A DNA stretch of 64,000 bases from Candidatus Zixiibacteriota bacterium (GTDB lineage Bacteria > Zixibacteria > MSB-5A5 > WJJR01 > JAJRUJ01), in NCBI GenBank assembly GCA_020051695.1, contig JAGVQM010000011.1, positions 124,001 through 188,000 on the forward strand. Direction: 5' to 3'. Numbering within the stretch: position 1 is the stretch's first letter; each line of letters opens with the position of its first letter. Position numbers and translations under genes: made by a program. Below are positions 1-64,000 of the stretch, piece by piece. The notes under the pieces are model-generated. The model worked only from the letters and a program-made list of their open reading frames with translations. It was not told where the DNA came from and searched no databases.

Positions 1-2
1 CG

Positions 3-836
3 ACCATCGAAAATAATAGACTCATGATGCAGTTTTATAACGCGCCGCCGCTGCCCTCCCCCTGGATGTATCGCGCTTCAGTATTAAACGGCGGCCAGTG
101 GGTGGATGGCGGTACCTTCAATGTCGATCTGGGGGGCAATCTTGTCAATGCGCAGGGCCAGCCCATCGACGATAACACACTGAACTTCGGCACGCTGGAC
201 CTCCTCACCTGCGATTCGCTGCGGATCACGTTTGCCGAGAGCGGCGCCGGTATGTTGTTTCTGGCGGCGGCGATCGATTCCAATGTCAGTGTCAGACTGG
301 AATCTCCCATGAAAGAAGAAGTGGGAGCGCGGGACCTGTATTATACCTATGGCACGCCCTCGGATGCTTTTGATGATAACGAACTTTCCGGCATTTGGTT
401 TGCCGATGTCGACGGCCAGTCACCGAGTTTGGACTCACTCCCCGACCTGCCCGCAGGCTGGATTTTCGAGGGGTGGGCGAATCATGGCGGCGTGTATTTG
501 TCCACCGGCAAATTTTCGGGCAAGGCGGGGGCGGATCAGAATTGTCGTTACTACAACTGTAGCGCCTCGACCCCGGCGTTTCCCGGGGAGGACTTCCTGG
601 TCAATCCGCCGGCGGGTATACAGTTCCCGTTCGAATTTGATGAGGGCGATTCGGTGGTGATTTCCATCGAACCTGAGGATGATCCGGACTCCGGTTTGCC
701 GTTCATCCGCTGGCATTTCCGCCATATCGATCGGACATCTGCGGAACTCCTTGAACAACTGGAACAAACCCATTTCATCTCGGCCAACGTTTCGCCCTAT
801 TGGCCGGCCGCAAATGCCTTTATTACAAGCGATTAG
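3..836 (+). CDS. Secreted protein with RskA/anti-sigma-K-like domain, 5' end outside the window
   Basis: The reading frame is open from the window edge and ends with TAG at 834-836, so the true start and any signal peptide probably lie upstream; the first ATG inside is at 24. The C-terminal 130 residues contain a series of short motifs (LPAGW, EGW, LSTGKF, PGEDF, VVISIEPE) that resemble the extracellular domain of RskA-type anti-sigma factors, a domain that also occurs as free-standing secreted proteins in FCB-group bacteria. Neither a membrane segment nor a zinc-binding anti-sigma helix is visible in the part present, so sigma sequestration cannot be claimed. A Cys pair in NCRYYNC could form a disulfide after export. 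Family assignment is from motif pattern only. Confidence 0.6.
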   Translation, partial: TIENNRLMMQFYNAPPLPSPWMYRASVLNGGQWVDGGTFNVDLGGNLVNAQGQPIDDNTLNFGTLDLLTCDSLRITFAESGAGMLFLAAAIDSNVSVRLESPMKEEVGARDLYYTYGTPSDAFDDNELSGIWFADVDGQSPSLDSLPDLPAGWIFEGWANHGGVYLSTGKFSGKAGADQNCRYYNCSASTPAFPGEDFLVNPPAGIQFPFEFDEGDSVVISIEPEDDPDSGLPFIRWHFRHIDRTSAELLEQLEQTHFISANVSPYWPAANAFITSD

Positions 837-1002
837 GTGGCGTATGGCGCTGTCGTAAAGAGGGTGAGAGACAGCGTTGGGGGCCGGTGCTTCGGTGTCA
901 AAAAACGGAGTAGCAAAGGCAGGTTCTGCAAATTCAAGCAATACGACCGGAATAAAAAGGTATATTGCGTACTATTAAGAGGGGGGAGAATAACCAGCTA
1001 AG

Positions 1003-1236
1003 ATGATGGGCGAAAAAACCGGCGGAGCAAGCCGGTGGACACGGTGGACCGGGGCGGTTCTGTTTGGAGTGCTCGGAGTGGTGGTCTTGTTGGGGGGGAT
1101 GGGATTGCTCGGATTAAAAGAACACCCCATGAGGCCGGCAATCGGTGTTGCTTTGTTGTGTTACAGTGCGTTACGGATTCTAGTGAACATCTGGCTCGGG
1201 CGCTCCAAACGCAATTCAAGGATTGAGATTCACTAA
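1003..1236 (+). CDS. Small two-helix membrane protein, unknown function
   Basis: A 77-residue protein starting at ATG ATG (1003/1006), with a purine-rich GGGGGGAG stretch about 15 bases upstream as a loose ribosome site. Residues 16-36 (rich in V, L and G) and 44-65 form two hydrophobic segments joined by a short KEHPMRP loop; the N-terminus is basic and the tail RSKRNSRIEIH is strongly basic, so both ends are expected in the cytoplasm. I do not recognise a family. It stands alone between the anti-sigma-like protein and the TPR/Exb operon, 93 bases before the latter. Length and composition make it a plausible real gene, but nothing else supports it. Confidence 0.5.
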   Translation: MMGEKTGGASRWTRWTGAVLFGVLGVVVLLGGMGLLGLKEHPMRPAIGVALLCYSALRILVNIWLGRSKRNSRIEIH

Positions 1237-1329
1237 GCCGTTCCGTCATAAGCATGAAGGGGTGGGCAAAAACCGCTTGACACTGAGATAAAATCGGGGA
1301 ATAATTGAAAATTATGTAAAAATGGGGAT

Positions 1330-3207
1330 GTGTTGAAAAACATGATAAAGACTCGCGGAATACTGTTAATTGTGGTTCTCCTTGCGGTGACCCTTACCGC
1401 CCCGCGGGCGGCTTTGGGCAAGGTCGACCTCGGACTCGCGCAGACCATGATCAATGACGGTCGGTACCAGGAAGCCGTCGATTATCTGTTGCAGGCCGAA
1501 AAAGACGAGGCCCGGAATATCGACTTGTATAAGTTGCTGGGCGACGCCTATGTCGGCCTGGCCGACTATGCCAAAGCCGGAGAATCACTTGAACAGGCCC
1601 TGAAGCTGAAAAGCGGGGACACCGACGCCCGCTTGAAATTGGGCGATGTCCTGGTCAAGCTTGGTCAATCCGCCGGGGCCGTCGATGTCCTGAAAAAGGG
1701 GTTGGACAAAGCCAAAAAAGATTCTGAAAAAGCGGTGTTCAATGACGCCATCGGCCGGGCACTGATCGCCGGCGGTGATTGCAATGGTGCTCAGGAATAT
1801 TTGCTGAAAGCCACGATCCAGGACGGGGAAAACCTCGAGTATCGTGTCGATTTGGGTCAGGCATATTATGAATGTCAGGTGTATTCGCTGGCCAAAATCG
1901 AGTACCAGGCCGTCCTCAGTGCCGACTCGAACAACTGCAAGGCATGGTACCGCATCGGCTTCGCCCAGTTTCGCGATCGCGCGTTCAATGATGCGTTGTA
2001 TTCTTTCCAGCGGGCGTATTTATGCGATACGACTTTTATCCCGGTTTTTTATGATCTGGCCCTACTGAATGTGCTGTCTGCCCGCTCGCAGCGGGGCGAA
2101 AAAGCCGAAGAGTACTACCGTAACGCCCTGTACTATTTCGAGCGGTACCGCACCGAGTGGCCGGATTCCAACAAAGTCCTGGTCGCGAAAAATATCTCAT
2201 TGGCCTATTTCTATCTCAATGGTTATGAGCAGGCAGCCGAGGAACTCGCGCGGGCCATCGATGAAGTCGGTGTGGAAGATCCCGAATTGCTGTTTTTGCT
2301 GGGCCGGTCTTTGCAGCTGCTGCAGCGTTATCCCGAGGCGCTCGAACGGTTCAACCAGTATGAAGCCGGGCTGACCGACGCCGACACTGCCTCCGCGGAG
2401 TTTTACAGCCGGCGGGGGATGGTCCGCTACGCCATGAAAAACGAGGACTCCACACTGGTCAATGATGCTGCGTGGCTGACCAAGGCAGTCGAGGATTTCA
2501 AGAAAGCCGTCGAGCTGGATTCGACCGACGCCCGTTCCATTTCGATGGCTGGTTCCCTGTTGAGCAGTGAGGTGCTGAAGCAGTACGAAGAATCTCTCTG
2601 GTACCTCGATCGGCTGACGGTCATGTTCCCCGAAGAACCCAGTTACTGGTTCAATGCCGCTATTGTGCGGCTGCGGTTGAAGCGGGATATGGAAGCGCTG
2701 GAATTTTTGTTCCAGGCGATGGCCAACGATACGACTGCGGAAGGTCTGGTCAAGAACAAAGCGCGCGAATACGCCTCGCCGATTCTTCTGACATCCGGTC
2801 AGTATACCCGGGCCCGCGAATATTATCAGGGCTTGATCGCGCAGGAGCCGAACAATTGTGAGCACAAGAAATGGTTTGCCTTTACATATTATGTCGCAGC
2901 CGGTGCGGCCCCCGAAGGCGATGAGATGCGGCAGGCGTATCAGCGGGCGCTCCCGCATCTTGAACGCGCCTATGAATGCATGAAGGCCCATGGTCAAACG
3001 CCATGCCAGATGAACGAGATCGGCAAGTGGCTGGCCCAGACATATACACAATTACCGATACCGGATTGGAAAGAAGCCGGACCGTTGATTGAGCAGGGAT
3101 TAAAATGCAGCCCGAACGACTCGGATTTTCGCGAGTTGCAGCGGATTGATGAGGAAAACAAAACACAGGAATATGTGCCGGGTACGAAAGCCCCGGGTCA
3201 ACGATAA
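1330..3207 (+). CDS. Exported TPR-repeat protein heading an ExbB/ExbD/TonB operon
   Basis: About 620 residues. The N-terminus has a basic n-region, a long hydrophobic core (ILLIVVLLAVTLTAP) and an AALG cleavage-like end near residue 31, so it is a secreted/periplasmic protein. From residue 40 on there are tandem 34-residue TPR units (LYKLLGDAYVGLADYAKAGE, AWYRIGFAQF, LLFLLGRSLQLLQRYPEALE and others), probably ten or more. TPR arrays bind protein partners; here the likely partners are components of the TonB system encoded just downstream. Start is uncertain: GTG 1330, TTG 1333 and ATG 1342 are in frame, and the only Shine-Dalgarno-like GGGG (1324-1327) fits TTG best. It is followed after 33 bases by a membrane protein gene on the same strand. 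Confidence 0.85.
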   Translation: MLKNMIKTRGILLIVVLLAVTLTAPRAALGKVDLGLAQTMINDGRYQEAVDYLLQAEKDEARNIDLYKLLGDAYVGLADYAKAGESLEQALKLKSGDTDARLKLGDVLVKLGQSAGAVDVLKKGLDKAKKDSEKAVFNDAIGRALIAGGDCNGAQEYLLKATIQDGENLEYRVDLGQAYYECQVYSLAKIEYQAVLSADSNNCKAWYRIGFAQFRDRAFNDALYSFQRAYLCDTTFIPVFYDLALLNVLSARSQRGEKAEEYYRNALYYFERYRTEWPDSNKVLVAKNISLAYFYLNGYEQAAEELARAIDEVGVEDPELLFLLGRSLQLLQRYPEALERFNQYEAGLTDADTASAEFYSRRGMVRYAMKNEDSTLVNDAAWLTKAVEDFKKAVELDSTDARSISMAGSLLSSEVLKQYEESLWYLDRLTVMFPEEPSYWFNAAIVRLRLKRDMEALEFLFQAMANDTTAEGLVKNKAREYASPILLTSGQYTRAREYYQGLIAQEPNNCEHKKWFAFTYYVAAGAAPEGDEMRQAYQRALPHLERAYECMKAHGQTPCQMNEIGKWLAQTYTQLPIPDWKEAGPLIEQGLKCSPNDSDFRELQRIDEENKTQEYVPGTKAPGQR

Positions 3208-3240
3208 GTAAAGTCTCACACTTTTTGGGTGGATGTCTGT

Positions 3241-3975
3241 ATGGCTGAACCTAAAGCCGAACAAAAACCGGCAAAAGAGAACAAAACACAAATCCCCGAT
3301 GCCGATACGCGCTATCGGTACCTTGGCTTCGAGGTGTTTCCCAAAAGCAGCGGTAAATTCTGGAAATCCGATGCTGAAATCGACCAGCACCTTGCCAAGG
3401 TACGGTCGATTACGTCGTTCTCCGACTGGGATCGGGATTTTTCGCTGATTAAAACACCCGATATCACGGCCTCCGACCGCATCGTCCTCATCCTTTCCAA
3501 CGTCGTACTGCTGCTGTCGATGTTCCTGCCGTGGTTGTCCTATTGGACAGCGCAGGGACAGCAGACTGCTATCTGGTTCGGGACACTTGGTGTCCTGGGT
3601 GGGGCATTGGGCGGCGCTTTTGCGGTCGGGACCGGCGTCGGACTGGCCGGACTGTGCGGGTTGGTGGTATTTATCTGCACGCCGCTGCTGGCTGTGCTGG
3701 GGTTGGTGGCCCTGCTGAACAAGGGCAAGGACGCCGATGCCTATGTCCGCCGCCTGCGTTTCGTGCTCCGGCTGAATTACGTCGGGCTGGGTGCGTGGCT
3801 TCTGGGCCTCGTTTTGGTTTTGGTCGGCGGCAACATCACGCCGCTGGTCAATGCGGGTCTCACGCATCTGGGGGAGAGTTTCACGATCGTCACCCTGTTT
3901 GACCTGATATCCTATGGGGCGATCATTCCGGTGGCCATGTTTTATTTGAATGCATTAAAGAGTAACGATTTGTAA
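3241..3975 (+). CDS. Polytopic membrane protein of unknown function, Exb operon
   Basis: 244 residues from ATG 3241, chosen over an upstream in-frame GTG (3229) because a GGGTGG ribosome site sits 8 bases before it. The first 75 residues are charged and soluble (MAEPKAEQKPAKENK then YRYLGFEVFP), followed by a hydrophobic segment (about 80-100), a very glycine-rich hydrophobic block (112-158), and two further helices near 175-195 and 220-240. No catalytic motif is visible and I do not recognise a family. Its place between the TPR protein and the ExbB gene suggests an accessory role in the TonB-linked machinery. That is inference from position only. Confidence 0.7.
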   Translation: MAEPKAEQKPAKENKTQIPDADTRYRYLGFEVFPKSSGKFWKSDAEIDQHLAKVRSITSFSDWDRDFSLIKTPDITASDRIVLILSNVVLLLSMFLPWLSYWTAQGQQTAIWFGTLGVLGGALGGAFAVGTGVGLAGLCGLVVFICTPLLAVLGLVALLNKGKDADAYVRRLRFVLRLNYVGLGAWLLGLVLVLVGGNITPLVNAGLTHLGESFTIVTLFDLISYGAIIPVAMFYLNALKSNDL

Positions 3976-4135
3976 ACGATGGGGAATGTCAACCGTTATC
4001 CATGCGGGAAGCGGTTTGTGCAATCGCGGCAACGGGGTCGGATGGACGATGAGGGGTGGGGTCTTTACCCGGAACCGTGTCCACGATTAACCGGCAGTCG
4101 AAAAGAAAAACAGCTTCCGTTATGAGGAGGAGCCC

Positions 4136-4867
4136 GTGAAGCAATCTGTTTTCACCGTCATCGTCTTGATTATCTCTTTGGCGACCGGGTTTATCATCTG
4201 GACCCAGTTGCCGGCCTATCTTCAAGAGGGTGGTCCCCTGGTCGGCGTGCTGATCGCGCTGCTGGTAATGCTGGCGGCCTACATTCTGGAGCGTGTGTTC
4301 ACGTTGCGCAAGGCGCGTGGTACGGCCTCGATCCAATCGTTCTTCAAAAAGGTTGTCGAATACATCAAGCAGGGCAACTACGAAGGCGCCATGGCCGCGT
4401 GTGACAAGCAGCGCGGTTCCTGCGCCAATGTGCTGCGCGCCGGTATTGAACGGTATTCACAGATCCGCGAAAATTCATCCATGGGGACGGAAAAGCGGCT
4501 CTCTGAAACGCAGCGGGCCATCGACGAGGCCAATGCCCTGGAAGTCCCGCTCCTGGAACGCAACCTGATCGCCCTGTCCACGATCGCCTCGATTGCCACG
4601 ATGACCGGACTGTTGGGGACGACCATTGGTATGATCCGTGCGTTTAACGCCACTGGTCACGCCCAGGGCGGCGTCATCGATGCCACCTCGCTGGCCACCG
4701 GTATTTCCGAAGCGCTGGTCAACACCGCCGGCGGGCTGGTCAACGCGATTATCGGTATCGTGGCCTACAACTTCTTTGTCAACAAAGTGGACTCGTTCAA
4801 CTATACCGTCGATGAGGCGGCATATGAAGTCGTGCAGCTGCTCAAGGCCAAGGAAAGCGGGAGCTAA
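4136..4867 (+). CDS. MotA/TolQ/ExbB-family proton channel protein
   Basis: 243 residues from GTG 4136, supported by a strong GAGGAGG site 5 bases upstream. The layout is that of ExbB/TolQ: two N-terminal hydrophobic helices (about 5-25 and 35-53), a long cytoplasmic loop with YIKQGNYEGAMAAC, and a C-terminal helix pair (about 140-165 and 190-218) carrying the family signature around TMTGLLGTTIGMIRAF and GISEALVNTAGGL. ExbB pentamers enclose ExbD dimers and use proton flow across the inner membrane to energise TonB. The gene is followed after 3 bases by ExbD and then a second ExbD, so subunits are probably made together. It could equally be called TolQ-like, but the TonB genes nearby favour ExbB. 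Confidence 0.9.
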   Translation: MKQSVFTVIVLIISLATGFIIWTQLPAYLQEGGPLVGVLIALLVMLAAYILERVFTLRKARGTASIQSFFKKVVEYIKQGNYEGAMAACDKQRGSCANVLRAGIERYSQIRENSSMGTEKRLSETQRAIDEANALEVPLLERNLIALSTIASIATMTGLLGTTIGMIRAFNATGHAQGGVIDATSLATGISEALVNTAGGLVNAIIGIVAYNFFVNKVDSFNYTVDEAAYEVVQLLKAKESGS

Positions 4868-4870
4868 TAC

Positions 4871-5371
4871 ATGAAGAAGGGGAAACGCCGGGTCAGTATC
4901 GTTTTGGACATGACGCCGATGGTCGACATTGCCTTTCTGCTTTTGATTTTCTATATGGCGACCACGCAGTTCAAACCACCCGAGCAGAAAGATGTCGCGT
5001 TGCCCGTGTCCCGCTCCGAGCGCGAGCTCCCCAAGTCGAACTATATCACGGTGACCGTCACCGCCCTGGACTCGATCTTTGTTGATTACATCATTAAAAC
5101 CAAGGTATGGGATGAGACGGTCGGCGATTCGATCACGGTTCCGCAGCGTGAATATCGCGATGCAGATTATTTTACGATCGGCTCGGTGATTAATGAAATG
5201 CGGGTCGAGGCGCGAAAACAGGGTGTGAAGAACCTGTTCATCATCCTTAAAGCCGACCGCGACGCCAATTTCGGCACGATCGAGGAGATCATGAAAAACC
5301 TCCAGGAGGCCGAACTTAGTTCGTTCCAGGTCATTACGGATGTGGAGCAAACGCCTATTGCGCCTTTGTAG
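4871..5371 (+). CDS. ExbD/TolR-family biopolymer transport protein (first copy)
   Basis: 166 residues starting 3 bases after the ExbB stop. A short basic N-terminus (MKKGKRR) leads into the single membrane helix LDMTPMVDIAFLLLIFYM, in which Asp19 corresponds to the proton-carrying aspartate of ExbD. The rest is a periplasmic domain with the usual ExbD pattern; LFIILKADRDANFGTIEEIM near 120-142 matches the D-x-x-x-x-F/Y-x-x-I region. It acts with ExbB and TonB in the inner membrane. The N-terminal 35 residues are almost the same as in the second ExbD just downstream, but the periplasmic domains differ a good deal, suggesting old duplication with specialisation. Confidence 0.92.
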   Translation: MKKGKRRVSIVLDMTPMVDIAFLLLIFYMATTQFKPPEQKDVALPVSRSERELPKSNYITVTVTALDSIFVDYIIKTKVWDETVGDSITVPQREYRDADYFTIGSVINEMRVEARKQGVKNLFIILKADRDANFGTIEEIMKNLQEAELSSFQVITDVEQTPIAPL

Positions 5372-5485
5372 CGTGGTCAGGGCGGCACTATTGCCCCAGC
5401 GGACCCGCCGCGGGTGCGTCGGATTAGTGAACAGCAATGCGGACCTGCGCATTGTGACATTGGCCAACGAAGCAGGAGAAGCCCT

Positions 5486-6064
5486 ATGGGCGCTGTTGAT
5501 TTAGCAGGACCCTCGTCAAAAGGCAAAAAGAAAGGCCTGCGCCGGCCCAAACGCCGAATTTCCATCCGGCTGGACATGACGCCGATGGTGGATATCGCCT
5601 TTCTGCTTTTGATTTTTTACATGGTATCCACGGTCTTCTCCGAGCCCCAGGCGATGGAGATCAACCTGCCGCCGGATACCGAGGTGCCGGTCAAAGAATC
5701 CAAAGTGCTGACTGTCCGCGTGGACGAGTTCAACAATTTGTATTGGAGTCTGTCCCAGGACGAACCGGTACCGATTCACTTCGATTCGCTGGCGGCGGTT
5801 TTAATTGATGAGAATCAGAAGACCACGGAACTGGTGACCTTGATCAAAATCAACAAATATGCCAAGTATTCCAAGATGGTCGATATCATCGATGAGATTG
5901 AAGTCATTGAGGCCCGGTTCAAACAGGCCAAACCCGATTTTTCGTATCGTTTTTCGATGGCGCCCTGGACCAACGGTGATACCAAGGCCGTCGAGCGGGT
6001 GCGGGCCATGTATGACGGTCTCGTGCCGCCTGCCGCGGCAGGAGGGGAGGGGGGCACGCCATGA
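5486..6064 (+). CDS. ExbD/TolR-family biopolymer transport protein (second copy)
   Basis: 192 residues from ATG 5486, chosen because AGGAG lies 7 bases upstream; the frame is open further 5' (to 5414), but that part reads poorly as protein. A longer basic head (SSKGKKKGLRRPKRR) precedes the helix LDMTPMVDIAFLLLIFYMV with the expected aspartate at residue 36. The periplasmic domain has a variant of the ExbD fold ending in a Gly/Ala-rich tail. The stop codon overlaps the start of the TonB gene (ATGA at 6061-6064), a sign of coupled translation. Two different ExbD proteins with one ExbB is common in FCB bacteria and may give heterodimers. Confidence 0.9.
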   Translation: MGAVDLAGPSSKGKKKGLRRPKRRISIRLDMTPMVDIAFLLLIFYMVSTVFSEPQAMEINLPPDTEVPVKESKVLTVRVDEFNNLYWSLSQDEPVPIHFDSLAAVLIDENQKTTELVTLIKINKYAKYSKMVDIIDEIEVIEARFKQAKPDFSYRFSMAPWTNGDTKAVERVRAMYDGLVPPAAAGGEGGTP

Positions 6065-6804
6065 CCGAAGTTGCCGTCCGTACAGTATTTTCCACGGGGA
6101 TTGGCGCATTTGAGCTGAAACGGTATTATCAGAAACACATGTTTCTGGGGACGATTATTTCTTCCGGCGCGGCCTTGGCGATTGTCGGGCTGATTATGTT
6201 GTACGGGTATTTGCAATCGCGCGAGGTCGAAGCGGTCCATGTCGTCCGGATCAAGACGCTGGCCGAACTGGCCCCGCCGCCATCCATGACCGCCCGCCCG
6301 CCGCAGATCCAGGTGGCGCAGCCGAAAATCGCCCCGCCGTCCATTGGTATCCCGACACCGGTGCCCGACGAAGAGGTGACCGAGGAAGTGAAATTTGCCA
6401 CCCGCGCGGAGCTGGCCCAGATGGCCGCCCCGATTACTGCTGCCAGCAGTATCGGCACCGGTGGTGACTCGATCGTCATCGATATCCCCGACGAGGAATT
6501 CATGCCCTCGGCCGATGAGTTTGTCGCGGTGGAAGAGATGCCGGTCCAGGTATACGATGAAGTCCCGGTGTACCCGGAGATGGCCGAACGGGCCGGGATC
6601 GAGGGTGTGGTCTGGGTCCGGGCGCTGGTCGACAAAGAAGGCCGGGTGCGCGATGCCATCATTCAGAAGGCCTCCGGGACCAACGCCGGTTTCGAGGAAG
6701 CCGCGCTGGCGGCGGCCATGAAAAACCGCTATAAGCCCGCCATCCAGAACGGCCGGCCAATACCCGTCTGGGTTTCCTATCGGGTCGTTTTTGAACTGAA
6801 GTAG
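6061..6804 (+). CDS. TonB-family energy transducer (first copy)
   Basis: 247 residues overlapping the upstream ExbD gene by ATGA. A cytoplasmic head (GAFELKRYYQKHMF) precedes one membrane helix (about 25-45, GTIISSGAALAIVGLIMLYG), followed by a Pro-rich stretch (APPPSMTARPPQIQ, APPSIGIPTPVPDEE) that would span the periplasm, an acidic middle, and a TonB C-terminal domain from about 170 (VYPEMAERAGIEGVVWVRAL to the C-terminus) with the typical YKPAIQNGRPIPVWV end. TonB proteins pass the energy of the ExbB/ExbD motor to outer-membrane transporters. The first residues of the helix region and the C-terminal domain are nearly identical to the second copy at 7010. No TonB-dependent receptor is encoded nearby. 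Confidence 0.93.
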   Translation: MTEVAVRTVFSTGIGAFELKRYYQKHMFLGTIISSGAALAIVGLIMLYGYLQSREVEAVHVVRIKTLAELAPPPSMTARPPQIQVAQPKIAPPSIGIPTPVPDEEVTEEVKFATRAELAQMAAPITAASSIGTGGDSIVIDIPDEEFMPSADEFVAVEEMPVQVYDEVPVYPEMAERAGIEGVVWVRALVDKEGRVRDAIIQKASGTNAGFEEAALAAAMKNRYKPAIQNGRPIPVWVSYRVVFELK

Positions 6805-6830
6805 AACGCGGCTTAAAGAAGATTTCCAAC

Positions 6831-6858
6831 CCGCCCCGGTTATCGGGGCGGTTTTTTT
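6831..6858 (+). terminator. Rho-independent terminator of the Exb/TonB operon
   Basis: Perfect 8-bp GC stem CCGCCCCG (6831-6838) with CGGGGCGG (6844-6851), a 5-base loop and a run of seven T. It sits 27 bases after the first TonB stop and would end the TPR-Exb-TonB transcript before the second TonB gene. Confidence 0.93.
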
Positions 6859-7009
6859 TATGCGGTCCCGGCGGGTAAAGTATCCCAGAATTCTGCAATT
6901 CCCGGGCACGTACGCCATGAATCCTGCCCGTGTAAACGCGCAAACATCACCGACGTTGTTGTGCTGGAGAATGGTGGCGACATGGCGTCGCCGATGATGG
7001 GAGGTTTAA

Positions 7010-7753
7010 ATGAATAGTATGCAGGTGGCGACAAATCCGTACGGTATCGGGGCGCTGGAATTGAAACGGCATTATCAGAAAAACATGTTCATGGGCACGA
7101 TTATTTCCTCTGCCGCGGCGTTGGCCGTGGTCGGAGCGATGGCGTTATCCACGATGTTGCAGACCCGGGAGGTCGAAGCGGTGCACGTGGTGCGGATCAA
7201 GACCCTGGCCGATCTGACACCGCCGCCGTCCATGACCGCGCGCCCGCCGCAAATCCAGGTAGCGCAGCCGAAAATCGCGCCGCCGTCGATCGGCATTCCG
7301 ACACCGGTCCCCGATGAACAGGTAACTGAAGAGGTCAAGTTCGCCACCCGCGCTGAGTTGGCCCAACTGGCTGCGCCGATTGCCAGTATCAGCGGTTCCG
7401 CCGGTGAGGGTGATTCGATTTTCATTGATATCCCCGACGATGAATTCATGCCCGCGCCGGATGAATTTGTCGCGGTGGAAGAGTATCCGGTGCCGGTGTA
7501 TCAGGAACCACTGGTCTATCCGGAGATGGCCGAGCGCGCCGGTATTGAGGGAGTTGTCTGGGTGCGGGCGCTGGTCGACAAAGACGGGCGCGTGCGGGAT
7601 GCCATTGTCGATAAGGCCTCCGGCACCAATGCCGGTTTCGAGGAGGCCGCCCTGACCGCAGCGATGAAGAACCGCTATAAACCGGCGATTCAAAACGGTC
7701 GGCCGATCCCGGTCTGGGTCTCATACCGCGCACTGTTCGAATTGAAACGATAG
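7010..7753 (+). CDS. TonB-family energy transducer (second copy)
   Basis: 247 residues from ATG 7010, preceded by a good GGGAGG ribosome site. Same plan and same length as the TonB at 6061: head with GALELKRHYQKNMF, one membrane helix, Pro-rich linker, acidic region, C-terminal TonB domain from about 170. Most of the linker and the C-terminal domain are identical; differences cluster in the membrane helix, in the acidic region near residues 130-165 and in a few positions of the C-terminal domain. It lies beyond a strong terminator, so it should have its own promoter in 6860-7000 and may be expressed under different conditions. The pair is best explained by a recent tandem duplication. Confidence 0.92.
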   Translation: MNSMQVATNPYGIGALELKRHYQKNMFMGTIISSAAALAVVGAMALSTMLQTREVEAVHVVRIKTLADLTPPPSMTARPPQIQVAQPKIAPPSIGIPTPVPDEQVTEEVKFATRAELAQLAAPIASISGSAGEGDSIFIDIPDDEFMPAPDEFVAVEEYPVPVYQEPLVYPEMAERAGIEGVVWVRALVDKDGRVRDAIVDKASGTNAGFEEAALTAAMKNRYKPAIQNGRPIPVWVSYRALFELKR

Positions 7754-7867
7754 GTATTTTCGCACATCCGACGAAGTCGGATTTCGTTTGGATGATAAGT
7801 AAACGAAAATGAACACGAGGCGTTAACTAATTGAATGGTTGATCAACGTAGAAAACGGAGATTCACC

Positions 7868-7954
7868 AAAGGAGGTGTGCTCCCCCAATTAATATCAAGT
7901 CAGCAACAAGAACCGGATGGCTCACGGGCGGCAGATAGCCGCCCGATTTTTTTT
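7868..7954 (+). other. Possible short terminator-capped RNA with a full Shine-Dalgarno motif
   Basis: AAAGGAGGTG at 7868-7877 is exactly complementary to the usual 3' tail of 16S rRNA, but no start codon at proper distance opens a frame; GTG 7875 gives five codons only. The motif can fold back in a small hairpin (GGAG 7871-7874 with CTCC 7880-7883). The transcript would end at the terminator at 7925-7954. The promoter is not identified. Small RNA, leader remnant or chance are all possible. Confidence 0.25.
7925..7954 (+). terminator. Rho-independent terminator
   Basis: Perfect 8-bp stem CGGGCGGC (7925-7932) with GCCGCCCG (7938-7945), 5-base loop, then A and eight T. It lies 170 bases after the second TonB gene and could end that transcript or a short RNA starting in between. 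Confidence 0.9.
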
Positions 7955-8130
7955 GCGTCGCAAGATTTTGTTCTCGACGGACCGCAATAACTGCGTCTGG
8001 CCATGATTATCTCCGATATTCGGTTATAAATCCGGATTGAAGTCATCGGTTAAGTCGAGCGGCGCATAAATTGCGTGAGCAAATCATTGCACGTTCCGAC
8101 GTCTCCCGCCGCAAACCGGTACAACCATCT

Positions 8131-8168
8131 CCCGAACAACACCTTCTGTCATATTGTTCGGGATTTTT
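8131..8168 (+). terminator. Rho-independent terminator-like hairpin
   Basis: Perfect 9-bp stem CCCGAACAA (8131-8139) with TTGTTCGGG (8154-8162), 14-base loop, followed by A and five T. No protein gene on the + strand precedes it after the terminator at 7925, so it may end an unannotated RNA. Confidence 0.65.
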
Positions 8169-8259
8169 GCATGAGTTGGCATAGTGTTTGATTCTCTTTA
8201 TTGTTGACAAGGTTAGCGGCGAAGAAAGCGGTAAGGGGTACTGACGAAGCGGGGGATGG

Positions 8260-8290
8260 AAGGAGCTCCTGGGTGAGGGAGGAGCTCCTT
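8260..8290. repeat. 10-bp inverted repeat with self-palindromic arms
   Basis: AAGGAGCTCC (8260-8269) and GGAGCTCCTT (8281-8290) are perfect reverse complements separated by 11 bases, and each arm contains the palindrome GGAGCTCC. It could be a regulator binding site or an RNA hairpin upstream of the TPR gene; there is no T-run, so it is not a terminator on the + strand. Confidence 0.6.
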
Positions 8291-8347
8291 CTCCGCAAGA
8301 AGAAAACTTTCGCCGGTTTGAATATAGATTGAGTGCCGATGAGTGGA

Positions 8348-8392
8348 CCGGGCGTTGTCCCCAGGGAAGGGGCCGCCCGGTTCGTCATTTTT
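8348..8392 (+). terminator. Two-part GC hairpin with weak T tail
   Basis: Outer stem CCGGGCG (8348-8354) with CGCCCGG (8374-8380), inner CCCC/GGGG stem, then TTCGTCATTTTT. It lies about 95 bases before the TPR gene start and could be a terminator or attenuator. Confidence 0.45.
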
Positions 8393-8485
8393 ATATTAAA
8401 AAGCAAAATAATAGGGAAAAACGATTGCCCCTTTGGGGAGTTTGGCTTATTGATAAGCTATGGGAAAGGTGGTCGCAGAAAACAT

Positions 8486-8977
8486 ATGTCGATAACCCGC
8501 CGTCAGCGCATCCGCCGGGCCGAGAAATACCTGGCAATGGCTAATGATTTTCTGGACACTGGGTACTATCAGGACGCCGTCGACCACTACCGCAAATCGA
8601 TAAAAAGTTATCCCACTCCCGAGGCGTACACCGCGCTGGGGTGGGCCAGCGCGCATCTGGGCGATTACGATCAAGCCATAGAATATTGCAAGGTAGCTAT
8701 CTCGCTGGATCCGGATTTCGGCAATCCCTACGGCGAAATCGGCGCCTGCCTAATCGAGATGGGCGAACTCGATGAGGCCGCCTTCTACCTGCGCCGCGCG
8801 GTCCTGGCCCGCGATGCTGATGAAACCCACCTGGCGTATTATAATCTCGGCCGGGTATGGGAGGCGCGGCACAATTTTTCCAAAGCTCTCCTCGAATACC
8901 ACAAAGCCCTGGAAATCGACCCGGCATTTGAACCGGCCCGCCAGGCGTATTACCGGCTGGTACGGATGTTGAACTGA
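8486..8977 (+). CDS. Small cytoplasmic TPR protein
   Basis: 163 residues from ATG 8486 (MSITRRQRIRRAEKYLAMAN). The frame is open about 150 bases further upstream, but that part overlaps a GC hairpin and reads as non-protein, so this ATG is preferred; the ribosome site AGGTGG is 13 bases away, which is long. At least three TPR units cover residues 10-155 (EAYTALGWASAHLGDYDQAI, NPYGEIGACLIEMGELDEAA, AYYNLGRVWEARHNFSKALL). There is no signal peptide, so it is likely cytoplasmic. TPR proteins of this size serve as binding adaptors; the partner is unknown and no neighbour suggests one. Confidence 0.8.
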   Translation: MSITRRQRIRRAEKYLAMANDFLDTGYYQDAVDHYRKSIKSYPTPEAYTALGWASAHLGDYDQAIEYCKVAISLDPDFGNPYGEIGACLIEMGELDEAAFYLRRAVLARDADETHLAYYNLGRVWEARHNFSKALLEYHKALEIDPAFEPARQAYYRLVRMLN

Positions 8978-9240
8978 ACGCCCGTCCGACTTCTCCTTTC
9001 TTCTGTTGATCCCACCCGGTTTCTATTTTGTTTTTCAAGGCATCACGGCCATGTCTGCCGCGAAAAAACGATATCATTTTCGCATCAGCAGTGCCCGGCT
9101 GATCTTCCCGGTGATTGGGTATCCCTGATTTCCCGTACCCGGTTGTCCTGCATCACACTGTCGGAGTTCTATGGGCGTTGTTCGAAGAGGTGATTGTCGT
9201 ATGATAACCGGCAGACCGTGCCTTCGCCGATCTTGGCGGC

Positions 9241-9834
9241 ATGAAACACAATTCGAATAATCCCGACACCGACCGATCAACTCTCGGCCGGCCCGTACCG
9301 CTGGACGATTGCGGGATCACCGAAACTTCGCCGTCATTATGGGGCGGTGACTGGCTGAGCAGGTTTGCCGCGAGTTTTTCCGAATCCCTCGAGGAGCAGG
9401 CGGGCGCGGATGACGCCGTGACGGAAACAGTGCGCAGGGCAATCATGCAGTTGCCGGAGCTCGAACAGCGGGTTGTGGTCGATTATTATGTTTTTTGCTA
9501 TCCGCGAAGGGTCATTGCCCGTCATTGCGGCCTGAGTGCGCAGGATGTTGATCTGCACCGGGCGCACGCCGAGCGGCGGCTGCGCCGAATACTCGCCGGA
9601 TTCGTCAAACGGCGTTTCGGCGTGGACCCTCCGGAGGATTCAATATGTCCCTACTGCCGGGTTGCTGCCCGGGAAGCCCTCGCCCGCGAATTGTCCGCCC
9701 GGGGCCGCGACGAGGCCTGGAGCACCCTGCGCCGCAGACTGAACGGACAATTCGGCCTGGATGTCCGGCGCGTCCAGCCGCTGATTACCCACTGCCGCTT
9801 TCATGAACCAACGCCGCGGACATCACACACTTAA
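9241..9834 (+). CDS. Sigma-70 region-4-like DNA-binding protein with a CPYC motif
   Basis: 197 residues. The middle (71-118) reads like sigma-70 region 4: LPELEQRVVVDYY, then a helix-turn-helix with VIARHCGLSAQDVDLH and a basic end AERRLRRIL. There is no recognisable region 2, so this is not a complete ECF sigma factor. After the HTH comes ICPYC (Cys136, Cys139) and a helical, Arg-rich tail with C and H residues (THCRFH) that might complete a metal site. Start ATG 9241 lacks a clear ribosome site, so a slightly different start is possible. A ribbon-helix-helix-like gene follows after 15 bases with a strong ribosome site. Such pairs could be a small regulatory cassette; function is not known. 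Confidence 0.6.
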   Translation: MKHNSNNPDTDRSTLGRPVPLDDCGITETSPSLWGGDWLSRFAASFSESLEEQAGADDAVTETVRRAIMQLPELEQRVVVDYYVFCYPRRVIARHCGLSAQDVDLHRAHAERRLRRILAGFVKRRFGVDPPEDSICPYCRVAAREALARELSARGRDEAWSTLRRRLNGQFGLDVRRVQPLITHCRFHEPTPRTSHT

Positions 9835-9849
9835 AACCGAGGAGGCACC

Positions 9850-10089
9850 GTGACGGAACAAATCCCGCTCAAAGGCGACCATGTGATCAATCTCCGAATT
9901 TCCTGGGAGTTGAAATCCCGCCTGCTCAAAATCGCCGGGCGTGATCACCGTTCGTTGTCCGAAATCTGCCGGATTCTGTTGTTGACCGGGCTGCCGATTC
10001 TGGAAGGTCTGGACCACGCCCGCGACCGAGCCATTAATTTCTGGACCACCGATCAGCAGAAGGATGACGTTGTGGTGGAGGAAACCTGA
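9850..10089 (+). CDS. Ribbon-helix-helix-like small DNA-binding protein
   Basis: 79 residues from GTG 9850, with GAGGAGG 6 bases upstream. The pattern VINLRISWELKSRLLKIA then RSLSEICRILLLTGL fits a short beta strand followed by two helices, as in Arc/MetJ/CopG-type regulators, where the strand pairs in a dimer and reads the DNA major groove. The acidic tail (QQKDDVVVEET) is outside the fold. The gene follows the sigma-region-4-like gene closely and is probably cotranscribed with it. There is no toxin-like partner next to it, so it is not obviously an antitoxin. Family call rests on pattern only. Confidence 0.55.
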   Translation: MTEQIPLKGDHVINLRISWELKSRLLKIAGRDHRSLSEICRILLLTGLPILEGLDHARDRAINFWTTDQQKDDVVVEET

Positions 10090-10135
10090 TTTTTGAGGGA
10101 GAAACGCTCGCGAACGACGGTTGCTGTTCAGCTGT

Positions 10136-10600
10136 TCATGCACTTCGCGAGGGCGAAGCGGTCCGAATGACACGGGTACCGGCCACCCGATCACCGACAC
10201 GGGTCCTGTCTGCGGATGTGGCAATCAACACGATACCCAGGATACTGAATACCGGCAGGGCATCCACCAGCCGCAGGAGATTGCGCTGGGTGCTTTTCCA
10301 GAGCCCCGGTGCGCCGGCCGCAGTCACGACCTGGAGGCCGACCAGGTATTTGCCGAGGGTGGCGCCGTATATACCTTCGAGAACGATAAAATATACTGCG
10401 ATCACGGCCAGGAAAATTATGCACAATGGGTCAGTGATGAACCAGCCATAACTCCACTGATGATCGGCCGGTGACATGATCCATACGCCTTTTACGACCC
10501 TGGTGACCGGGAAAAAGACCAGGCAAAACAGCAAACCGTCGAGGGCGAGGGCTGCGCCACGGCGTCCAAGTCCGGCGTATGGTGCCTTATTCAAGTTCAT
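10136..10600 (-). CDS. RDD-family membrane protein
   Basis: 154 residues on the minus strand. ATG 10600 is preferred because a GGGGGTGGG tract lies just upstream; GTG 10609 is an in-frame alternative. The N-terminus has the family signature YAGLGRRGAALALDGLLF (an R and a D in the first helix), a second and third hydrophobic helix (about 20-35 and 55-80), and the conserved TLGKYLVGLQVV motif followed by LRLVDALPVFSILG. RDD proteins are small inner-membrane proteins, some linked to ion exchange, mostly of unknown role. It is divergent from the YfhO-type gene, with 160 bases between the starts that should hold both promoters. Confidence 0.88.
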   Translation of the reverse strand: MNLNKAPYAGLGRRGAALALDGLLFCLVFFPVTRVVKGVWIMSPADHQWSYGWFITDPLCIIFLAVIAVYFIVLEGIYGATLGKYLVGLQVVTAAGAPGLWKSTQRNLLRLVDALPVFSILGIVLIATSADRTRVGDRVAGTRVIRTASPSRSA

Positions 10601-10762
10601 GATACCCACCCCCGGAGTGAACCAGTCCTACATCGGCAATGAAAACAAATTTCATCATGTCGTCAAATTGTGTTGCAACAAAATCGACAACCAATTCGAA
10701 TGGCCGTTGTGACCCAATGTTTTTCCGTTGTGTCGCACGGAAAAACCTCCTACATTCCCCGT

Positions 10763-13303
10763 ATGGCCAAACAGAAAAAATCCGCCAGGACCGCTCCGGC
10801 AATAAAAGCAGCACGGCCTTCCGGGCCTTCCGCGCTGGAACAATGGGCTGCAAAACGGCCGGCTCTGGCCGCGGCGTCACTTTTTGCCCTGTTGACAGTG
10901 ATTTTTTTCGGGGTTATCCGCCCGGCTTTGTTTTCACCGCAGATGATGATTTACGGCACCGACACGATGGGCGCCGGGGTGTTTTTCCGCAGTTTTTACG
11001 CCGATTTCTGGCGTACGCACGGCACCATGCCCCTGTGGGAACCGTATATCCATGGCGGCATGCCGTTTGTGGATGCGATGCACGGCGATATTTTTTATCC
11101 CGCCGCATTTTTGCAGATCATTTTCCCGGTGACCTACGCACTGGGGCTGAAACTTATCCTCCATGTGTTCCTGGCTGGGCTGTTCATGTATTTTTTCCTG
11201 CGCGAATGGGGTTTGGGCCTGCGGCCCGCGGCCCTAGGCGGAATCCTGTACATGTTTACCCCCTGCCTGGTGTCGCTTTTCTATCCCGGTCATGACGGTA
11301 AGATCTATGTCACTGCGTTGACTCCGCTGGCGTTCCTGTTTTTGCATCGCGGCACCGTTCAGCGCCGCTGGTCGTCGTTTTTCGCCTTTGGTCTGGTGTA
11401 CGCGGCAATGATATTTACGGCCCACATTCAGATGGCTTACTACTGCTCCTGGGGCCTAGGTTTATACTTCCTCTTTTTGCTCTGGGATGAACATAAATTC
11501 CGCCCCCGGCTGATCTTACGCCCGGCGGCCGCGTTTATCGTGGTGCTGATGCTGGCCGGAGGCGCCTCGGCGATCCAGTGGCTGTCGCCGTATTTCTACG
11601 TGCAGGAATATTCCCAGCGCATTCAGCATACCGAGGAGAAAGGTCTTGAGTGGTCGTCGTCCTGGTCGATGCACGCCGAGGAGGTCGGCTCATTGCTGGT
11701 CCCCGAGTTCCCCGGCGATAATCTGGCGCACGAGACACATACGTATTGGGGGCAGAATTACTTCAAACTCAATTCCGAGGCGGTTGGTCTGGTCGCCGTA
11801 TTTTTTGCGCTGGTAACGGTCCTCGCCCAGCGGCGGCGGCAGGTGCTGTTTTTCGCGCTGCTGGCCCTGCTGAGCTTGATCTATGCCACCGGAGCGGGCA
11901 CACCGTTGTATACGCTCTCGTTTTATCTCGTGCCCGGGGTGAAAAAATTCCGCGCGCCGAGCATGATCAATTTCCTGTTTGCTTTCGGCATTATTGCTGT
12001 GGCGGCATGGGGTGTCCATCAACTGGACAAACCGTCCGATAAATCGCAGGACCGCGCGAAATTCTTCAAGATGGCCGTCATTATCGCCGGCTGTTATACG
12101 CTGATTACCCTGGTCGTTTCCGCCTGGGGGGAGGGGTTCTTCCGGGCGTGGGCCGGTATTTTCCAGCCCGCTCCCGATCCGCGCAAACTTGCGGCGATCA
12201 AAGACAACACGCCTCAGGTAATCACCGGGTTATGGATTTCCACCATAATCCTCTGGGGTGTGATCGGGTTGATCTGGGCCCGGTTTAATCGCGCACTGAA
12301 AGCCGGCTTGCTGGCCGGTGGGCTAGGGCTGCTGGCACTCGTGGACTTATGGCGTTTCGACGCCCGGTTTATCAACCTGGTCAATCCCGATGACTACTAT
12401 CGCCGCACGAGATTGATCGACCAACTGGATCAGGTGAAGAACACCGAGGGGCCGTTCCGCACGTTCCTGCTGCCGCAAACACTCAACGACAACCATCTTG
12501 CGCTGTATGGGCTGGAGGAAGTGTCGCTGACGGCGATGCACGGGAACCACCTGCTGTCGTATGATAATTTTGTCGGGCGGCATGAAACCCCGCAGAACCT
12601 GTTTTATCCGCAAATCCTCGATCTGCTCAACGTGACACGCGCGGTCAGCCCCCTGCCCGCCGCACAACTGGTCGAGGAGGCCGCCCGGGCCAAAAGCCGG
12701 GAATTCCTGGCTGTGGGAGAGCTGCTTGGCCGCTGGACTGCGCCGGCGGCGGCAGTCGACGGGCTCTATCTGTATGCCAACCCGCAAGCCGTGCCTCGGG
12801 TCGCGGGATTTTTTGGTTATCAGGTGATCGGCGATCATGAGCAGGTCCTGGATCGCATCAAACAGGCGGATTTCCCCTACCGGCGCGTGCTGCTTCTGGA
12901 GGAAGAAGTCCCCGGATTTGCGCCGAGTGCCGATCCGGCAACGCTCCCGGAATTTGTGGCCGGCCGGATCGTCGACAACCAGATCAACGAATTCACGGTC
13001 GAAATCGACATGCCTGCTGAGGGATTGGTTTTTCTCTCGGAGAATTACTATCCGGCCTGGCGGGCCGAAGATAACGGCCGGCCCTTGCCGGTGTATCGGG
13101 CCGATTATACGTTCCGCGCGGTTTATGTCCCGGCCGGGAAACAGACGATTCATTTCCGCTTTGATAACCACCACTTCAATCGCGGCCGTTACCTCAGCGG
13201 TGTTTGCCTGCTTCTACTGGTCGTGGGGTTGGTGGCGACGCGTCGCTGGAACTCCGCTACGCCCCGCTCCGGGACGCTGGAAGCGCATTCCGGCGCGAGT
13301 TGA
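10763..13303 (+). CDS. YfhO-family large membrane protein
   Basis: 846 residues from ATG 10763 (MAKQKKSARTAPAIKAARP); no clear ribosome site is seen, and the frame is open upstream to 10670. About a dozen hydrophobic helices fill residues 35-540, beginning with AAASLFALLTVIFFGVI; the early loop YGTDTMGAGVFFR and PLWEPYIHGGMPFVDAMHGD is characteristic of YfhO proteins, in which acidic residues of the first periplasmic loop resemble GT-C glycosyltransferases. A large soluble domain (about 560-800) follows, then a last helix near the C-terminus (YLSGVCLLLLVVGLVATRRW). YfhO-like proteins are implicated in glycosylation of cell-envelope polymers in Gram-positives; the substrate here is unknown. 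Convergent with the next gene, 38 bases apart. Confidence 0.88.
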   Translation: MAKQKKSARTAPAIKAARPSGPSALEQWAAKRPALAAASLFALLTVIFFGVIRPALFSPQMMIYGTDTMGAGVFFRSFYADFWRTHGTMPLWEPYIHGGMPFVDAMHGDIFYPAAFLQIIFPVTYALGLKLILHVFLAGLFMYFFLREWGLGLRPAALGGILYMFTPCLVSLFYPGHDGKIYVTALTPLAFLFLHRGTVQRRWSSFFAFGLVYAAMIFTAHIQMAYYCSWGLGLYFLFLLWDEHKFRPRLILRPAAAFIVVLMLAGGASAIQWLSPYFYVQEYSQRIQHTEEKGLEWSSSWSMHAEEVGSLLVPEFPGDNLAHETHTYWGQNYFKLNSEAVGLVAVFFALVTVLAQRRRQVLFFALLALLSLIYATGAGTPLYTLSFYLVPGVKKFRAPSMINFLFAFGIIAVAAWGVHQLDKPSDKSQDRAKFFKMAVIIAGCYTLITLVVSAWGEGFFRAWAGIFQPAPDPRKLAAIKDNTPQVITGLWISTIILWGVIGLIWARFNRALKAGLLAGGLGLLALVDLWRFDARFINLVNPDDYYRRTRLIDQLDQVKNTEGPFRTFLLPQTLNDNHLALYGLEEVSLTAMHGNHLLSYDNFVGRHETPQNLFYPQILDLLNVTRAVSPLPAAQLVEEAARAKSREFLAVGELLGRWTAPAAAVDGLYLYANPQAVPRVAGFFGYQVIGDHEQVLDRIKQADFPYRRVLLLEEEVPGFAPSADPATLPEFVAGRIVDNQINEFTVEIDMPAEGLVFLSENYYPAWRAEDNGRPLPVYRADYTFRAVYVPAGKQTIHFRFDNHHFNRGRYLSGVCLLLLVVGLVATRRWNSATPRSGTLEAHSGAS

Positions 13304-13341
13304 TGGGGATTCCCGGTTTTATTTTATTGATTGCTGTTGGA

Positions 13342-14100
13342 TTATGGCTGTCTGCTCCGCGACGGCTTCGGCGCAATATGCGCATGCGGATTTTGCGGGG
13401 TCGCCACCCGCTGCGTGGAACATATCGGGCATTTTGACTCCCGGTCCGAGCGTGACTGCTCATGTTGCGGGCATTGGTACAAAAACGGGATAATATCGAG
13501 GTAGGCCTTTTCACAGAGCGCATAGTCTTTGTAGTCCAAAAATATCCGGTGCTCGTGGCCCCGACAGCACCAGCCCTGCAGGCGGGTCAGGCCAAACTGC
13601 AGGGCATAGCGAATGGTTTCTTTGGTTTGTCCCGGGAGGCCCGAAATTTGCGCGCGCCATTGGAACAAACCGTCCGCGCTCATCGAAAAATCATACGGGG
13701 CAAACAGATGGTACCCGCGTTCGGCGGCGGTGCAGCGAAACCGGCGCAGCGTTTCCTTCCGGTCACGTTTGCGTTCAAGGGTAAGCTCCACGGAGCGGCG
13801 CTTGTCATCGGAAAATTTGACCGTCCCCACGGCCTTTGCCGGGTCGAGGCGTTTGTTCGACGGGTCATAGACATAAATCAAGACTCCGTCCGCTCCAACC
13901 ACCGACTCGAACAGGAAATTGTCCCGCCTGACCACTAATCCCCCGTGCTCGCCGTAGGTCGTATCCAGTATTTCATTGGAGTTGAGGATCGTCATCTGAG
14001 ACAGGTCAAAGACCTGTCCGGCGGCCGCCGGCGGCAGGGCCAGCATTATTCCGCCGAGCAGCAGCAAAGTCCTGATTTTTCGTATCGCCATATTCCTCAT
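13342..14100 (-). CDS. Exported protein with heavy-metal-binding-like Cys tail
   Basis: 252 residues on the minus strand. A signal peptide is clear: basic RNMAIRKIRT, hydrophobic LLLLGGIMLALPPAAA, then GQVFDLS. The centre (about 40-200) is a beta-rich domain that I do not recognise. Near residues 206-231 is YQCPQHEQSRSDRESKCPIC, a close variant of the heavy-metal-binding domain signature (Y-x-C-P-x-H ... C-P-x-C) often found in copper-handling proteins. Here the usual Met of CPMH is Gln and the usual Met after CPxCG is absent, so copper binding is uncertain. ATG 14091 is an alternative start. No metal-efflux genes are nearby. Confidence 0.65.
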   Translation of the reverse strand: MRNMAIRKIRTLLLLGGIMLALPPAAAGQVFDLSQMTILNSNEILDTTYGEHGGLVVRRDNFLFESVVGADGVLIYVYDPSNKRLDPAKAVGTVKFSDDKRRSVELTLERKRDRKETLRRFRCTAAERGYHLFAPYDFSMSADGLFQWRAQISGLPGQTKETIRYALQFGLTRLQGWCCRGHEHRIFLDYKDYALCEKAYLDIIPFLYQCPQHEQSRSDRESKCPICSTQRVATPQNPHAHIAPKPSRSRQP

Positions 14101-14447
14101 CGCCTGTTTTTTATAGTATCGGCAGGCGCATTAGTTTCACCCGGCCGATCATCTCCGGTCGAATATAGTGAACTTTTCGGCGGCGGGGAATCCAGAATGC
14201 CGCCGGGAAGGGATTTCCAGCGGCGCGTGATATACGTAGCCCCGGCCTCCGCCGGGGCGCATGGGCACTTGTCCGCCTCTGGCGGAAGATGCCCATGCCA
14301 CATGGTACCTCACCCAACGGGTGAGTAATGATGACCTTTCCTGAATGTCTCCTGGGGTGACAAGGCAAGGTACCCCCGTAAGCTTCCCCTCTGAATAGAC
14401 CGTTCAAAAGTAGAGCTTTTCGGCTTATCTTAAGTCGGGAGGTTCAC
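14101..14447. other. Non-coding hairpin cluster upstream of the IS remnant
   Basis: No gene is visible. Three hairpins lie in a row at 14239-14258 (GCCCCGGC/GCCGGGGC), 14259-14298 (GCATGGGCA/TGCCCATGC with an inner CCGCC/GGCGG stem) and 14309-14325 (CTCACCC/GGGTGAG). None has a T-run. The last 60 bases contain the ribosome site GGGAGG of the IS3 OrfA at 14448 and probably one end of that element. Confidence 0.6.
14239..14325. repeat. Three consecutive stem-loops, likely a mobile or REP-like repeat
   Basis: Perfect stems of 8, 9 and 7 bp follow each other with almost no spacing. The 9-bp stem encloses a second 5-bp stem. Dense imperfect palindromes of this kind next to an insertion-sequence remnant are typical of dispersed intergenic repeats; only one copy is in the window, so the repeat status is inferred. 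Confidence 0.4.
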
Positions 14448-14849
14448 ATGAAGCGGTCACGATTCAGCGAGACACAGCTCGTGGCGATTTTAAAGGAGGC
14501 CGACAGCGGGGTTCCGGTTCAGAAGTTGTGCCGGAAGCACGGGACTAGCAACGTGACATTGTATAAGAGGAAATCGAAGTATGGCGGTCTGGAGGCCTCG
14601 GACCTCAAGCACTTGCGGGAGTTGGAGGCGGAGAACAGCAAACTGAAGCGGGTGTATGCTGATTTGACCCTGGAAAATGAGGCGCTGAAGCCCGCCGCGG
14701 CGGGTCAAAAAAGCTCTGAGACCACCGGAGCGTCGCGAGGCGGCGGCGTTGGTTGTAACCAGCTCCTTGGCAATTTGGGCCGCCTGGTCCTCCGAGGTTC
14801 AGGTAGTAAACACCAAAAGGTAATCAGCGTGCATCGGTATCTTCCGTAG
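14448..14849 (+). pseudogene. IS3-family (IS407-like) transposase OrfA remnant
   Basis: Starts at ATG 14448 behind a perfect GGGAGG site. Residues 1-82 match OrfA of IS3/IS407-type elements: KRSRFSETQLVAILKEAD, then a helix-turn-helix with VQKLCRKHGTSNVTLYKRKSKYGG and the leucine-zipper-like DLKHLRELEAENSKLKRVYA. After ENEALK the frame becomes unrelated sequence. In the +1 frame just after an A6G run at 14707-14713 one reads KKALRPPERREAA, which looks like the beginning of OrfB, and then homology is lost. The catalytic DDE domain is missing, so the element cannot move by itself. A 14-bp palindrome CCCGCCGCGGCGGG at 14691-14704 marks the junction. Confidence 0.85.
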
Positions 14850-14960
14850 GTCGGGTTCCGACGTGAGCGGAGCGAACGTGAGAAACCCGACAACGCCTGA
14901 TGCCAAATATGTCGGGTTTCTCCGTCCCGCTTAAAAGCATGACTCCGGAACCCGACCTAC
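14846..14960. repeat. Nested inverted repeat (MITE/REP-like), 115 bp
   Basis: Outer arms GTAGGTCGGGTTCCG (14846-14860) and CGGAACCCGACCTAC (14946-14960) are perfect 15-bp reverse complements. Inside are GAGAAACCCGACA (14880-14892) and TGTCGGGTTTCTC (14910-14922), a perfect 13-bp pair. Inner and outer arms share the CGGGTTTC/CGGGTTCC core, so the unit is also a repeat of one motif in both directions. It lies directly against the IS3 remnant. Confidence 0.8.
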
Positions 14961-14986
14961 CTTCTGCATCCATGACGATCCGTCAG

Positions 14987-15298
14987 TCATTTGATTTTGT
15001 ATCCCAATTTTTGTTCCAGACTTGCGATTTTTGATTTCAGGCGTCCGGTTGTGCCGCGCCGATGGTCGATCAGGATTTTCGACGTAACCCGGGCATGCTT
15101 GCTTTGCATCAGTTCATGGCAGCGATACAGTAAATCAAAAACATCCCGGGGTTCACCCTCAATAATCGTGCCCATGGCGTTCGTGGAATGTTCCAGCCCG
15201 CTTTGTTCGATCAGGTCAACCACCCGCGCCACCGCGCCGGAGACCGATTCGCCCTCCCCGAGGGGGGAGATCGAAAAAAACGCCAGCATCGGACCCAT
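14987..15298 (-). CDS. MTH1187/YkoF-type thiamine-binding-like protein
   Basis: 103 residues. ATG 15298 (MGPMLAFFSISPLGEGES) is preferred to the longer open frame because AGAGGAG lies 9 bases upstream. The sequence fits the small MTH1187 family: start with a strand LAFFSISPLG, then SVSGAVARVVDLIEQSGL, the signature TNAMGTIIEGEPRDVFDLLYRCHE, and RVTSKILIDHRRG. These ferredoxin-like-fold proteins form dimers or tetramers and bind thiamine-related ligands; in some organisms they work as cytoplasmic thiamine carriers. No thiamine gene is next to it, so the ligand is not proven here. It is the last gene of a long minus-strand run. Confidence 0.82.
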   Translation of the reverse strand: MGPMLAFFSISPLGEGESVSGAVARVVDLIEQSGLEHSTNAMGTIIEGEPRDVFDLLYRCHELMQSKHARVTSKILIDHRRGTTGRLKSKIASLEQKLGYKIK

Positions 15299-15407
15299 AT
15301 GTCTGACTCCTCTTGATATTTGCGATGACGGATGAATTAGTGATGCGCGACGCCACTCAAGACAGGGGTTCCTTTTCGTTGGCACTATTGATGAACATCG
15401 ATGTCAA

Positions 15408-16394
15408 TCAGCTTCGTGGCCGCAGCGCCCGCAGGGCGTCGAGCACCATACGCTTGGGGGATTTCTCGCAGTTGGCGCGGATCGCGGTGTAGCACTGGTC
15501 ACAGCGGTTGCTCTTGGTGAATTTTTCGATAATCTCATCTTGGGAATCATACTCGCCCTGGATCATGCCGCAGGGGGCGATCTTGCCCCAGGGATTAACG
15601 ATGAAAAACCGCCGCCCGGCCTGGCAGTTGGGCATCGAACGCGTGCGATAAAACTCAATAATTTTCCGCATGCTGTACTCAGAGGTAACGATCGGATACC
15701 CCCGGCCCTGCATCTCAACTAATTGGTCGACGATATTTGACAATTGTCCCAGTTGGCCGTTGGGGTTGATAGTCAACTCCATATTCCCGGTGCGCAAATG
15801 AGTATAGATCGAATAGTTCACTTTCACGCCCCATTGGTTGGCCAGTTCAGCGATGCGGGGTAATTCGGTGAAATTGTCGCTTTGCACCACACAAGCCAAA
15901 ACGATGTCGTCGTTGCCGTGTTTGGCCAGCTTGGGCACTAACTCGCTGATATGTTCGAAGTTTTCTTTCAGTTTGCGGTATTCGTTATGCCGTTCATCGG
16001 GGTAATCCAGCGAAAAGGAAAACTCATCGATGCCCACTTCGCGCAACCGGAGATATTTTTCTTCGGTCAATAATTGCACGTTGGTGGTGAACACGAACAC
16101 CGCCAGCGGATCGCGGCGCCGCATTTCGGCGATAATATCATAGACGTCTTTGCGCAGCAGCGGTTCACCGCCGGAGATTTGCGCTACGGCGGGTTTGAGT
16201 TCGACCAGCCGGCCCGCCCATATTTCCGGACCCAGACGGGGCTCCTTGATGTAGGGCCCCCAATTGCAGTGTTTGCAGTTGGCGTTGCAGTTGAATGTAA
16301 TTTCAAATGAAACGGTAATCGGGCGTCCGATGGCCATGTTTTTTGCCGCGCGCAGGGCAATCCCAATTGTCCGTGTTGTGCTGAGTTTCGGCAT
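15408..16394 (-). CDS. Radical SAM protein, MoaA/SPASM-like
   Basis: 328 residues. Cys36, Cys40 and Cys43 in FNCNANCKHCNW are the CxxxCxxC ligands of the radical-SAM [4Fe-4S] cluster; QISGGEPLLRKD is the SAM-binding GGE motif. The partial TIM barrel follows to about residue 220. The C-terminal part has CQAG, NPWGKIAPCGMI and NRCDQCYTAIRANCEKSP, a Cys set like the auxiliary-cluster (SPASM/twitch) regions of peptide-modifying and cofactor-forming enzymes. The substrate is unknown. Upstream within 25 bases is the VTT membrane protein gene on the same strand, so both may be cotranscribed. HpnH-like or MoaA-like roles are possible; no lipid or molybdopterin genes are present to decide. Confidence 0.85.
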   Translation of the reverse strand: MPKLSTTRTIGIALRAAKNMAIGRPITVSFEITFNCNANCKHCNWGPYIKEPRLGPEIWAGRLVELKPAVAQISGGEPLLRKDVYDIIAEMRRRDPLAVFVFTTNVQLLTEEKYLRLREVGIDEFSFSLDYPDERHNEYRKLKENFEHISELVPKLAKHGNDDIVLACVVQSDNFTELPRIAELANQWGVKVNYSIYTHLRTGNMELTINPNGQLGQLSNIVDQLVEMQGRGYPIVTSEYSMRKIIEFYRTRSMPNCQAGRRFFIVNPWGKIAPCGMIQGEYDSQDEIIEKFTKSNRCDQCYTAIRANCEKSPKRMVLDALRALRPRS

Positions 16395-16415
16395 CCGTGC
16401 GGTTCTCCGTTTGGG

Positions 16416-17159
16416 TTACCCCGAAACCGGCCGTGTTTTGCGGGCCTTAAACCAGGCCCGGACAATCCAGTACAAATATACGGCAAAAATCCCGCCAAAT
16501 AGTACAATGATCATCCACGCCGGGATTTTGAGAAAATGCCCGAGCAAGGCTAAAAGATAAAAGCGCGGCAGCCGGCCGACCGCAATACCGGCCATAAAAC
16601 GCGGCATGGAATATCCGGTGGAAAACACCATGAATTTCACCAGATAAAAAGGCAATGGGGTTAAAGCGAAGATGACCACCGACCAGAATGGGGCAATATT
16701 GAACCACCGCACAGCCCGGTCGTATGATTTAGTCTTCTTATACGCGGCGGCAAATTGCAGTTGCAGCAGGGGGGTGAAAAAGTGGTAATCGACCCACCCG
16801 GCAAGCAGAGTACCGCCTAAGGCAACAATGGCCACCACAACAGCATCAAAATGCTGGCCGCAGAAAATAATCGCCGGCTCATGCGGAAATACCGAAATCG
16901 CCGTATTGGCCGGAATTGAATAGAAAAACAGCCAGATCAAGCCGTTACCTTCGATTTCGAACAGCATCAGGGCCAGGTTGGCCAAACCGAGCACGATGAT
17001 GATCGCGCCGCATACATGTGTCAGACGGGGTAAATCGTGGAATGAATGGTACTGTGGGACGGCCGGTCCGCCGTCCGGCAGGACCGCCTTGGCCGGGGGA
17101 GACGTCAACTGAGATCCCGTTATAGCGGGACGATCATCATGTTGCGGAGTCGCGGCCAT
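16416..17159 (-). CDS. VTT/DedA-like (SNARE-associated) membrane protein
   Basis: 247 residues from ATG 17159, preceded by GGGAGGGG at good spacing. The first 50 residues are soluble and Pro-rich. Then come five or six hydrophobic helices; the central region (about 95-215) has the VTT layout: NTAISVFPHEPAIIFCG, LGGTLLAGWVDYHFFTPLL, an amphipathic stretch with FNIAPFWSVVIFALTPLPFY, and FMAGIAVGRLPRFYLLALLG. VTT/DedA proteins are inner-membrane proteins linked to lipid scrambling and membrane homeostasis. The gene sits between the dehydrogenase and the radical SAM gene, all in one direction. The exact role is unknown; the domain call is fairly firm. Confidence 0.8.
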   Translation of the reverse strand: MAATPQHDDRPAITGSQLTSPPAKAVLPDGGPAVPQYHSFHDLPRLTHVCGAIIIVLGLANLALMLFEIEGNGLIWLFFYSIPANTAISVFPHEPAIIFCGQHFDAVVVAIVALGGTLLAGWVDYHFFTPLLQLQFAAAYKKTKSYDRAVRWFNIAPFWSVVIFALTPLPFYLVKFMVFSTGYSMPRFMAGIAVGRLPRFYLLALLGHFLKIPAWMIIVLFGGIFAVYLYWIVRAWFKARKTRPVSG

Positions 17160-17239
17160 AGTCCCCTCCCCTCGGGGAACAAACAGTATGGGGCGTGCGG
17201 GCATACGCCCCGGATGTGTCCGGCCGGGCCGGAAACCGA

Positions 17240-18364
17240 CTACATGGTTACCTTACACGCAACTTCCTCGGCGACTTCCAGTGAGGTGTTCCTGCCGCCC
17301 ATATCGTACGTCCGAACTTTGCCCTCTTTGATGACAGTGGCGACGGCTTTTTCCAGTTTGGCGCCCATGGCCAGCTCACCGAGCCAGTCAAACATCAGCT
17401 TGCAGGTCAGCAGCATAGCCATGGGATTGACTTTATATTGCCCGGCGTATTTCGGCGCCGAACCGTGCGTCGGTTCGAATACGGCGAAATTATCGCCGAT
17501 GTTTCCCGAGGAGGCAAAGCCCAGCCCGCCGACCAGTTGTGCGCATAAATCGGAGATGATATCACCGAACATATTGGACGACACCAGCACCCCATAATCC
17601 TGCGGGTTCTTGATCAGCCACATGCACATGGCATCGATGTTGGTTTCCCACAGCTCGATGCCGGGGTATTCGGTGGCGATTTTGCGGGTTTCGCGCACCA
17701 TCAGCCCGGACGTTTCGCGGATGACATTGGGCTTTTCCACGACGGTCACGGTTTTATAGCCGTGTTTTTTCGCATACTCGAAGGCCTGCCGGGCAATTGA
17801 ACGGCAGCCGTTGCGGGTGAAGATGCGCAGGGAAATCGCCATGTCCACCGAGTCGACATTGGCGAATTTTTTCATTTTGGGATGATTGACATCCAGCACC
17901 TGGCGCACCACCTCGGGTACCGGATGAAACTCGACGCCGGCATACAGGCATTCGGTGTTCTCCCGGAAGACGACGAGGTCGATGTTATCGCGATAGTTCA
18001 GCGGATTGCCGGGATAGGCGCGGCAGGGCCGCAGGTTGGTATGCAGATTGAATTTCTGCCGTAACCCCACAATCGGGCTGGAATAGACATGGCCTTTGCC
18101 CCGCAGTTCGGGGATCAATTCGTTTTCAGCTTCTTCCTTGGGTTTGGAGGTGATTGCGCCAAACAGAGCACAATCGGAATTGCGCAAGATGTTCACTGTT
18201 CGGTCGGGCAGGGGATTGGCCTCGGTGCGCCAGAATTCCCAGCCGATATCGGCGGGAATATATTCAGCGTTGAATTTCAGGGCGTCGAGGACGATTTTAG
18301 CTGCTTCCATTACGTCGTTGCCCACCCCGTCACCGGGCATCCAGGCCACTTTGTATTTCGCCAT
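17240..18364 (-). CDS. Isocitrate/isopropylmalate dehydrogenase family protein
   Basis: 374 residues from ATG 18364 with AAAGGAG 8 bases upstream. The fold is the beta-decarboxylating dehydrogenase: WMPGDGVGNDVMEAA at the start, GLRQKFNLHTNLRPCRAY as the substrate-binding Arg loop, VFRENTECLYAGVEF, TVVEKPNVIR with the conserved Lys, and NMFGDIISDLCAQLVGGLG with the metal-binding Asp residues, then FEPTHGSAPKYAG. It oxidises a 2-hydroxy acid to a keto acid with NAD(P). Isocitrate is more likely than 3-isopropylmalate because no leucine genes are near and the loop before the Arg block is SSPIVGLR, but motif reading cannot settle the substrate. Confidence 0.85.
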   Translation of the reverse strand: MAKYKVAWMPGDGVGNDVMEAAKIVLDALKFNAEYIPADIGWEFWRTEANPLPDRTVNILRNSDCALFGAITSKPKEEAENELIPELRGKGHVYSSPIVGLRQKFNLHTNLRPCRAYPGNPLNYRDNIDLVVFRENTECLYAGVEFHPVPEVVRQVLDVNHPKMKKFANVDSVDMAISLRIFTRNGCRSIARQAFEYAKKHGYKTVTVVEKPNVIRETSGLMVRETRKIATEYPGIELWETNIDAMCMWLIKNPQDYGVLVSSNMFGDIISDLCAQLVGGLGFASSGNIGDNFAVFEPTHGSAPKYAGQYKVNPMAMLLTCKLMFDWLGELAMGAKLEKAVATVIKEGKVRTYDMGGRNTSLEVAEEVACKVTM

Positions 18365-18473
18365 GAGTTCTCCTTTAGCCGACATATACCTTCAAAGTGC
18401 ACAACATGCGTAAATGGAGCCCGGACTTCAAGCGAATTCGGAACAACCGGTTTGAACCCAGTCGGATTTTCTG

Positions 18474-19343
18474 TCAGGCCCGGACGGCAGTGGCCACCCG
18501 CAAATGTCCGGCGAGGTCGGGGATCAGCCGTATATCGGTGTATTCGGGGTGCCCGGCACACAATTCCCGCACGGCAGCCGCCTGATTGTAGCCGATCTCC
18601 AGGGCCAGCAACCCACCCGGCGCCAGGAAATCCTTCGCCCCGGCAATAATGCGCCGGATGAGCGAGAGTCCGTCCTCCGGGGCGAAAAGCGCCCGTGCGG
18701 GTTCATAATCCCGGACCTCGGAGGGCAGTGAGGCCGCATCCGCCGGAGAAATGTACGGCGGGTTGGCGCAGATTGCCGCGAATTGCCAGCGGGGAATGAT
18801 CGGACCAAACAGGGAACAATTGAGCAGCATGACCCGGTCGGATACCTTATTGGCCACGGCATTTTCCCGGGATAGTTGCAGGGCAGGCAAGTCGATGTCA
18901 CTGGCCAGGACTGTAAAATTCGGCAATTCCGCGGCAAGGGTGACCGCAATGTTCCCGCCCCCGGTACCGATATCCCAGGCCCCGGGCGAGGAAATTGCTT
19001 TGCCCGTGAAATGACCTTGCATAAAGGCGGTCACGGTTTCGACCAGGATTTCTGTTTCCGGCCGGGGGATCAAGGCGCGCGCATCGCAGGCGAACCGTCG
19101 CCCATAAAATTCAGTATGCCCCAGAATATATTGCAGCGGCTGCCGTTGCAGACGGGCTTGCAGTATCTTTTCGAGATGGATACCGAGTGCTGCCGGAAAT
19201 TCCTGCTGCGATCGGAAATACAATTCCGTTTTTGAAATATGCAATAAATCAGAGACAATCCACTCGGTCTCGGCGCGTGCGGAATCGATACCCCCGCGTT
19301 CCAACCGGGTGACGGTTTGTTGCATTATTTCACGGATGGTCAC
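18474..19343 (-). CDS. prmC: Release factor glutamine methyltransferase PrmC (HemK)
   Basis: 289 residues from GTG 19343, 4 bases after the stop of the small Tat ORF. N-terminal helical domain (1-75) with the ARAETEWIVSDLL pattern, LIPRPETEILVE at 91-102, SAM-binding loop DIGTGGGNIAV (124-134) and the catalytic NPPY at 194-197 (ICANPPYIS). PrmC methylates the Gln of the GGQ motif in peptide-chain release factors; the matching RF1 gene is in the same window at 28657-29754. In many bacteria prfA and prmC are neighbours; here they are about 9 kb apart. It follows tldD-tldE in what looks like one operon. Confidence 0.95.
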   Translation of the reverse strand: MTIREIMQQTVTRLERGGIDSARAETEWIVSDLLHISKTELYFRSQQEFPAALGIHLEKILQARLQRQPLQYILGHTEFYGRRFACDARALIPRPETEILVETVTAFMQGHFTGKAISSPGAWDIGTGGGNIAVTLAAELPNFTVLASDIDLPALQLSRENAVANKVSDRVMLLNCSLFGPIIPRWQFAAICANPPYISPADAASLPSEVRDYEPARALFAPEDGLSLIRRIIAGAKDFLAPGGLLALEIGYNQAAAVRELCAGHPEYTDIRLIPDLAGHLRVATAVRA

Positions 19344-19347
19344 GGTT

Positions 19348-19569
19348 TTACACTAGCGCAGGCAGATCGATTCCGCAGTCGGGGTATTCGAGCGCCGGCA
19401 ACCGGGCGCAGCCGGTTTTTGCTGAACCATGCATCCAGACCGGCTTCCTTTCGTAACCGGCCAATGGCCGACCGGTCACCAGCGAGTGTGCTCGTTGAGT
19501 CGGCGCCAAACCGACGAGCAAGCCCACCCCCGCCACACCGCATATGGAAATAAATTCGCGACGCTTCAT
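19348..19569 (-). CDS. 73-residue Tat-signal-like small protein between tldE and prmC
   Basis: Starts at ATG 19569, 4 bases after the tldE stop, with AAGGGA lying in the end of tldE; its stop is 4 bases before the prmC start. The N-terminus KRREFISICGVAGVGLLVGL looks like a twin-arginine or lipoprotein-like signal (RRxF then a hydrophobic core). The remainder is about 50 residues with two Cys (KTGCARL, YPDCGID) and no recognisable domain. Tight packing in a conserved-looking operon argues for a real gene. It might be the start of a longer Tat protein that has been cut down, or a true small exported peptide. Function unknown. Confidence 0.5.
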   Translation of the reverse strand: MKRREFISICGVAGVGLLVGLAPTQRAHSLVTGRPLAGYERKPVWMHGSAKTGCARLPALEYPDCGIDLPALV

Positions 19570-19573
19570 CAGT

Positions 19574-20923
19574 TTATCCCTTTTCCGTATCCTCGCTTAG
19601 TTCAAAACCGTTGATTTTCATGCCCGGCACGAGCATGACGGAATTAAACTGCGGGTAGACTACGCGCTCGGCGGCGATTGCCTCGACTTTGCCGAACATC
19701 TCCAACAGAGCGGGCGTGGCGCGCATATTGACGATCGGCTGCGCGATCGTCCCGTCTTTAATCCGAAATGTGCCGTCTAGGGTGGTACCGGTCATCTGCA
19801 CGCGGCGGGGGTTTAAATAGTTCAGGTACCAAAAATGCGTAATGAGGATGCCCTCCGGTGTGGAGGTAATCAAATCGTCAAACGGCACAGTCCCCGGAGA
19901 GATGGCCATATTTTTGGGATACGGCCCAAAGGTATTATCCGGGGGGAGTGCATGGCCGGTGGATTCCATGCCCGCCTTTTTTGCATTACGCCGGTCGAAG
20001 ACGACACCTTTGGCGATACCGTTTTCGATGAGGGGCACGCGCTTCTTCGGAACGCCTTCATAGTCGAATGGCATCCCGGCCATCTCCGGGGCGAAGGGGT
20101 CCTCGATGATCGTGATATTTTCTCCGGTGACCTGTTGGCCCATCTGGCGGGCCATAAAACTCCGGCCCGAGGCAAAAGAGCCGCCGCCAAAACCAAGGAA
20201 CCCCAGGAACAGCAATAACTGTCCGACTGCTGCCGGTTCGAGGATGACTGTGTATTCTCCCGGCGGATGTGGTTGAGGGTTGCGTGAGGTTACCGCTTTA
20301 AGTACGGCAACCCGGGTGACCTGTTCCAGGTCGAGTTTGCCGACATCACGGTGATAGCCGGTGGCCCAGCCGGAGGCGTTGGCCTTGTCATCCGAGGCGG
20401 TCAGCGAGAATTCAGCGGCGGTTTCCGCGAAATATTGTGTAGTGCCTGCTGAATTGACGATTGTCGAGGATCTCACTTCGGTCTTGAACAGACCGGAGGC
20501 CAGCACACCGGCTTTGGTGCACGCCTCGGTTGCTGCTTTGATTATCGCTGCCCGGTCCTCGGGTGAGTAATCAGCCGTGGCAGGCGAAAACGCGCCCGGA
20601 GTGGGGGGTACCGCCGGTGAGGCAACAAATCCCGGAAAATCGGGATCAGGATTCTGGTTTTCGGCGATTTCCAGCGCATGTTCAATCGTGGCCCTGATCG
20701 CCTCCGGTTCGATGGAGTTGCCCACTGCGAGGCCGACCCGGTCACCCAGCCCAACCCGGGCCATGATTTCGTGGTCGGCCTGTTCGATATTCTGATGGAT
20801 GATGTTTTCGGCAAACCGCGACAGGGCGGTATTGCTCTCAATGCAGACCAGTTCGAGGTCTTTGCCCGGGGTGGCCGAAACCGCCGCAGTCAATCGTTTG
20901 ATTATGTCGTCATTGGTCATCAT
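19574..20923 (-). CDS. TldE/PmbA-like subunit of the TldD/TldE metalloprotease
   Basis: 449 residues, 15 bases downstream of tldD. It has the TldD/PmbA layout: an N-terminal domain with LELVCIESNTALSRFAENIIHQN, the central barrel with GYHRDVGKLDLEQ, and the C-terminal region EDPFAPEMAGMPFDYEGVP, then RVPLIENGIAKGVVFDRRNA and NFGPYPKN-like PDNTFGPYPKNMAI. The HExxxH zinc motif is absent, as expected of the inactive TldE partner. TldE and TldD form a heterodimer enclosing the active site and cut unfolded peptides, for example microcin and thiazole/oxazole peptide leaders. Paired genes here suggest a complete protease. Confidence 0.92.
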   Translation of the reverse strand: MMTNDDIIKRLTAAVSATPGKDLELVCIESNTALSRFAENIIHQNIEQADHEIMARVGLGDRVGLAVGNSIEPEAIRATIEHALEIAENQNPDPDFPGFVASPAVPPTPGAFSPATADYSPEDRAAIIKAATEACTKAGVLASGLFKTEVRSSTIVNSAGTTQYFAETAAEFSLTASDDKANASGWATGYHRDVGKLDLEQVTRVAVLKAVTSRNPQPHPPGEYTVILEPAAVGQLLLFLGFLGFGGGSFASGRSFMARQMGQQVTGENITIIEDPFAPEMAGMPFDYEGVPKKRVPLIENGIAKGVVFDRRNAKKAGMESTGHALPPDNTFGPYPKNMAISPGTVPFDDLITSTPEGILITHFWYLNYLNPRRVQMTGTTLDGTFRIKDGTIAQPIVNMRATPALLEMFGKVEAIAAERVVYPQFNSVMLVPGMKINGFELSEDTEKG

Positions 20924-20938
20924 CGATGATTTTTCCGC

Positions 20939-22402
20939 TTATCCGCCGATTTTTACATTGGCAAACCGTGCCGGCGACGTTCCCTGGGCGGTGGCAATGG
21001 TCTGTCCCGGCTGACCCTTGCCGCAGGAGGGCGTACCCCAGATGCGGTGTTCCGCTGCCGTGCCGATCGCAGTACAGGAATTCCAGAATTCGATAGTGTT
21101 CCCCGAATATACCGGGTTTTTAACGATGGCCCCCAATTTGCCGCCGGTGATCAGCCGGCCGATTTCGCCGCCCAGTTGGAAATTTTCCCGCCGGTCATCA
21201 ATCGACCATGACGTGGGTGTCTGAATAAAAATCCCATCATCGGTTTCGGTGATCATTTGTTCGAGCGTTTTATCGCCGGGGGCGAGGATCGTGTTGGTCA
21301 TGCGGATCAGCGGCAGGTACGCCCATGATTTGGCGCGCATCGACGCATTGGATTTCATCCCGATCCTGGCCGCAGTTTCCCGCGAGGTGAGGTACCCGAC
21401 AAGCACACCCTTTTCGATTAACGGTGATCGCGCGGCGGGCACACCTTCATCGTCATAGGCAAACGAGCCCAGGCCGCCCGGGGCGGTCGGATCGGTAAAC
21501 ACATTCACGATTTCCGAACCATACTGCAATTTCCCCAGTCGATCGGGCGTGGCGAAACTCGTCCCGGAAAAATTCCGTTCCGAACCGTAAACCCGGTCCA
21601 ACTCCAGCGGGTGGCCGATGGATTCATGCAGCTGCAGGGACACCAGGTCTCCCGAAAGGATGAGCGTACATGTTTTTTGCGGACATTCCTCCGCCTGCAT
21701 GAGTGCTTGGGCCTCCTCGGCAGTTTGTTCGATCCCGGCTTCCAGTTGCAGCCGTTCGATCAGTTCGTAGCCGGCAGTTTCGTATTGCCCGCCGGAGGTG
21801 GGGTACGATCGTTCGATCGAGCCGCCGTGCCCGCCGCCGACGCCTGCGGTAATGCCGCCGCCCGAGCGGAATATTTCCTGTTCGATCCGGCTGCCTTCGC
21901 TGGAAAAGAAATACCGCAGTTCCCGTTCAAACGACATTGCGGCTGAAGTCCGGGTCAACCCTTCCACTGCCCGCAACGTGCTGTCCAGGTGGACCGCGTA
22001 GGCCAGTTTTTCCTTCAGCGGGATCTCAAATGGATTTTTGATGATGGGTGTCCGAAAGGACGCGGTAATCCCCTCGATTTTTCCGGGGTTTACGCGTTCG
22101 CCGGTCAATTTGGCCGAGGCGCGCGCGATCTTTACGGCGCGGTCCCGCAGGGCGGCGGCCGATTCCGGTGTGACTTCGGCGGCCGCAGCAAAGCCCCAGC
22201 AGCCATCCACCAGCACCCGCACCCCCAGCCCGATGCTTTCCGACCGGGCCAATTTTTCAGGGCTGCCGCCCTGCACGCTGATTTCTTCTGCCGTCAGATG
22301 AACAATGCGGCAATCGGCATAGACGACACCAGACGCTGACGACACATCAACGGCGGCTGCACCGGCTTTATCAATTAATGGTCCGGACACGGTCTCCTCC
22401 AC
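20939..22402 (-). CDS. tldD: TldD metalloprotease catalytic subunit
   Basis: 487 residues. The zinc motif HESIGH (His259, Glu260, His264; consensus HExxxH) is followed by PLELDRVYGSERNFSGTSFA, a TldD signature. Other family marks are SYPTSGGQYETAGYE before it, and GSFAYDDEGVPAARSPLIEKGVLVGYLTSRE after it. It ends with GTPSCGKGQPGQT, typical of TldD. With TldE it cleaves unstructured peptides and modified-peptide leaders. The gene opens a minus-strand operon tldD-tldE-small ORF-prmC. No RiPP synthetase is visible near, so a natural substrate in this window is not obvious. Confidence 0.95.
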   Translation of the reverse strand: MEETVSGPLIDKAGAAAVDVSSASGVVYADCRIVHLTAEEISVQGGSPEKLARSESIGLGVRVLVDGCWGFAAAAEVTPESAAALRDRAVKIARASAKLTGERVNPGKIEGITASFRTPIIKNPFEIPLKEKLAYAVHLDSTLRAVEGLTRTSAAMSFERELRYFFSSEGSRIEQEIFRSGGGITAGVGGGHGGSIERSYPTSGGQYETAGYELIERLQLEAGIEQTAEEAQALMQAEECPQKTCTLILSGDLVSLQLHESIGHPLELDRVYGSERNFSGTSFATPDRLGKLQYGSEIVNVFTDPTAPGGLGSFAYDDEGVPAARSPLIEKGVLVGYLTSRETAARIGMKSNASMRAKSWAYLPLIRMTNTILAPGDKTLEQMITETDDGIFIQTPTSWSIDDRRENFQLGGEIGRLITGGKLGAIVKNPVYSGNTIEFWNSCTAIGTAAEHRIWGTPSCGKGQPGQTIATAQGTSPARFANVKIGG

Positions 22403-22465
22403 TCTTCCCTATCGAATGTACCCGGTACGGCCGACGGGCGCAATGGGAAATCCATCCTGGTCCTG

Positions 22466-23491
22466 CTATTTGCCCGCCGGGCGGTTTTTCCGTGTTTCGG
22501 CGGACAATGAATCGGCCCGGTCGCGCCGAACAAGAGCCAACCAGGGAATGGCCGCGTACAAATACCTGCCGCTCGGAAATTGTTTAAAAATACACCATCC
22601 GGCCCAGACGAGACAGACAACCAGAATAACATATTTCTGCATGTCCGGGAGTCGACGGTACCGGCGGACGGCGAGGAAGGTCAGGACAACACCGCCCATG
22701 ACGGCCAGCGCCATCAGATCCACGGCAACGAAGTCGTAAAATGGATGCAAAAAGCCGGTGATCAACGTTTCGTGGATGGTTTTGGCGATGTTTAATATCG
22801 TTGGTTCGAGCAAGAGCAACCCGGCATTCTCCACTTGCAGGTCCCAACGCCAAAAGATAATTCCCCCGGCCCCGGCGGCAAAGGCAAGACTGATGATCCC
22901 CCAGCGATTGTTCCGCTTGAGAAAATAATAAACGCTAAGCACCAGCAGGATCGGAAAACCGTGGAATTTCGCGGTGGCGAGGACCATGGCACCGGCAATT
23001 AATGCCCATGTTTTTCGTTTTACGCACGCGTAAAAAGTAATTGCCGACCCCATAAGCAAAAAAACATCGTTGCCGATAGTCGAGGTGGTGATAATAAGTC
23101 CGGGGGTGAACGCCAGCGCACACAGCAGAGGAATGTCACCTGCGTTTCCCGGCGAACGCGTTGCCGCCCAGACAAATAAGAATGCTGCCATGAACATCAC
23201 GACCGAGACCACACGGCAGGCACGTGGGGTGTTTCCACCAAGTAGTGCCGCGACGATGTAGTAACCCGGCGGCTGATAAAACTCATATGAAAGATAGGCC
23301 AGCCGTTCTTTGCCTTCAGGCACAAAGGCGTTGGGGGCCGCACTGTCGGGCAGACTATGATGATCGTAGATGTAGCCCACGTAATTACCGTGCGCGATTT
23401 CATCTCCGGATAAAGGCAGGGTCTCGGCAAATGCCGTCCACAAACGGACCGCCAGCGCCAGCGCGGCAATGATGATAAATTTCCAGGTCAT
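22466..23491 (-). CDS. GT-C-like polytopic membrane protein (glycosyltransferase-like), copy A
   Basis: 341 residues with about nine hydrophobic helices. The first periplasmic loop has LSGDEIAHGNYVGYIYDHHS, with the acidic pair typical of GT-C/PMT enzymes, and FYQPPGYYIVAALLGG soon after resembles the QPPGYY motif of that fold. Near the C-terminus FPSGRYLYAAIPWLAL corresponds to the GRYLxxxxP motif of many GT-C proteins. Such enzymes move sugars from polyprenyl-phosphate carriers outside the cytoplasmic membrane. It is a diverged paralogue of the next gene upstream, 15 bases away, with the same loops in the same order. Activity and substrate are not known. Confidence 0.75.
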   Translation of the reverse strand: MTWKFIIIAALALAVRLWTAFAETLPLSGDEIAHGNYVGYIYDHHSLPDSAAPNAFVPEGKERLAYLSYEFYQPPGYYIVAALLGGNTPRACRVVSVVMFMAAFLFVWAATRSPGNAGDIPLLCALAFTPGLIITTSTIGNDVFLLMGSAITFYACVKRKTWALIAGAMVLATAKFHGFPILLVLSVYYFLKRNNRWGIISLAFAAGAGGIIFWRWDLQVENAGLLLLEPTILNIAKTIHETLITGFLHPFYDFVAVDLMALAVMGGVVLTFLAVRRYRRLPDMQKYVILVVCLVWAGWCIFKQFPSGRYLYAAIPWLALVRRDRADSLSAETRKNRPAGK

Positions 23492-23506
23492 GAAATGTCT
23501 TTTGGC

Positions 23507-24556
23507 CTATGCCTTCTTTTTTACCGGCTGTGACCGGGACGTTTCCGCGTGCGGGGTGTGTTGCCCCGGAGTTTTTTGTTTTGTGTGATTTACCGCCAGC
23601 CAGGGGATGGCCGCGTAGACCAGCCGCCCCTGCCAGGCCTCGTGCGTGAAACTGAAAATCAGCCAGACGAGCAATACCGTCCCGATCACCACAACATTCA
23701 ACAAAGGCAATTTACTCCTGATCCGCTGATAGGCCTTATAGCAGAGCAGCATACCCACAGGAATGCCCATGATATATGAAAACTGACGCAGTTCATACGG
23801 TGCAATATGCATGACGCCTGTGGCGAGAGTTTGGGTAAGCATGTCGGTGACCGTCGATATCTTGGGTGTAATGAAAATGAGAGACTCGTCGTTTACCATC
23901 TGTAAGTCCCAGCGCCACCAGACAATGGCCAGGCCGATAATGGCGCACACCAGTGCGATCCCCGCTTGTTGCCGCTGTTGTTTCATGAAATAATATATGG
24001 CCACAACGCCGAGGATCGGAATGCCATGAAACTTGGAGGTAGCCAGCACCACTCCACCGAGGATAAATGCCCATGTTTTCTCCTGGGCACAGGCATAGAA
24101 CATTATCGCCGATCCCAGCAGCAGGAAGACGTCGTTGCCGATGACCGAGGTGGCGTAGATAATACCCGGCAGCAAACCAAGCACCCAGGCGATGCCCGGG
24201 TCGCGTGACCCCGCCCAGACGAAACACAGGGCCACCATAAACAGGGCCACCGAGACCAGCCGCGCGCCCAGGGGTGTGCCGCCGGAAAAAACGGCAGCCA
24301 GGATATAGTATCCCGGCGGCTGATAATGTTCATAGGAAACCTGCAGCGAACGGCCCTCTCCCGGGGGGATGTCTTCCTTGGCGATGGCCGTATCCGGGAG
24401 ACTCCAGTGTTCGTGGATGTACGCAACATAGTTGCCGTGGGCCAGTTCATCCAGCCACAGGGGGGTGGTCTCAGTATATGCCGTCCAAACGCGGACGATC
24501 AGGGCCAAACCGGCGATGAGCAGGAACCGCCGGCTGAATATTCCCGTCTTCATCAT
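23507..24556 (-). CDS. GT-C-like polytopic membrane protein (glycosyltransferase-like), copy B
   Basis: 349 residues from ATG 24556, chosen because a GGGAGA ribosome site lies about 8 bases upstream; ATG 24571 is in frame but would put that site inside the gene. Same plan as copy A: a first helix with LIAGLALIVRVWTAY, loop LWLDELAHGNYVAYIHEHWS with D/E acidic pair, YEHYQPPGYYILAAVFSGG, then VIGNDVFLLLGSAIMFYACA and a final GRLVYAAIPWLAV. About half of the residues appear conserved between copies, so they arose by tandem duplication. Likely a lipid-linked sugar transferase; substrate unknown. Confidence 0.75.
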   Translation of the reverse strand: MMKTGIFSRRFLLIAGLALIVRVWTAYTETTPLWLDELAHGNYVAYIHEHWSLPDTAIAKEDIPPGEGRSLQVSYEHYQPPGYYILAAVFSGGTPLGARLVSVALFMVALCFVWAGSRDPGIAWVLGLLPGIIYATSVIGNDVFLLLGSAIMFYACAQEKTWAFILGGVVLATSKFHGIPILGVVAIYYFMKQQRQQAGIALVCAIIGLAIVWWRWDLQMVNDESLIFITPKISTVTDMLTQTLATGVMHIAPYELRQFSYIMGIPVGMLLCYKAYQRIRSKLPLLNVVVIGTVLLVWLIFSFTHEAWQGRLVYAAIPWLAVNHTKQKTPGQHTPHAETSRSQPVKKKA

Positions 24557-24628
24557 GATCCGATCTCCCATACTGCAGAATATACGAGGGGCAAGGCCGT
24601 GTCAAGCAGGAGAATGGGGGACCCGGCG

Positions 24629-27220
24629 CTACTTGATAATCACGATTTTGCCGATGTGGGTGCCCCAGTCCGATTCCACCGAGTACAGGTAAATCCCCGA
24701 AGTCACCGCCTGGGTGTTGCGGGTGATCAGGTCCCACGCCGTGTGCGACGGCGTGTCCGAAAAACGGCTGGACGGATGATGTAACTCCCGGATCAAATCG
24801 CCATCCAGCGAAAATATTTTGATTATGCACTCCGGCGGCAAATTGACGAAGTGGATGCGGCGCGTCCGCTCTTTAAACCCCTCCCGGTTGGGGTCCTCAT
24901 ACCCCATCTCGCGGTACCCGGCATCGATCTTGTAAGGGTTGGGATAGACCGAGACCGGCAACCGTTGCTCTTCGACATACTCGGGGGAATAGGTCGGGTA
25001 GGCCAGTTGCATGTTGGCCTGGACCGGTGATTCCAGTGACTCGATCCCGCCCGCCGCGACGCCGGCATCAAAGGCGGTCACGGCAAAATAATATGGCTGA
25101 CTGGGCAACAGGTTGTCGATCGTGCATTCATAGTGGCCGAAATATTTCCACGTTTGACTGCTTTCGTCCAGCAAAGAATCGGTGCGCACGTATTGGATGG
25201 GATTGGATGTTATCATGCCGCCTTCGAGATATTCGTTGCCGCGGTTCCCCCCGTGGGGCTGGAAGTAGAACAGGTTGCCGTCATCATCCTGATAGGGGGA
25301 GAACTTGTCGCGATAGTCTGCCGGATTGACGAAAGGATCATGCTGCGCGGCGATCTGTTCGAGGGTCAGCGGCGGGCCGTCAAGCACCCACGGGCTGGGC
25401 CGCGCCGTGGGGATATAGCGGTAGCGGTCGAAGTTGACCAGGTCCCAGGAGGCCATCAGGGTCATATTATCGGGATTGTCGCCGATCCCGGCGTAGACGT
25501 TATAGCCCTCGAAGTCCTCGCAGAGGGCGAAGGGGTCATAAAAATTCTCGATGTCCCGGCCGGTCCAGACCATGCGGATCGTATGCGGTTGGGTGTGAAT
25601 CGTGATTTGCGGGGAGGGTGGGGGAGATGGACCTTTCAAATCGGGGATGCCGTCACCGGCATAAAAGATGGTATCGCAGGCGATGTAATCTGTGAAACAC
25701 CTTTCGTCATAACAATAGACCGTGTCCGGCGAATAGAAACAATAATCTTTCAGGCAGGTATCGATTTCGCGGCAATTGACGGTGAAATATTTTCCTCGAT
25801 TTCCATCGCCGTCGGTGTCGACACCTGGGTTGTCGTAAGTAATGTCCGCCCGTTGCGCATTACTAGCCAGTGCTGAAAAATCCAGGTTATTATACCATTC
25901 TTGTCCATTAGAATTCAAGTTGCGTTTATTATTCGGATCGCGATGGAAATAATCTCCTGCTACGACGGCCAGACCGATGGGAATCGAATCGCCCGGAGCC
26001 AAATCATAAGGTCCCGTTGACAAAAGGAATGATACCATAGCACCATCGGCGAGGTTGTATGGAGGCCACGACGTAATCGCTTTTGCGGGGGGCGTGATCC
26101 ATCCGGGCATTTCATCATGGGCCAGATATTGATCATAATCAATCTCCTTGTTTGCCATATACCGATATTTTTGCTGGTCGCCTATTGGTGACCCGCATTT
26201 TCCAGTAATTGATCGGTCACCCGGTTTTCGCTGCGGCCCCCAATCAGCCCACCAATTAAAAGAATATTCTGGTTCAGATAAGTCATCTCCCTGTACGTTG
26301 CTGAGACCGACAAAACGAATTCCCATTGCCGAGCGTGTGCTAAGTTCATTCCAAGACAACAAACGACCGGGATCGCCGTCGTTATCGGCCCACCATGCTG
26401 TCTTTATGGGGATTTCGACACCATGACCCGTAATTGAAGGATATTTTTCCAGGTATCCTACCATATTATCCCGGCCAGCCCGTGGCGCGGTGTTGAATAG
26501 GTGATGAACCTCGGGGTAAACCCAAATTCCAATACGTAATCCGTGCAATACTTCGCGGCGCATGTTAGTAATCCAATATTGGATGATCACAAAATCTTCT
26601 GCATATTCATATGACCATACATATGAATTTTGCCGTATGCGAATGTTGAGTGGCGAATGTCGTTGCAGGGCCGCTTCATCCAACGGCACGTACGCAGGAT
26701 CGGTCAGAGTATCCGAATATTCGCAATGATACTCTTGTGAAGAGGAGGCTCTTTTGTCATAGAAAGGGTTATTCGGGTCGGAAGACATGATGGAGATATC
26801 TCCCCCGTCACCGTAATCAGTTGGATAAAATTCAGTGAGCGTAAACGCGGTTGATACCAAAGTGTCGTCGCCGCGGATGGTCGGCACAAGAGCCCCAATC
26901 CATAAGGCGCCACAGGCCAGGTATTCGAAATTATCTGCAGATGGGAAAGTTGCGCCGGGAGTCCGCAAACCGGTAACTGGATCAGTGAGTATACCCATCG
27001 GGTTACCGAAAACACCCCAATTAGTTATGGTCAAGTGCAACCGACCCAAAGTGTGCACTTTATGGGTTATATAGGGCTGGTTGCCTGTATGATCAGCTGC
27101 GATATGCATACAACGGAATGTCGAATCCATTTCGGCATCATCTGCTGCCGCCAAATGACGGGTTACTGTACAAATAACAATTGCGACCGCGAGTATGGTT
27201 ACATCCGCGATGCGGTTCAC
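24629..27220 (-). CDS. Large secreted protein with FlgD/sorting-type C-terminal domain
   Basis: 863 residues. Signal peptide ADVTILAVAIVICTV then HLAAADDAEMD. Most of the chain is a large domain rich in G, D, N, W and Y (about 50-520), of a type frequent in secreted proteins of FCB-group genomes; I do not recognise a catalytic site. A fibronectin-III-like segment (about 560-740) contains FEGYNVYAGIGDNPDN and QPYYFAVTAFDAG. The last 100 residues start with SVYPNPYKIDAGY and end with SGIYLYSVESDWGTHIGKIV, the layout of a FlgD Ig-like or T9SS-type C-terminal domain, which directs or holds proteins at the cell surface. A Cys-rich stretch near 530 (NCREIDTCLKDYCF) may form disulfides. Confidence 0.8.
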   Translation of the reverse strand: MNRIADVTILAVAIVICTVTRHLAAADDAEMDSTFRCMHIAADHTGNQPYITHKVHTLGRLHLTITNWGVFGNPMGILTDPVTGLRTPGATFPSADNFEYLACGALWIGALVPTIRGDDTLVSTAFTLTEFYPTDYGDGGDISIMSSDPNNPFYDKRASSSQEYHCEYSDTLTDPAYVPLDEAALQRHSPLNIRIRQNSYVWSYEYAEDFVIIQYWITNMRREVLHGLRIGIWVYPEVHHLFNTAPRAGRDNMVGYLEKYPSITGHGVEIPIKTAWWADNDGDPGRLLSWNELSTRSAMGIRFVGLSNVQGDDLSEPEYSFNWWADWGPQRKPGDRSITGKCGSPIGDQQKYRYMANKEIDYDQYLAHDEMPGWITPPAKAITSWPPYNLADGAMVSFLLSTGPYDLAPGDSIPIGLAVVAGDYFHRDPNNKRNLNSNGQEWYNNLDFSALASNAQRADITYDNPGVDTDGDGNRGKYFTVNCREIDTCLKDYCFYSPDTVYCYDERCFTDYIACDTIFYAGDGIPDLKGPSPPPSPQITIHTQPHTIRMVWTGRDIENFYDPFALCEDFEGYNVYAGIGDNPDNMTLMASWDLVNFDRYRYIPTARPSPWVLDGPPLTLEQIAAQHDPFVNPADYRDKFSPYQDDDGNLFYFQPHGGNRGNEYLEGGMITSNPIQYVRTDSLLDESSQTWKYFGHYECTIDNLLPSQPYYFAVTAFDAGVAAGGIESLESPVQANMQLAYPTYSPEYVEEQRLPVSVYPNPYKIDAGYREMGYEDPNREGFKERTRRIHFVNLPPECIIKIFSLDGDLIRELHHPSSRFSDTPSHTAWDLITRNTQAVTSGIYLYSVESDWGTHIGKIVIIK

Positions 27221-27437
27221 GGCAATTTCCTCCCCTCAATAGAGTTTATCTAAATAAAAATATTTCGCCCATTTTCAGCAAGAATTATACAACGATCTTG
27301 ATATCTCCCCCGTGTTGATGGTGCACACCCGCCGCCTCACGCCATTGTATTTTCGGTCGTTTCACTTGTGCGTGTCACTTCTTGGGTTAAGTGACCATTA
27401 AATACCGCACGGGGCCGGGTCATGATGCTATTCAGGC

Positions 27438-27689
27438 CTACCAGCACTCACAGAAAATCTCGCAAACAAGTGCTGAATCCCAATGCCCACAAAATTTGTA
27501 CCCCCATTCCGGGTGAGGTCCTCCCCATTCCTCGCCTGGCGTGCACCCGGGTGGGCAAACGCCCATGAAACAGCATAGATCTGGTTCCGCGTTAGCATTC
27601 GCGGAATTGTCGACCGCCGTAAACGCATAGCTGAAAGCCACCGAAAACACGAAAATCAGCACGAATACAAATTCCATCCGCTTTTTCAT
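27438..27689 (-). CDS. Small secreted Cys-rich peptide
   Basis: 83 residues, ATG 27689 behind a strong AGGAGG at 5 bases, and 9 bases after the thioredoxin-like gene. Signal peptide: basic MKKRMEF, core VFVLIFVFSVAFSYAF. The mature part holds eight Cys in about 55 residues (DLCCFMGVCPPGCTPGEEW, then KFC, LVCEIFCECW), an even number fit for four disulfides, with many Gly, Pro and Trp. NANAEPD after the signal recalls the NVEALA-type exported peptides of Bacteroidetes, but the match is loose. The adjoining TlpA-like protein may oxidise or repair its disulfides. Function unknown. Confidence 0.65.
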   Translation of the reverse strand: MKKRMEFVFVLIFVFSVAFSYAFTAVDNSANANAEPDLCCFMGVCPPGCTPGEEWGGPHPEWGYKFCGHWDSALVCEIFCECW

Positions 27690-27698
27690 ACCAACCTC

Positions 27699-28304
27699 CT
27701 ATCTCTGTTGATTCCGCCCGGCCCCGGCAGCATCATTTGCCTTGATTATGTCTTTGAAATCGTCGTCCTGCAACGCGTCGGCAATTATCTCCATGACGAT
27801 GCGATCGCGATTTACGATAACGTTGAAGGGATAGGTGAAAATCCCCAGCTCGCGGCTGTATGCCGACCCCTGATCGCAGAGGACTGTTAACGGCAAGGCC
27901 AATCCTCGTTTGTGGTCTGCCAGAGCTTGCGGGTCCGCTGCGGAGATAAACAAAAACAGGGCGTAATCCGCAGTATCCAGGCAGGCGTCTTGCAGCCGTT
28001 CGAACTCAAAAACGCAGGCCTCACAATCAGGATAATAAAACGAGACAAGCGTCTTTTTAGAAAGTAAGTCGCTCAGCCACACCGGGTTCGATTCAAAGTC
28101 TTCAAAACGGTGGTCGGGGAGTCTATCCCCGATCTTGATGGTACCCATTTCCTCCAGGATGGCCGTGGTCTTTTCGGTTCGGTCGGCAAGAAATTTATTT
28201 GCCGTTGTATAATGCGCGGCCTGGCCGCCCAGCAATAGTCCGGCCGTGATGACCGCGGCAAAAATTGCGCCGCCGATGATCATGTTCCGCAGTGTCTTCC
28301 ACAT
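27699..28304 (-). CDS. Membrane-anchored TlpA/redoxin-like thioredoxin-fold protein
   Basis: 201 residues from ATG 28304 (CGGGG site 8 bases upstream; GTG 28313 possible). One N-terminal membrane helix (IIGGAIFAAVITAGLLLGG) anchors a periplasmic thioredoxin-fold domain: GDRLPDHRFEDFE, then FYYPDCEACVFEFERLQDA with the CxxC redox pair CEAC, LFLFISAADPQAL, and a cis-Pro region near FTYPFNVIVNRDRIV. TlpA/ResA-like proteins reduce or exchange disulfides outside the cytoplasmic membrane. The gene precedes the Cys-rich secreted peptide by 9 bases, so both are probably translated from one mRNA, which points to that peptide as a substrate. Specific role is inferred. Confidence 0.82.
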   Translation of the reverse strand: MWKTLRNMIIGGAIFAAVITAGLLLGGQAAHYTTANKFLADRTEKTTAILEEMGTIKIGDRLPDHRFEDFESNPVWLSDLLSKKTLVSFYYPDCEACVFEFERLQDACLDTADYALFLFISAADPQALADHKRGLALPLTVLCDQGSAYSRELGIFTYPFNVIVNRDRIVMEIIADALQDDDFKDIIKANDAAGAGRNQQR

Positions 28305-28656
28305 GCCGAACACCCCGGGATTTCGTGGTGAGCAGACTGCCGGCTAGCCCATGGATAGCCGACGCAGTCTCCACCCGGCCTGTCTGTGCTTGCGCCCGAC
28401 ACCAGGTGTTTTGCCCCGTGGATGCGCCACAGGCATTCAGGCAACAGAGCGACCGAACCGATAATAAATCCCGCATCAGGTCAAACCGATGCTATTCACC
28501 AAGTAAGGGGGGGGGATTCTATGTCAAGAAAAATCTGTAATATTTTAAAAAAGTGAGTGGTTTAAACCAAAAACGCAAAAACTGCTCCGCAACCTGACAA
28601 GTGCCGTCAAAATATCCCGCAGAAATTGCGGCGGAAAGTATGCCCGGCAGGACAGG
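28305..28656. other. Intergenic region, no clear gene
   Basis: Between the thioredoxin-like gene and prfA. It holds a G run near 28507-28515, an AT-rich stretch (28516-28575) that could carry the promoter of the leftward thioredoxin/peptide pair, and a weak short hairpin (CCGCA/TGCGG on the minus strand, about 28615-28635) after prfA. Open frames on both strands read as non-protein. Confidence 0.4.
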
Positions 28657-29754
28657 TTACTTTAAGGCCTCGTTACTAGTGGTGATTGCATCGGCAAAGC
28701 GTTCTTTTTGCTCGGCTTCCTGCAGCGCAGCGGTGATTTCATCCAGTTTGCCGTCGAGGATACCGGTGAGGTTCTGAATGGTCAGCCCGATGCGATGGTC
28801 GGTCACCCGGTTTTGCGGAAAATTGTAAGTGCGGATCTTGGCCGAACGGTCGCCGGTGGAGACCATCTGGCGGCGCTGCGAGGCAATTTCATCGTCTTGT
28901 TCCCGGCGCATATCGTCCAGCAATCGAGCGCGCAACACCCGCATGGCCTTGGTTTTGTTTTTCAATTGAGACTTTTCATCCTGACAGGTAACGACAGTAT
29001 TGGTTGGCAGGTGAGTGATCCGCACCGCCGAATCGGTGGTATTGACCGATTGCCCGCCGGGACCGGAGGAGCGGAAAACATCGATTTTCAAATCGCTCGG
29101 TTTGATTTCGAGGTCGATTTCCTCGGCCTCGGGCAGGACCGCCACCGAGGCGGCGGAGGTATGGATCCGGCCGGAGGCCTCGGTCTGCGGTACGCGCTGC
29201 ACGCGATGGACGCCGCTTTCGAATTTCAGGGAGCCGAAGACCCTGCCCCCGCCTACGGAAAAGATAATTTCCTTGAACCCGCCGACATTGGTGGGGTTGG
29301 CGTCGATGATTTCAATTTTCCAACCCCGTCGTTCGGCGTGACGCTGGTACATGCGGTACAGATCGGCGGCGAACAGCGCGGCCTCCTCACCGCCGGTGCC
29401 GGCGCGGATTTCGACGATCACGTTGCGGGTGTCATCGGGGTCGGCCGGGGTGAGCAATTCCTGGAGCTGCCGTTCCAGCTCCTGATGCTTCGGTTCCAGT
29501 TCAGCGAGGTCTGCCCGGGCCAGCTCGATCAAATCGGCGTCCTCGTTGGCCGCGATGATTTCCCGCGCCTGCCGGAGGGCACAGGCCACGGTTTCCAATT
29601 CCCTGCCGGTATTCAGGATCTCGGACAGTTCGGCGTGTTTGCGGCCCAGTGTCCGCAATTGATCCCTATCGCGGAGTACCGCCGGATCGGCGAGTTTCCT
29701 GCCGAGTTCCTCGAATTGTCTGGCGATGTTGGCCAGTAATGCAGATGTGTCCAT
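28657..29754 (-). CDS. prfA: Peptide chain release factor 1
   Basis: 365 residues, normal for RF1. The helical N-terminal domain is followed by the codon-recognition region with [20 protein letters not shown], where PQT takes the place of the usual PxT (PAT/PET) tripeptide of RF1, and by the peptidyl-tRNA hydrolysis loop [20 protein letters not shown] with the catalytic GGQ. RF1 reads UAA and UAG at the ribosomal A site. Its GGQ Gln is methylated by PrmC, also in this window. The gene is the third of an L31-DUF1385-prfA series, an arrangement common in several phyla. Confidence 0.97.
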
Positions 29755-29849
29755 GACCTGCCGCTACCTGCGCGTGTGGTTTGTTACTTGGCCGAAGCCC
29801 TGCCTTCGGCGGCGGAGAACCTCGTCCGTTGATTGTGGCTGGGACCTAG

Positions 29850-30791
29850 CTATGTGTAGGTGACAGGAATTGAATCCGGGATCGGCCGGTTCAGTGAGGT
29901 CAGCACCGCGACGACAGCGACCTCGATCTGTTCGGGGGAGGGTTCTTTGGTCGTGATTTTTTGCAGCCATAACCCCGGGGCAGAGAAAATGCGGGTGATT
30001 TTTCGTTCGCGGTTCCGCCCGGCCCATTTCAGCAATTCGTAGGAAGCCCCGGCCACAAACGGCAGCAAGGCAAAATGCAGGGCAAAACGGTTAAGCAGTG
30101 GCGGCGGGGCGCCGGTAATTACCTGATAAATCGAATCCGAAATCGAATAGGTAAGAATGGCAAACATCGCCACGATCAACAGGAAACTGGTCCCGCAGCG
30201 CGGGTGCAGCGTCGAGTATTTGCGGATGTTCTCGACGGTGAGTTCCTCATCGTTTTCATGCGCGTAAATTGACTTGTGTTCGGCGCCGTGGTATTCAAAA
30301 ACGCGGCGAAAATCCTTATAAAAGGAAAATATCCAGACATAGCCGACAAACAGGGTGACCCGGATCGCCCCGGCGGCCAGGTTGAAACCCAGCGCGCCTT
30401 TCTGCAGACCGCCGGCCTGGGCAATCCACAACGGGATAAAAAAGAACAAGAAGATTCCCAGCCCTAGGCCCACGACCATAGTGAAGACCAGGAAAATGAC
30501 CGGCATGCTTTTGGGTTGTCCCCCGGCATCGGTTTTGCCCGGTTCGCGGGCGGCAATATCGGCCGAAAAATTAAGCGATTGGATGCCGATGATCAGCATC
30601 TCGAAAAAGGTAATCGCACCGCGCAGGATTGGGATATTCAATAACTTATGCCGTTTGGCCAATGCGGTGTAGGGCCGATGGGTGACAATGATCCCGCCCT
30701 CCGGTGAGCGCACCGCTGTGGCCACGCGTTCGGGGGAGCGAATCATTACGCCCTCGATAATGGCTTGTCCGCCAACTTCTTTGTCCGGCAT
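29850..30791 (-). CDS. DUF1385-family membrane protein
   Basis: 313 residues. Typical DUF1385 sequence: GGQAIIEGVMIRSPERVATA at the start, NIPILRGAITFFEMLIIG, the signature FEYHGAEHKSIYAHENDEEL, and LHPRCGTSFLLIVAMFAIL in the middle, with four or five hydrophobic helices (about 105-130, 145-165, 205-225, 240-260). His/Glu residues of GAEHK and the HPRCG motif are invariant in the family and may bind a metal. Function is unsettled; the family is widely conserved beside rpmE and prfA, as here. Little else can be said. Confidence 0.9.
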   Translation of the reverse strand: MPDKEVGGQAIIEGVMIRSPERVATAVRSPEGGIIVTHRPYTALAKRHKLLNIPILRGAITFFEMLIIGIQSLNFSADIAAREPGKTDAGGQPKSMPVIFLVFTMVVGLGLGIFLFFFIPLWIAQAGGLQKGALGFNLAAGAIRVTLFVGYVWIFSFYKDFRRVFEYHGAEHKSIYAHENDEELTVENIRKYSTLHPRCGTSFLLIVAMFAILTYSISDSIYQVITGAPPPLLNRFALHFALLPFVAGASYELLKWAGRNRERKITRIFSAPGLWLQKITTKEPSPEQIEVAVVAVLTSLNRPIPDSIPVTYT

Positions 30792-30830
30792 TTAGTTCCC
30801 CATGGGGATTTTTTCGATCCGGTGGATACC

Positions 30831-30860
30831 AAAAAAAACGCGGCGGTCCGGCCGCCACGT
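30831..30860 (-). terminator. Rho-independent terminator after rpmE
   Basis: Read on the minus strand: ACGT-GGCGG, loop CCGGA, CCGCC-GCGT, then a run of T (A8 at 30831-30838 on the + strand). The stem has one mismatch. It lies 30 bases after the L31 stop and 40 bases before the DUF1385 start, so L31 is probably a separate transcript. Confidence 0.88.
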
Positions 30861-30889
30861 TAAACCCTATGACCGGCCCTTAGCAGCAG

Positions 30890-31132
30890 TTAATTGTTTG
30901 CGGCCGTTTCGGTTGAATCTGATCCCGCCGGTTTGTTTAATTTGTATTTCCTCAGATATTTCTCGACGCGCCCGGCGGTGTCGACCAGCTTCTGTTTCCC
31001 GGTGAAGAACGGGTGGCACTGCGAACAGATTTCCACACGCAAATCTTTGACCGTGCTGCGGGTCTCGATAACATTGCCGCAGGCACAGACGACTTTCGTC
31101 TCGTAATACTTCGGATGGATTTTCTCTTTCAT
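30890..31132 (-). CDS. rpmE: 50S ribosomal protein L31, zinc-binding (C+) type
   Basis: 80 residues. [20 protein letters not shown] at the start with Cys16 and Cys18, and [15 protein letters not shown] with Cys36 and Cys39, form the zinc site of the C+ form of L31. [12 protein letters not shown] closes the conserved part; the last 13 residues ([11 protein letters not shown]) are a divergent tail. L31 bridges the two ribosomal subunits. The C+ form is used when zinc is plentiful; no C- paralogue is in the window. The start is clear and the gene has its own terminator. Confidence 0.96.
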
Positions 31133-31473
31133 CTATGACCCGACCTTTCTAAAACCAGCATATATACGCAATTTTCGGTAAAACGCAAGCAAAATAAACG
31201 AATCCTGCTCCCCGGCGGGAGAATAAAGACAGCCCACAACATACTTGCCGGCCCGGCGCGTCCCGATTTCGAGGGGGCGGGTGCCTTTAGTAAAATCCCC
31301 GGTTTCCGATAATTAAAAAACAGCAACCCGGGGCAGAAAAGACGGCCAGACACCCCACATTTCGGGGTGGTCGTCGTTCTGCAGATCATCATTGACAAAT
31401 AACGGCTCATGCCGAACAGGAATCCGGCTTACTCTTGCCGGCCACATGCGGGAAGCCAAGGCAGAGAACTTCA
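31133..31473. other. Divergent promoter region between rpmE and cheA
   Basis: The region separates leftward rpmE from the rightward chemosensory operon and should hold promoters for both. It contains an AT-rich tract near 31150-31205 and no gene that I would defend. No clear sigma-70 pair, sigma-28-like or sigma-54 motif was seen by eye. Confidence 0.35.
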
Positions 31474-34248
31474 ATGAAGCGCACAAGCGTAAACTTACGG
31501 AAAGACAACAAGTTATCCGCCGTCGATGTCTCCGGCCGGATAGCGGGTATCGCGCAGGCGATGATCCTGGCCGACAGCGAAGATAAGCAATCGCTGGCTG
31601 AAATTGTCGCACAATTTGAAACTCTGGCCCAGGCGGCAGCACGAGAAAACCCTGACACGCTTGCCGAGGCGGCCTCCGCCGCGGCGGAATTGTTGCGAAA
31701 CGCCCTGGCCGACCAGTCCAGCGATGTAGCCGGTGTACTGGAAACCCTTTCGCGGACGCTGAGCGCGATGCAGGCCATCGCCGAGGGCAGTACGGACCCG
31801 CGCCTGACGACGTTTCCCTCCGAGTTGGGCGGTCAGGGGCTCCCTGCTCCCCAAAAAGGACCGAAAGCCGGAATTTCCTCGCCTGATTTCGATGATGAAA
31901 TTTTCAGCATGTTTTTGGCCGAGCAGCAAAATACTTTGCAGGAACTCGAAGCATATGTCCTGGGACTGGAAAAGTCCGATAATCCGGAGGCCGAGCGTGC
32001 GCTGCGCCGGCTGATCCATACCCTGAAAGGCGAAGCCGGTGTCCTGTCCCTGACGGAAATCGCGACATTGTGCCACGCTGTCGAGGATTATCTGGATGAT
32101 CCGGAACGGCTGGTATCCCCCGACTGCCTGCTGGGGGTGAAAGACTGGCTGGCGCGGGCGTTCGATGATTATGCCAATCGGCGTCCGATATCAGTGAAGC
32201 TTGATGATATTCTCACCTCGTTGCGCGGCGCTTCCCCGGAATCGGCGGCCACGCCGGCGAGTGATGAAGCGAATGATGATCTTCCAGTCCCCGCAGGAAA
32301 ACCGGCACAATGCGAAGAGATTGCAATTGATGCTGATCCGACCCTGCTTGCGGATTTTATCACCGAGGCCCGGGAACACATCGACGCCGTGGACGTGCAT
32401 TTGCTCACGCTGGAGAATGACCCTCGCGACGAGGAAGCACTTAATGCCGTTTTCCGCGCATTTCATACCATCAAAGGGGTAGCAGGGTTTCTAAATCTGG
32501 AATATATCGGCACGCTGGCGCATGAGGCCGAGACACTCCTGGGCAGTGCGCAAAAAGGCGAGCATCTGCTGACCGGCCCGCGCATTGATGTCGTATTCGA
32601 TGCCAACGACATGTTGAAAATCCTCATTGAGGACCTCGGGTCGGTGGTTGCCGGCGGGGAAGCGCCGAGTGTGCCGCCGGAACTTCCGCAACTGGTTCAG
32701 GTGATTGTTGCAGTGACCCAGGGCAGGGAAGACGAGGTCGGCCGGATCGCGCGTCTCAACCGGTCGAACAAAAAACTCGGCCAGATCCTGGTCGATTCCG
32801 GTGCGGTTAACGAAGATGATTTGACAGTCGCGCTGGCCGAACAGGCAGCCAATCCCGAGTCGGAATTATTGGGGAATTACCTGGTTCGCCAAGACGCAGT
32901 CAAACCGAAAGACGTGGCCCAGGCCCTGCGGCATCAGCGTGGGGAATTGACCGATCGCCGCCAAGCGCCGGCGGCCGGTGTTGAACATGCCGCCAAAGCT
33001 TCCCCGCCGGCGGAAGACCGCTCAGGCGGGGGGACAGAACGCCGCGGCGCAAAGGTCCGGGAAACAGTCCGGGTCGATACGGACCGGCTTGATTTATTGG
33101 TTGATACCATCGGAGAATTGGTCATTGCCGAATCGATGATTACCCAGGACCCCGAGATCCTCGGCCATTCTTCCGATCGGCTGATGAGCAACCTGAGGAA
33201 TCTGCGCAAAGTCAGCCGGGAACTCCAGGAAATGGGCACGGCGATGCGCATGGAAACATTGCGCGGCGTTTTCCAGAAAATGGCGCGGCTGGTACGGGAT
33301 GTGGCCAAGAAGGCGGGCAAGAAAATCAATTTCGAACTGTACGGGGAAGATACCGAACTGGACCGGACAGTCATCGATCGCATCGGTGACCCGCTGATCC
33401 ATATGGTCCGCAACGCCGCCGATCACGGAATTGAGACGCCGGAAGAACGGCGGGCCTGCGGCAAGCCCGAGGAGGGCAGCGTGCAGTTGCGCGCGTTCCA
33501 TCAGGGGGGGAACGTCCATATCGAGATCCAGGACGACGGACACGGTCTGGATAGAGATGTGCTCCGGGCCAAGGGTATCGAACGCGGTTTGATCGGCCGG
33601 GAAGATAAATTATCGGAGACCGACATCTATAACCTGATTTTCGAACCGGGATTTTCCACGGCGAAAAAAGTCACCGATATTTCGGGGCGTGGTGTGGGGA
33701 TGGACGTGGTTCGCCGGAATATTGAGGCGTTGCGCGGCAAGGTGGGGATTACTTCGGAACTCGGCTGCGGCTCGACGTTCCGGATGACCCTGCCCCTGAC
33801 CCTGGCGATCATTGACGGCCTGGTGATCAAAGTTGGTGGACAGCGGTTTATTATTCCGGTGCTTTCCATTGTGGAATCATTGCGCCCGACCGCGGAGATG
33901 CTCTCCACCGTCAGGGGCAAAGGCGAGTTGCTCAATATCCGCGGTGAACTGCTGCCGTTATTCCGCATGGGCCGGCTGTTCGAGCTGGCGGATGCCGTGG
34001 ATGATCCTGCGCGGGCGCTGGTCATTGTCCTGCAAAGCGGCTCCCGCCGGATCGGCCTCATGGTTGATGAATTAATCGGGCAACAGCAGACGGTAATTAA
34101 AAGTCTTTCCCAGGCCGTGGGAAGAAAAGAATACATCTCCGGCGCGGCGATCATGTCCGACGGACGGGTCGGACTGATCCTTGATGCCGACGGACTGATG
34201 AAGCTGGCGGAGACAACATATGTTCCATCATTTACAGGAGAAGGATAG
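31474..34248 (+). CDS. cheA: Chemotaxis histidine kinase CheA with two HPt domains and an inserted MshEN-like domain
   Basis: 924 residues from ATG 31474. Two HPt domains are visible, with phospho-acceptor His182 (LIHTLKGEAG) and His331 (FHTIKGVAG). Between the HPt part and the kinase core, about 430-485, lies KKLGQILVDSGAVNEDDLTV, resembling the N-terminal domain of GspE/MshE ATPases, a known c-di-GMP-binding fold in some. Then come the dimerisation helices (about 525-610), the ATPase N-box HMVRNAADHGIETPEERRA near 645, the G boxes (DDGHGLD, GRGVGMDVV) and the CheW-like receptor-coupling domain (about 780-920). It phosphorylates the CheY and CheB encoded downstream. No P2-type CheY-binding domain is evident. 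Confidence 0.95.
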   Translation: MKRTSVNLRKDNKLSAVDVSGRIAGIAQAMILADSEDKQSLAEIVAQFETLAQAAARENPDTLAEAASAAAELLRNALADQSSDVAGVLETLSRTLSAMQAIAEGSTDPRLTTFPSELGGQGLPAPQKGPKAGISSPDFDDEIFSMFLAEQQNTLQELEAYVLGLEKSDNPEAERALRRLIHTLKGEAGVLSLTEIATLCHAVEDYLDDPERLVSPDCLLGVKDWLARAFDDYANRRPISVKLDDILTSLRGASPESAATPASDEANDDLPVPAGKPAQCEEIAIDADPTLLADFITEAREHIDAVDVHLLTLENDPRDEEALNAVFRAFHTIKGVAGFLNLEYIGTLAHEAETLLGSAQKGEHLLTGPRIDVVFDANDMLKILIEDLGSVVAGGEAPSVPPELPQLVQVIVAVTQGREDEVGRIARLNRSNKKLGQILVDSGAVNEDDLTVALAEQAANPESELLGNYLVRQDAVKPKDVAQALRHQRGELTDRRQAPAAGVEHAAKASPPAEDRSGGGTERRGAKVRETVRVDTDRLDLLVDTIGELVIAESMITQDPEILGHSSDRLMSNLRNLRKVSRELQEMGTAMRMETLRGVFQKMARLVRDVAKKAGKKINFELYGEDTELDRTVIDRIGDPLIHMVRNAADHGIETPEERRACGKPEEGSVQLRAFHQGGNVHIEIQDDGHGLDRDVLRAKGIERGLIGREDKLSETDIYNLIFEPGFSTAKKVTDISGRGVGMDVVRRNIEALRGKVGITSELGCGSTFRMTLPLTLAIIDGLVIKVGGQRFIIPVLSIVESLRPTAEMLSTVRGKGELLNIRGELLPLFRMGRLFELADAVDDPARALVIVLQSGSRRIGLMVDELIGQQQTVIKSLSQAVGRKEYISGAAIMSDGRVGLILDADGLMKLAETTYVPSFTGEG

Positions 34249-34254
34249 GTAGTT

Positions 34255-34782
34255 ATGGCCGAAAACGTAATGGCAATCGAATCCGTGCCGCGTGTGAAGG
34301 GGGCAACCGACAACCGGCAGCACGAGCGGGCCGGCAAATACCTGACGTTTTTCCTCGCCGGAGAGGAATACGGCCTGGAAATTCTCAAGGTCCAGGAGAT
34401 CATCGGCATGATGGGCGTTACGCCCGTGCCGCGCACGCCGAAATTTATCCGGGGCGTGATCAACCTGCGCGGAAAGGTCATCCCCATCATCGAATTACGC
34501 ACCAAATTCGAGATGGACACTGTCGAGTACACCGATGAAACCTGTATCATCGTTGTGCAGACCCACGGGCTGCAAATGGGCATCATTGTCGACAAGGTCT
34601 CTGAGGTGATGGACATCCCCGCAGGCGATATCGAGGATTCGCCGTCGTTTGGCGACGAGGTCCGCACGGACTATATTCTGGGGATCGGCAAATCCGAAGA
34701 CCGGGTGAAAATCCTGCTGGATATCGACAAGGTGCTGTCGAACCAGGAATTGCAGGACCTGCAGCGTACCGGCTCGGTTTGA
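34255..34782 (+). CDS. cheW: Chemotaxis coupling protein CheW
   Basis: 175 residues, 6 bases after cheA. An N-terminal extension of about 25 residues precedes the CheW domain: YLTFFLAGEEYGLEILKVQE, VPRTPKFIRGVINLRGKVIP, EYTDETCIIVVQTHGLQMGI and IVDKVSEVMDIPAGDIE. This SH3-like double barrel joins receptors to CheA in the signalling array. The end (LLDIDKVLSNQELQDL) is normal. No receptor gene lies in the operon, so the receptors must be elsewhere. Confidence 0.96.
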   Translation: MAENVMAIESVPRVKGATDNRQHERAGKYLTFFLAGEEYGLEILKVQEIIGMMGVTPVPRTPKFIRGVINLRGKVIPIIELRTKFEMDTVEYTDETCIIVVQTHGLQMGIIVDKVSEVMDIPAGDIEDSPSFGDEVRTDYILGIGKSEDRVKILLDIDKVLSNQELQDLQRTGSV

Positions 34783-34854
34783 GCGGACGCGCACTGTGCG
34801 CCCAACGGTTCTGGACCACGAGGGCCGACGCCCGAGGAACAACCGGGGAGCAGC

Positions 34855-35670
34855 ATGATAGATAAGCGGACGTTTGACCGATTCCGCGAACTCATTTATC
34901 GGGAAAGCGGAATAACCCTGCGGGAGAACAAGGAAAGTCTGGTCAGCGCACGCGTGGCCAAGCGGATGCGCGAATTGAATATATCCTCCCATGGCGAGTA
35001 TCTGGATTTTATCAAACGTGATAAGGACGGCAATGAACTGGTCCATCTGCTCGATGCGATCTCAACAAACGTGACGCATTTTTTCCGGGAGGAACGGCAT
35101 TTCAAGCTGTTGGCCAAACTGGTCCGTCGCTGGGAAAAGGAAGGGCGGCGGAGTGTCCGCATCTGGTGCGCGGCGTGTTCCACCGGCGAGGAACCGTATT
35201 CGGTGGCCATCACACTGCGGGAAGCATTGGCCGATCCTACGGATGCCAGGATAATTGCCAGCGACATCTCCACCAGAGTGCTGGAAAAGGCGCAGCGCGG
35301 GATCTATGAAGCGCGACAGATGGAAAACATACCGCAGTTGCTGCTGGCCCGCTATTTTCAGCGGGGCCGGGGCCGTGCTGACGGGTTGTACCGGGCCAAG
35401 CCCGTGCTGCGCGACATGGTCGTTTTCCGCCGCATCAATCTCATTGCGCCGCCGTACCCGGTACGCGGACCGCTGGATGTCATCTTCTGTCGCAACGTCA
35501 TGATTTATTTTGATAATACCGTTCGCGCGCAGTTGCTGGCGAGTATGTATGACATGCTGCGGCCGAACGGGTACCTGATGGTCGGGCATGCCGAGAGCCT
35601 GTCCGGTATGCTGTCATCGTTTACCAGCGTCGAACCCTCGGTGTATATCAAGGATTCGGCGAAAAAGTAA
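34855..35670 (+). CDS. cheR: Chemotaxis methyltransferase CheR
   Basis: 271 residues with the two-domain CheR plan: a small helical N-terminal domain (FRELIYRESGITLRENKESL) and a SAM-dependent methyltransferase domain from about 80 (FFREERHF, IWCAACSTGEEPYSVAI as motif I, IIASDISTRVLEKAQRG as motif II, DVIFCRNVMIYFD as the CheR motif, and GYLMVGHAESLSG). It methylates glutamates of chemoreceptors using S-adenosylmethionine. It lacks the C-terminal NWETF-binding tail domains seen in some homologues. Same operon as cheA, 72 bases after cheW. Confidence 0.96.
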   Translation: MIDKRTFDRFRELIYRESGITLRENKESLVSARVAKRMRELNISSHGEYLDFIKRDKDGNELVHLLDAISTNVTHFFREERHFKLLAKLVRRWEKEGRRSVRIWCAACSTGEEPYSVAITLREALADPTDARIIASDISTRVLEKAQRGIYEARQMENIPQLLLARYFQRGRGRADGLYRAKPVLRDMVVFRRINLIAPPYPVRGPLDVIFCRNVMIYFDNTVRAQLLASMYDMLRPNGYLMVGHAESLSGMLSSFTSVEPSVYIKDSAKK

Positions 35671-35790
35671 GACAACAAGCCGCCGGCCCGGTCGGGACGG
35701 ATCAGTGATCTGATATTCAATCTTCACATGCGGACTGTGATCCGCGGGGGAAAAGGTGCGACTAGTCAGGGATATCCAGGGGGCCACACG

Positions 35791-36327
35791 ATGGAAACAA
35801 TGATCGCCGGGACTGCGGCACCGCCAAAAACGATGCCGAAACGACGACTGGGGAATGTCGTGGTCGGTATCTCCGATATGCAGATCTCGAACCGGCCGGG
35901 CGATCTGCTGGTGACCTATTCGCTGGGTTCCTGTCTCGGTGTCACGATGTACGACCCGCAGATCAAGGTCGGGGGTTTGATTCATTGTATGCTGCCCCTT
36001 TCCAAGGTCGATCCGCAAAAGGCAGCAAGCTCCCCCTTCATGTTCGTTGATACCGGCATCCCGGAGTTGTATCGGCGGCTGCTGGAGATGGGGGCGAAGA
36101 AAAACCGTCTGATCGTCAAGGCCGCGGGGTGTTCACAACTGCTGGACGATAGAAAACTGTTTGAAATCGGCAAACGCAATTACACCATCTTTCGCAAGAT
36201 GCTCTGGAAAAACAACATATTGATCTCCGGCGAACATGTTGGCGGATCGTTATCGCGCACACTATTTTTGGATATTGCAGCGGGTGAGGTCATCGTCCGG
36301 GTCAAAGATGAAGAGGTGATATTATGA
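35791..36327 (+). CDS. cheD: Receptor deamidase CheD
   Basis: 178 residues from ATG 35791, an AGGGGG site upstream. CheD motifs: LVTYSLGSCLGVTMYDPQIK with the catalytic Cys in GSC, GGLIHCMLPLS with the conserved His, then the Thr/Gly-rich FVDTGIPELYRRLLEMGAKK and GEHVGGSLSRTLFLD. CheD deamidates Gln to Glu in chemoreceptors and in some bacteria also stimulates CheC phosphatase; a CheX-like protein is encoded three genes downstream. The stop overlaps the next start (ATGA at 36324-36327). Confidence 0.95.
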   Translation: METMIAGTAAPPKTMPKRRLGNVVVGISDMQISNRPGDLLVTYSLGSCLGVTMYDPQIKVGGLIHCMLPLSKVDPQKAASSPFMFVDTGIPELYRRLLEMGAKKNRLIVKAAGCSQLLDDRKLFEIGKRNYTIFRKMLWKNNILISGEHVGGSLSRTLFLDIAAGEVIVRVKDEEVIL

Positions 36328-37196
36328 TCGAAGCGCACAAAATCGTCGAGGGGATAGACGCATTACCCACCATGCCGATCGCCGTTTCGCGCATGGCCCA
36401 GGCCCTCGCTGATCCGGATGCCGGGATTAAGGATGTCGTCGACATTGTCAAATATGAACCGGGTCTGACGGGAAACATTTTAAAGATGGCCAATTCCGCG
36501 TATTTCGGCTCGACCGGGCCGATCGATTCGATTCATCAGGCGGTAACCCGCCTGGGGATGCAACAGGTCTTCCGACTGGTCGTGATCTCCTCGGCACACA
36601 CCACCATGGCGCCGTCCGTTTCCGGGTACGATATGCCGTCCGGCGCGCTGTGGCGTCACAGTGTCGCCTGTGCTCTGGCCACGCAATGTCTGGCGGAACA
36701 GATTGGCGTCGGGCGGGCCGAGACCGCTTTCACTTCGGCGCTGCTGCACGACGTCGGCAAACTGGTCATCGGCAATTGCCTCGGTATCGACTTCGCGGCC
36801 ATCGAAAAATATGCCGGCGACAACGGCGTGCCCTTCGAACAGGCAGAACGCCAAATTATCGGGGCCGACCATGCGCAGATCGGCGCAGCGATTTTGGAAA
36901 AATGGCACTTGCCGCAGGAGGTCGTCGCGGGTGTGCGCTGGCACCATGAACCCGATGCTCTCGAGGGCAAGTCGCCGATGGTCGATCTGGTGCATGTGGC
37001 CGATGCCATCTGCGTGTCCATGGGCCTGGGGACTGGGAGAGACGGGTTATACCACCGGCCGTCGTCGTCGGCCCGGACGCGTTGCGGCATATCAAAATTG
37101 ACCATGGAACAGGTGATCAGCCGCACATTGGGAGCAATGAACGAACTTGCCGATTTGTTTTCGTTGCCCAAGGAGGAAGCATATCATGCCTTATAA
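36324..37196 (+). CDS. HDOD-domain signalling protein
   Basis: 290 residues. HDOD proteins are relatives of HD phosphohydrolases that act in signalling without proven enzymatic activity. Motifs: LPTMPIAVSRMAQALADPDA, LTGNILKMANSAYFGS, AVTRLGMQQVFRLVV, then FTSALLHDVGKLVIGN with an HD pair, QIGAAILEKWHLPQEVVAGV and VRWHHEPDALEGK. The end is translated in overlap with the start of cheY (37186-37196). HDOD genes inside chemotaxis operons are frequent in Deltaproteobacteria and related phyla; a role in signalling output is inferred. Confidence 0.92.
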   Translation: MIEAHKIVEGIDALPTMPIAVSRMAQALADPDAGIKDVVDIVKYEPGLTGNILKMANSAYFGSTGPIDSIHQAVTRLGMQQVFRLVVISSAHTTMAPSVSGYDMPSGALWRHSVACALATQCLAEQIGVGRAETAFTSALLHDVGKLVIGNCLGIDFAAIEKYAGDNGVPFEQAERQIIGADHAQIGAAILEKWHLPQEVVAGVRWHHEPDALEGKSPMVDLVHVADAICVSMGLGTGRDGLYHRPSSSARTRCGISKLTMEQVISRTLGAMNELADLFSLPKEEAYHAL

Positions 37197-37564
37197 CATA
37201 CTTGTGGTCGACGACTCCAAGATTATTCGGGCCGTCATTAAGAAGACACTCGGCCTGGCCGAAGTGGAGATCAACGAGCTGTATGAGGCGGCCAATGGAA
37301 AAGAAGCCCTCGCTATCCTTCGGGAGCACCAGGTAGACTTGGTCTTTTCCGATATCCATATGCCGGAAATGAACGGGATGGAACTGATCGAACGTATGGC
37401 CGCAGACGGCGCATTGCGCGAAATCCCGGTAATCGTCGTCTCCTCCGAGGGCAGCAAGGAGCGCGTCGACCAGCTGATGAAGAAAGGGGCCCGGGCGTAT
37501 ATCCGCAAACCGTTTACACCTGAACTGGTCCGCGACCTCGTCCAGGATATGATGGAGGTACCCC

Positions 37565-37572
<8 letters not shown>
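37186..37572 (+). CDS. cheY: CheY-like single-domain response regulator
   Basis: 128 residues from ATG 37186, supported by AAGGAGG 9 bases upstream and by the overlap with the end of the HDOD gene. Typical receiver: ILVVDDSKIIRAV with the acidic pair, VDLVFSDIHMPEMNGMEL with the phospho-acceptor Asp, IPVIVVSSEGSKE with the switch Ser, and GARAYIRKPFTPE with the Lys. The final nucleotides overlap the next gene by 8 bases. CheY takes phosphate from CheA and acts on an output, in motile bacteria the flagellar switch; no flagellar gene is visible here. Confidence 0.94.
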
Positions 37573-39051
<1,479 letters not shown>

Positions 39052-39073
39052 TCGGCCAGCCGCGTGTCTGTGA

Positions 39074-39478
39074 TTAATGGTTTTCTTTGGCGCGGTTACG
39101 GTTCCAGGTGGGGATTTCCACGACCAGGTCGGCCGTGCCGTTCGGGATGCACTGGCAAGCCAGCCGGGAATTCGGTGTCAATCCGGGGGCATTGTCCAGC
39201 ATATCCATTTCCTGATCGGATTCTTCATTACATGACTTGTCACCCTTGCGGATAATGACATGGCAGGTGGAACACGAACAAAATCCGCCACAGGCGTGTT
39301 CGATGTCGATATCGTTTTGCATGGCGATATCCAGGAGTGACCCGGGTTCCCCGTCGTTATTGTAGGGGAGGTCCGCCATGTTGACTTCCACCGTTTTTCC
39401 CGCCGGTTCGAACCGCACGCGGAATTTTTTCGTGGCCGTCCGCGCGGTTTCCGTGTGTTGAGAATGTGGAGCAGGCAT
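39074..39478 (-). CDS. fdx: ISC-type [2Fe-2S] ferredoxin
   Basis: 134 residues from ATG 39478. Adrenodoxin-like ferredoxin: the cluster ligands are Cys63, Cys69, Cys72 (in HACGGFCSCSTCHV) and Cys108 (in RLACQC). An N-terminal extension of about 20 residues is unusual, and three extra Cys (67, 83, 110) are present. In ISC systems this ferredoxin supplies electrons for cluster assembly on IscU. It follows hscA in the operon, as in Escherichia coli, with a 63-base gap. No long hydrophobic segment, so it is soluble. Confidence 0.93.
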   Translation of the reverse strand: MPAPHSQHTETARTATKKFRVRFEPAGKTVEVNMADLPYNNDGEPGSLLDIAMQNDIDIEHACGGFCSCSTCHVIIRKGDKSCNEESDQEMDMLDNAPGLTPNSRLACQCIPNGTADLVVEIPTWNRNRAKENH

Positions 39479-39541
39479 ACTATACACCGTGGGCTTCAGG
39501 TTTTGTCATCACTGTGATCAGCGGCACCGGGGTCAATACTG

Positions 39542-41389
39542 TCAGGTCTTTGTCGTTTGCCCGGTTGCACGCTTCAGCGCATCCTGCAATTCGTGATCCA
39601 GTATTTTTTCGGCCAGTTCGCGGGTGATCGTGTCCAGTTCCTCGATGGCATCACGCACCCGGCCATGGTCGGTGCCGTCACAGGTGGTTTTTAAACGCGC
39701 GACCGCGGCCAGGATCATCGCCCGTTTCGCCTCGGAGATCATTTCGGGATGTTCGCGCAACGCTTTTTCGACAGCATGGATGATCGTCTGTGCTTCGGTG
39801 ACCGCCTCGGCCAGCTGCCGGGCGGAAAAATCAGTTTCCGCGTGAGTGAACGAGTCGGTGACCAGCCGATCGACTGCCTCTTTGGTCAACCCGGACGAGG
39901 GGCGAACAGCAATCGATTGCTCGGTCCCCGAGCGGGTTTCCCGGGCCTTGACCTGGAGGATGCCGTCGGCATCGATCATGAACGTGACCGCAATCCGGGG
40001 GATGCCCGCCGGCATCGGGGGAATACCGGTCAATTTGAAGCGGGCAAGCGTCCGGTTATCTTTCACCAGTTCGCGTTCGCCCTGCAGGACATGAAAATCC
40101 ACCGCAGTCTGACCCTCGGCAAATGTTGTAAACATCTCCTCCGCCGAGGTCGGCACGGTGGTGTTGCGGTGGATCAGGCGGCTGAAAATGCCGCCCATCG
40201 TTTCGATACCGAGGGACAGGGGAATGACATCCAATAACAACGTGTCGCGGCGGTTGCCGCCCAGGATATCGGCCTGAATTGCCGCGCCCAGGGCGACGAC
40301 CTCGTCGGGATTCAGCTCGGCGGATGGTTCGCGGTCGAATATTTCCCGCACGATGCGGCGTATCAGCGGGACGCGGGTGGATCCGCCGACCAGAACGACC
40401 GCGTCGATGTCTTTCACCGTCAATTTTGCATCGGCGATGGCCTGGCGGCAGGGTTTGGCGGTCTGTCGGGCGATGTCGCCGATGAGTTCCTCGAACATGT
40501 CGCGGGTGATGGTACCCGCCAGCGGCGGAAGACCGGGAACTTCGAGGTGGTATGTTGCCGTCTCGTGCCCGGACAAGACGATTTTGACCCGCTCCGCCTC
40601 CTGGCGCAAGATCTGGATCGTTTTTGAATTGGCGGCCAATGGGCCGGAAACTCCGTTTTCGTACTGCTTGAAGAAATATTCCATCAACCGGCGGTCGAAA
40701 TCATCACCGCCGAGGTGTGTGTCCCCACCGGTGGACAAGACACGGAAAATGCCGTCCGCCAATTTTAATATCGAAATATCGAAGGTCCCGCCGCCCAGGT
40801 CATAGACGGCGACGGTTTGTTTGTTTTTCTTATCGAGCCCGTAGGCCAGCGCCGCGGCGGTCGGTTCGTTGACAATGCGGAGCACGTCCAACCCGGCTAT
40901 TTTGCCGGCGTCTTTCGTGGCCTGCCGCTGGGTGTCGTTGAAATATGCCGGGACGGTGATGACGGCCTTGGTTACTTCGCGGCCGAAATGTTTTTCCGCG
41001 CGTTGTTTTAATTCCCTGAGGATCATGGCCGACAGTTCGGGCGGCGTATAGGTTTTCCCGCCGACAGTGATGTGGATGAGCCGGTTGCTGTCCTCGTCAA
41101 AGGCAAACGGCAGGTAGCGGCGGTCTTCGCCGATTTCGTCGGCGCCCCGGCCCATAAACCGCTTGACCGAATACACGGTCATGTCGGCCTGCTCGACCCA
41201 GGCCCTGCGGGCTTCATCGCCCACGACCGGCTTGCCGCTGGCGAAGGAAATTACTGACGGGACCAGGACATGGCCATCCTTGTCCGAAAGTACGCGCGGT
41301 ATCCCGTGTTCCACATGGGCCACGAGGGAATTGGTGGTTCCCAGGTCGATGCCGACCACGATATCCCGTTGTTCAGAGCTGGTTGACAT
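39542..41389 (-). CDS. hscA: Hsp70-type Fe-S chaperone HscA
   Basis: 615 residues from ATG 41389 with GGAGGG at good spacing; the start lies within the end of hscB (17-base overlap). Full Hsp70 layout: [16 protein letters not shown] (phosphate loop), [73 protein letters not shown], and the substrate domain with [16 protein letters not shown]. It lacks the Gly-rich tail and EEVD-type end. Placement next to hscB and iscU and the LPPVK motif in IscU support HscA rather than a general DnaK. It helps release clusters from IscU. Confidence 0.94.
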
Positions 41390-42095
41390 CGCGGCCCTCC
41401 AATGCGGCGGTGACATTCTCCAGCGCCCGCCTCACATACAGCCGGGCTGCCAGAGTCTGATCGATGCGTGTCAGGATTTCTTTTTTTCTGGCAGTGACCT
41501 GCGGCTCAAAGGGGGAGGTGGATTCGTCCATGACTTTGTCATATTGCGCAAAGAATAAATCCAGGTCGTTTAGGTTTTGTTCATAGCGCTGCCGGAGCGT
41601 GTCGTGCAACCGCTGCAATTCCCTGGCGGCTGCGGAGGTGGATTTCGCGGCCCCGCCCTGATCAGCATACTCGGCGAGGGCATCCTGCAATTCCATGATT
41701 TCGAACGCCAGGTCCTGCGGGATAGCTTTCGTGTGTTTGTGCTGCGCGCCCAGCTCCAATTCCAGAATGTACGCTGCCCGCTGTGTCGGGTCTTTCAAGG
41801 TATTATAGGCCTTGTTCAGCCGCGCGGCGTTGACCAGCGATATCTCCCGTTCCTGATCGGCCGAGTCCTGAAAAAAATCGGGATGAAAAATGCGCGACAA
41901 CCGCAGGAACCGTTCTTCGAGGTCGTTCAGGTCGATCCTCAGCCGCCGCGGCAGGCCCAGAAAGGCAAAGCGGTCGGCGCCGTCCGGCCAGGGTTGAATT
42001 TTCACGCAGGAATCGCATTTGTATGGCGATTCCAGCTGGGTATGGCAATTCCAGCACAGACTGGGGTCGATGCGGTCATTCTCCGGCGAGCTCAT
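41373..42095 (-). CDS. hscB: HscB co-chaperone with N-terminal zinc finger
   Basis: 240 residues. The N-terminus carries CWNCHTQ and CDSCVKI (Cys14, 17, 27, 30), a zinc-finger-like start known from some eukaryotic and bacterial HscB proteins. Residues 40-110 are the J domain, with [14 protein letters not shown] holding the HPD (71-73) that stimulates HscA ATPase. The C-terminal helical domain (about 150-235) fits the IscU-binding three-helix domain. The gene overlaps hscA downstream and the DUF2480 gene upstream (ATGA-type). It targets IscU to HscA. Confidence 0.93.
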
Positions 42096-42364
42096 CAGTG
42101 GTGTTCCTTACTCAATTCGGGGTCGGCCTCGATAATCGGGATCGGGCATTGTTCCTCGCCAAACGTGATTTTCCGGGCCACGCGCGCAAGGTGCGCGGCG
42201 GCCATGATGTATGCCCAACTGGGTACGGTGATCTCGCCGCACCCGCGGATATGGACTGTCTTGTTGCGCAGGGATTCCCAGTTGTAATGGGCAAACGCAT
42301 CACGGAGGATATGTTCGCGGATCATCCCGTCGACTGCAAATTCCTGCAAATCAAAAACCGGCAT
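42095..42364 (-). CDS. DUF2480-like small protein in the isc operon
   Basis: 89 residues between iscA and hscB. It has the pattern of DUF2480 proteins: HYNWESLRNKTVHIRGCGEI, then VPSWAYIMAAAHLARVARKI with the conserved W-A-Y, and FGEEQCPIPIIEADPEL. Two Cys (GCGE, EEQC) could touch iron or an Fe-S cluster, but the family has no established function. Its ATGA overlap with hscB and closeness to iscA make a part in Fe-S assembly or its regulation likely. This is inference from position. Confidence 0.75.
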   Translation of the reverse strand: MPVFDLQEFAVDGMIREHILRDAFAHYNWESLRNKTVHIRGCGEITVPSWAYIMAAAHLARVARKITFGEEQCPIPIIEADPELSKEHH

Positions 42365-42415
42365 TTGCTCCTCCCCGTCGGAAAAATGTCGACTTTTGCC
42401 TGCGGTGGCTGCCGG

Positions 42416-42739
42416 CTAGGCGGTGAACGACGAGCCGCACCCGCACGACCGTGTGGCGTTGGGATTGAGAAACTTGAAACCGCCGCCGGTCAGGTCGGTA
42501 GTAAAATCCAGGGTCGTCCCTTTGAGATACAGCGCGCTTTTGATATCGACGACAACTTTGATCCCGTCGACGTCAAAGACCTTGTCGAATTCACCAGTCT
42601 GCCGGTCGAATTTCATGTTGTACATCAGGCCCGAACATCCGCCGCCCTGGACGCCGATCCGCAGGTATGTTTCCGGATGGTCCTGTTCTTTGAGCAGCCG
42701 GTTGATTTCCCTGGCCGCAGTCTCCGTCAGTGTAATCAT
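42416..42739 (-). CDS. iscA: A-type Fe-S carrier IscA (HesB family)
   Basis: 107 residues, the normal length. The three family Cys are present: Cys35 in GVQGGGCSGLMY and Cys99 and Cys101 in RSCGCGSSF. Other typical parts are MITLTETAAREINRLLKEQD and LRIGVQ. A-type carriers take clusters from IscU and pass them to target proteins. The gene stands between iscU (18 bases) and the DUF2480 gene (51 bases). SufA or ErpA names would also fit the sequence; context gives IscA. Confidence 0.94.
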   Translation of the reverse strand: MITLTETAAREINRLLKEQDHPETYLRIGVQGGGCSGLMYNMKFDRQTGEFDKVFDVDGIKVVVDIKSALYLKGTTLDFTTDLTGGGFKFLNPNATRSCGCGSSFTA

Positions 42740-42757
42740 ATTCCAACCTCAGGGCGG

Positions 42758-43159
42758 TTATTTCGATCCGTTCCCGTTGTTCTGCTTTTTTTGATAGTCC
42801 GCAATCGCCGCCTTGATTGCATCTTCTGCCAGCACCGAGCAATGAATTTTTACCGGGGGCAGCGCGAGTTCCTGCACGATGTCGGTGTTCTTGATCGACA
42901 GCGCTTCATCAATGGAACGGCCCCGCAGCCATTCGGTGGCCAGCGAGGACGAGGCAATCGCAGAACCGCAGCCGAAGGTTTTGAATTTGGCGTCTTTCAC
43001 GATGCCGGTCTTTTCGTCGACCTGGATCTGCAGTTTCATGACGTCCCCGCATTCCGGGGCGCCGACAATGCCGGTGCCGACATCTTTGGCGGTCTTGTCC
43101 ATGCTCCCGACGTTGCGCGGGTTCTGGTAGTGATCGATGACTTTTTCCGAGTAGGCCAT
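42758..43159 (-). CDS. iscU: Fe-S cluster scaffold IscU
   Basis: 133 residues. All three cluster Cys are present: Cys37 (PECGDVMKL), Cys64 (KTFGCGSAIASSS) and Cys107 (KIHCSVLAEDAI), together with Asp39. The LPPVK motif (100-104) is the HscA recognition site and fits the hscA gene downstream. IscU receives sulfur from IscS and iron and builds [2Fe-2S] clusters. It lies 36 bases after iscS. Confidence 0.97.
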   Translation of the reverse strand: MAYSEKVIDHYQNPRNVGSMDKTAKDVGTGIVGAPECGDVMKLQIQVDEKTGIVKDAKFKTFGCGSAIASSSLATEWLRGRSIDEALSIKNTDIVQELALPPVKIHCSVLAEDAIKAAIADYQKKQNNGNGSK

Positions 43160-43195
43160 GTGCGTGTTCCCTGTATGTTGCCGGTGGACCGGCCG

Positions 43196-44410
43196 TTACT
43201 TATGCGACCAGTTCATCGATTTGACGTCCACACCCTCTTTAGCCATTTCATATAACGGGGAGAGTTCCCGTAACCGTTTGACATTTTCCACGACCTGGGC
43301 CGCGACATAATCAACTTCCTCTTCGGTATTGAACCGTCCCAACCCGAAGCGGATCGATGAGTGTGCCAGTTCCTCGCCGACACCCAGCGCCTTGAGCACA
43401 TACGACGGCTCCAGCGAGGCCGAGGTGCAGGCCGAACCGGAGGAAACGGCGATGTCTTTCATGCCCATCATCAACGATTCGCCCTCGACATAGGCGAAGG
43501 AAATATTGAGATTGTTGGGCAGGCGGTGCTCCATGCTCCCGTTGACATACACTTCATCCAGCTGCCCCATAATCCGGTTTTTCAACCGATCCCGCAGGGC
43601 GCGGAGCCGCGCATTTTCGCTTTCCATCTCGCCTGCGCAGATTTCGCAGGCTTTGCCGAACCCGACAATCCCCGGGACATTTAATGTGCCCGACCGCATC
43701 CCGCGTTCGTGGCCGCCGCCGTGGACCACCGGTGTCAACCGCACGCGCGGGTTTCTTCGCCGGACATACAGTGCGCCGATGCCCTTGGGGCCGTATATCT
43801 TATGCCCCGAAAGCGACATGATGTCGATCTGCATTTCGTCCACGTCGAGTCTTATTTTTCCGGCTGCCTGGACCGCGTCAGTATGGAAGAGGATGCCGCG
43901 TTTCCTGGTCAGGGCGCCGATTTCCCGGATCGGCTGTACCGTGCCAATTTCGTTGTTGGCCGCCATCACCGAAACCAGGATGGTACGATCGGTCATTGCT
44001 CGTTCGAGTTGTTCAAGATTAATCAGGCCATCCGGACCCACAGGAAGATAGGTCACCTCGATGTTTCGCTGTTCCAGCCATGATGCCGAATCCAGAATGG
44101 CTTTATGTTCAATGGTAGTCGTAATGATGTGATTGCCTTTTTCGGCGTACATCTCAGCGGCGCCTTTCAAGGCAATATTGTCCGATTCGGTGGCGCCGGA
44201 AGTGAACACGATTTCCTTCGGGGTGGCGCCAATCAAATCGGCGATCTGTTTGCGGCCTTTTTCCGCAGCTTCTTCGGCTTCCCAGCCAAAACTATGGTTC
44301 CGGGAGGCGGCGTTGCCGAATTTGTCGGTCAGGTACGGCATCATCGCCTCCAGTACCCGCGGATCAAGCGGGGTGGTGGCATGGTTGTCCATGTAAATCG
44401 GTAATCTCAT
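43196..44410 (-). CDS. iscS: Cysteine desulfurase IscS
   Basis: 404 residues. The PLP-binding Lys204 lies in [12 protein letters not shown] and the catalytic persulfide Cys328 in [14 protein letters not shown]; other typical segments are [18 protein letters not shown] and [17 protein letters not shown]. It takes sulfur from cysteine to supply IscU. The reading frame begins 4 bases inside the iscR stop (ATGA-type overlap at 44407-44410), so iscR and iscS are translationally coupled. IscS-type rather than NifS, because it sits in a full isc operon. Confidence 0.97.
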
Positions 44411-44901
44411 GTTTTTTCCGCTCCCCGAAGATCAGGCAGGACCGCCTCTCTCCGAGCTTCGATGTGAACCAATCCCAGGTTGGTCTTGCCGTTTGGCGTC
44501 AACTTCGCCAGGTCATGTAACGAATAACTGTCCAGTTCATCGATGATTTGTTTGCGAATGCCCAGCAAAACCATGTGCAGACCGCAGCATTCGGCTTTTT
44601 CGCAATCGGCGGCATGGTCGGTTACGCAATCAAACGCCGCAATGGGACCCTGGATTGCCTCCACGATCTCCCGCAAAGTTATTTCCGTCGCCGGGCGGGC
44701 CAGGACGAATCCACCGCCGGTCCCCCGCTGCGAACGGAGCAGGCGGCTTTTGACAAGTTCGTGAAATAAAATCCGCAGGAATTTCTCCGGGGCGCTGACC
44801 GCGCGGGCCACTTCACTGATTTCCAGGAAGTTGCCGTTGACCTGGTTGGCCAGATGCAGCATGCCCAGGATGCTGTATTCTCCTCGTCTATTGAGTATCA
44901 T
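44407..44901 (-). CDS. iscR: Rrf2-family Fe-S regulator IscR
   Basis: 164 residues. The winged helix spans 1-75 ([38 protein letters not shown]). The cluster-binding loop has Cys92, Cys100, Cys105 and Cys106, with His109 ([19 protein letters not shown]); spacing differs slightly from Escherichia coli IscR (Cys92, 98, 104, His107). It likely senses [2Fe-2S] and represses its own operon. The long C-terminal part after 130 is divergent. It is the first gene of the operon and would bind in the AT-rich region just upstream. Confidence 0.9.
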
Positions 44902-45224
44902 CGGTCTCTACCTTATCAATGTCATCTTTTTGCTAACATTAACTCCCAAAAAAATATTGACTTATTTTATCCTCTATTTTCTCTACTCTACCTATGTACG
45001 AATTCGGAGGGGGGCTGTTGGTGATTGTCCGAGCCAATTGTCAATTTTGGAAGCGATTTTACGGAGGCCGGTCATCGCAGTCGAGTAAATCTGATGCTCT
45101 CGAGTTAATTCGACGTAACTGCAATGTACATAATCAAATAGCTTTTAGTCTCTTGGTCAGTCGCCGGGTAAGGCCAATTTTTAACTGGCCGAACACCCAG
45201 GCATTAGCGTCATTTGGCTCGGCC
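44902..45224. promoter_or_regulatory. AT-rich divergent promoter region between iscR and tadA
   Basis: The region drives leftward iscR and rightward tadA. It is far more AT-rich than its surroundings (44925-44995), with TTTTTTT and TATTTTATCC tracts suited to a sigma-70 promoter. The minus-strand sequence has a pair of GGTAGAG repeats (about 44908 and 44988) that might be operator half-sites. No full type-1 or type-2 IscR site was identified by eye. The right half (45000-45224) holds no gene that I would defend. Confidence 0.45.
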
Positions 45225-45725
45225 ATGGAACACAGGGAAGAAATCGATTTGCTTAATCCGGATCCCGATGAGTTTTTCATGAACCAGGCGCTGGCGGAGG
45301 CGGAAGCCGCCTACGCGGCGGGGGAAGTCCCGATAGGGGCTGTGGTTGTGGCGGCCGGCCGGATCGTCGGCCGCGGGCATAATCAAGTCGAGCAGCTGGG
45401 AGACCCCACGGCCCACGCGGAAATGATTGCCCTGACCGCCGCGGCCGGTCATTTCGAAACCTGGCGTTTGCTGGGAGCTCATTTATATGTCACGGTGGAG
45501 CCGTGCGCGATGTGTGCCGGCGCGGCGGTGCTGGCGCGGGTGGAGCGGATTATCTTTGGTGTCCGCGATCCGAAATTCGGGGCTTGCGGGTCGATTTTCA
45601 ATATTCCGGCGGAAAGCCGCTTGAACCATCGGATACAGGTGCGGGAGGGTGTCGCCGCCCGGCAGGCCGAGGCGTTGATGGTATCGTTTTTCCGCAAACG
45701 CCGCAAAAAAGAGGATAAACCATGA
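45225..45725 (+). CDS. tadA: tRNA adenosine deaminase TadA
   Basis: 166 residues from ATG 45225; the frame is open upstream, but that stretch is promoter-like. Cytidine/deoxycytidylate-deaminase fold: HAEM with His64 and catalytic Glu66 in DPTAHAEMIAL, and EPCAMCAGA with Cys94 and Cys97 as zinc ligands. FGVRDPKFGACGSIFNI is typical of TadA. It deaminates A34 to inosine in tRNA-Arg(ACG). The stop overlaps the start of the next gene (ATGA at 45722-45725). Ribosome site is weak. Confidence 0.93.
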   Translation: MEHREEIDLLNPDPDEFFMNQALAEAEAAYAAGEVPIGAVVVAAGRIVGRGHNQVEQLGDPTAHAEMIALTAAAGHFETWRLLGAHLYVTVEPCAMCAGAAVLARVERIIFGVRDPKFGACGSIFNIPAESRLNHRIQVREGVAARQAEALMVSFFRKRRKKEDKP

Positions 45726-46225
45726 CCGACACATTCGTATCCGAGCACAATTGGGAAGAGTTGCGGGCGACGCTCGCCAAACGCGGCGTGATAATCAACC
45801 TCCTCATCCCGTTCCTCCTTCTGGGAATCGGGTACGGATTGCGAAAGCTGGAGTTTTTTTCCGAGTATATTGTTCTGGATGAACCGATGCATCAGCTTTT
45901 ACTGTACATCCTCGGGGCGCTGGCGCTCAGTGAACTGGCCGTGGGCTTCTTCCTGAAAAGAACACTACTCGGCCCCGCGCGGTTTGGGGCGGGGACTACG
46001 ACTTTTGCTGAGTTTTCCGCCCGCTGTGTAGCGGGAATGACCGTCGTCTTTGCGGTCGGCGCGGCGCCTGCGGTGTATGGTTTTGTCGTGTACGCCCTGG
46101 GCGCGACAACCGAGCAGTTTATCTTTTTCGTGCTGGTGAGTCTGGTCGGGTACCGCTTCCTGCGGCCGGGAAAAGACGAGTTGCAACGGTTGTGGGAGCG
46201 GACCGTTGCGGGACCTGCGGCCTGA
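45722..46225 (+). CDS. Four-helix membrane protein, unknown function
   Basis: 167 residues, coupled to tadA by an ATGA overlap. Charged start (MTDTFVSEHNWEELRATLAK), then hydrophobic segments at about 22-40, 62-80, 105-128 and 132-150. No residue cluster points to an activity. The position after tadA suggests shared transcription only. No family is recognised; the clear coupling makes it a real gene. Confidence 0.75.
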   Translation: MTDTFVSEHNWEELRATLAKRGVIINLLIPFLLLGIGYGLRKLEFFSEYIVLDEPMHQLLLYILGALALSELAVGFFLKRTLLGPARFGAGTTTFAEFSARCVAGMTVVFAVGAAPAVYGFVVYALGATTEQFIFFVLVSLVGYRFLRPGKDELQRLWERTVAGPAA

Positions 46226-46336
46226 CCGCTTTTTCCACAGAAACCGCGCGGCGCGGCCCCGCAACAAATGTCATTAGCCGTCGAAACCGGCAATATCGCG
46301 CTTGAAATCCGCGCCGAAATGTGTATTATCCTCCCC

Positions 46337-46423
46337 GGAGAGGTGCCGGAGTGGTCGAACGGGGCGGTCTCGAAAACCGTTGACCCCGCGAGGGGTCCCA
46401 GGGTTCGAATCCCTGCCTCTCCG
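46337..46423 (+). tRNA. tRNA-Ser (anticodon CGA)
   Basis: 87 nt. Acceptor GGAGAGG (46337-46343) pairs with CCTCTCC (46416-46422), discriminator G46423. The anticodon loop CTCGAAA, closed by GCGGT and ACCGT, gives anticodon CGA, which reads UCG serine codons. A long variable arm (GACCCCGCGAGGGGTCC region) and GGTTCGAATCC of the T loop fit the class-II serine tRNA. The CCA end is not encoded (GCATTC follows). It is a single tRNA without neighbours of its kind. Confidence 0.96.
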
Positions 46424-46769
46424 CATTCATTTTCTATCAGTGGAAGGCATTGTACAGTAATTCGTTATGCGAAAACAACGCGCGTCAATAGCGTCTTGCT
46501 AATGAGTGTTATTTCCGATTCCGTAAATGTTCGACGGAAGATAGCAATATTTTTACGAGGGACAGAGTCCAATATCCAGCCCACCCAATCTGCAGCAGGA
46601 ATGCTGAAAGTTCATACAGTCGGCGAACGTATGCAGGTCTCGGTGAACCCGCGTATTCTTCCTGTTTTTTTAAATTCCGTTGACATCTGTACCCACAGAC
46701 CCCTGGTTTTTGGGTAAACTGGTATTTGCGTCGAAATCCAGGGGCATAAGACTGGAGCAGGGTACATGT
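46424..46769. other. Intergenic region upstream of the kinase array
   Basis: Between the tRNA and the first kinase. It should carry the promoter of the tandem kinases. A TTGACA at 46680-46685 lacks a good -10 at 16-18 bases. Several short open frames read as non-protein. Nothing else is recognised. Confidence 0.35.
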
Positions 46770-49055
46770 ATGACTGTCGGTGATCACGATGACGACAAGA
46801 CCCGGACCCACGTGACACTCACCAGCGGCACGATGGTCTCCCACTACCGGATCATCGAAAAGATCGGCGCCGGTGGGATGGGCGAGGTCTACCTTGCCGA
46901 AGACACCGAACTCAATCGAAAAGTCGCGCTCAAGTTCATCCCTTCTTATTTGTACCAGGATGCCGATTGCCGTGCTCGGTTCAAGCGCGAGGCGCAGGCG
47001 GCGGCGAAACTGAATCATCCGAACATCGTGACGATATACGAAGTCAGCGAATTCAATGGTCGGCCGTTTTTCGCAATGGAAAACGTGGAAGGGCAGACTA
47101 TTCGCGATTTCAGCAAAGGGAAAGAACTCCCACTCAGCCGAATGATCGAGCTTGCGATACAGGTCTGTGAGGGATTGGCCAAAGCACATTCGACGGGTAT
47201 AGTCCATCGCGACATCAAGCCATCCAATATTCTGATTGATCAGGATGGTCGGGCTAAGATCGTCGACTTTGGGTTGGCGTCCGTGATGGGGTCGGATCAA
47301 CTCACCAAGACCGGCTCGACTCTCGGCACGATTGGGTATATGTCGCCGGAGCAGGTTCGCGGAGAGAAAGTCGACGGGCGTTCCGATTTGTTCTCTCTCG
47401 GAGTTCTGATTTATGAATTGGTGTCGGGGGCGCCGCCATTTGTGTCTGAAAACGAAGCCGGCGCGTTATATGCGATTCTCAATCTCTCACCTGAGCCGCT
47501 CAGCAGGTACCGGGCGAATATGCCCGCCGGTCTGCAAAGGATCGTGGCCCGGCTGCTGGCCAAGGGACCGGACAGACGATATCAAAACGCAACGGAGGTC
47601 ATCAGCGATCTGGCCGCGTTGCGGGCGGGGCAACCTCCGGTCGGTCTCGATCAAACGCCTGCGCCGTCCGTCGCCGTTTTACCCTTTGCCAATCTCAGCG
47701 CCGATCCCGAACAAGAGTATTTCTGCGACGGTATGGCGGAGGAGATTATAACCGCCCTGACGCAAATCGAGGATCTCCGGGTCATCGCTCGGACTTCGGC
47801 CTTTGCCTTCAAAGGCAAAAACGAGGATATCCGCGATATCGGACGGAAACTCGGCGTAACCGTGCTGCTCGAAGGCAGCGTGCGTAAGGCCGGATCACGG
47901 CTGCGCATCACCGCGCAGCTTATTAATGTCGACGATGGTTCTCATCTTTGGTCGGAGCGATTCGATAGGGAATTGGAGGACATCTTCGCCGTTCAGGAAG
48001 AAATCGCCCAGGCAATCGTGGAAAAAATGAAGTTGAAACTGGCCCGAAAGCCGGATGAATCGTTGATCCGAAAGCGGACCGAAAATCTGGAAGCGTACAG
48101 CCTGTTCTTGAAAGGTCGGTATTACTGGCACCAACTTACGTCCAAAGGCTGGAGACTAAGCCTGGATTGCTTTCGACAAGCGATCGCTATAGACCCGGAA
48201 TATGCCATGCCGTATACCTGGATAGCGATCTGGTACCAGAGTCAGGCATTTTGGGCAGACATATCTCCGAATGAAGCCTACACCAGATCCACCGAGGCAA
48301 TGGAGAAAGCTCTGCGCCTTGACCCGAATATTGCCGAGCTCTATAATGTACGGGCCGTATGGCGCTTTGCGTATGAATGGAACTGGGAAGCTGCGGAGCT
48401 CGATTTTGAGAAAGCCCTGGAATTGGGGGCAACAACTGCTCTCTCCCATACGAATTTCTCGACTTTCCTAGTCACGCGCAGGCGGTTTGACGAAGCCACA
48501 CGGCATATGGAAATCGCCAGGAAGCTCGATCCCTTTTCGAGCCTGATCTGCACCTGGGCTGCACTCCCCCCTCTGAACGCCGGCGATTATGATAGGGCCA
48601 TCGATTTATTGGACGCAGCGGTCAAACTGGATCCGACATCTTGGCAGCCCTATTTCAATCTGGGCATGGCGTATATGGGTCTTGCGAAAGCCGACCATGC
48701 CATCGCTGTCTTGCAGAAATCATTCGAATATTCGGGCGGCGCTTCAATAGTGCTTATGGCGCTCTCAATCTGCTATTATCAGGCCGGCATGATGGACAAG
48801 GCTGATGAGTATCTGGATCTGTTGCACGAGCGGGCAGAGCATGTCCACATCGCTCCCATGTTTTTTGCATGGATTGCCATCGCGCGCGGCGATGTCGATC
48901 GGGGCATCTCCTGGATTGAGAAAGCGAAGCTGGAACACGACCCCTGGATTTGTTATGCCGACTTGCCTGTGACCGTTTTGAAGAGCCAGGATCCACGTAT
49001 CAACGCCATACGCAGATCTATTGGATTGCCGGTTACGGGAACGGAGCACGAGTGA
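46770..49055 (+). CDS. Ser/Thr protein kinase with TolB-like domain and TPR array, kinase 1 of a tandem set
   Basis: 761 residues from ATG 46770 (GGAGCAGGG upstream). The kinase domain (24-285) is complete: Gly loop IGAGGMGEV (32-40), VALKF with Lys55, HRDIKPSN with catalytic Asp149, and DFG at 167-169, then GTIGYMSPEQVRGE. No membrane helix follows. Instead, about 305-440 (PSVAVLPFANLSADPEQEYF, ITAQLINVDDGSHLWSERFD) matches the TolB-like/FlgO-type domain often fused to kinases and adenylate cyclases. The rest is TPR-like (AYSLFLKGRYYWHQL onward). A soluble member of the set; target unknown. Confidence 0.92.
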   Translation: MTVGDHDDDKTRTHVTLTSGTMVSHYRIIEKIGAGGMGEVYLAEDTELNRKVALKFIPSYLYQDADCRARFKREAQAAAKLNHPNIVTIYEVSEFNGRPFFAMENVEGQTIRDFSKGKELPLSRMIELAIQVCEGLAKAHSTGIVHRDIKPSNILIDQDGRAKIVDFGLASVMGSDQLTKTGSTLGTIGYMSPEQVRGEKVDGRSDLFSLGVLIYELVSGAPPFVSENEAGALYAILNLSPEPLSRYRANMPAGLQRIVARLLAKGPDRRYQNATEVISDLAALRAGQPPVGLDQTPAPSVAVLPFANLSADPEQEYFCDGMAEEIITALTQIEDLRVIARTSAFAFKGKNEDIRDIGRKLGVTVLLEGSVRKAGSRLRITAQLINVDDGSHLWSERFDRELEDIFAVQEEIAQAIVEKMKLKLARKPDESLIRKRTENLEAYSLFLKGRYYWHQLTSKGWRLSLDCFRQAIAIDPEYAMPYTWIAIWYQSQAFWADISPNEAYTRSTEAMEKALRLDPNIAELYNVRAVWRFAYEWNWEAAELDFEKALELGATTALSHTNFSTFLVTRRRFDEATRHMEIARKLDPFSSLICTWAALPPLNAGDYDRAIDLLDAAVKLDPTSWQPYFNLGMAYMGLAKADHAIAVLQKSFEYSGGASIVLMALSICYYQAGMMDKADEYLDLLHERAEHVHIAPMFFAWIAIARGDVDRGISWIEKAKLEHDPWICYADLPVTVLKSQDPRINAIRRSIGLPVTGTEHE
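46791..46910 (+). repeat. Kinase-head direct repeat, unit 1 of 4
   Basis: About 110 bases encoding DDDKTRTHV to EVYLAED are closely conserved at DNA level at the starts of four consecutive reading frames (about 46791, 49075, 51644 and 54273). The last copy has lost the rest of its gene. Such near-identical blocks allow unequal recombination. Confidence 0.75.
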
Positions 49056-51628
49056 TGGAAAAATCAGATGGAAACGACAAGACTCGGACCCACGTGTCCA
49101 TAACAAACGGCACGATGGTCGGGCACTACCGGATCATCGAGAAGATCGGCGCCGGTGGGATGGGGGAAGTGTATCTGGCCGAAGATACCGAGCTTGATCG
49201 AAAAGTCGCGCTCAAGTTTCTGCCGTTCCATCTTTGTCAGGACGACGACTGCCGCAAACGGTTCAGCCGCGAAGCGCAGGCATCAGCCAAGCTCAATCAT
49301 CCGAACATTGTCACGATTCATGAGGTCAGCGAATTCAATGGACGCCCCTTTTTTGCGATGGAGCATCTTGAGGGTCAGTCACTGCGTGAGATGATCAAGC
49401 AGAAGGAACTGCCGCTCTCTCAGTCCATACAGATTGCGGTCCATCTAGGCGAAGGTTTGCAGGAAGCACACGCCAAAGGCGTAATCCATCGCGATATCAA
49501 GCCCGCCAACATCACCTGCGACGGCAAGGGTCATTGCAAGATCCTCGACTTCGGACTTGCGGCTGTCCACGGCGGCGAACACTTGACGAAGACCGGCTCC
49601 ACCCTCGGCACCGTGGGCTATATGTCCCCCGAGCAGGCCCGCGGCGAACAAGCAGACGCTCGCTCGGATCTGTTTTCTCTCGGCGTTGTCCTGTACGAAA
49701 TGATTACCGGCAGATCCCCGTTCAAAGGCGAGTCCGATGTGGCGACCATCAAAAATGTCATCGAAGTTACTGCCGAGCCGCTGGCGCGGTACAAGAATGA
49801 CGTACCGGATGATCTGCAAAGGATCGTCGACAAACTCCTTTCCAAGGACAAGAGTTTTCGCTACCAGCATGCCGATGAATTGTCGGCGGACCTCAGACGC
49901 CTGATATCGACAGTCAGCTCTGCACCGAGCCCGATCAGGCGGAAACGCCGAATTGTGATGCCGTCACTTGTGATATTTGGCGTGTTGGTCGCCATCGTGG
50001 TTTTTAAACCTTGGCGAATGGTGATAAAGCGGGCGGATGAAACCAAAGCCGCCACCAAGCGCGTCGCAGTGGTGCCGTTCCGCAATCAAACCGGAGACCC
50101 GTCGCTTGATCCATTGGGAAAAATGATTGCCGATTGGACGACGCAGAGCTTGCTACAGACGGGACTGGCAGAAGTTGTTCCGCCTGAAAGGTTGTTCCAG
50201 CTTGAAGAGAACAATAGTGCCCGCGACATTGCCAAGTCAACCGGCGCAAGCACGATTGTCATGGGCTCCTATTACAAACCGGGTGAGACCATCCAGTTTC
50301 AGGCGAAAATCCTGGATGCCAACGAGAAGATTCTTCAGGCGATTGAACCCATAACTTCGCAGCCAACGAAAATAATGGACGGAGTTGAATCTGTGCGCCA
50401 GCGGGTGCTGGGTGCTCTGGCCATGGTGCTGGATGAACGGCCGGAAAGAGAAGTGGAGGCGGCATCAAAGCCTCCAACTTATGAGGCGTACCAACAATAT
50501 ATCCAGGGACTGGATCTGTATATTAAACAGCTCGACTATTCCGGAGCACTCGAATACTTCAAGCGAGCTTACGCCATCGATACAACATTCATCTCTCCAT
50601 TGATCTGGGCCTCTTATAGTTATGGGGTCTGTGGGCAGATGAGACAGGTAGATTCCCTGGTGCGCTTTCTTAATCTACGCCGCGCTCAACTCACTCCTCT
50701 TCAGCAATTATGGTTAGACGCGCAGAGCGGTTTTGTTTCAGGTGACTGGATGAAATCTCTGAATGCCTGGCGAAAAGCCGCCGAGATCGCGCCGGGGTCT
50801 TTCGATCCTTTTGATTGGGGTGTTACTGCATATGGGGTAAATCGCCCGAAGGAGGCGATTGAGGCATTGAAGACGGCTGACCAGGAACAACAATGGCTCC
50901 CCTATTGGAATTTCTTCACTGCTTCATACCACTCTCTGGGGGAGCACGAGAAAGAGCTCGAAATTGCCAAACAAGCTCGCCGAAGATTCCCGGACTCTTT
51001 CGACCCCCTGAATTATGAAGTCCGCGCTTTCGCCGCTCTGGGAAAAATAGCGGAGGTCAGGAGACTTATCGAAGAAAGTCTGACTCTTACTAAACCCGGT
51101 ACCGCAGGCGACCCCGGAGGTACCATGATAACCGCCGGAGAAGAATTGCGCGCTCACGGGTACGAAGACGCTGCTATGACAAGTTTTGACCAGGCAATAC
51201 AATGGTACAGAAGCAGACCGGCCGAAGAGATGGATGGCCTCCGTTACGTCTATGGCCTCACACTGTATGACGCTCGCCGATGGGAGGAGGCAAAAAGCAT
51301 TTTCGAGGAACTTGGCAAGACGTCGCCTGACAACATGGTGTATCAGAGGTATGTTGGTTGTATAGCCGCCCGGCAAGGTGATCGAGAAGAAGCGTGGAAA
51401 GTCTCCGAGTGGCTTAAGAACCTGAAGAAGCCATATCTTTTAGGCGAGCATACCTATTACCGTGCCTGTATTGCCGCAATTTTGGGAGAAAGAGATGAAG
51501 CTGTAACCCTGTTGCAGGATAGCTTCTTGCAGGGATACCCCTACAGAATTTACTTGCATCCAGACTTTGATTTTGAATCGCTGTGGGATTACTCTCCGTT
51601 CAAAGAGCTGCTGAAGCCGAAAGGGTGA
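49055..51628 (+). CDS. Membrane Ser/Thr protein kinase with TPR-like sensor, kinase 2
   Basis: 857 residues; ATG 49055 overlaps the stop of kinase 1 (TGATG). Kinase domain with IGAGGMGEVYLAED, Lys54, HRDIKPAN, DFGLAAVHGG and SPEQARGEQADARSD. A single membrane helix is near 300-318 (MPSLVIFGVLVAIVVF), so the C-terminal part is exported. It begins with RVAVVPFRNQTGDPSLDPLG (TolB/FlgO-like) and continues as a TPR-like helical region (about 480-850: EALKTADQEQQWLPYWNFF and others). It is divergent from kinase 1 outside the head and kinase domain. Target and signal are unknown; extracellular sensing is likely. Confidence 0.9.
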   Translation: MEKSDGNDKTRTHVSITNGTMVGHYRIIEKIGAGGMGEVYLAEDTELDRKVALKFLPFHLCQDDDCRKRFSREAQASAKLNHPNIVTIHEVSEFNGRPFFAMEHLEGQSLREMIKQKELPLSQSIQIAVHLGEGLQEAHAKGVIHRDIKPANITCDGKGHCKILDFGLAAVHGGEHLTKTGSTLGTVGYMSPEQARGEQADARSDLFSLGVVLYEMITGRSPFKGESDVATIKNVIEVTAEPLARYKNDVPDDLQRIVDKLLSKDKSFRYQHADELSADLRRLISTVSSAPSPIRRKRRIVMPSLVIFGVLVAIVVFKPWRMVIKRADETKAATKRVAVVPFRNQTGDPSLDPLGKMIADWTTQSLLQTGLAEVVPPERLFQLEENNSARDIAKSTGASTIVMGSYYKPGETIQFQAKILDANEKILQAIEPITSQPTKIMDGVESVRQRVLGALAMVLDERPEREVEAASKPPTYEAYQQYIQGLDLYIKQLDYSGALEYFKRAYAIDTTFISPLIWASYSYGVCGQMRQVDSLVRFLNLRRAQLTPLQQLWLDAQSGFVSGDWMKSLNAWRKAAEIAPGSFDPFDWGVTAYGVNRPKEAIEALKTADQEQQWLPYWNFFTASYHSLGEHEKELEIAKQARRRFPDSFDPLNYEVRAFAALGKIAEVRRLIEESLTLTKPGTAGDPGGTMITAGEELRAHGYEDAAMTSFDQAIQWYRSRPAEEMDGLRYVYGLTLYDARRWEEAKSIFEELGKTSPDNMVYQRYVGCIAARQGDREEAWKVSEWLKNLKKPYLLGEHTYYRACIAAILGERDEAVTLLQDSFLQGYPYRIYLHPDFDFESLWDYSPFKELLKPKG

Positions 51629-51631
51629 AAT

Positions 51632-54274
51632 GTGAGCCGGCCTGACGACGACAAAACCCGAACCCACGTGATGCTGACCGAGGGCACAATGGTCTCGCAC
51701 TACCGGATCGTCGAGAAGATCGGGGCCGGTGGGATGGGGGAAGTCTATCTGGCGGAGGACACCGAACTCAATCGGAAAGTCGCGCTCAAGTTTCTCCCTT
51801 CTCATCTATGCCAGGATGCCGAGTGCCGCGCTCGGTTCAAACGCGAAGCCCAGGCGGCGGCCAAGCTGGATCATCCCAATATCGTCTCAGTGTTTGAAGT
51901 CGGTGAGTTTCAGGGGCGGCCCTTTTTCTCGATGCAACATGTCGAGGGGCAATCCCTTAGAGAGGTCGGAGCAGGCAAGCCCCTGCCTCTTGAGAGAATT
52001 ATTGAGATCGGCATTCAAGTATGCGACGGACTCCAAGCAGCGCACGATAAGGGGATCACCCACCGGGATATCAAACCCTCGAATATTCTGATTGATGCGC
52101 GCGGCCGGGCGCGCATTGTCGACTTTGGCTTGGCGTCGGTGCTTGGAAGTGAGCAATTGACCAAGACCGGATCGACGCTGGGAACCATCGGCTATATGTC
52201 GCCGGAGCAGGTACGGGGTGAAGCGGTCGACCATCGCACCGATCTGTTCTCTCTCGGAGTTATCCTCTACGAACTGATCACTGGCCATTCGCCGTTCAAA
52301 GCGGATTCTGAGGCGGCAACTCTGCACGCAATCACAGATACGAAGCCGGAACTGTTGGCGCGTTTCAGACGCGATGTTCCATCTAGTCTGCAGGTCACAG
52401 TTGATAAGGCGCTGGACAAGGACACGGCAACCCGTTACCAGCATGCCGACGACCTGGCCATTGACCTTAAGAGGCTCTCCTCTGCTGCAGTCTCCAGACA
52501 AATACCTCGTCGCGATTGGTGGAACCGCTATGTGGTCACTGCAGCAGTTGCTGTTTTATTGATCATGGTCGGCTACTGGGGTGTGACCTCGATCCTCACA
52601 AAGGAGGGACAGAAGCCGGAGCCTGCCCGCAAGATGCTGGCCGTATTGCCATTTGAGAATCTTGGCGCAGCGGAGGACGAGTATTTTGCCGACGGGATCA
52701 CCGATGAAATCACCGCTAAACTGGCGGCAATCCATGATCTGGGAGTAATCTCGCGCACCAGTACCATGCTCTATAAGCATTCGACCAAACGCTTGCGGGA
52801 GATCGCCAAAGAGCTGGGTGTCGATTATATCCTGGAAGGATCAATTCTTTGGGACAAAGGTGGTGATACCAACCACGTGCGGATTCTCCCGCAGTTAATT
52901 CGGGTGTCTGACGACACTCATTTGTGGGCGGAGACATACCATCGCCCGCTGACCGGCATTTTCGCTTTGCAAGCGGACATTGCCACCCGGATCGCGGAGG
53001 CAATGGACATCACTCTGCTTGGCCCGGAGCATGCTGCCCTGGAGTCAATGCCAACAAAGGACTTGGACGCTTATCAGGCGTACCTGCGCGGCACGGACTG
53101 TGAGCGTGGAGCTGATGTCTCTTCGCGGGAGAAAGTTTCAACTGCGGTGCACATGTTTCAACGGGCCGTCGAGCTTGATTCCACCTTCGCTCTGGCATAC
53201 GCCCACCTGGCGCACGCTCACGCCGGGATGTTCCATTACGGATTTGACACCACTCCGGAACGCCTTGCCCAAGCCAGAGTTGCTGCCGATCGGGCACTCG
53301 TTCTTCGGCCGGATCTTCCCTGGACGCACTGGGCACAGTGCTACTACTACTACTGGGGTCATCGCGACTATGACCGGGCGCTCGAGGAAATCACTCTCGC
53401 GGAGGTCGGACTCCCTGACGATCCGGACATTATGAGCACCAAAGGATTCATCTGGCGGCGGCAAGGGGAGTTCAAGGCCGCGGTTGAACAAATGCAGAAG
53501 GCGTTTGTGCTGAACCCTCGCGACGCGGTATTGGCGCTCATGATCGGACAGACCTTCATGCAGGGGCGTGAATACGCATCGGCGGAGAAGTTCTTTGACC
53601 GGACAATCTCTCTGAGTCCTGACGGATTGACCGGGTATCTCTACAAGGTTCAGAATTACCTGGCGTGGCGTGGCGACACGGCCTTGGCCCGTGCGGTCTT
53701 AGAGTCGATCCCGAAGCAGGATGAGGAAGCCGTACGGCTGGGATGGTCCCGGCTCAATCTGCTTGAACGGGACTACGCCAGGGCACTCACCCAACTGACG
53801 TCGCTGCCCCCACTGCCGGAACCAAGCCAGAGTTATTTTGTCCCCAGATCCCAATTCGCAGGTATGGTCTATTACTACATGAATGACCGAGACCGTGCCC
53901 GCGCCTGCTTCGATTCCGCCCGTGTGATCCTGGAGGGACAAATCAAGGAACGGCCGGACGACCATCGCATCCACAGTTCGTTAGGTGTTGTCTATGCCGG
54001 CCTGGGTCGCAAGGCGGACGCCGTTCGCGAAGGCAAGTTAGGCGTGGAACTCTTCCCAGTGAAGAAGGATGCCTTCATCGGACCTTCCAAAGTGGAGGAT
54101 CTTGCCTTGGTCTACCTCATGGTGGGCGAGTATGATGCCGCGCTGGGTCAAATCGAGTATTTGCTTTCGATACCCTCGTGGGTCTCGATTCCGCAGATTC
54201 GTCTTGATCCCCGGTACGACCCATTGCGTAACCTGCCACGATATCAGAAACTAGTGGAGAAATATGGCCCCTGA
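51632..54274 (+). CDS. Membrane Ser/Thr protein kinase with TolB-like and TPR domains, kinase 3
   Basis: 880 residues from GTG 51632, AAAGGG about 6 bases upstream, only 3 bases after kinase 2. Kinase motifs IGAGGMGEVYLAED, VALKF, THRDIKPSN, DFGLASVLG and GTIGYMSPEQVRGE are intact. A membrane helix is near 300-320 (VVTAAVAVLLIMVGYWGV). The outside part starts with KMLAVLPFENLGAAEDEYFA and WAETYHRPLTGIFALQADIA (TolB-like, as in kinase 1), followed by TPR-like repeats (SLSPDGLTGYLYKVQNYLAW, HRIHSSLGVVYAGLGRKADA). The 3' end overlaps the stump of a fourth kinase by 11 bases. Likely a receptor kinase. Confidence 0.91.
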   Translation: MSRPDDDKTRTHVMLTEGTMVSHYRIVEKIGAGGMGEVYLAEDTELNRKVALKFLPSHLCQDAECRARFKREAQAAAKLDHPNIVSVFEVGEFQGRPFFSMQHVEGQSLREVGAGKPLPLERIIEIGIQVCDGLQAAHDKGITHRDIKPSNILIDARGRARIVDFGLASVLGSEQLTKTGSTLGTIGYMSPEQVRGEAVDHRTDLFSLGVILYELITGHSPFKADSEAATLHAITDTKPELLARFRRDVPSSLQVTVDKALDKDTATRYQHADDLAIDLKRLSSAAVSRQIPRRDWWNRYVVTAAVAVLLIMVGYWGVTSILTKEGQKPEPARKMLAVLPFENLGAAEDEYFADGITDEITAKLAAIHDLGVISRTSTMLYKHSTKRLREIAKELGVDYILEGSILWDKGGDTNHVRILPQLIRVSDDTHLWAETYHRPLTGIFALQADIATRIAEAMDITLLGPEHAALESMPTKDLDAYQAYLRGTDCERGADVSSREKVSTAVHMFQRAVELDSTFALAYAHLAHAHAGMFHYGFDTTPERLAQARVAADRALVLRPDLPWTHWAQCYYYYWGHRDYDRALEEITLAEVGLPDDPDIMSTKGFIWRRQGEFKAAVEQMQKAFVLNPRDAVLALMIGQTFMQGREYASAEKFFDRTISLSPDGLTGYLYKVQNYLAWRGDTALARAVLESIPKQDEEAVRLGWSRLNLLERDYARALTQLTSLPPLPEPSQSYFVPRSQFAGMVYYYMNDRDRARACFDSARVILEGQIKERPDDHRIHSSLGVVYAGLGRKADAVREGKLGVELFPVKKDAFIGPSKVEDLALVYLMVGEYDAALGQIEYLLSIPSWVSIPQIRLDPRYDPLRNLPRYQKLVEKYGP

Positions 54275-54431
54275 CGACGACAAGACCCGGACGCACACGC
54301 CACTTGCCAGCGGTACGATGGTCTCTCACTACCGGATCATTGAGAAGATCGGTGCCGGTGGGATGGGAGAGATGTATTTTGGTAAAAAAAGGACGCGTCC
54401 GGCCGGTGGGTGCACAGGACGGCGAGGGTGA
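54264..54431 (+). pseudogene. Truncated remnant of a fourth Ser/Thr kinase
   Basis: 55 codons. It starts at ATG 54264 inside the end of kinase 3, reads MAPDDDKTRTHTPLASG, then MVSHYRIIEKIGAGGMGEMY, almost identical to the heads of the three upstream kinases, and then breaks after the glycine loop into KKRTRPAGGCTGRRG and a stop at 54429. The catalytic Lys, HRD and DFG are missing, so no kinase can be made. It probably is the left end of a deleted gene; the serine hydrolase that follows may mark the other side of the deletion. Confidence 0.9.
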
Positions 54432-54457
54432 ACGCAAACACATTTTGGAGATTAGGT

Positions 54458-56041
54458 ATGAAACGGACTTCCGGTGCATTATGTGCGGTGTTGTTGCTGG
54501 CGGCGTTCATGACAAATGCCTCCGCAATCCTCGCGCGGAGTTATCCTCCGAAAGACCTGGATGTTTTTGCGGGCAAAGTGCTCAAGCAGTTTGAAGTGCC
54601 CGGAATGGCCGTTGCCATTGTCAAGGATGGCGAGGTCGTGGCTGCGCGAGGTTACGGAATACGCGATACGGCGAAGGCGACACCGGTTGACGCCCATACT
54701 CTTTTTGCAATCGCCTCCAATACCAAGGCGTTCACCGCCACAGCATTGGGAATCCTCGTGGAGGAGGGAAAGCTGAATTGGGATGATCCGGTAGTGGACC
54801 ACCTGCCCTGGTTCCAGCTCTCTGATCCGTATGTCACGCGGGAAATCACCGTGCGTGACCTGCTGGTACACCGGAGCGGCCTGGGGCTGGGGCAGGGTGA
54901 TCTGTTACTCTGGCCCAATACGACCTACGACCGGAAGGAGATCGTCCGGCGATTGCGCCATTTGCCGCTTAAAACCAGTTTCCGCAGCGCCTATGCGTAT
55001 GATAACGGACTTTACCTTGCGGCTGGAGAGATCGTTGAGGCGGTGAGCGGGCAGCCGTGGGAGGAATTTGTGGCCCAACGTATTCTGGGTAAGCTGGGCA
55101 TGGACGACAGCAAAACGGGAACGGCCGATGCTCTGGCGGCCGCTGATGTTGCGCAGCCGTTTGCGTCGATCGAGGGAAAGGTCCGCAGGATTGCACCGGA
55201 GGTGAATGAGAATATGGCCCCCGCCGCCGGTATCTTCGCCAGTGCGGCGGATATGGCAAAATGGCTGATCGTCCAGCTCGACTCCGGACGAATCGCACCG
55301 GACGAACGGCTTTTCTCACCGTCAACGACAGCGGAATTATGGGCTTGCATGACGCCGATCCCGATTGGCGATCCGCCACCCGAGCTGGCTGCGCTGAAAC
55401 GCCAGTTCAGCTGTTATGGCTTGGGATTTGCGGTATGGGATTACCGGGGGCACAAAGTAGTATCTCACAGCGGAGCACTCGGCGGATACCTGTCGCTGGT
55501 GACAATGGTGCCGGGCCTTAAACTTGGCATTGTTGTCCTGACCAATCAGGAATCTGAAGCGGCGTCTACGGCCGTCACCCGCCACATTCTCGACCATTAT
55601 CTCAAAGTGTCTGATATCGATTGGCTCGCAGTATTGAAAACGATTACCGACCGAAATGAGGCAAAGGATACTGCCGAGGAGGAGAAAGTCTACGCGAATC
55701 GCGACAGCACCTCGGGGCCCTCGCTTTCGATTTCATCCTACGCCGGCGCGTACACCGACGCCTGGTACGGCGACATTGTCATTGACCAGGAGCAGAACGG
55801 GTTGGTGATGCGGTTTTCGCATACCCCGGTATTGGTGGGTGATATGGAGCACTGGCAGCATGACACGTTTATCGTTCGCTGGCGGGACCGCGAACAACGC
55901 GCCGATGCCTTCGTGACGTTTGCGCTGAACCCGGACGGCAGTATCGACCAGGCCCGGATGAAACCGGTTTCCCCGGCGACCGATTTCAGTTTTGATTTTC
56001 AGGATCTCCTACTCAAGCCTTCCCGGCAGGGAGAAAAATAG
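54458..56041 (+). CDS. Serine hydrolase of the beta-lactamase class C/PBP fold with C-terminal DUF3471-like domain
   Basis: 527 residues from ATG 54458 (GGAG upstream). Signal peptide RTSGALCAVLLLAAFMTNAS. The catalytic Ser87-x-x-Lys90 is in FAIASNTKAFTA and Tyr181-x-Asn183 in AYAYDNGLYLAAG; VVSHSGALGGYLSLV contains the third motif region (H-S-G). After about 400 residues a second domain (YAGAYTDAWYGDIVIDQEQN) resembles DUF3471, often fused to such enzymes. These act on D-Ala-containing peptides, esters or other small substrates; true beta-lactam resistance cannot be stated. It lies directly after the kinase remnant. Confidence 0.9.
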   Translation: MKRTSGALCAVLLLAAFMTNASAILARSYPPKDLDVFAGKVLKQFEVPGMAVAIVKDGEVVAARGYGIRDTAKATPVDAHTLFAIASNTKAFTATALGILVEEGKLNWDDPVVDHLPWFQLSDPYVTREITVRDLLVHRSGLGLGQGDLLLWPNTTYDRKEIVRRLRHLPLKTSFRSAYAYDNGLYLAAGEIVEAVSGQPWEEFVAQRILGKLGMDDSKTGTADALAAADVAQPFASIEGKVRRIAPEVNENMAPAAGIFASAADMAKWLIVQLDSGRIAPDERLFSPSTTAELWACMTPIPIGDPPPELAALKRQFSCYGLGFAVWDYRGHKVVSHSGALGGYLSLVTMVPGLKLGIVVLTNQESEAASTAVTRHILDHYLKVSDIDWLAVLKTITDRNEAKDTAEEEKVYANRDSTSGPSLSISSYAGAYTDAWYGDIVIDQEQNGLVMRFSHTPVLVGDMEHWQHDTFIVRWRDREQRADAFVTFALNPDGSIDQARMKPVSPATDFSFDFQDLLLKPSRQGEK

Positions 56042-56223
56042 CCCCGGCACCCTGCGGCCTGTCGTGGGGCCGGATTTAATACAATTGTTGCCCCCCGAGG
56101 ATTTCGACCTGCAAGCTGCAAGCTGCGCACGACATGAGGTCTTCAACCGGGCTTGACAAAAGGTCAGGCCGAGGCATTCCTTGAATTGGACAGGCCGGAC
56201 GCGGTCCGGCTGGAGTATCCGGC

Positions 56224-58056
56224 ATGCCGTTTGCCTTTGTCGCCGGGCATGAAGATAGGTGGGACAAACGCGGGCCGCCGGGTGCCAGTGAGGAAGATGT
56301 GAATTCGCCGGAAAGAAAATCATCTGTGGCAGAAGGCGCGGGTCGGGGAAAGACATCCGAATCACCGTTTCTGGCCAGCCGGATTCTGCGTCAGGCGGGC
56401 CGGGGATTGTCGACTGCCGCATTCCTTGAGCAGGTCGCACTCATGCTGGTGGAATCCACCGGTTGCGACGCGGTTGAACTGCGGGTGACCAAGAAGAACA
56501 AGCTGGTGTTTTGCGAAATATCCCCGGCGTCCCGGCCCGCGGCCCGCACTGAGGTCCGGGCCGGCAAAAGCGGCGAAAACGGCGTGATTATCCCGTGTCT
56601 GGAACACGAATCAGATCTGGAAATAATCTGTGAGGAAATCACCCACGGGCGCATTGACCCGTCATTGCCGTTTTTTACCGCAAAGGGGAGTTTTGTCACC
56701 GGCGATGCCGCCCGGCCGGTCGTGCTGAGTTCGCGGACATGCAAATGGGCCGGCGGCCGGACACTCGATATCGCCGGGGCGTATCGCTCGCTGGCGGTCA
56801 TTCCGTTTCTGGTCGACGATAAGGACCGTTGTCTGCTGCTGTTGAAAAGCGGCCACCGCGATTATTTTACGGCCTCGCGGATGGGGTTGTTCGAGGAACT
56901 CGCGCATATCCTGGGGATCGCTCTGGGCCAGATGCGCGCGCAGATTGCCCTGCGCGAGCGGGTCAAAGAACTGCTGTGCCTGTACGGTATCGCTCAGGTG
57001 GCGGCCAGGCCTGATGTGTCGCTTGATGATATCCTTGCCGCCACCGTACAGCTTCTGCCCCCCGGCTGGCTGTACCCGCACCTCGCTTCGGCCAGGATTG
57101 TTTTTGGCGAAATGATGTATACAACTCCGGGGTTCGGCTCAGGTGTGCAACAACAAACCGCACCGATCATCGTGAGCGGGGTCCGCTGCGGGACCGTTGA
57201 AGTGGAATATTCCGAATCGATGCCGGAACTGGACGAGGGGCCATTTCTCAAGGAAGAGCGCGACCTGATCAACGCCATCGCCGGAGAACTGGCGCTGATT
57301 ATCGAACGAAAGAAAGCGGAAGAGGACAAGGAAAAGCTGCAGGGGCAATTGCTGCATGCCGACCGTCTGGCGACAATCGGCCAACTGGCTGCGGGAGTCG
57401 CCCACGAGCTGAATGAACCGCTGGGGAGTATCCTGGGCTTTGCTCAGTTGATCGAGAAGGAGGGGACACTTTCCGAGCAAGTGCGCCGGGACATCGATAA
57501 GATCATCAAGGCGTCGTTGCACGCCCGGGGCGTGATTAATAAACTCATGCTTTTTGCCCGCCAGACACCGGCCCGCCGGGAATGTGTAGACCTCAACCGG
57601 ATGGTCCAGGACGGGTTGTATTTTCTGGAAGCCCGCTGCGCCAAGGCCGGAGTAGAGCTAGTGCGAGTCCTGGCCCCGGACCTGCCGCAGTTGACCGCCG
57701 ACGCCGGGCAGTTGCTGCAGGTGGTGGTCAACCTGGTAGTCAATGCCATTCAGGCCATGCCCCAGGGCGGTCAATTGACCTTGCGGACTGCCCGGGATGG
57801 CCCCGTTATTGTGCTGGCCGTTGAGGATACCGGGGTCGGGATGAGCGAAGAAATTTTGAACCAGGTATTTGTCCCGTTCTTTACCACCAAAGACGTCAAT
57901 GAAGGGACCGGTCTGGGGCTGGCCGTGGTCCAGGGCATTGTGTCGTCGCATGGCGGTTCGATACAAGTAGAGAGCGCGGTGGGGCAAGGCACCCGCTTCG
58001 AAGTCCGGCTGCCCCTCGATGGTCCCGGACAGATGACAAGACAGGGAGAAGCATAG
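56224..58056 (+). CDS. GAF-domain sensor histidine kinase
   Basis: 610 residues from ATG 56224 with GGAG upstream. No membrane helix is seen, so it is cytoplasmic. The first half (about 60-350) includes one or two GAF-like regions (AAFLEQVALMLVESTG, SLDDILAATVQLLPP). His394 in GVAHELNEPLGSILGFAQL is the phosphorylated residue; the ATPase part has VVVNLVVNAIQAMPQGGQL, EDTGVGMSEEIL and GTGLGLAVVQGIVSSHGG. It ends 1 base before the sigma-54 regulator gene, so the two form a two-component pair. The signal is unknown; GAF domains often bind small ligands. Confidence 0.93.
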   Translation: MPFAFVAGHEDRWDKRGPPGASEEDVNSPERKSSVAEGAGRGKTSESPFLASRILRQAGRGLSTAAFLEQVALMLVESTGCDAVELRVTKKNKLVFCEISPASRPAARTEVRAGKSGENGVIIPCLEHESDLEIICEEITHGRIDPSLPFFTAKGSFVTGDAARPVVLSSRTCKWAGGRTLDIAGAYRSLAVIPFLVDDKDRCLLLLKSGHRDYFTASRMGLFEELAHILGIALGQMRAQIALRERVKELLCLYGIAQVAARPDVSLDDILAATVQLLPPGWLYPHLASARIVFGEMMYTTPGFGSGVQQQTAPIIVSGVRCGTVEVEYSESMPELDEGPFLKEERDLINAIAGELALIIERKKAEEDKEKLQGQLLHADRLATIGQLAAGVAHELNEPLGSILGFAQLIEKEGTLSEQVRRDIDKIIKASLHARGVINKLMLFARQTPARRECVDLNRMVQDGLYFLEARCAKAGVELVRVLAPDLPQLTADAGQLLQVVVNLVVNAIQAMPQGGQLTLRTARDGPVIVLAVEDTGVGMSEEILNQVFVPFFTTKDVNEGTGLGLAVVQGIVSSHGGSIQVESAVGQGTRFEVRLPLDGPGQMTRQGEA

Positions 58057-58057
58057 C

Positions 58058-59398
58058 GTGCCGACATACAAGGCCTCCATTCTGGTCGTGGACGATGCGC
58101 CTGATACCCTCGAGGTAATCCGGCGTAACTTGTCCGCTGCCGATTATCTGGTGTATCTGGCTCCCGGCGTGACTGAAGCACTCGAACTGCTGGATGCTAC
58201 ACCTGTCGACCTGGTGATCACCGACCTCAAGATGCCCCGGACCAGCGGGATCGATCTGGTCCGTCACGTTCGGGAAAATATGAAAAATACCGAAGTGATG
58301 ATGATCACCGGGTATGCGACGATTGAAGGGGCGGTTGAGGCAGTCAAAAAAGGCGCGGAAGAGTACCTGGTCAAGCCGTTCACCGAAACGGAATTGTTCG
58401 CGGCGGTCGATCGTGTGCTCGGCAAATTGCAGGCCCGCCGGGCCGCACAGGCGGCGCCTGCGCACAAAAGCTCAACGATGCACGGCATCATTGGTGAATC
58501 GCCGGTGATGCAGGAGATCTATCGCGCGATAGAGAAAGCGGCAACGACGCCCGCGACCGTGCTGATCTCCGGGGAAAGCGGCACCGGCAAGGAACTGGTC
58601 GCGCGCGCGATCCATTATAACAGCGCCCGCGCTTCGGCGCCGTTCGTGCCGATCAATTGTGGGGCCATTCCCGGCGAACTGGTCGAAAGTGAGTTGTTCG
58701 GCCATGTCAAAGGCGCGTTTACCGGCGCCGCCGATACGCGGGCCGGCTTTTTTCAGACCGCCGACGGGGGCAGCATTTTTTTGGATGAGATCAGTGAAAC
58801 GAACTTCTCCACGCAGGTGAAATTGCTCCGTGTGCTGGAGGACAAGGAAGTTTGTATGGTCGGGGCCACGCGGTCGATCAAAGTCGACGTGCGGATCCTG
58901 ACTGCGACCAATAAAAACCTCCTGTCGCTGGTTAAGAAGAATTCCTTCCGCGAAGACCTGTATTTCCGACTGAGCGTGCTGACTATTGCTATCCCGGCCT
59001 TACGGGAACGGGGGAATGATATCCTGCTGTTGACCAAACATTTTACGGCTAAATTCGCCGCTGAAGCCGGCAGGCCGGTACCCGAATTTTCCGATCGGGC
59101 GCTGGATGTCCTGCGGAACTATCCCTGGCCGGGGAATGTGCGTGAACTGGAAAACCTCATTCAACGATTAATTGTGATGATCGATGCTGCCGTTATTGAT
59201 GTCCAGGATTTGCCGTCACCGATGCGTTTTACCGCATCCCGTGAAAACCGCTTGAACCGGACCCTGGCCGAGGTCGAGAAAGAATACATTAAAAACGTGC
59301 TGGCCAGTGTCGCCGGTAATAAAACGAGGGCTGCCGAAATTCTTGGTATTGACCGCAAGACCCTGCGGGAGAAGCTCAAGAATATTGCAGTGGGGTGA
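58058..59398 (+). CDS. NtrC-family sigma-54-dependent response regulator
   Basis: 446 residues from GTG 58058. Receiver (1-125) with Asp56 in LVITDLKMPRTSG; AAA+ domain (about 145-380) with Walker A GESGTGKELVARAI near 172, the sigma-54 contact motif GAFTGAADTRAGFF near 219, and Walker B GGSIFLDEISE; C-terminal Fis-type helix-turn-helix (KTRAAEILGIDRKTLREKLK). It opens sigma-54 RNA polymerase complexes when phosphorylated by the upstream histidine kinase. A matching sigma-54 promoter is found 520 bases downstream at 59919. Confidence 0.96.
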   Translation: MPTYKASILVVDDAPDTLEVIRRNLSAADYLVYLAPGVTEALELLDATPVDLVITDLKMPRTSGIDLVRHVRENMKNTEVMMITGYATIEGAVEAVKKGAEEYLVKPFTETELFAAVDRVLGKLQARRAAQAAPAHKSSTMHGIIGESPVMQEIYRAIEKAATTPATVLISGESGTGKELVARAIHYNSARASAPFVPINCGAIPGELVESELFGHVKGAFTGAADTRAGFFQTADGGSIFLDEISETNFSTQVKLLRVLEDKEVCMVGATRSIKVDVRILTATNKNLLSLVKKNSFREDLYFRLSVLTIAIPALRERGNDILLLTKHFTAKFAAEAGRPVPEFSDRALDVLRNYPWPGNVRELENLIQRLIVMIDAAVIDVQDLPSPMRFTASRENRLNRTLAEVEKEYIKNVLASVAGNKTRAAEILGIDRKTLREKLKNIAVG

Positions 59399-59513
59399 TT
59401 TTACTCAAATTCACCGGGGTAATTTCTCTCTAATCTGTCCACCTCCCGGATCAATTCATCTGGCTGTTGCTGGATAAAACATATCCGCAGATTGCGGGGC
59501 GAAATTCCCCTGT

Positions 59514-59538
59514 GGTGATTAATTCCCCGGTAATCACC
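59514..59538. promoter_or_regulatory. Palindrome, possible upstream activator site
   Basis: GGTGATTA (59514-59521) and TAATCACC (59531-59538) are perfect 8-bp reverse complements separated by 9 bases. It lies about 390 bases before the sigma-54 promoter and 115 bases after the NtrC-type gene. The form suits a dimeric Fis-type helix-turn-helix. Confidence 0.4.
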
Positions 59539-59916
59539 AATGGTTTTCTTCGAGAAATACTCATTTATGCTACCGGGGAATACGCGATTCAGGAGCATAC
59601 ACTTGACCACAACACATTTTGTCATTTCAGACGAAGCGGCGGTCTATCCATCCTCCGCCCGCAGCGAGCGGGCATCTATCATGCCTAGGTTTCTCCGTTG
59701 GAAGGAACCATGATTTCCTCCGCTGTTGTTAATCGTTTGCAATACATATTCTTACTGTGCATTACCCGCAAACGTTTGATGAGCAGACGGGGCGTCCGTC
59801 GGCATGGGGGATCAAAGTGATCTCTAAAATGCTCTAGTTGTCCGGATCGCCGATCCCCTCGAAGACCTTCTTCATATTCCATCACCTATTGTCAAAGCCG
59901 TGATCAGTAACCTCGG

Positions 59917-59933
59917 GCGGCACGCTGCTTGCC
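59917..59933 (+). promoter_or_regulatory. Sigma-54 (-24/-12) promoter
   Basis: GGCACGCTGCTTGC at 59919-59932 has the invariant GG (59919-59920), exactly ten bases, and GC (59931-59932), with GGCACG and TTGC both matching the -24/-12 consensus. The start of transcription would be near 59944, leaving about 47 bases of leader to the ATG at 59992. Confidence 0.65.
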
Positions 59934-59991
59934 TTAAGCCGGGACGGACATAACCGAGTGGTACAAACCACTCAGAAATGAAAGGTGAAAT

Positions 59992-60342
59992 ATGTCGACC
60001 CACGAGAGAATTCGCCATTACCGGGATAAGGTTGATCCGCCTGAGGGACTCCGAATGTTCAAAGGCCTGTGTTGTACTTGTATCCATGCCGCCGATTGTG
60101 TCACGGCCATGCAAGCCGGCGTACCCGTGGTACATTGTGAAGAATTCGACGACAGGGTTGTCTCAGCGCGGGACGCCGCGGATTCGCCGTTTGCACTCCG
60201 GTCCCCGGCCTCGGGTGGCGATAAGCGCAATGTGTCATCCGGTCCCGAATTGAAGGGACTGTGTCTCAATTGTGATAGTCGCAAAGTCTGCAAGCACCCC
60301 AAGCCGCTCAGCGGTATCTGGTACTGCGAGGAGTATCGCTGA
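59992..60342 (+). CDS. Double Cys-module small protein upstream of NuoE-like subunit
   Basis: 116 residues from ATG 59992, AAAGGTG upstream. Two similar modules are present: GLCCTCIHAADCVTAMQAG with HCEEFDD, and GLCLNCDSRKVCKHPKP with WYCEEYR, each with C-x2-C-x5-C and a last Cys before EE-Y/F. They could bind zinc or iron. An acidic/Ser-rich linker of about 40 residues separates them. Similar small proteins are found beside electron-bifurcating hydrogenase/NADH oxidoreductase genes, as here, but no function is known. First gene after the sigma-54 promoter. Confidence 0.78.
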   Translation: MSTHERIRHYRDKVDPPEGLRMFKGLCCTCIHAADCVTAMQAGVPVVHCEEFDDRVVSARDAADSPFALRSPASGGDKRNVSSGPELKGLCLNCDSRKVCKHPKPLSGIWYCEEYR

Positions 60343-60464
60343 ACCGATGCTCCGCGCGGCGCCCTGCTGATATCACGAACATGATCGAATGATAACGACC
60401 AACGTGGAGAAATTCAAAAAGTGATGATGAGACAACTGTCGCTGTCAATCGCCGGGAGGTGCCC

Positions 60465-61352
60465 ATGTCAAGCGTAGCCGAATCCGCCGGCGATTCCCAC
60501 CGTGCCCCTGATGACGGCCGGCGCGAGGACGACGCGGACACGTTTCTCCCGGGAGGACTTATCTCAGCCCTGGAAGAAATCCAGGCCAGGTATGGCTATC
60601 TCCCTCGAGAGCAATTGTTGGAAATTGCCGCCACAACCGGACGTTCGCTGGTTGATATTTACGGTGTAGCCACGTTTTACCGGGCCTTCAGTCTCACCCC
60701 CCGCGGGCGGCATCTTGTTTCCGCCTGCCTGGGGACCGCCTGTCACGTGCGGGGCGGACCGGCAATTGCCCAGGAACTGGAACACCAGTTGGGTATCCGC
60801 GCGGGCCAGACCACCCCGGATAATGAGTTCACACTGGAAACGGTCAACTGTCTCGGCGCCTGCGCGCTGGGTCCGGTAGTGGTCGTCGACGGCCATTACT
60901 TCTCGAACGTTCGGACCGCCGGAGTGAAAGATATACTCGAAAAAGCCAGACGCGGGATCGACCGGGTGGAGATCGACACCGACCAGCGCATCTTTCCGGT
61001 GGAGGTCAGTTGTGCCCGCTGCAACCACAGTCTGATGGACCCGCGTCATCCGATCGATAACTACCCCTCGATCCGGGTCACCGTTTCGTTCGGCAATAAA
61101 CACGGCTGGCTGGCAATTTCCAGTCTGTACGGCAGCTATAATACTGCCGCAGAGCATGAGATTCCGTCACTGACTATTGTGGACATGTTCTGCCCGCACT
61201 GTCATGCGGAAATGATCGGCGCAGGAAAATGCGGCGAGTGCGGTGCGCCGATGGTGCCGATGATTGTCCGGGGCGGGGGGATGGTGCAAATCTGCGCCCG
61301 CCGGGGCTGCAAGGGACACATTCTGGATTTGGGCGGTACATCAATCGAATGA
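60465..61352 (+). CDS. NuoE-like [2Fe-2S] subunit with C-terminal zinc-ribbon extension
   Basis: 295 residues from ATG 60465, GGGAGG 6 bases upstream. The thioredoxin-like NuoE/HydC domain (about 30-150) has its four cluster Cys: Cys88 and Cys93 in ACLGTACHV, Cys129 and Cys133 in NCLGACALGP. After about 155 the protein carries an extra domain with four more Cys pairs (CARC 183/186, CPHC 243/246, CGEC 256/259, 277/282), likely zinc ribbons. It passes electrons within a NADH-linked complex together with the next gene. Such a tail is known from some homologues, but is absent in Complex I NuoE. Confidence 0.9.
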   Translation: MSSVAESAGDSHRAPDDGRREDDADTFLPGGLISALEEIQARYGYLPREQLLEIAATTGRSLVDIYGVATFYRAFSLTPRGRHLVSACLGTACHVRGGPAIAQELEHQLGIRAGQTTPDNEFTLETVNCLGACALGPVVVVDGHYFSNVRTAGVKDILEKARRGIDRVEIDTDQRIFPVEVSCARCNHSLMDPRHPIDNYPSIRVTVSFGNKHGWLAISSLYGSYNTAAEHEIPSLTIVDMFCPHCHAEMIGAGKCGECGAPMVPMIVRGGGMVQICARRGCKGHILDLGGTSIE

Positions 61353-61387
61353 CCGTTGATTCGTGCGCGGGGAGGAGACATTAGTCC

Positions 61388-64000
61388 ATGAAAAAACTCG
61401 CATCTGTTGATGAGCTTGCCGGTTTCCGCCGCCGAATCCTGAGCGAGGCAAAAGACCGATCGGATCAACCGACCCTTGTTGTCTGTGCCGGGACGGGTGG
61501 CCAGGCCAGCGGTTCCAACGATATTATCCGAGTAATTAAACGATATGTGCTGGACAAGGGGTTGCAGGAGCAAATCAATCTGCGGATTACCGGTTGTCAG
61601 GGGTTTTGCGAAATGGATCCCTTCATTGTTGTGGAACCGGGTCGCAATCTGTATCCCCGCCTTAAAATGGAAGACGTCCCGCGGGTAATTGAAGCGGCAC
61701 TGGGCGGAACAGTCGATGAAGCGTTGTTGTACCGTGAACCCCGCGAGCATAAGTGCTATCGCCGTCAGGGTGATATTCCATTTTTCAAAAAACAAACGCG
61801 AACAATCCTCGGGAATAATGAAAAACTCGATCCGATCAGGATCATCAATTACGTAGAGCAGGGCGGGTATGCCGCACTGGAAAAAGTGTTGTACAATCCC
61901 GATCCCGAGTGGATTATCGCCGAGGTCAAGGAATCCGGCATTCGCGGCCGCGGGGGCGCGGGTTTTCCCACCGGGAAAAAATGGGAACTGGCGCGCGCGG
62001 CCGGCCGGCCGGGTCAGCAAAAGTATATCGTCTGTAATGCCGATGAGGGCGACCCCGGCGCGTACATGGACCGCAGTCTGCTGGAGGGCAATCCGCATGC
62101 GATTATCGAGGGGCTGCTGATTGCCGGCATCGGCATCGGGGCAACCCGCGGCATTATTTACGTTCGCAGCGAATACCCGCTGGCCATCAAGCATACGTTA
62201 ATTGGGCTGCGCCAGGCGCGTGATGGGGGATTACTCGGGGAAAATATTCTCCGCACCGGGATTAATTTCGACATCGAAATCGTCCGGGGCGCCGGGGCCT
62301 TTGTCTGCGGCGAGGAAACCGCCCTGATCAAATCGGTCGAGGGTTATATCGGCGAACCGCGGCAGCGGCCGCCCTATCCGATCGAGAAGGGGATCAGGGG
62401 CAATCCCACCTGCATTAATAACGTCGAGACCCTGGCCAACATTCCCGTGATCATCAACCGCGGCGGCAAAGAATACGCCAAAGTCGGCGTGCCGGGAAAC
62501 ACCGGGACGAAGATTTTCTCGCTGGTCGGCAAAATCCGCAATACCGGTCTGGTCGAAGTCCCGCTGGGGATCAGGATTCGGGACGTCGTGTACGATATCG
62601 GCGGCGGCCCGTCCGGTGATGCAAAAATCAAGGCCGTACAGACCGGCGGGCCTTCGGGCGGCTGCATTCCCGCGCATATGTTTGACTTGCCCATCGACTA
62701 TGACAGTCTGGTGAAGGCCGGCTCGATCATGGGTTCAGGCGGCATGATTGTGATGGACGAGCACACCTGCATGGTCGACGTGGCCAGATATTTCATGAAT
62801 TTTCTGCAGGATGAATCATGCGGCAAGTGCTTTACCTGCCGCAAGGGCACGCAGCGGATGTACGAAATCCTCGATGATATCACCAGGGGCAAGGCGAAAA
62901 TCGAGGACCTCGATTTGCTGGAGGAACTTGCCCTGGTGGTCAAGGACACGTCGATGTGCGGCCTGGGGCAATCGGCCGCCAACCCGGTGTTGAGCACGTT
63001 ACGGTATTTCCGCGCGGAATATGAGCGGCATATTATCGACCGCCGGTGTGATGCCCACGTGTGTAAGGACCTTGTAGGCGCCCCCTGTCAGGCCGCCTGC
63101 CCGCTGGGCACGGAGGCATGGCGGTATGTGGCGCATATTGCCCGTGGTGAATACGAACAGGCCTACTGCGTCATCCGCGAGGCCAACCCGCTGCCGTCTA
63201 TCTGTGGCCGCGTCTGCGACCATCCCTGCGAAATTCAGTGCCGGGCGGGAGCAAGCGGTGGAGATGCGGTGGCTATCCGCGCACTGAAGCGGTTTGTCAC
63301 CGATCGTGTCGACCCGAAGGTGTTTGTGCCGAAGCGGACGGCATGGTCTGACGGCAAGGCGCCGCGCGTGGCGATTATCGGCTCCGGCCCGGCCGGCCTG
63401 ACCGCGGCCCATTACCTGTCGCTGCAGGGGTGCAAGATTACCATTTACGAGGCAGAAAACCAATGTGGGGGAATGTTGTATTGCGCGATACCGTCCTACC
63501 GCCTGCCGCGCGAGGTGATCAGGCAGGAAATCGATGCCCTGCTCGATGACAATATCACTATCCAGTGCAACACGGCGCTTGGCCGGGATATCACGGTCGA
63601 CCAATTGATGGATGACGGCTACTCGGCGGTGTTGTTGGCGCTGGGCGCGCACAAGAGCAAACCGCTGCGCCTGGAAAATGAAGAAGTGGAAGGGGTGTAT
63701 CCCTCGATTGCCTTTTTGAAATCGTTCAATATCGGCGGACAGGCGACCGCGCGCGGGCGGGTGGGGATTATCGGTGGGGGCAATTCGGCGATTGACGCCG
63801 CGCGCACGGCCCTGCGGCAACAGGACGTCAGCAGTGTGACGATCCTGTACCGGCGGACCCGTGATGAAATGCCGGCGTTCGCCGAGGAGATCGAGGCCGC
63901 CGCTCAAGAAGGGATCAAAATCGAAACGCTGGTCACGCCGGTGCGCGTGGTGGCCGAGAACGGGCGCCTCGTGGGGATCGAATGTGTGCGCAATGAACTG
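61388..64000 (+). CDS. NuoF-GltD fusion flavoprotein, 3' end outside the window
   Basis: 871 codons without a stop, running off the right edge. N-terminal thioredoxin-like part (1-110): VVCAGTGGQASGS keeps Cys33 but has Gly where the second cluster Cys normally is; GCQGFCEMDP has the other two. The NuoF part (130-535) has FMN/NADH motifs GIRGRGGAGFPTGKKWEL and CNADEGDPGAYMD, and the [4Fe-4S] motif SCGKCFTCRKG near 477 with a fourth Cys in TSMCGLGQ. From about 545 the chain turns into GltD: CQAACPLGTE, SICGRVCDHPCEIQCRAG (Fe-S), GSGPAGLTAAHYL (FAD, near 664), and GIIGGGNSAIDAART (NADPH, near 796). A bifurcating-type oxidoreductase is possible. Confidence 0.92.
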   Translation, partial: MKKLASVDELAGFRRRILSEAKDRSDQPTLVVCAGTGGQASGSNDIIRVIKRYVLDKGLQEQINLRITGCQGFCEMDPFIVVEPGRNLYPRLKMEDVPRVIEAALGGTVDEALLYREPREHKCYRRQGDIPFFKKQTRTILGNNEKLDPIRIINYVEQGGYAALEKVLYNPDPEWIIAEVKESGIRGRGGAGFPTGKKWELARAAGRPGQQKYIVCNADEGDPGAYMDRSLLEGNPHAIIEGLLIAGIGIGATRGIIYVRSEYPLAIKHTLIGLRQARDGGLLGENILRTGINFDIEIVRGAGAFVCGEETALIKSVEGYIGEPRQRPPYPIEKGIRGNPTCINNVETLANIPVIINRGGKEYAKVGVPGNTGTKIFSLVGKIRNTGLVEVPLGIRIRDVVYDIGGGPSGDAKIKAVQTGGPSGGCIPAHMFDLPIDYDSLVKAGSIMGSGGMIVMDEHTCMVDVARYFMNFLQDESCGKCFTCRKGTQRMYEILDDITRGKAKIEDLDLLEELALVVKDTSMCGLGQSAANPVLSTLRYFRAEYERHIIDRRCDAHVCKDLVGAPCQAACPLGTEAWRYVAHIARGEYEQAYCVIREANPLPSICGRVCDHPCEIQCRAGASGGDAVAIRALKRFVTDRVDPKVFVPKRTAWSDGKAPRVAIIGSGPAGLTAAHYLSLQGCKITIYEAENQCGGMLYCAIPSYRLPREVIRQEIDALLDDNITIQCNTALGRDITVDQLMDDGYSAVLLALGAHKSKPLRLENEEVEGVYPSIAFLKSFNIGGQATARGRVGIIGGGNSAIDAARTALRQQDVSSVTILYRRTRDEMPAFAEEIEAAAQEGIKIETLVTPVRVVAENGRLVGIECVRNEL

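What the first reader, a model, noticed from the sequence alone, without database searches (positions are those of the whole stretch)
27438..28304. Secreted eight-Cys peptide coupled to a thioredoxin-like partner
An exported 83-residue protein with eight Cys and a strong ribosome site follows a membrane-anchored CxxC thioredoxin-fold protein by 9 bases. It could be a disulfide-rich toxin, signal or adhesive peptide with its own redox helper. The NANAEPD start of the mature part faintly recalls NVEALA exported peptides, which lie near similar redox genes in Bacteroidetes.
Basis: partly seen in the sequence, partly recalled or inferred. Interest (0 to 1): 0.56.

Follow-up and report, generated by a model that had tools for sequence, protein, structure and literature searches.

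The report
Secreted cysteine-rich peptide with redox partner
A poorly known bacterial lineage carries many different exported, cysteine-rich small proteins, and most copies examined sit right behind a gene for a membrane-anchored thioredoxin-like protein that probably helps them fold.

Summary
On the minus strand a 204-codon membrane-anchored redoxin (CEAC) is followed after 9 bases by an 83-codon exported peptide with eight Cys, then by an 863-codon secreted protein. Of 36 strong redoxin relatives in 132 genomes, 27 have a short secreted Cys-rich ORF directly downstream, 3 stop at a contig edge and 6 have none; canonical TlpA proteins (W..CxxC) have none (0 of 11). The peptides are highly diverse, match no Pfam or NCBIfam family above cut-off, usually keep a CC pair, and have an even number of mature Cys in 57 of 61, as full disulfide pairing predicts. 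The genome has DsbD but no DsbB or VKOR; across the phylum DsbD-type proteins are in 125 of 132 genomes and VKOR in 2. I favour a reduced, isomerase-like redoxin that proofreads the peptide's disulfides. Six redoxins have lost one or both active-site Cys, which speaks against simple oxidase chemistry. What the mature peptide does (signal, antagonist, subunit of the large protein) is not shown. NVEALA membership is not supported. New variant of a known kind (sublancin/BdbAB-like peptide plus oxidoreductase).

The parts
27699..28313 (-). membrane-anchored redoxin (TlpA/ResA-like), active site YYPDCEAC, 204 aa (201 aa from the ATG at 28304)
   Evidence: AhpC-TSA 39.5 bits, Redoxin 34.0 bits; profile matches ResA and thioredoxin-family structures
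27695..27700 (-). AGGAGG ribosome site of the peptide gene, overlapping the redoxin stop codon
   Evidence: read directly
27438..27689 (-). exported Cys-rich peptide, 83 aa; signal 1-34 (ANA|EPD), mature 49 aa with 8 Cys including CC
   Evidence: cleavage site inferred from the AxA pattern
24629..27220 (-). large secreted protein, 863 aa: beta-supersandwich-like domain (about 50-470) and a weak Por-secretion-tail-like C-terminus; third gene of the cassette, 217 bases downstream
   Evidence: Por_Secre_tail 14 bits, below cut-off 27; Z up to 18.7

Best explanation
A dedicated folding pair. The peptide is exported by Sec and cleaved after ANA (inferred). Its eight cysteines form disulfides in the periplasm (inferred from even Cys numbers across the family). 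The redoxin, held in the inner membrane with its CxxC domain in the periplasm (inferred from sequence), binds the emerging peptide and reshuffles or proofreads its disulfides, being kept reduced through the DsbD relay (inferred). The folded peptide then acts outside the cytoplasm, most likely together with the large secreted protein encoded next to it, as a secreted ligand, antagonist or small subunit. The pairing, diversity and Cys pattern are shown; chemistry and final role are inferred.
For: Pairing: 27 of 36 strong redoxins (>=70 bits) have the peptide at 1-158 bases (median 48 over 26 with a measured gap; one overlaps), 3 are at contig edges, 6 have none; leaving out the 6 seed loci it is 21 of 30 (L024 counted by eye). 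Control: canonical W..CxxC TlpA proteins 0 of 11. Disulfides: 57 of 61 peptides have even mature Cys; with >=5 Cys after residue 28, 54 of 57 are even against 32 of 62 other ORFs in the same DNA. pN below pS in all 11 pairs compared. Redox setting: DsbD present, DsbB and VKOR absent in this genome; 125 of 132 and 2 of 132 genomes for DsbD_TM and VKOR. The large protein lies within 1 kb of a non-canonical redoxin in 28 of the 70 large-protein ORFs listed (loci not randomly chosen).
Against: Six strong redoxins (L053, L056, L060, L106, L062 as CxxS; L110 as SxxS) lack the dithiol, five of them with a peptide beside them, so a catalytic dithiol is not always needed. Three strong full-length redoxins (L053, L063, L064) have no peptide. 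Some peptides lie away from any redoxin seen in the fetched stretch (L019, L020, L021). No disulfide, export or interaction was measured. Absence of DsbB/VKOR does not exclude another oxidant; DsbB was sought in this genome only.
Confidence: 0.5

Rival explanations
1. Oxidase pair: the redoxin makes the peptide's disulfides de novo, as BdbA/BdbB are thought to do for sublancin, and the product is an antibacterial peptide.
For: Operons joining a disulfide-rich bacteriocin to a thiol-disulfide oxidoreductase are in print (PMC6606811, PMC6405829, PMC8620827, passages read). Mature parts vary more than signals in paralogues of one genome (G115: signal 70-88%, mature 33-47% identity).
Against: No DsbB or VKOR in this genome, VKOR in 2 of 132; redoxins without a dithiol persist. 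I saw no immunity-like gene among the ORFs listed nearby, though this was not searched for systematically.
Confidence: 0.18
2. MauA-like small subunit: the peptide is the disulfide-rich light subunit of the large secreted protein next door, and the redoxin is its dedicated folding factor, as MauD is for MauA (parallel recalled).
For: Frequent three-gene neighbourhood; cassette-linked large proteins group together more than by chance (4 label changes against a shuffled mean of 21.4-21.7); the large protein carries a sugar-enzyme-like beta-supersandwich.
Against: The large-protein family is in 132 of 132 genomes, usually in several copies, far more widely than redoxin or peptide; the peptides differ too much for an obvious conserved interface; the grouping test used chosen loci.
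Confidence: 0.17
3. Metal-binding or thiol-buffer peptide: the cysteines bind metal or cycle with the redoxin rather than forming structural disulfides.
For: High Cys content with CC pairs (50 of 61).
Against: Even-number bias; most Cys positions are not shared between members (33 aligned peptides: invariant C39, C40, C67, nearly invariant C76).
Confidence: 0.08
4. Chance neighbours: an ordinary TlpA beside a short ORF.
For: None beyond the single locus.
Against: Recurrent pairing and clean controls; purifying selection.
Confidence: 0.01

Closest known systems
Sublancin SunA with BdbA/BdbB, and pallidocin with its thioredoxin-like and DsbB-like proteins
   Same: A small disulfide-bonded secreted peptide encoded with a thioredoxin-like oxidoreductase (passages: PMC6405829, PMC8620827, PMC6606811).
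   Different: There: ABC export, glycosylation, DsbB-like partner, immunity gene. Here: Sec-type signal, no glycosyltransferase, transporter or DsbB-like protein among the directly adjacent genes as read, TlpA-type redoxin.
MauD and MauA of methylamine dehydrogenase (recalled; one search found no paper with all terms)
   Same: Membrane-anchored thioredoxin-like protein just before a small exported Cys-rich subunit.
   Different: No Mau family among the Pfam or NCBIfam matches of redoxin or peptide; MauE and MauG were not searched for.
NVEALA peptides (PF14055)
   Same: Short exported peptides; Cys content and neighbourhood to redox genes are recalled, not tested.
   Different: No PF14055 match in the genome or among 33 peptides.
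DUF6520 (PF20130)
   Same: Weak likeness of 4 of 33 peptides, best E 0.0026; 16.4 bits over most of its length for the one shown.
   Different: Below the 25.4-bit cut-off in all 132 genomes; 0 papers name it.
TlpA/ResA thioredoxin-like proteins
   Same: Fold family, N-terminal anchor, CxxC.
   Different: The peptide-linked members lack the W..CxxC site; some lack one or both Cys.

Membership tests
AhpC-TSA/Redoxin superfamily (redoxin gene) | score above Pfam cut-off | tested here: met
   39.5 bits against 26 for the window protein; all 16 aligned members match at E<=0.01
TlpA/ResA-type thiol-disulfide oxidoreductase | CxxC in a membrane-anchored thioredoxin-fold protein | tested here: met
   CEAC and N-terminal hydrophobic segment in the window protein; sequence profile matches ResA structures; some relatives lack the CxxC
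NVEALA (PF14055) | match to the family model | tested here: not met
   0 in own genome; not listed for any of 33 peptides at E<=1
DUF6520 (PF20130) | match above cut-off | tested here: not met
   0 of 132 genomes over cut-off
Sublancin-type bacteriocin system | ABC transporter/peptidase, glycosyltransferase and immunity gene beside the peptide | tested here: inconclusive
   ORFs were read by eye; no family search of all neighbours was run
Sublancin-type bacteriocin system | antibacterial activity | not testable with these tools
   needs an assay
MauD/MauA | MauE and dehydrogenase heavy subunit in the operon | not tested
   adjacent genes are prfA-like by reading and the large protein; no Mau model was searched in the genome
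Large protein as glycoside phosphorylase/hydrolase (GH94/GH116) | beta-supersandwich domain | tested here: met
   model residues 50-471, Z 18.7, 251 aligned, 3.4 A; whole-model mean pLDDT only 54
Large protein as glycoside phosphorylase/hydrolase (GH94/GH116) | catalytic (alpha/alpha)6 barrel | tested here: inconclusive
   the region after 470 is mostly below pLDDT 50

The most novel reading that the evidence does not exclude
A phylum-wide peptide diversification system: a conserved aromatic-rich signal joined to a fast-changing disulfide-rich mature peptide, folded by a dedicated membrane redoxin that in some lineages has become a dithiol-free chaperone, and acting with a neighbouring beta-supersandwich surface protein in signalling or competition between cells.
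Probability: 0.2. Interest if true: 0.8.

Novelty: new variant of a known kind. Interest (0 to 1): 0.55.

Why it matters
Disulfide-rich secreted peptides with their own folding helper are known from a few bacteriocins. Here the arrangement recurs across a little-studied phylum, in a genome with no DsbB or VKOR match, and in lineages where the helper has lost its cysteines. It offers a natural series (CxxC, CxxS, SxxS) for asking what such a helper really does, and a source of uncharacterised disulfide-rich scaffolds.

Tried and rejected
NVEALA membership: tested and rejected. DUF6520: below cut-off. Phr-type signal peptide: one of 33 peptides matched TIGR04429 at E 0.00076, taken as signal-sequence likeness and not followed. 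AlphaFold2 model of the peptide: mean pLDDT 56.7, mature part mostly below 50, so no fold is claimed. Promoter/terminator scan: site numbers within about one standard deviation of shuffles. Redoxin in plasmid records: only a weak hit in two Neisseria records. The one genome-contig scan gave two loci, both Candidatus Zixiibacteriota; spread outside the phylum therefore stays untested, and the phylum search returned 132 genomes, the same number as the class search. A first parity test against 50% (p 2e-13) was replaced by an empirical null because unrelated ORFs are also biased to even numbers at >=4 Cys (59 of 86). With >=6 Cys the contrast is weaker (54 of 56 against 32 of 40, p 0.015). Signal more conserved than mature part: true for paralogues of G115, not for the G114/G083 or G116 pairs. 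Papers: 'NVEALA' 0, 'Zixibacteria'+'thioredoxin' 1, unrelated by title, 'Zixibacteria'+'peptide'+'cysteine-rich' 0, further term sets 0; most subscription papers are not in that library.

Rows dropped: three of 64 candidate peptides (L030 65 aa, L065, L122) were left out of the parity count as chance ORFs. L024 and L030 were counted by eye as having a peptide because the redoxin ORF as taken reads over it. L107 is counted as having a peptide, but its mature part departs from its relatives and may be broken.

Full report
Observation. On the minus strand of the window lie, in order of transcription, a redoxin (27699..28313), an exported 83-residue peptide (27438..27689) and a large secreted protein (24629..27220). 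The redoxin carries YYPDCEACV and an N-terminal hydrophobic segment and passes the Pfam cut-offs of AhpC-TSA and Redoxin. The peptide has a hydrophobic signal ending ANA|EPD and eight Cys in its 49 mature residues. Nine bases separate the two genes, and the AGGAGG of the peptide overlaps the redoxin stop codon. The peptide matches nothing in Pfam or NCBIfam.

Origin. The window lies in a 3.5 Mb genome of 43 contigs. Two named relatives of the redoxin are both Candidatus Zixiibacteriota. The phylum search held 132 genomes, as many as the class search.

Relatives. With the peptide alone 10 of 98 genomes matched at E<=0.1; most of the better matches sit beside the same redoxin. A peptide model matched in 27 of 132 genomes at E<=0.01, a redoxin model in 55 of 132 at E<=1e-8. 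A second peptide subfamily with the core CCWVMVC..PPI.CWEECRPCP was found in 24 of 132 genomes at E<=0.001; where its neighbours were read it mostly follows another, more distant redoxin.

Census. Among non-redundant redoxin ORFs in the fetched loci, 36 score at least 70 bits. Of these 27 have a short secreted Cys-rich ORF directly downstream, 3 end at a contig edge, 6 have none; three of the 6 are short fragments from one genome, G121. Without the 6 seed loci the figures are 21 of 30, 3 and 6. Of 11 ORFs with a canonical W..CxxC site none has one. Of the 27 weaker non-canonical redoxins 16 have one (15 by script and L030 by eye), 11 do not, one of these at a contig edge. Of the longest non-redoxin genes 1 of 79 had one, and that one (L141) is a cassette redoxin read through.

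The peptides. They are very diverse (33 aligned members, mean column identity 20%) but share an aromatic-rich signal and mostly a CC pair (50 of 61). Mature Cys numbers are even in 57 of 61. Against other ORFs of the same DNA with at least 5 Cys after residue 28, 54 of 57 are even compared with 32 of 62. This is what full disulfide pairing predicts. In all 11 related pairs compared pN is below pS.

Redox direction. This genome has a DsbD-type protein and no VKOR or DsbB match. In the phylum DsbD_TM matches 125 of 132 genomes and VKOR 2 of 132; DsbB was not searched beyond this genome. A reduced, isomerase-like redoxin fits this better than an oxidase. Six strong redoxins have lost one or both active-site cysteines (L053, L056, L060, L106, L062 with CxxS, L110 with SxxS); five of these six still have a peptide. 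Monothiol CxxS proteins can act in isomerisation (recalled; one search gave only a listing), but SxxS cannot, so there the protein must act as a binder or be decayed.

The large protein. Its family is in 132 of 132 genomes, mostly in several copies. The members beside redoxin and peptide group apart from most others (4 label changes against a shuffled mean of about 21.5, loci not randomly chosen). The model of the window member is poor overall (mean pLDDT 54), but residues 50-471 align with the beta-supersandwich domain of GH94/GH116 and similar enzymes (Z up to 18.7; Foldseek).

Known comparisons. Peptide-plus-oxidoreductase operons are in print for sublancin and related glycocins (passages read: PMC6606811, PMC6405829, PMC8620827). 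MauD/MauA is a second parallel from memory. No sequence match files the peptide under any of these. NVEALA is rejected.

Verdict. A real, recurrent cassette for which the libraries searched here have no name. Folding assistance with a bias to isomerase chemistry is the likeliest function of the redoxin; the role of the mature peptide is open.

Noticed in passing
window 24629..27220; The 863-aa protein belongs to a family found in all 132 genomes of the phylum, with a beta-supersandwich-like domain and no Pfam domain above cut-off.
   Followed up: partly
L026 1055-2035, L029, L032, L033, L034: Second peptide subfamily with a strongly conserved core CCWVMVC..PPI.CWEECRPCP, in L026 as three tandem copies behind a redoxin with FSPGCSVCK.
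   Followed up: partly
L053, L056, L060, L106, L062, L110: Redoxins of this family that lost one or both active-site Cys (CxxS or SxxS).
   Followed up: partly
L019 1501-2418; L061 2061-2794; L114: Short Cys-rich exported peptides in tandem, in L019 without a redoxin in the fetched stretch.
   Followed up: no
window 19574..22402: Two adjacent ORFs (449 and 487 aa) that look like a TldE/TldD pair by reading; not searched.
   Followed up: no
window 46680..54274: Three long ORFs in a row sharing a near-identical stretch near the start (DDDKTRTHV..GTMVSHYRI), resembling serine/threonine kinases by reading.
   Followed up: no
phylum-wide: DsbD_TM proteins in 125 of 132 genomes but VKOR in only 2 of 132.
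   Followed up: partly
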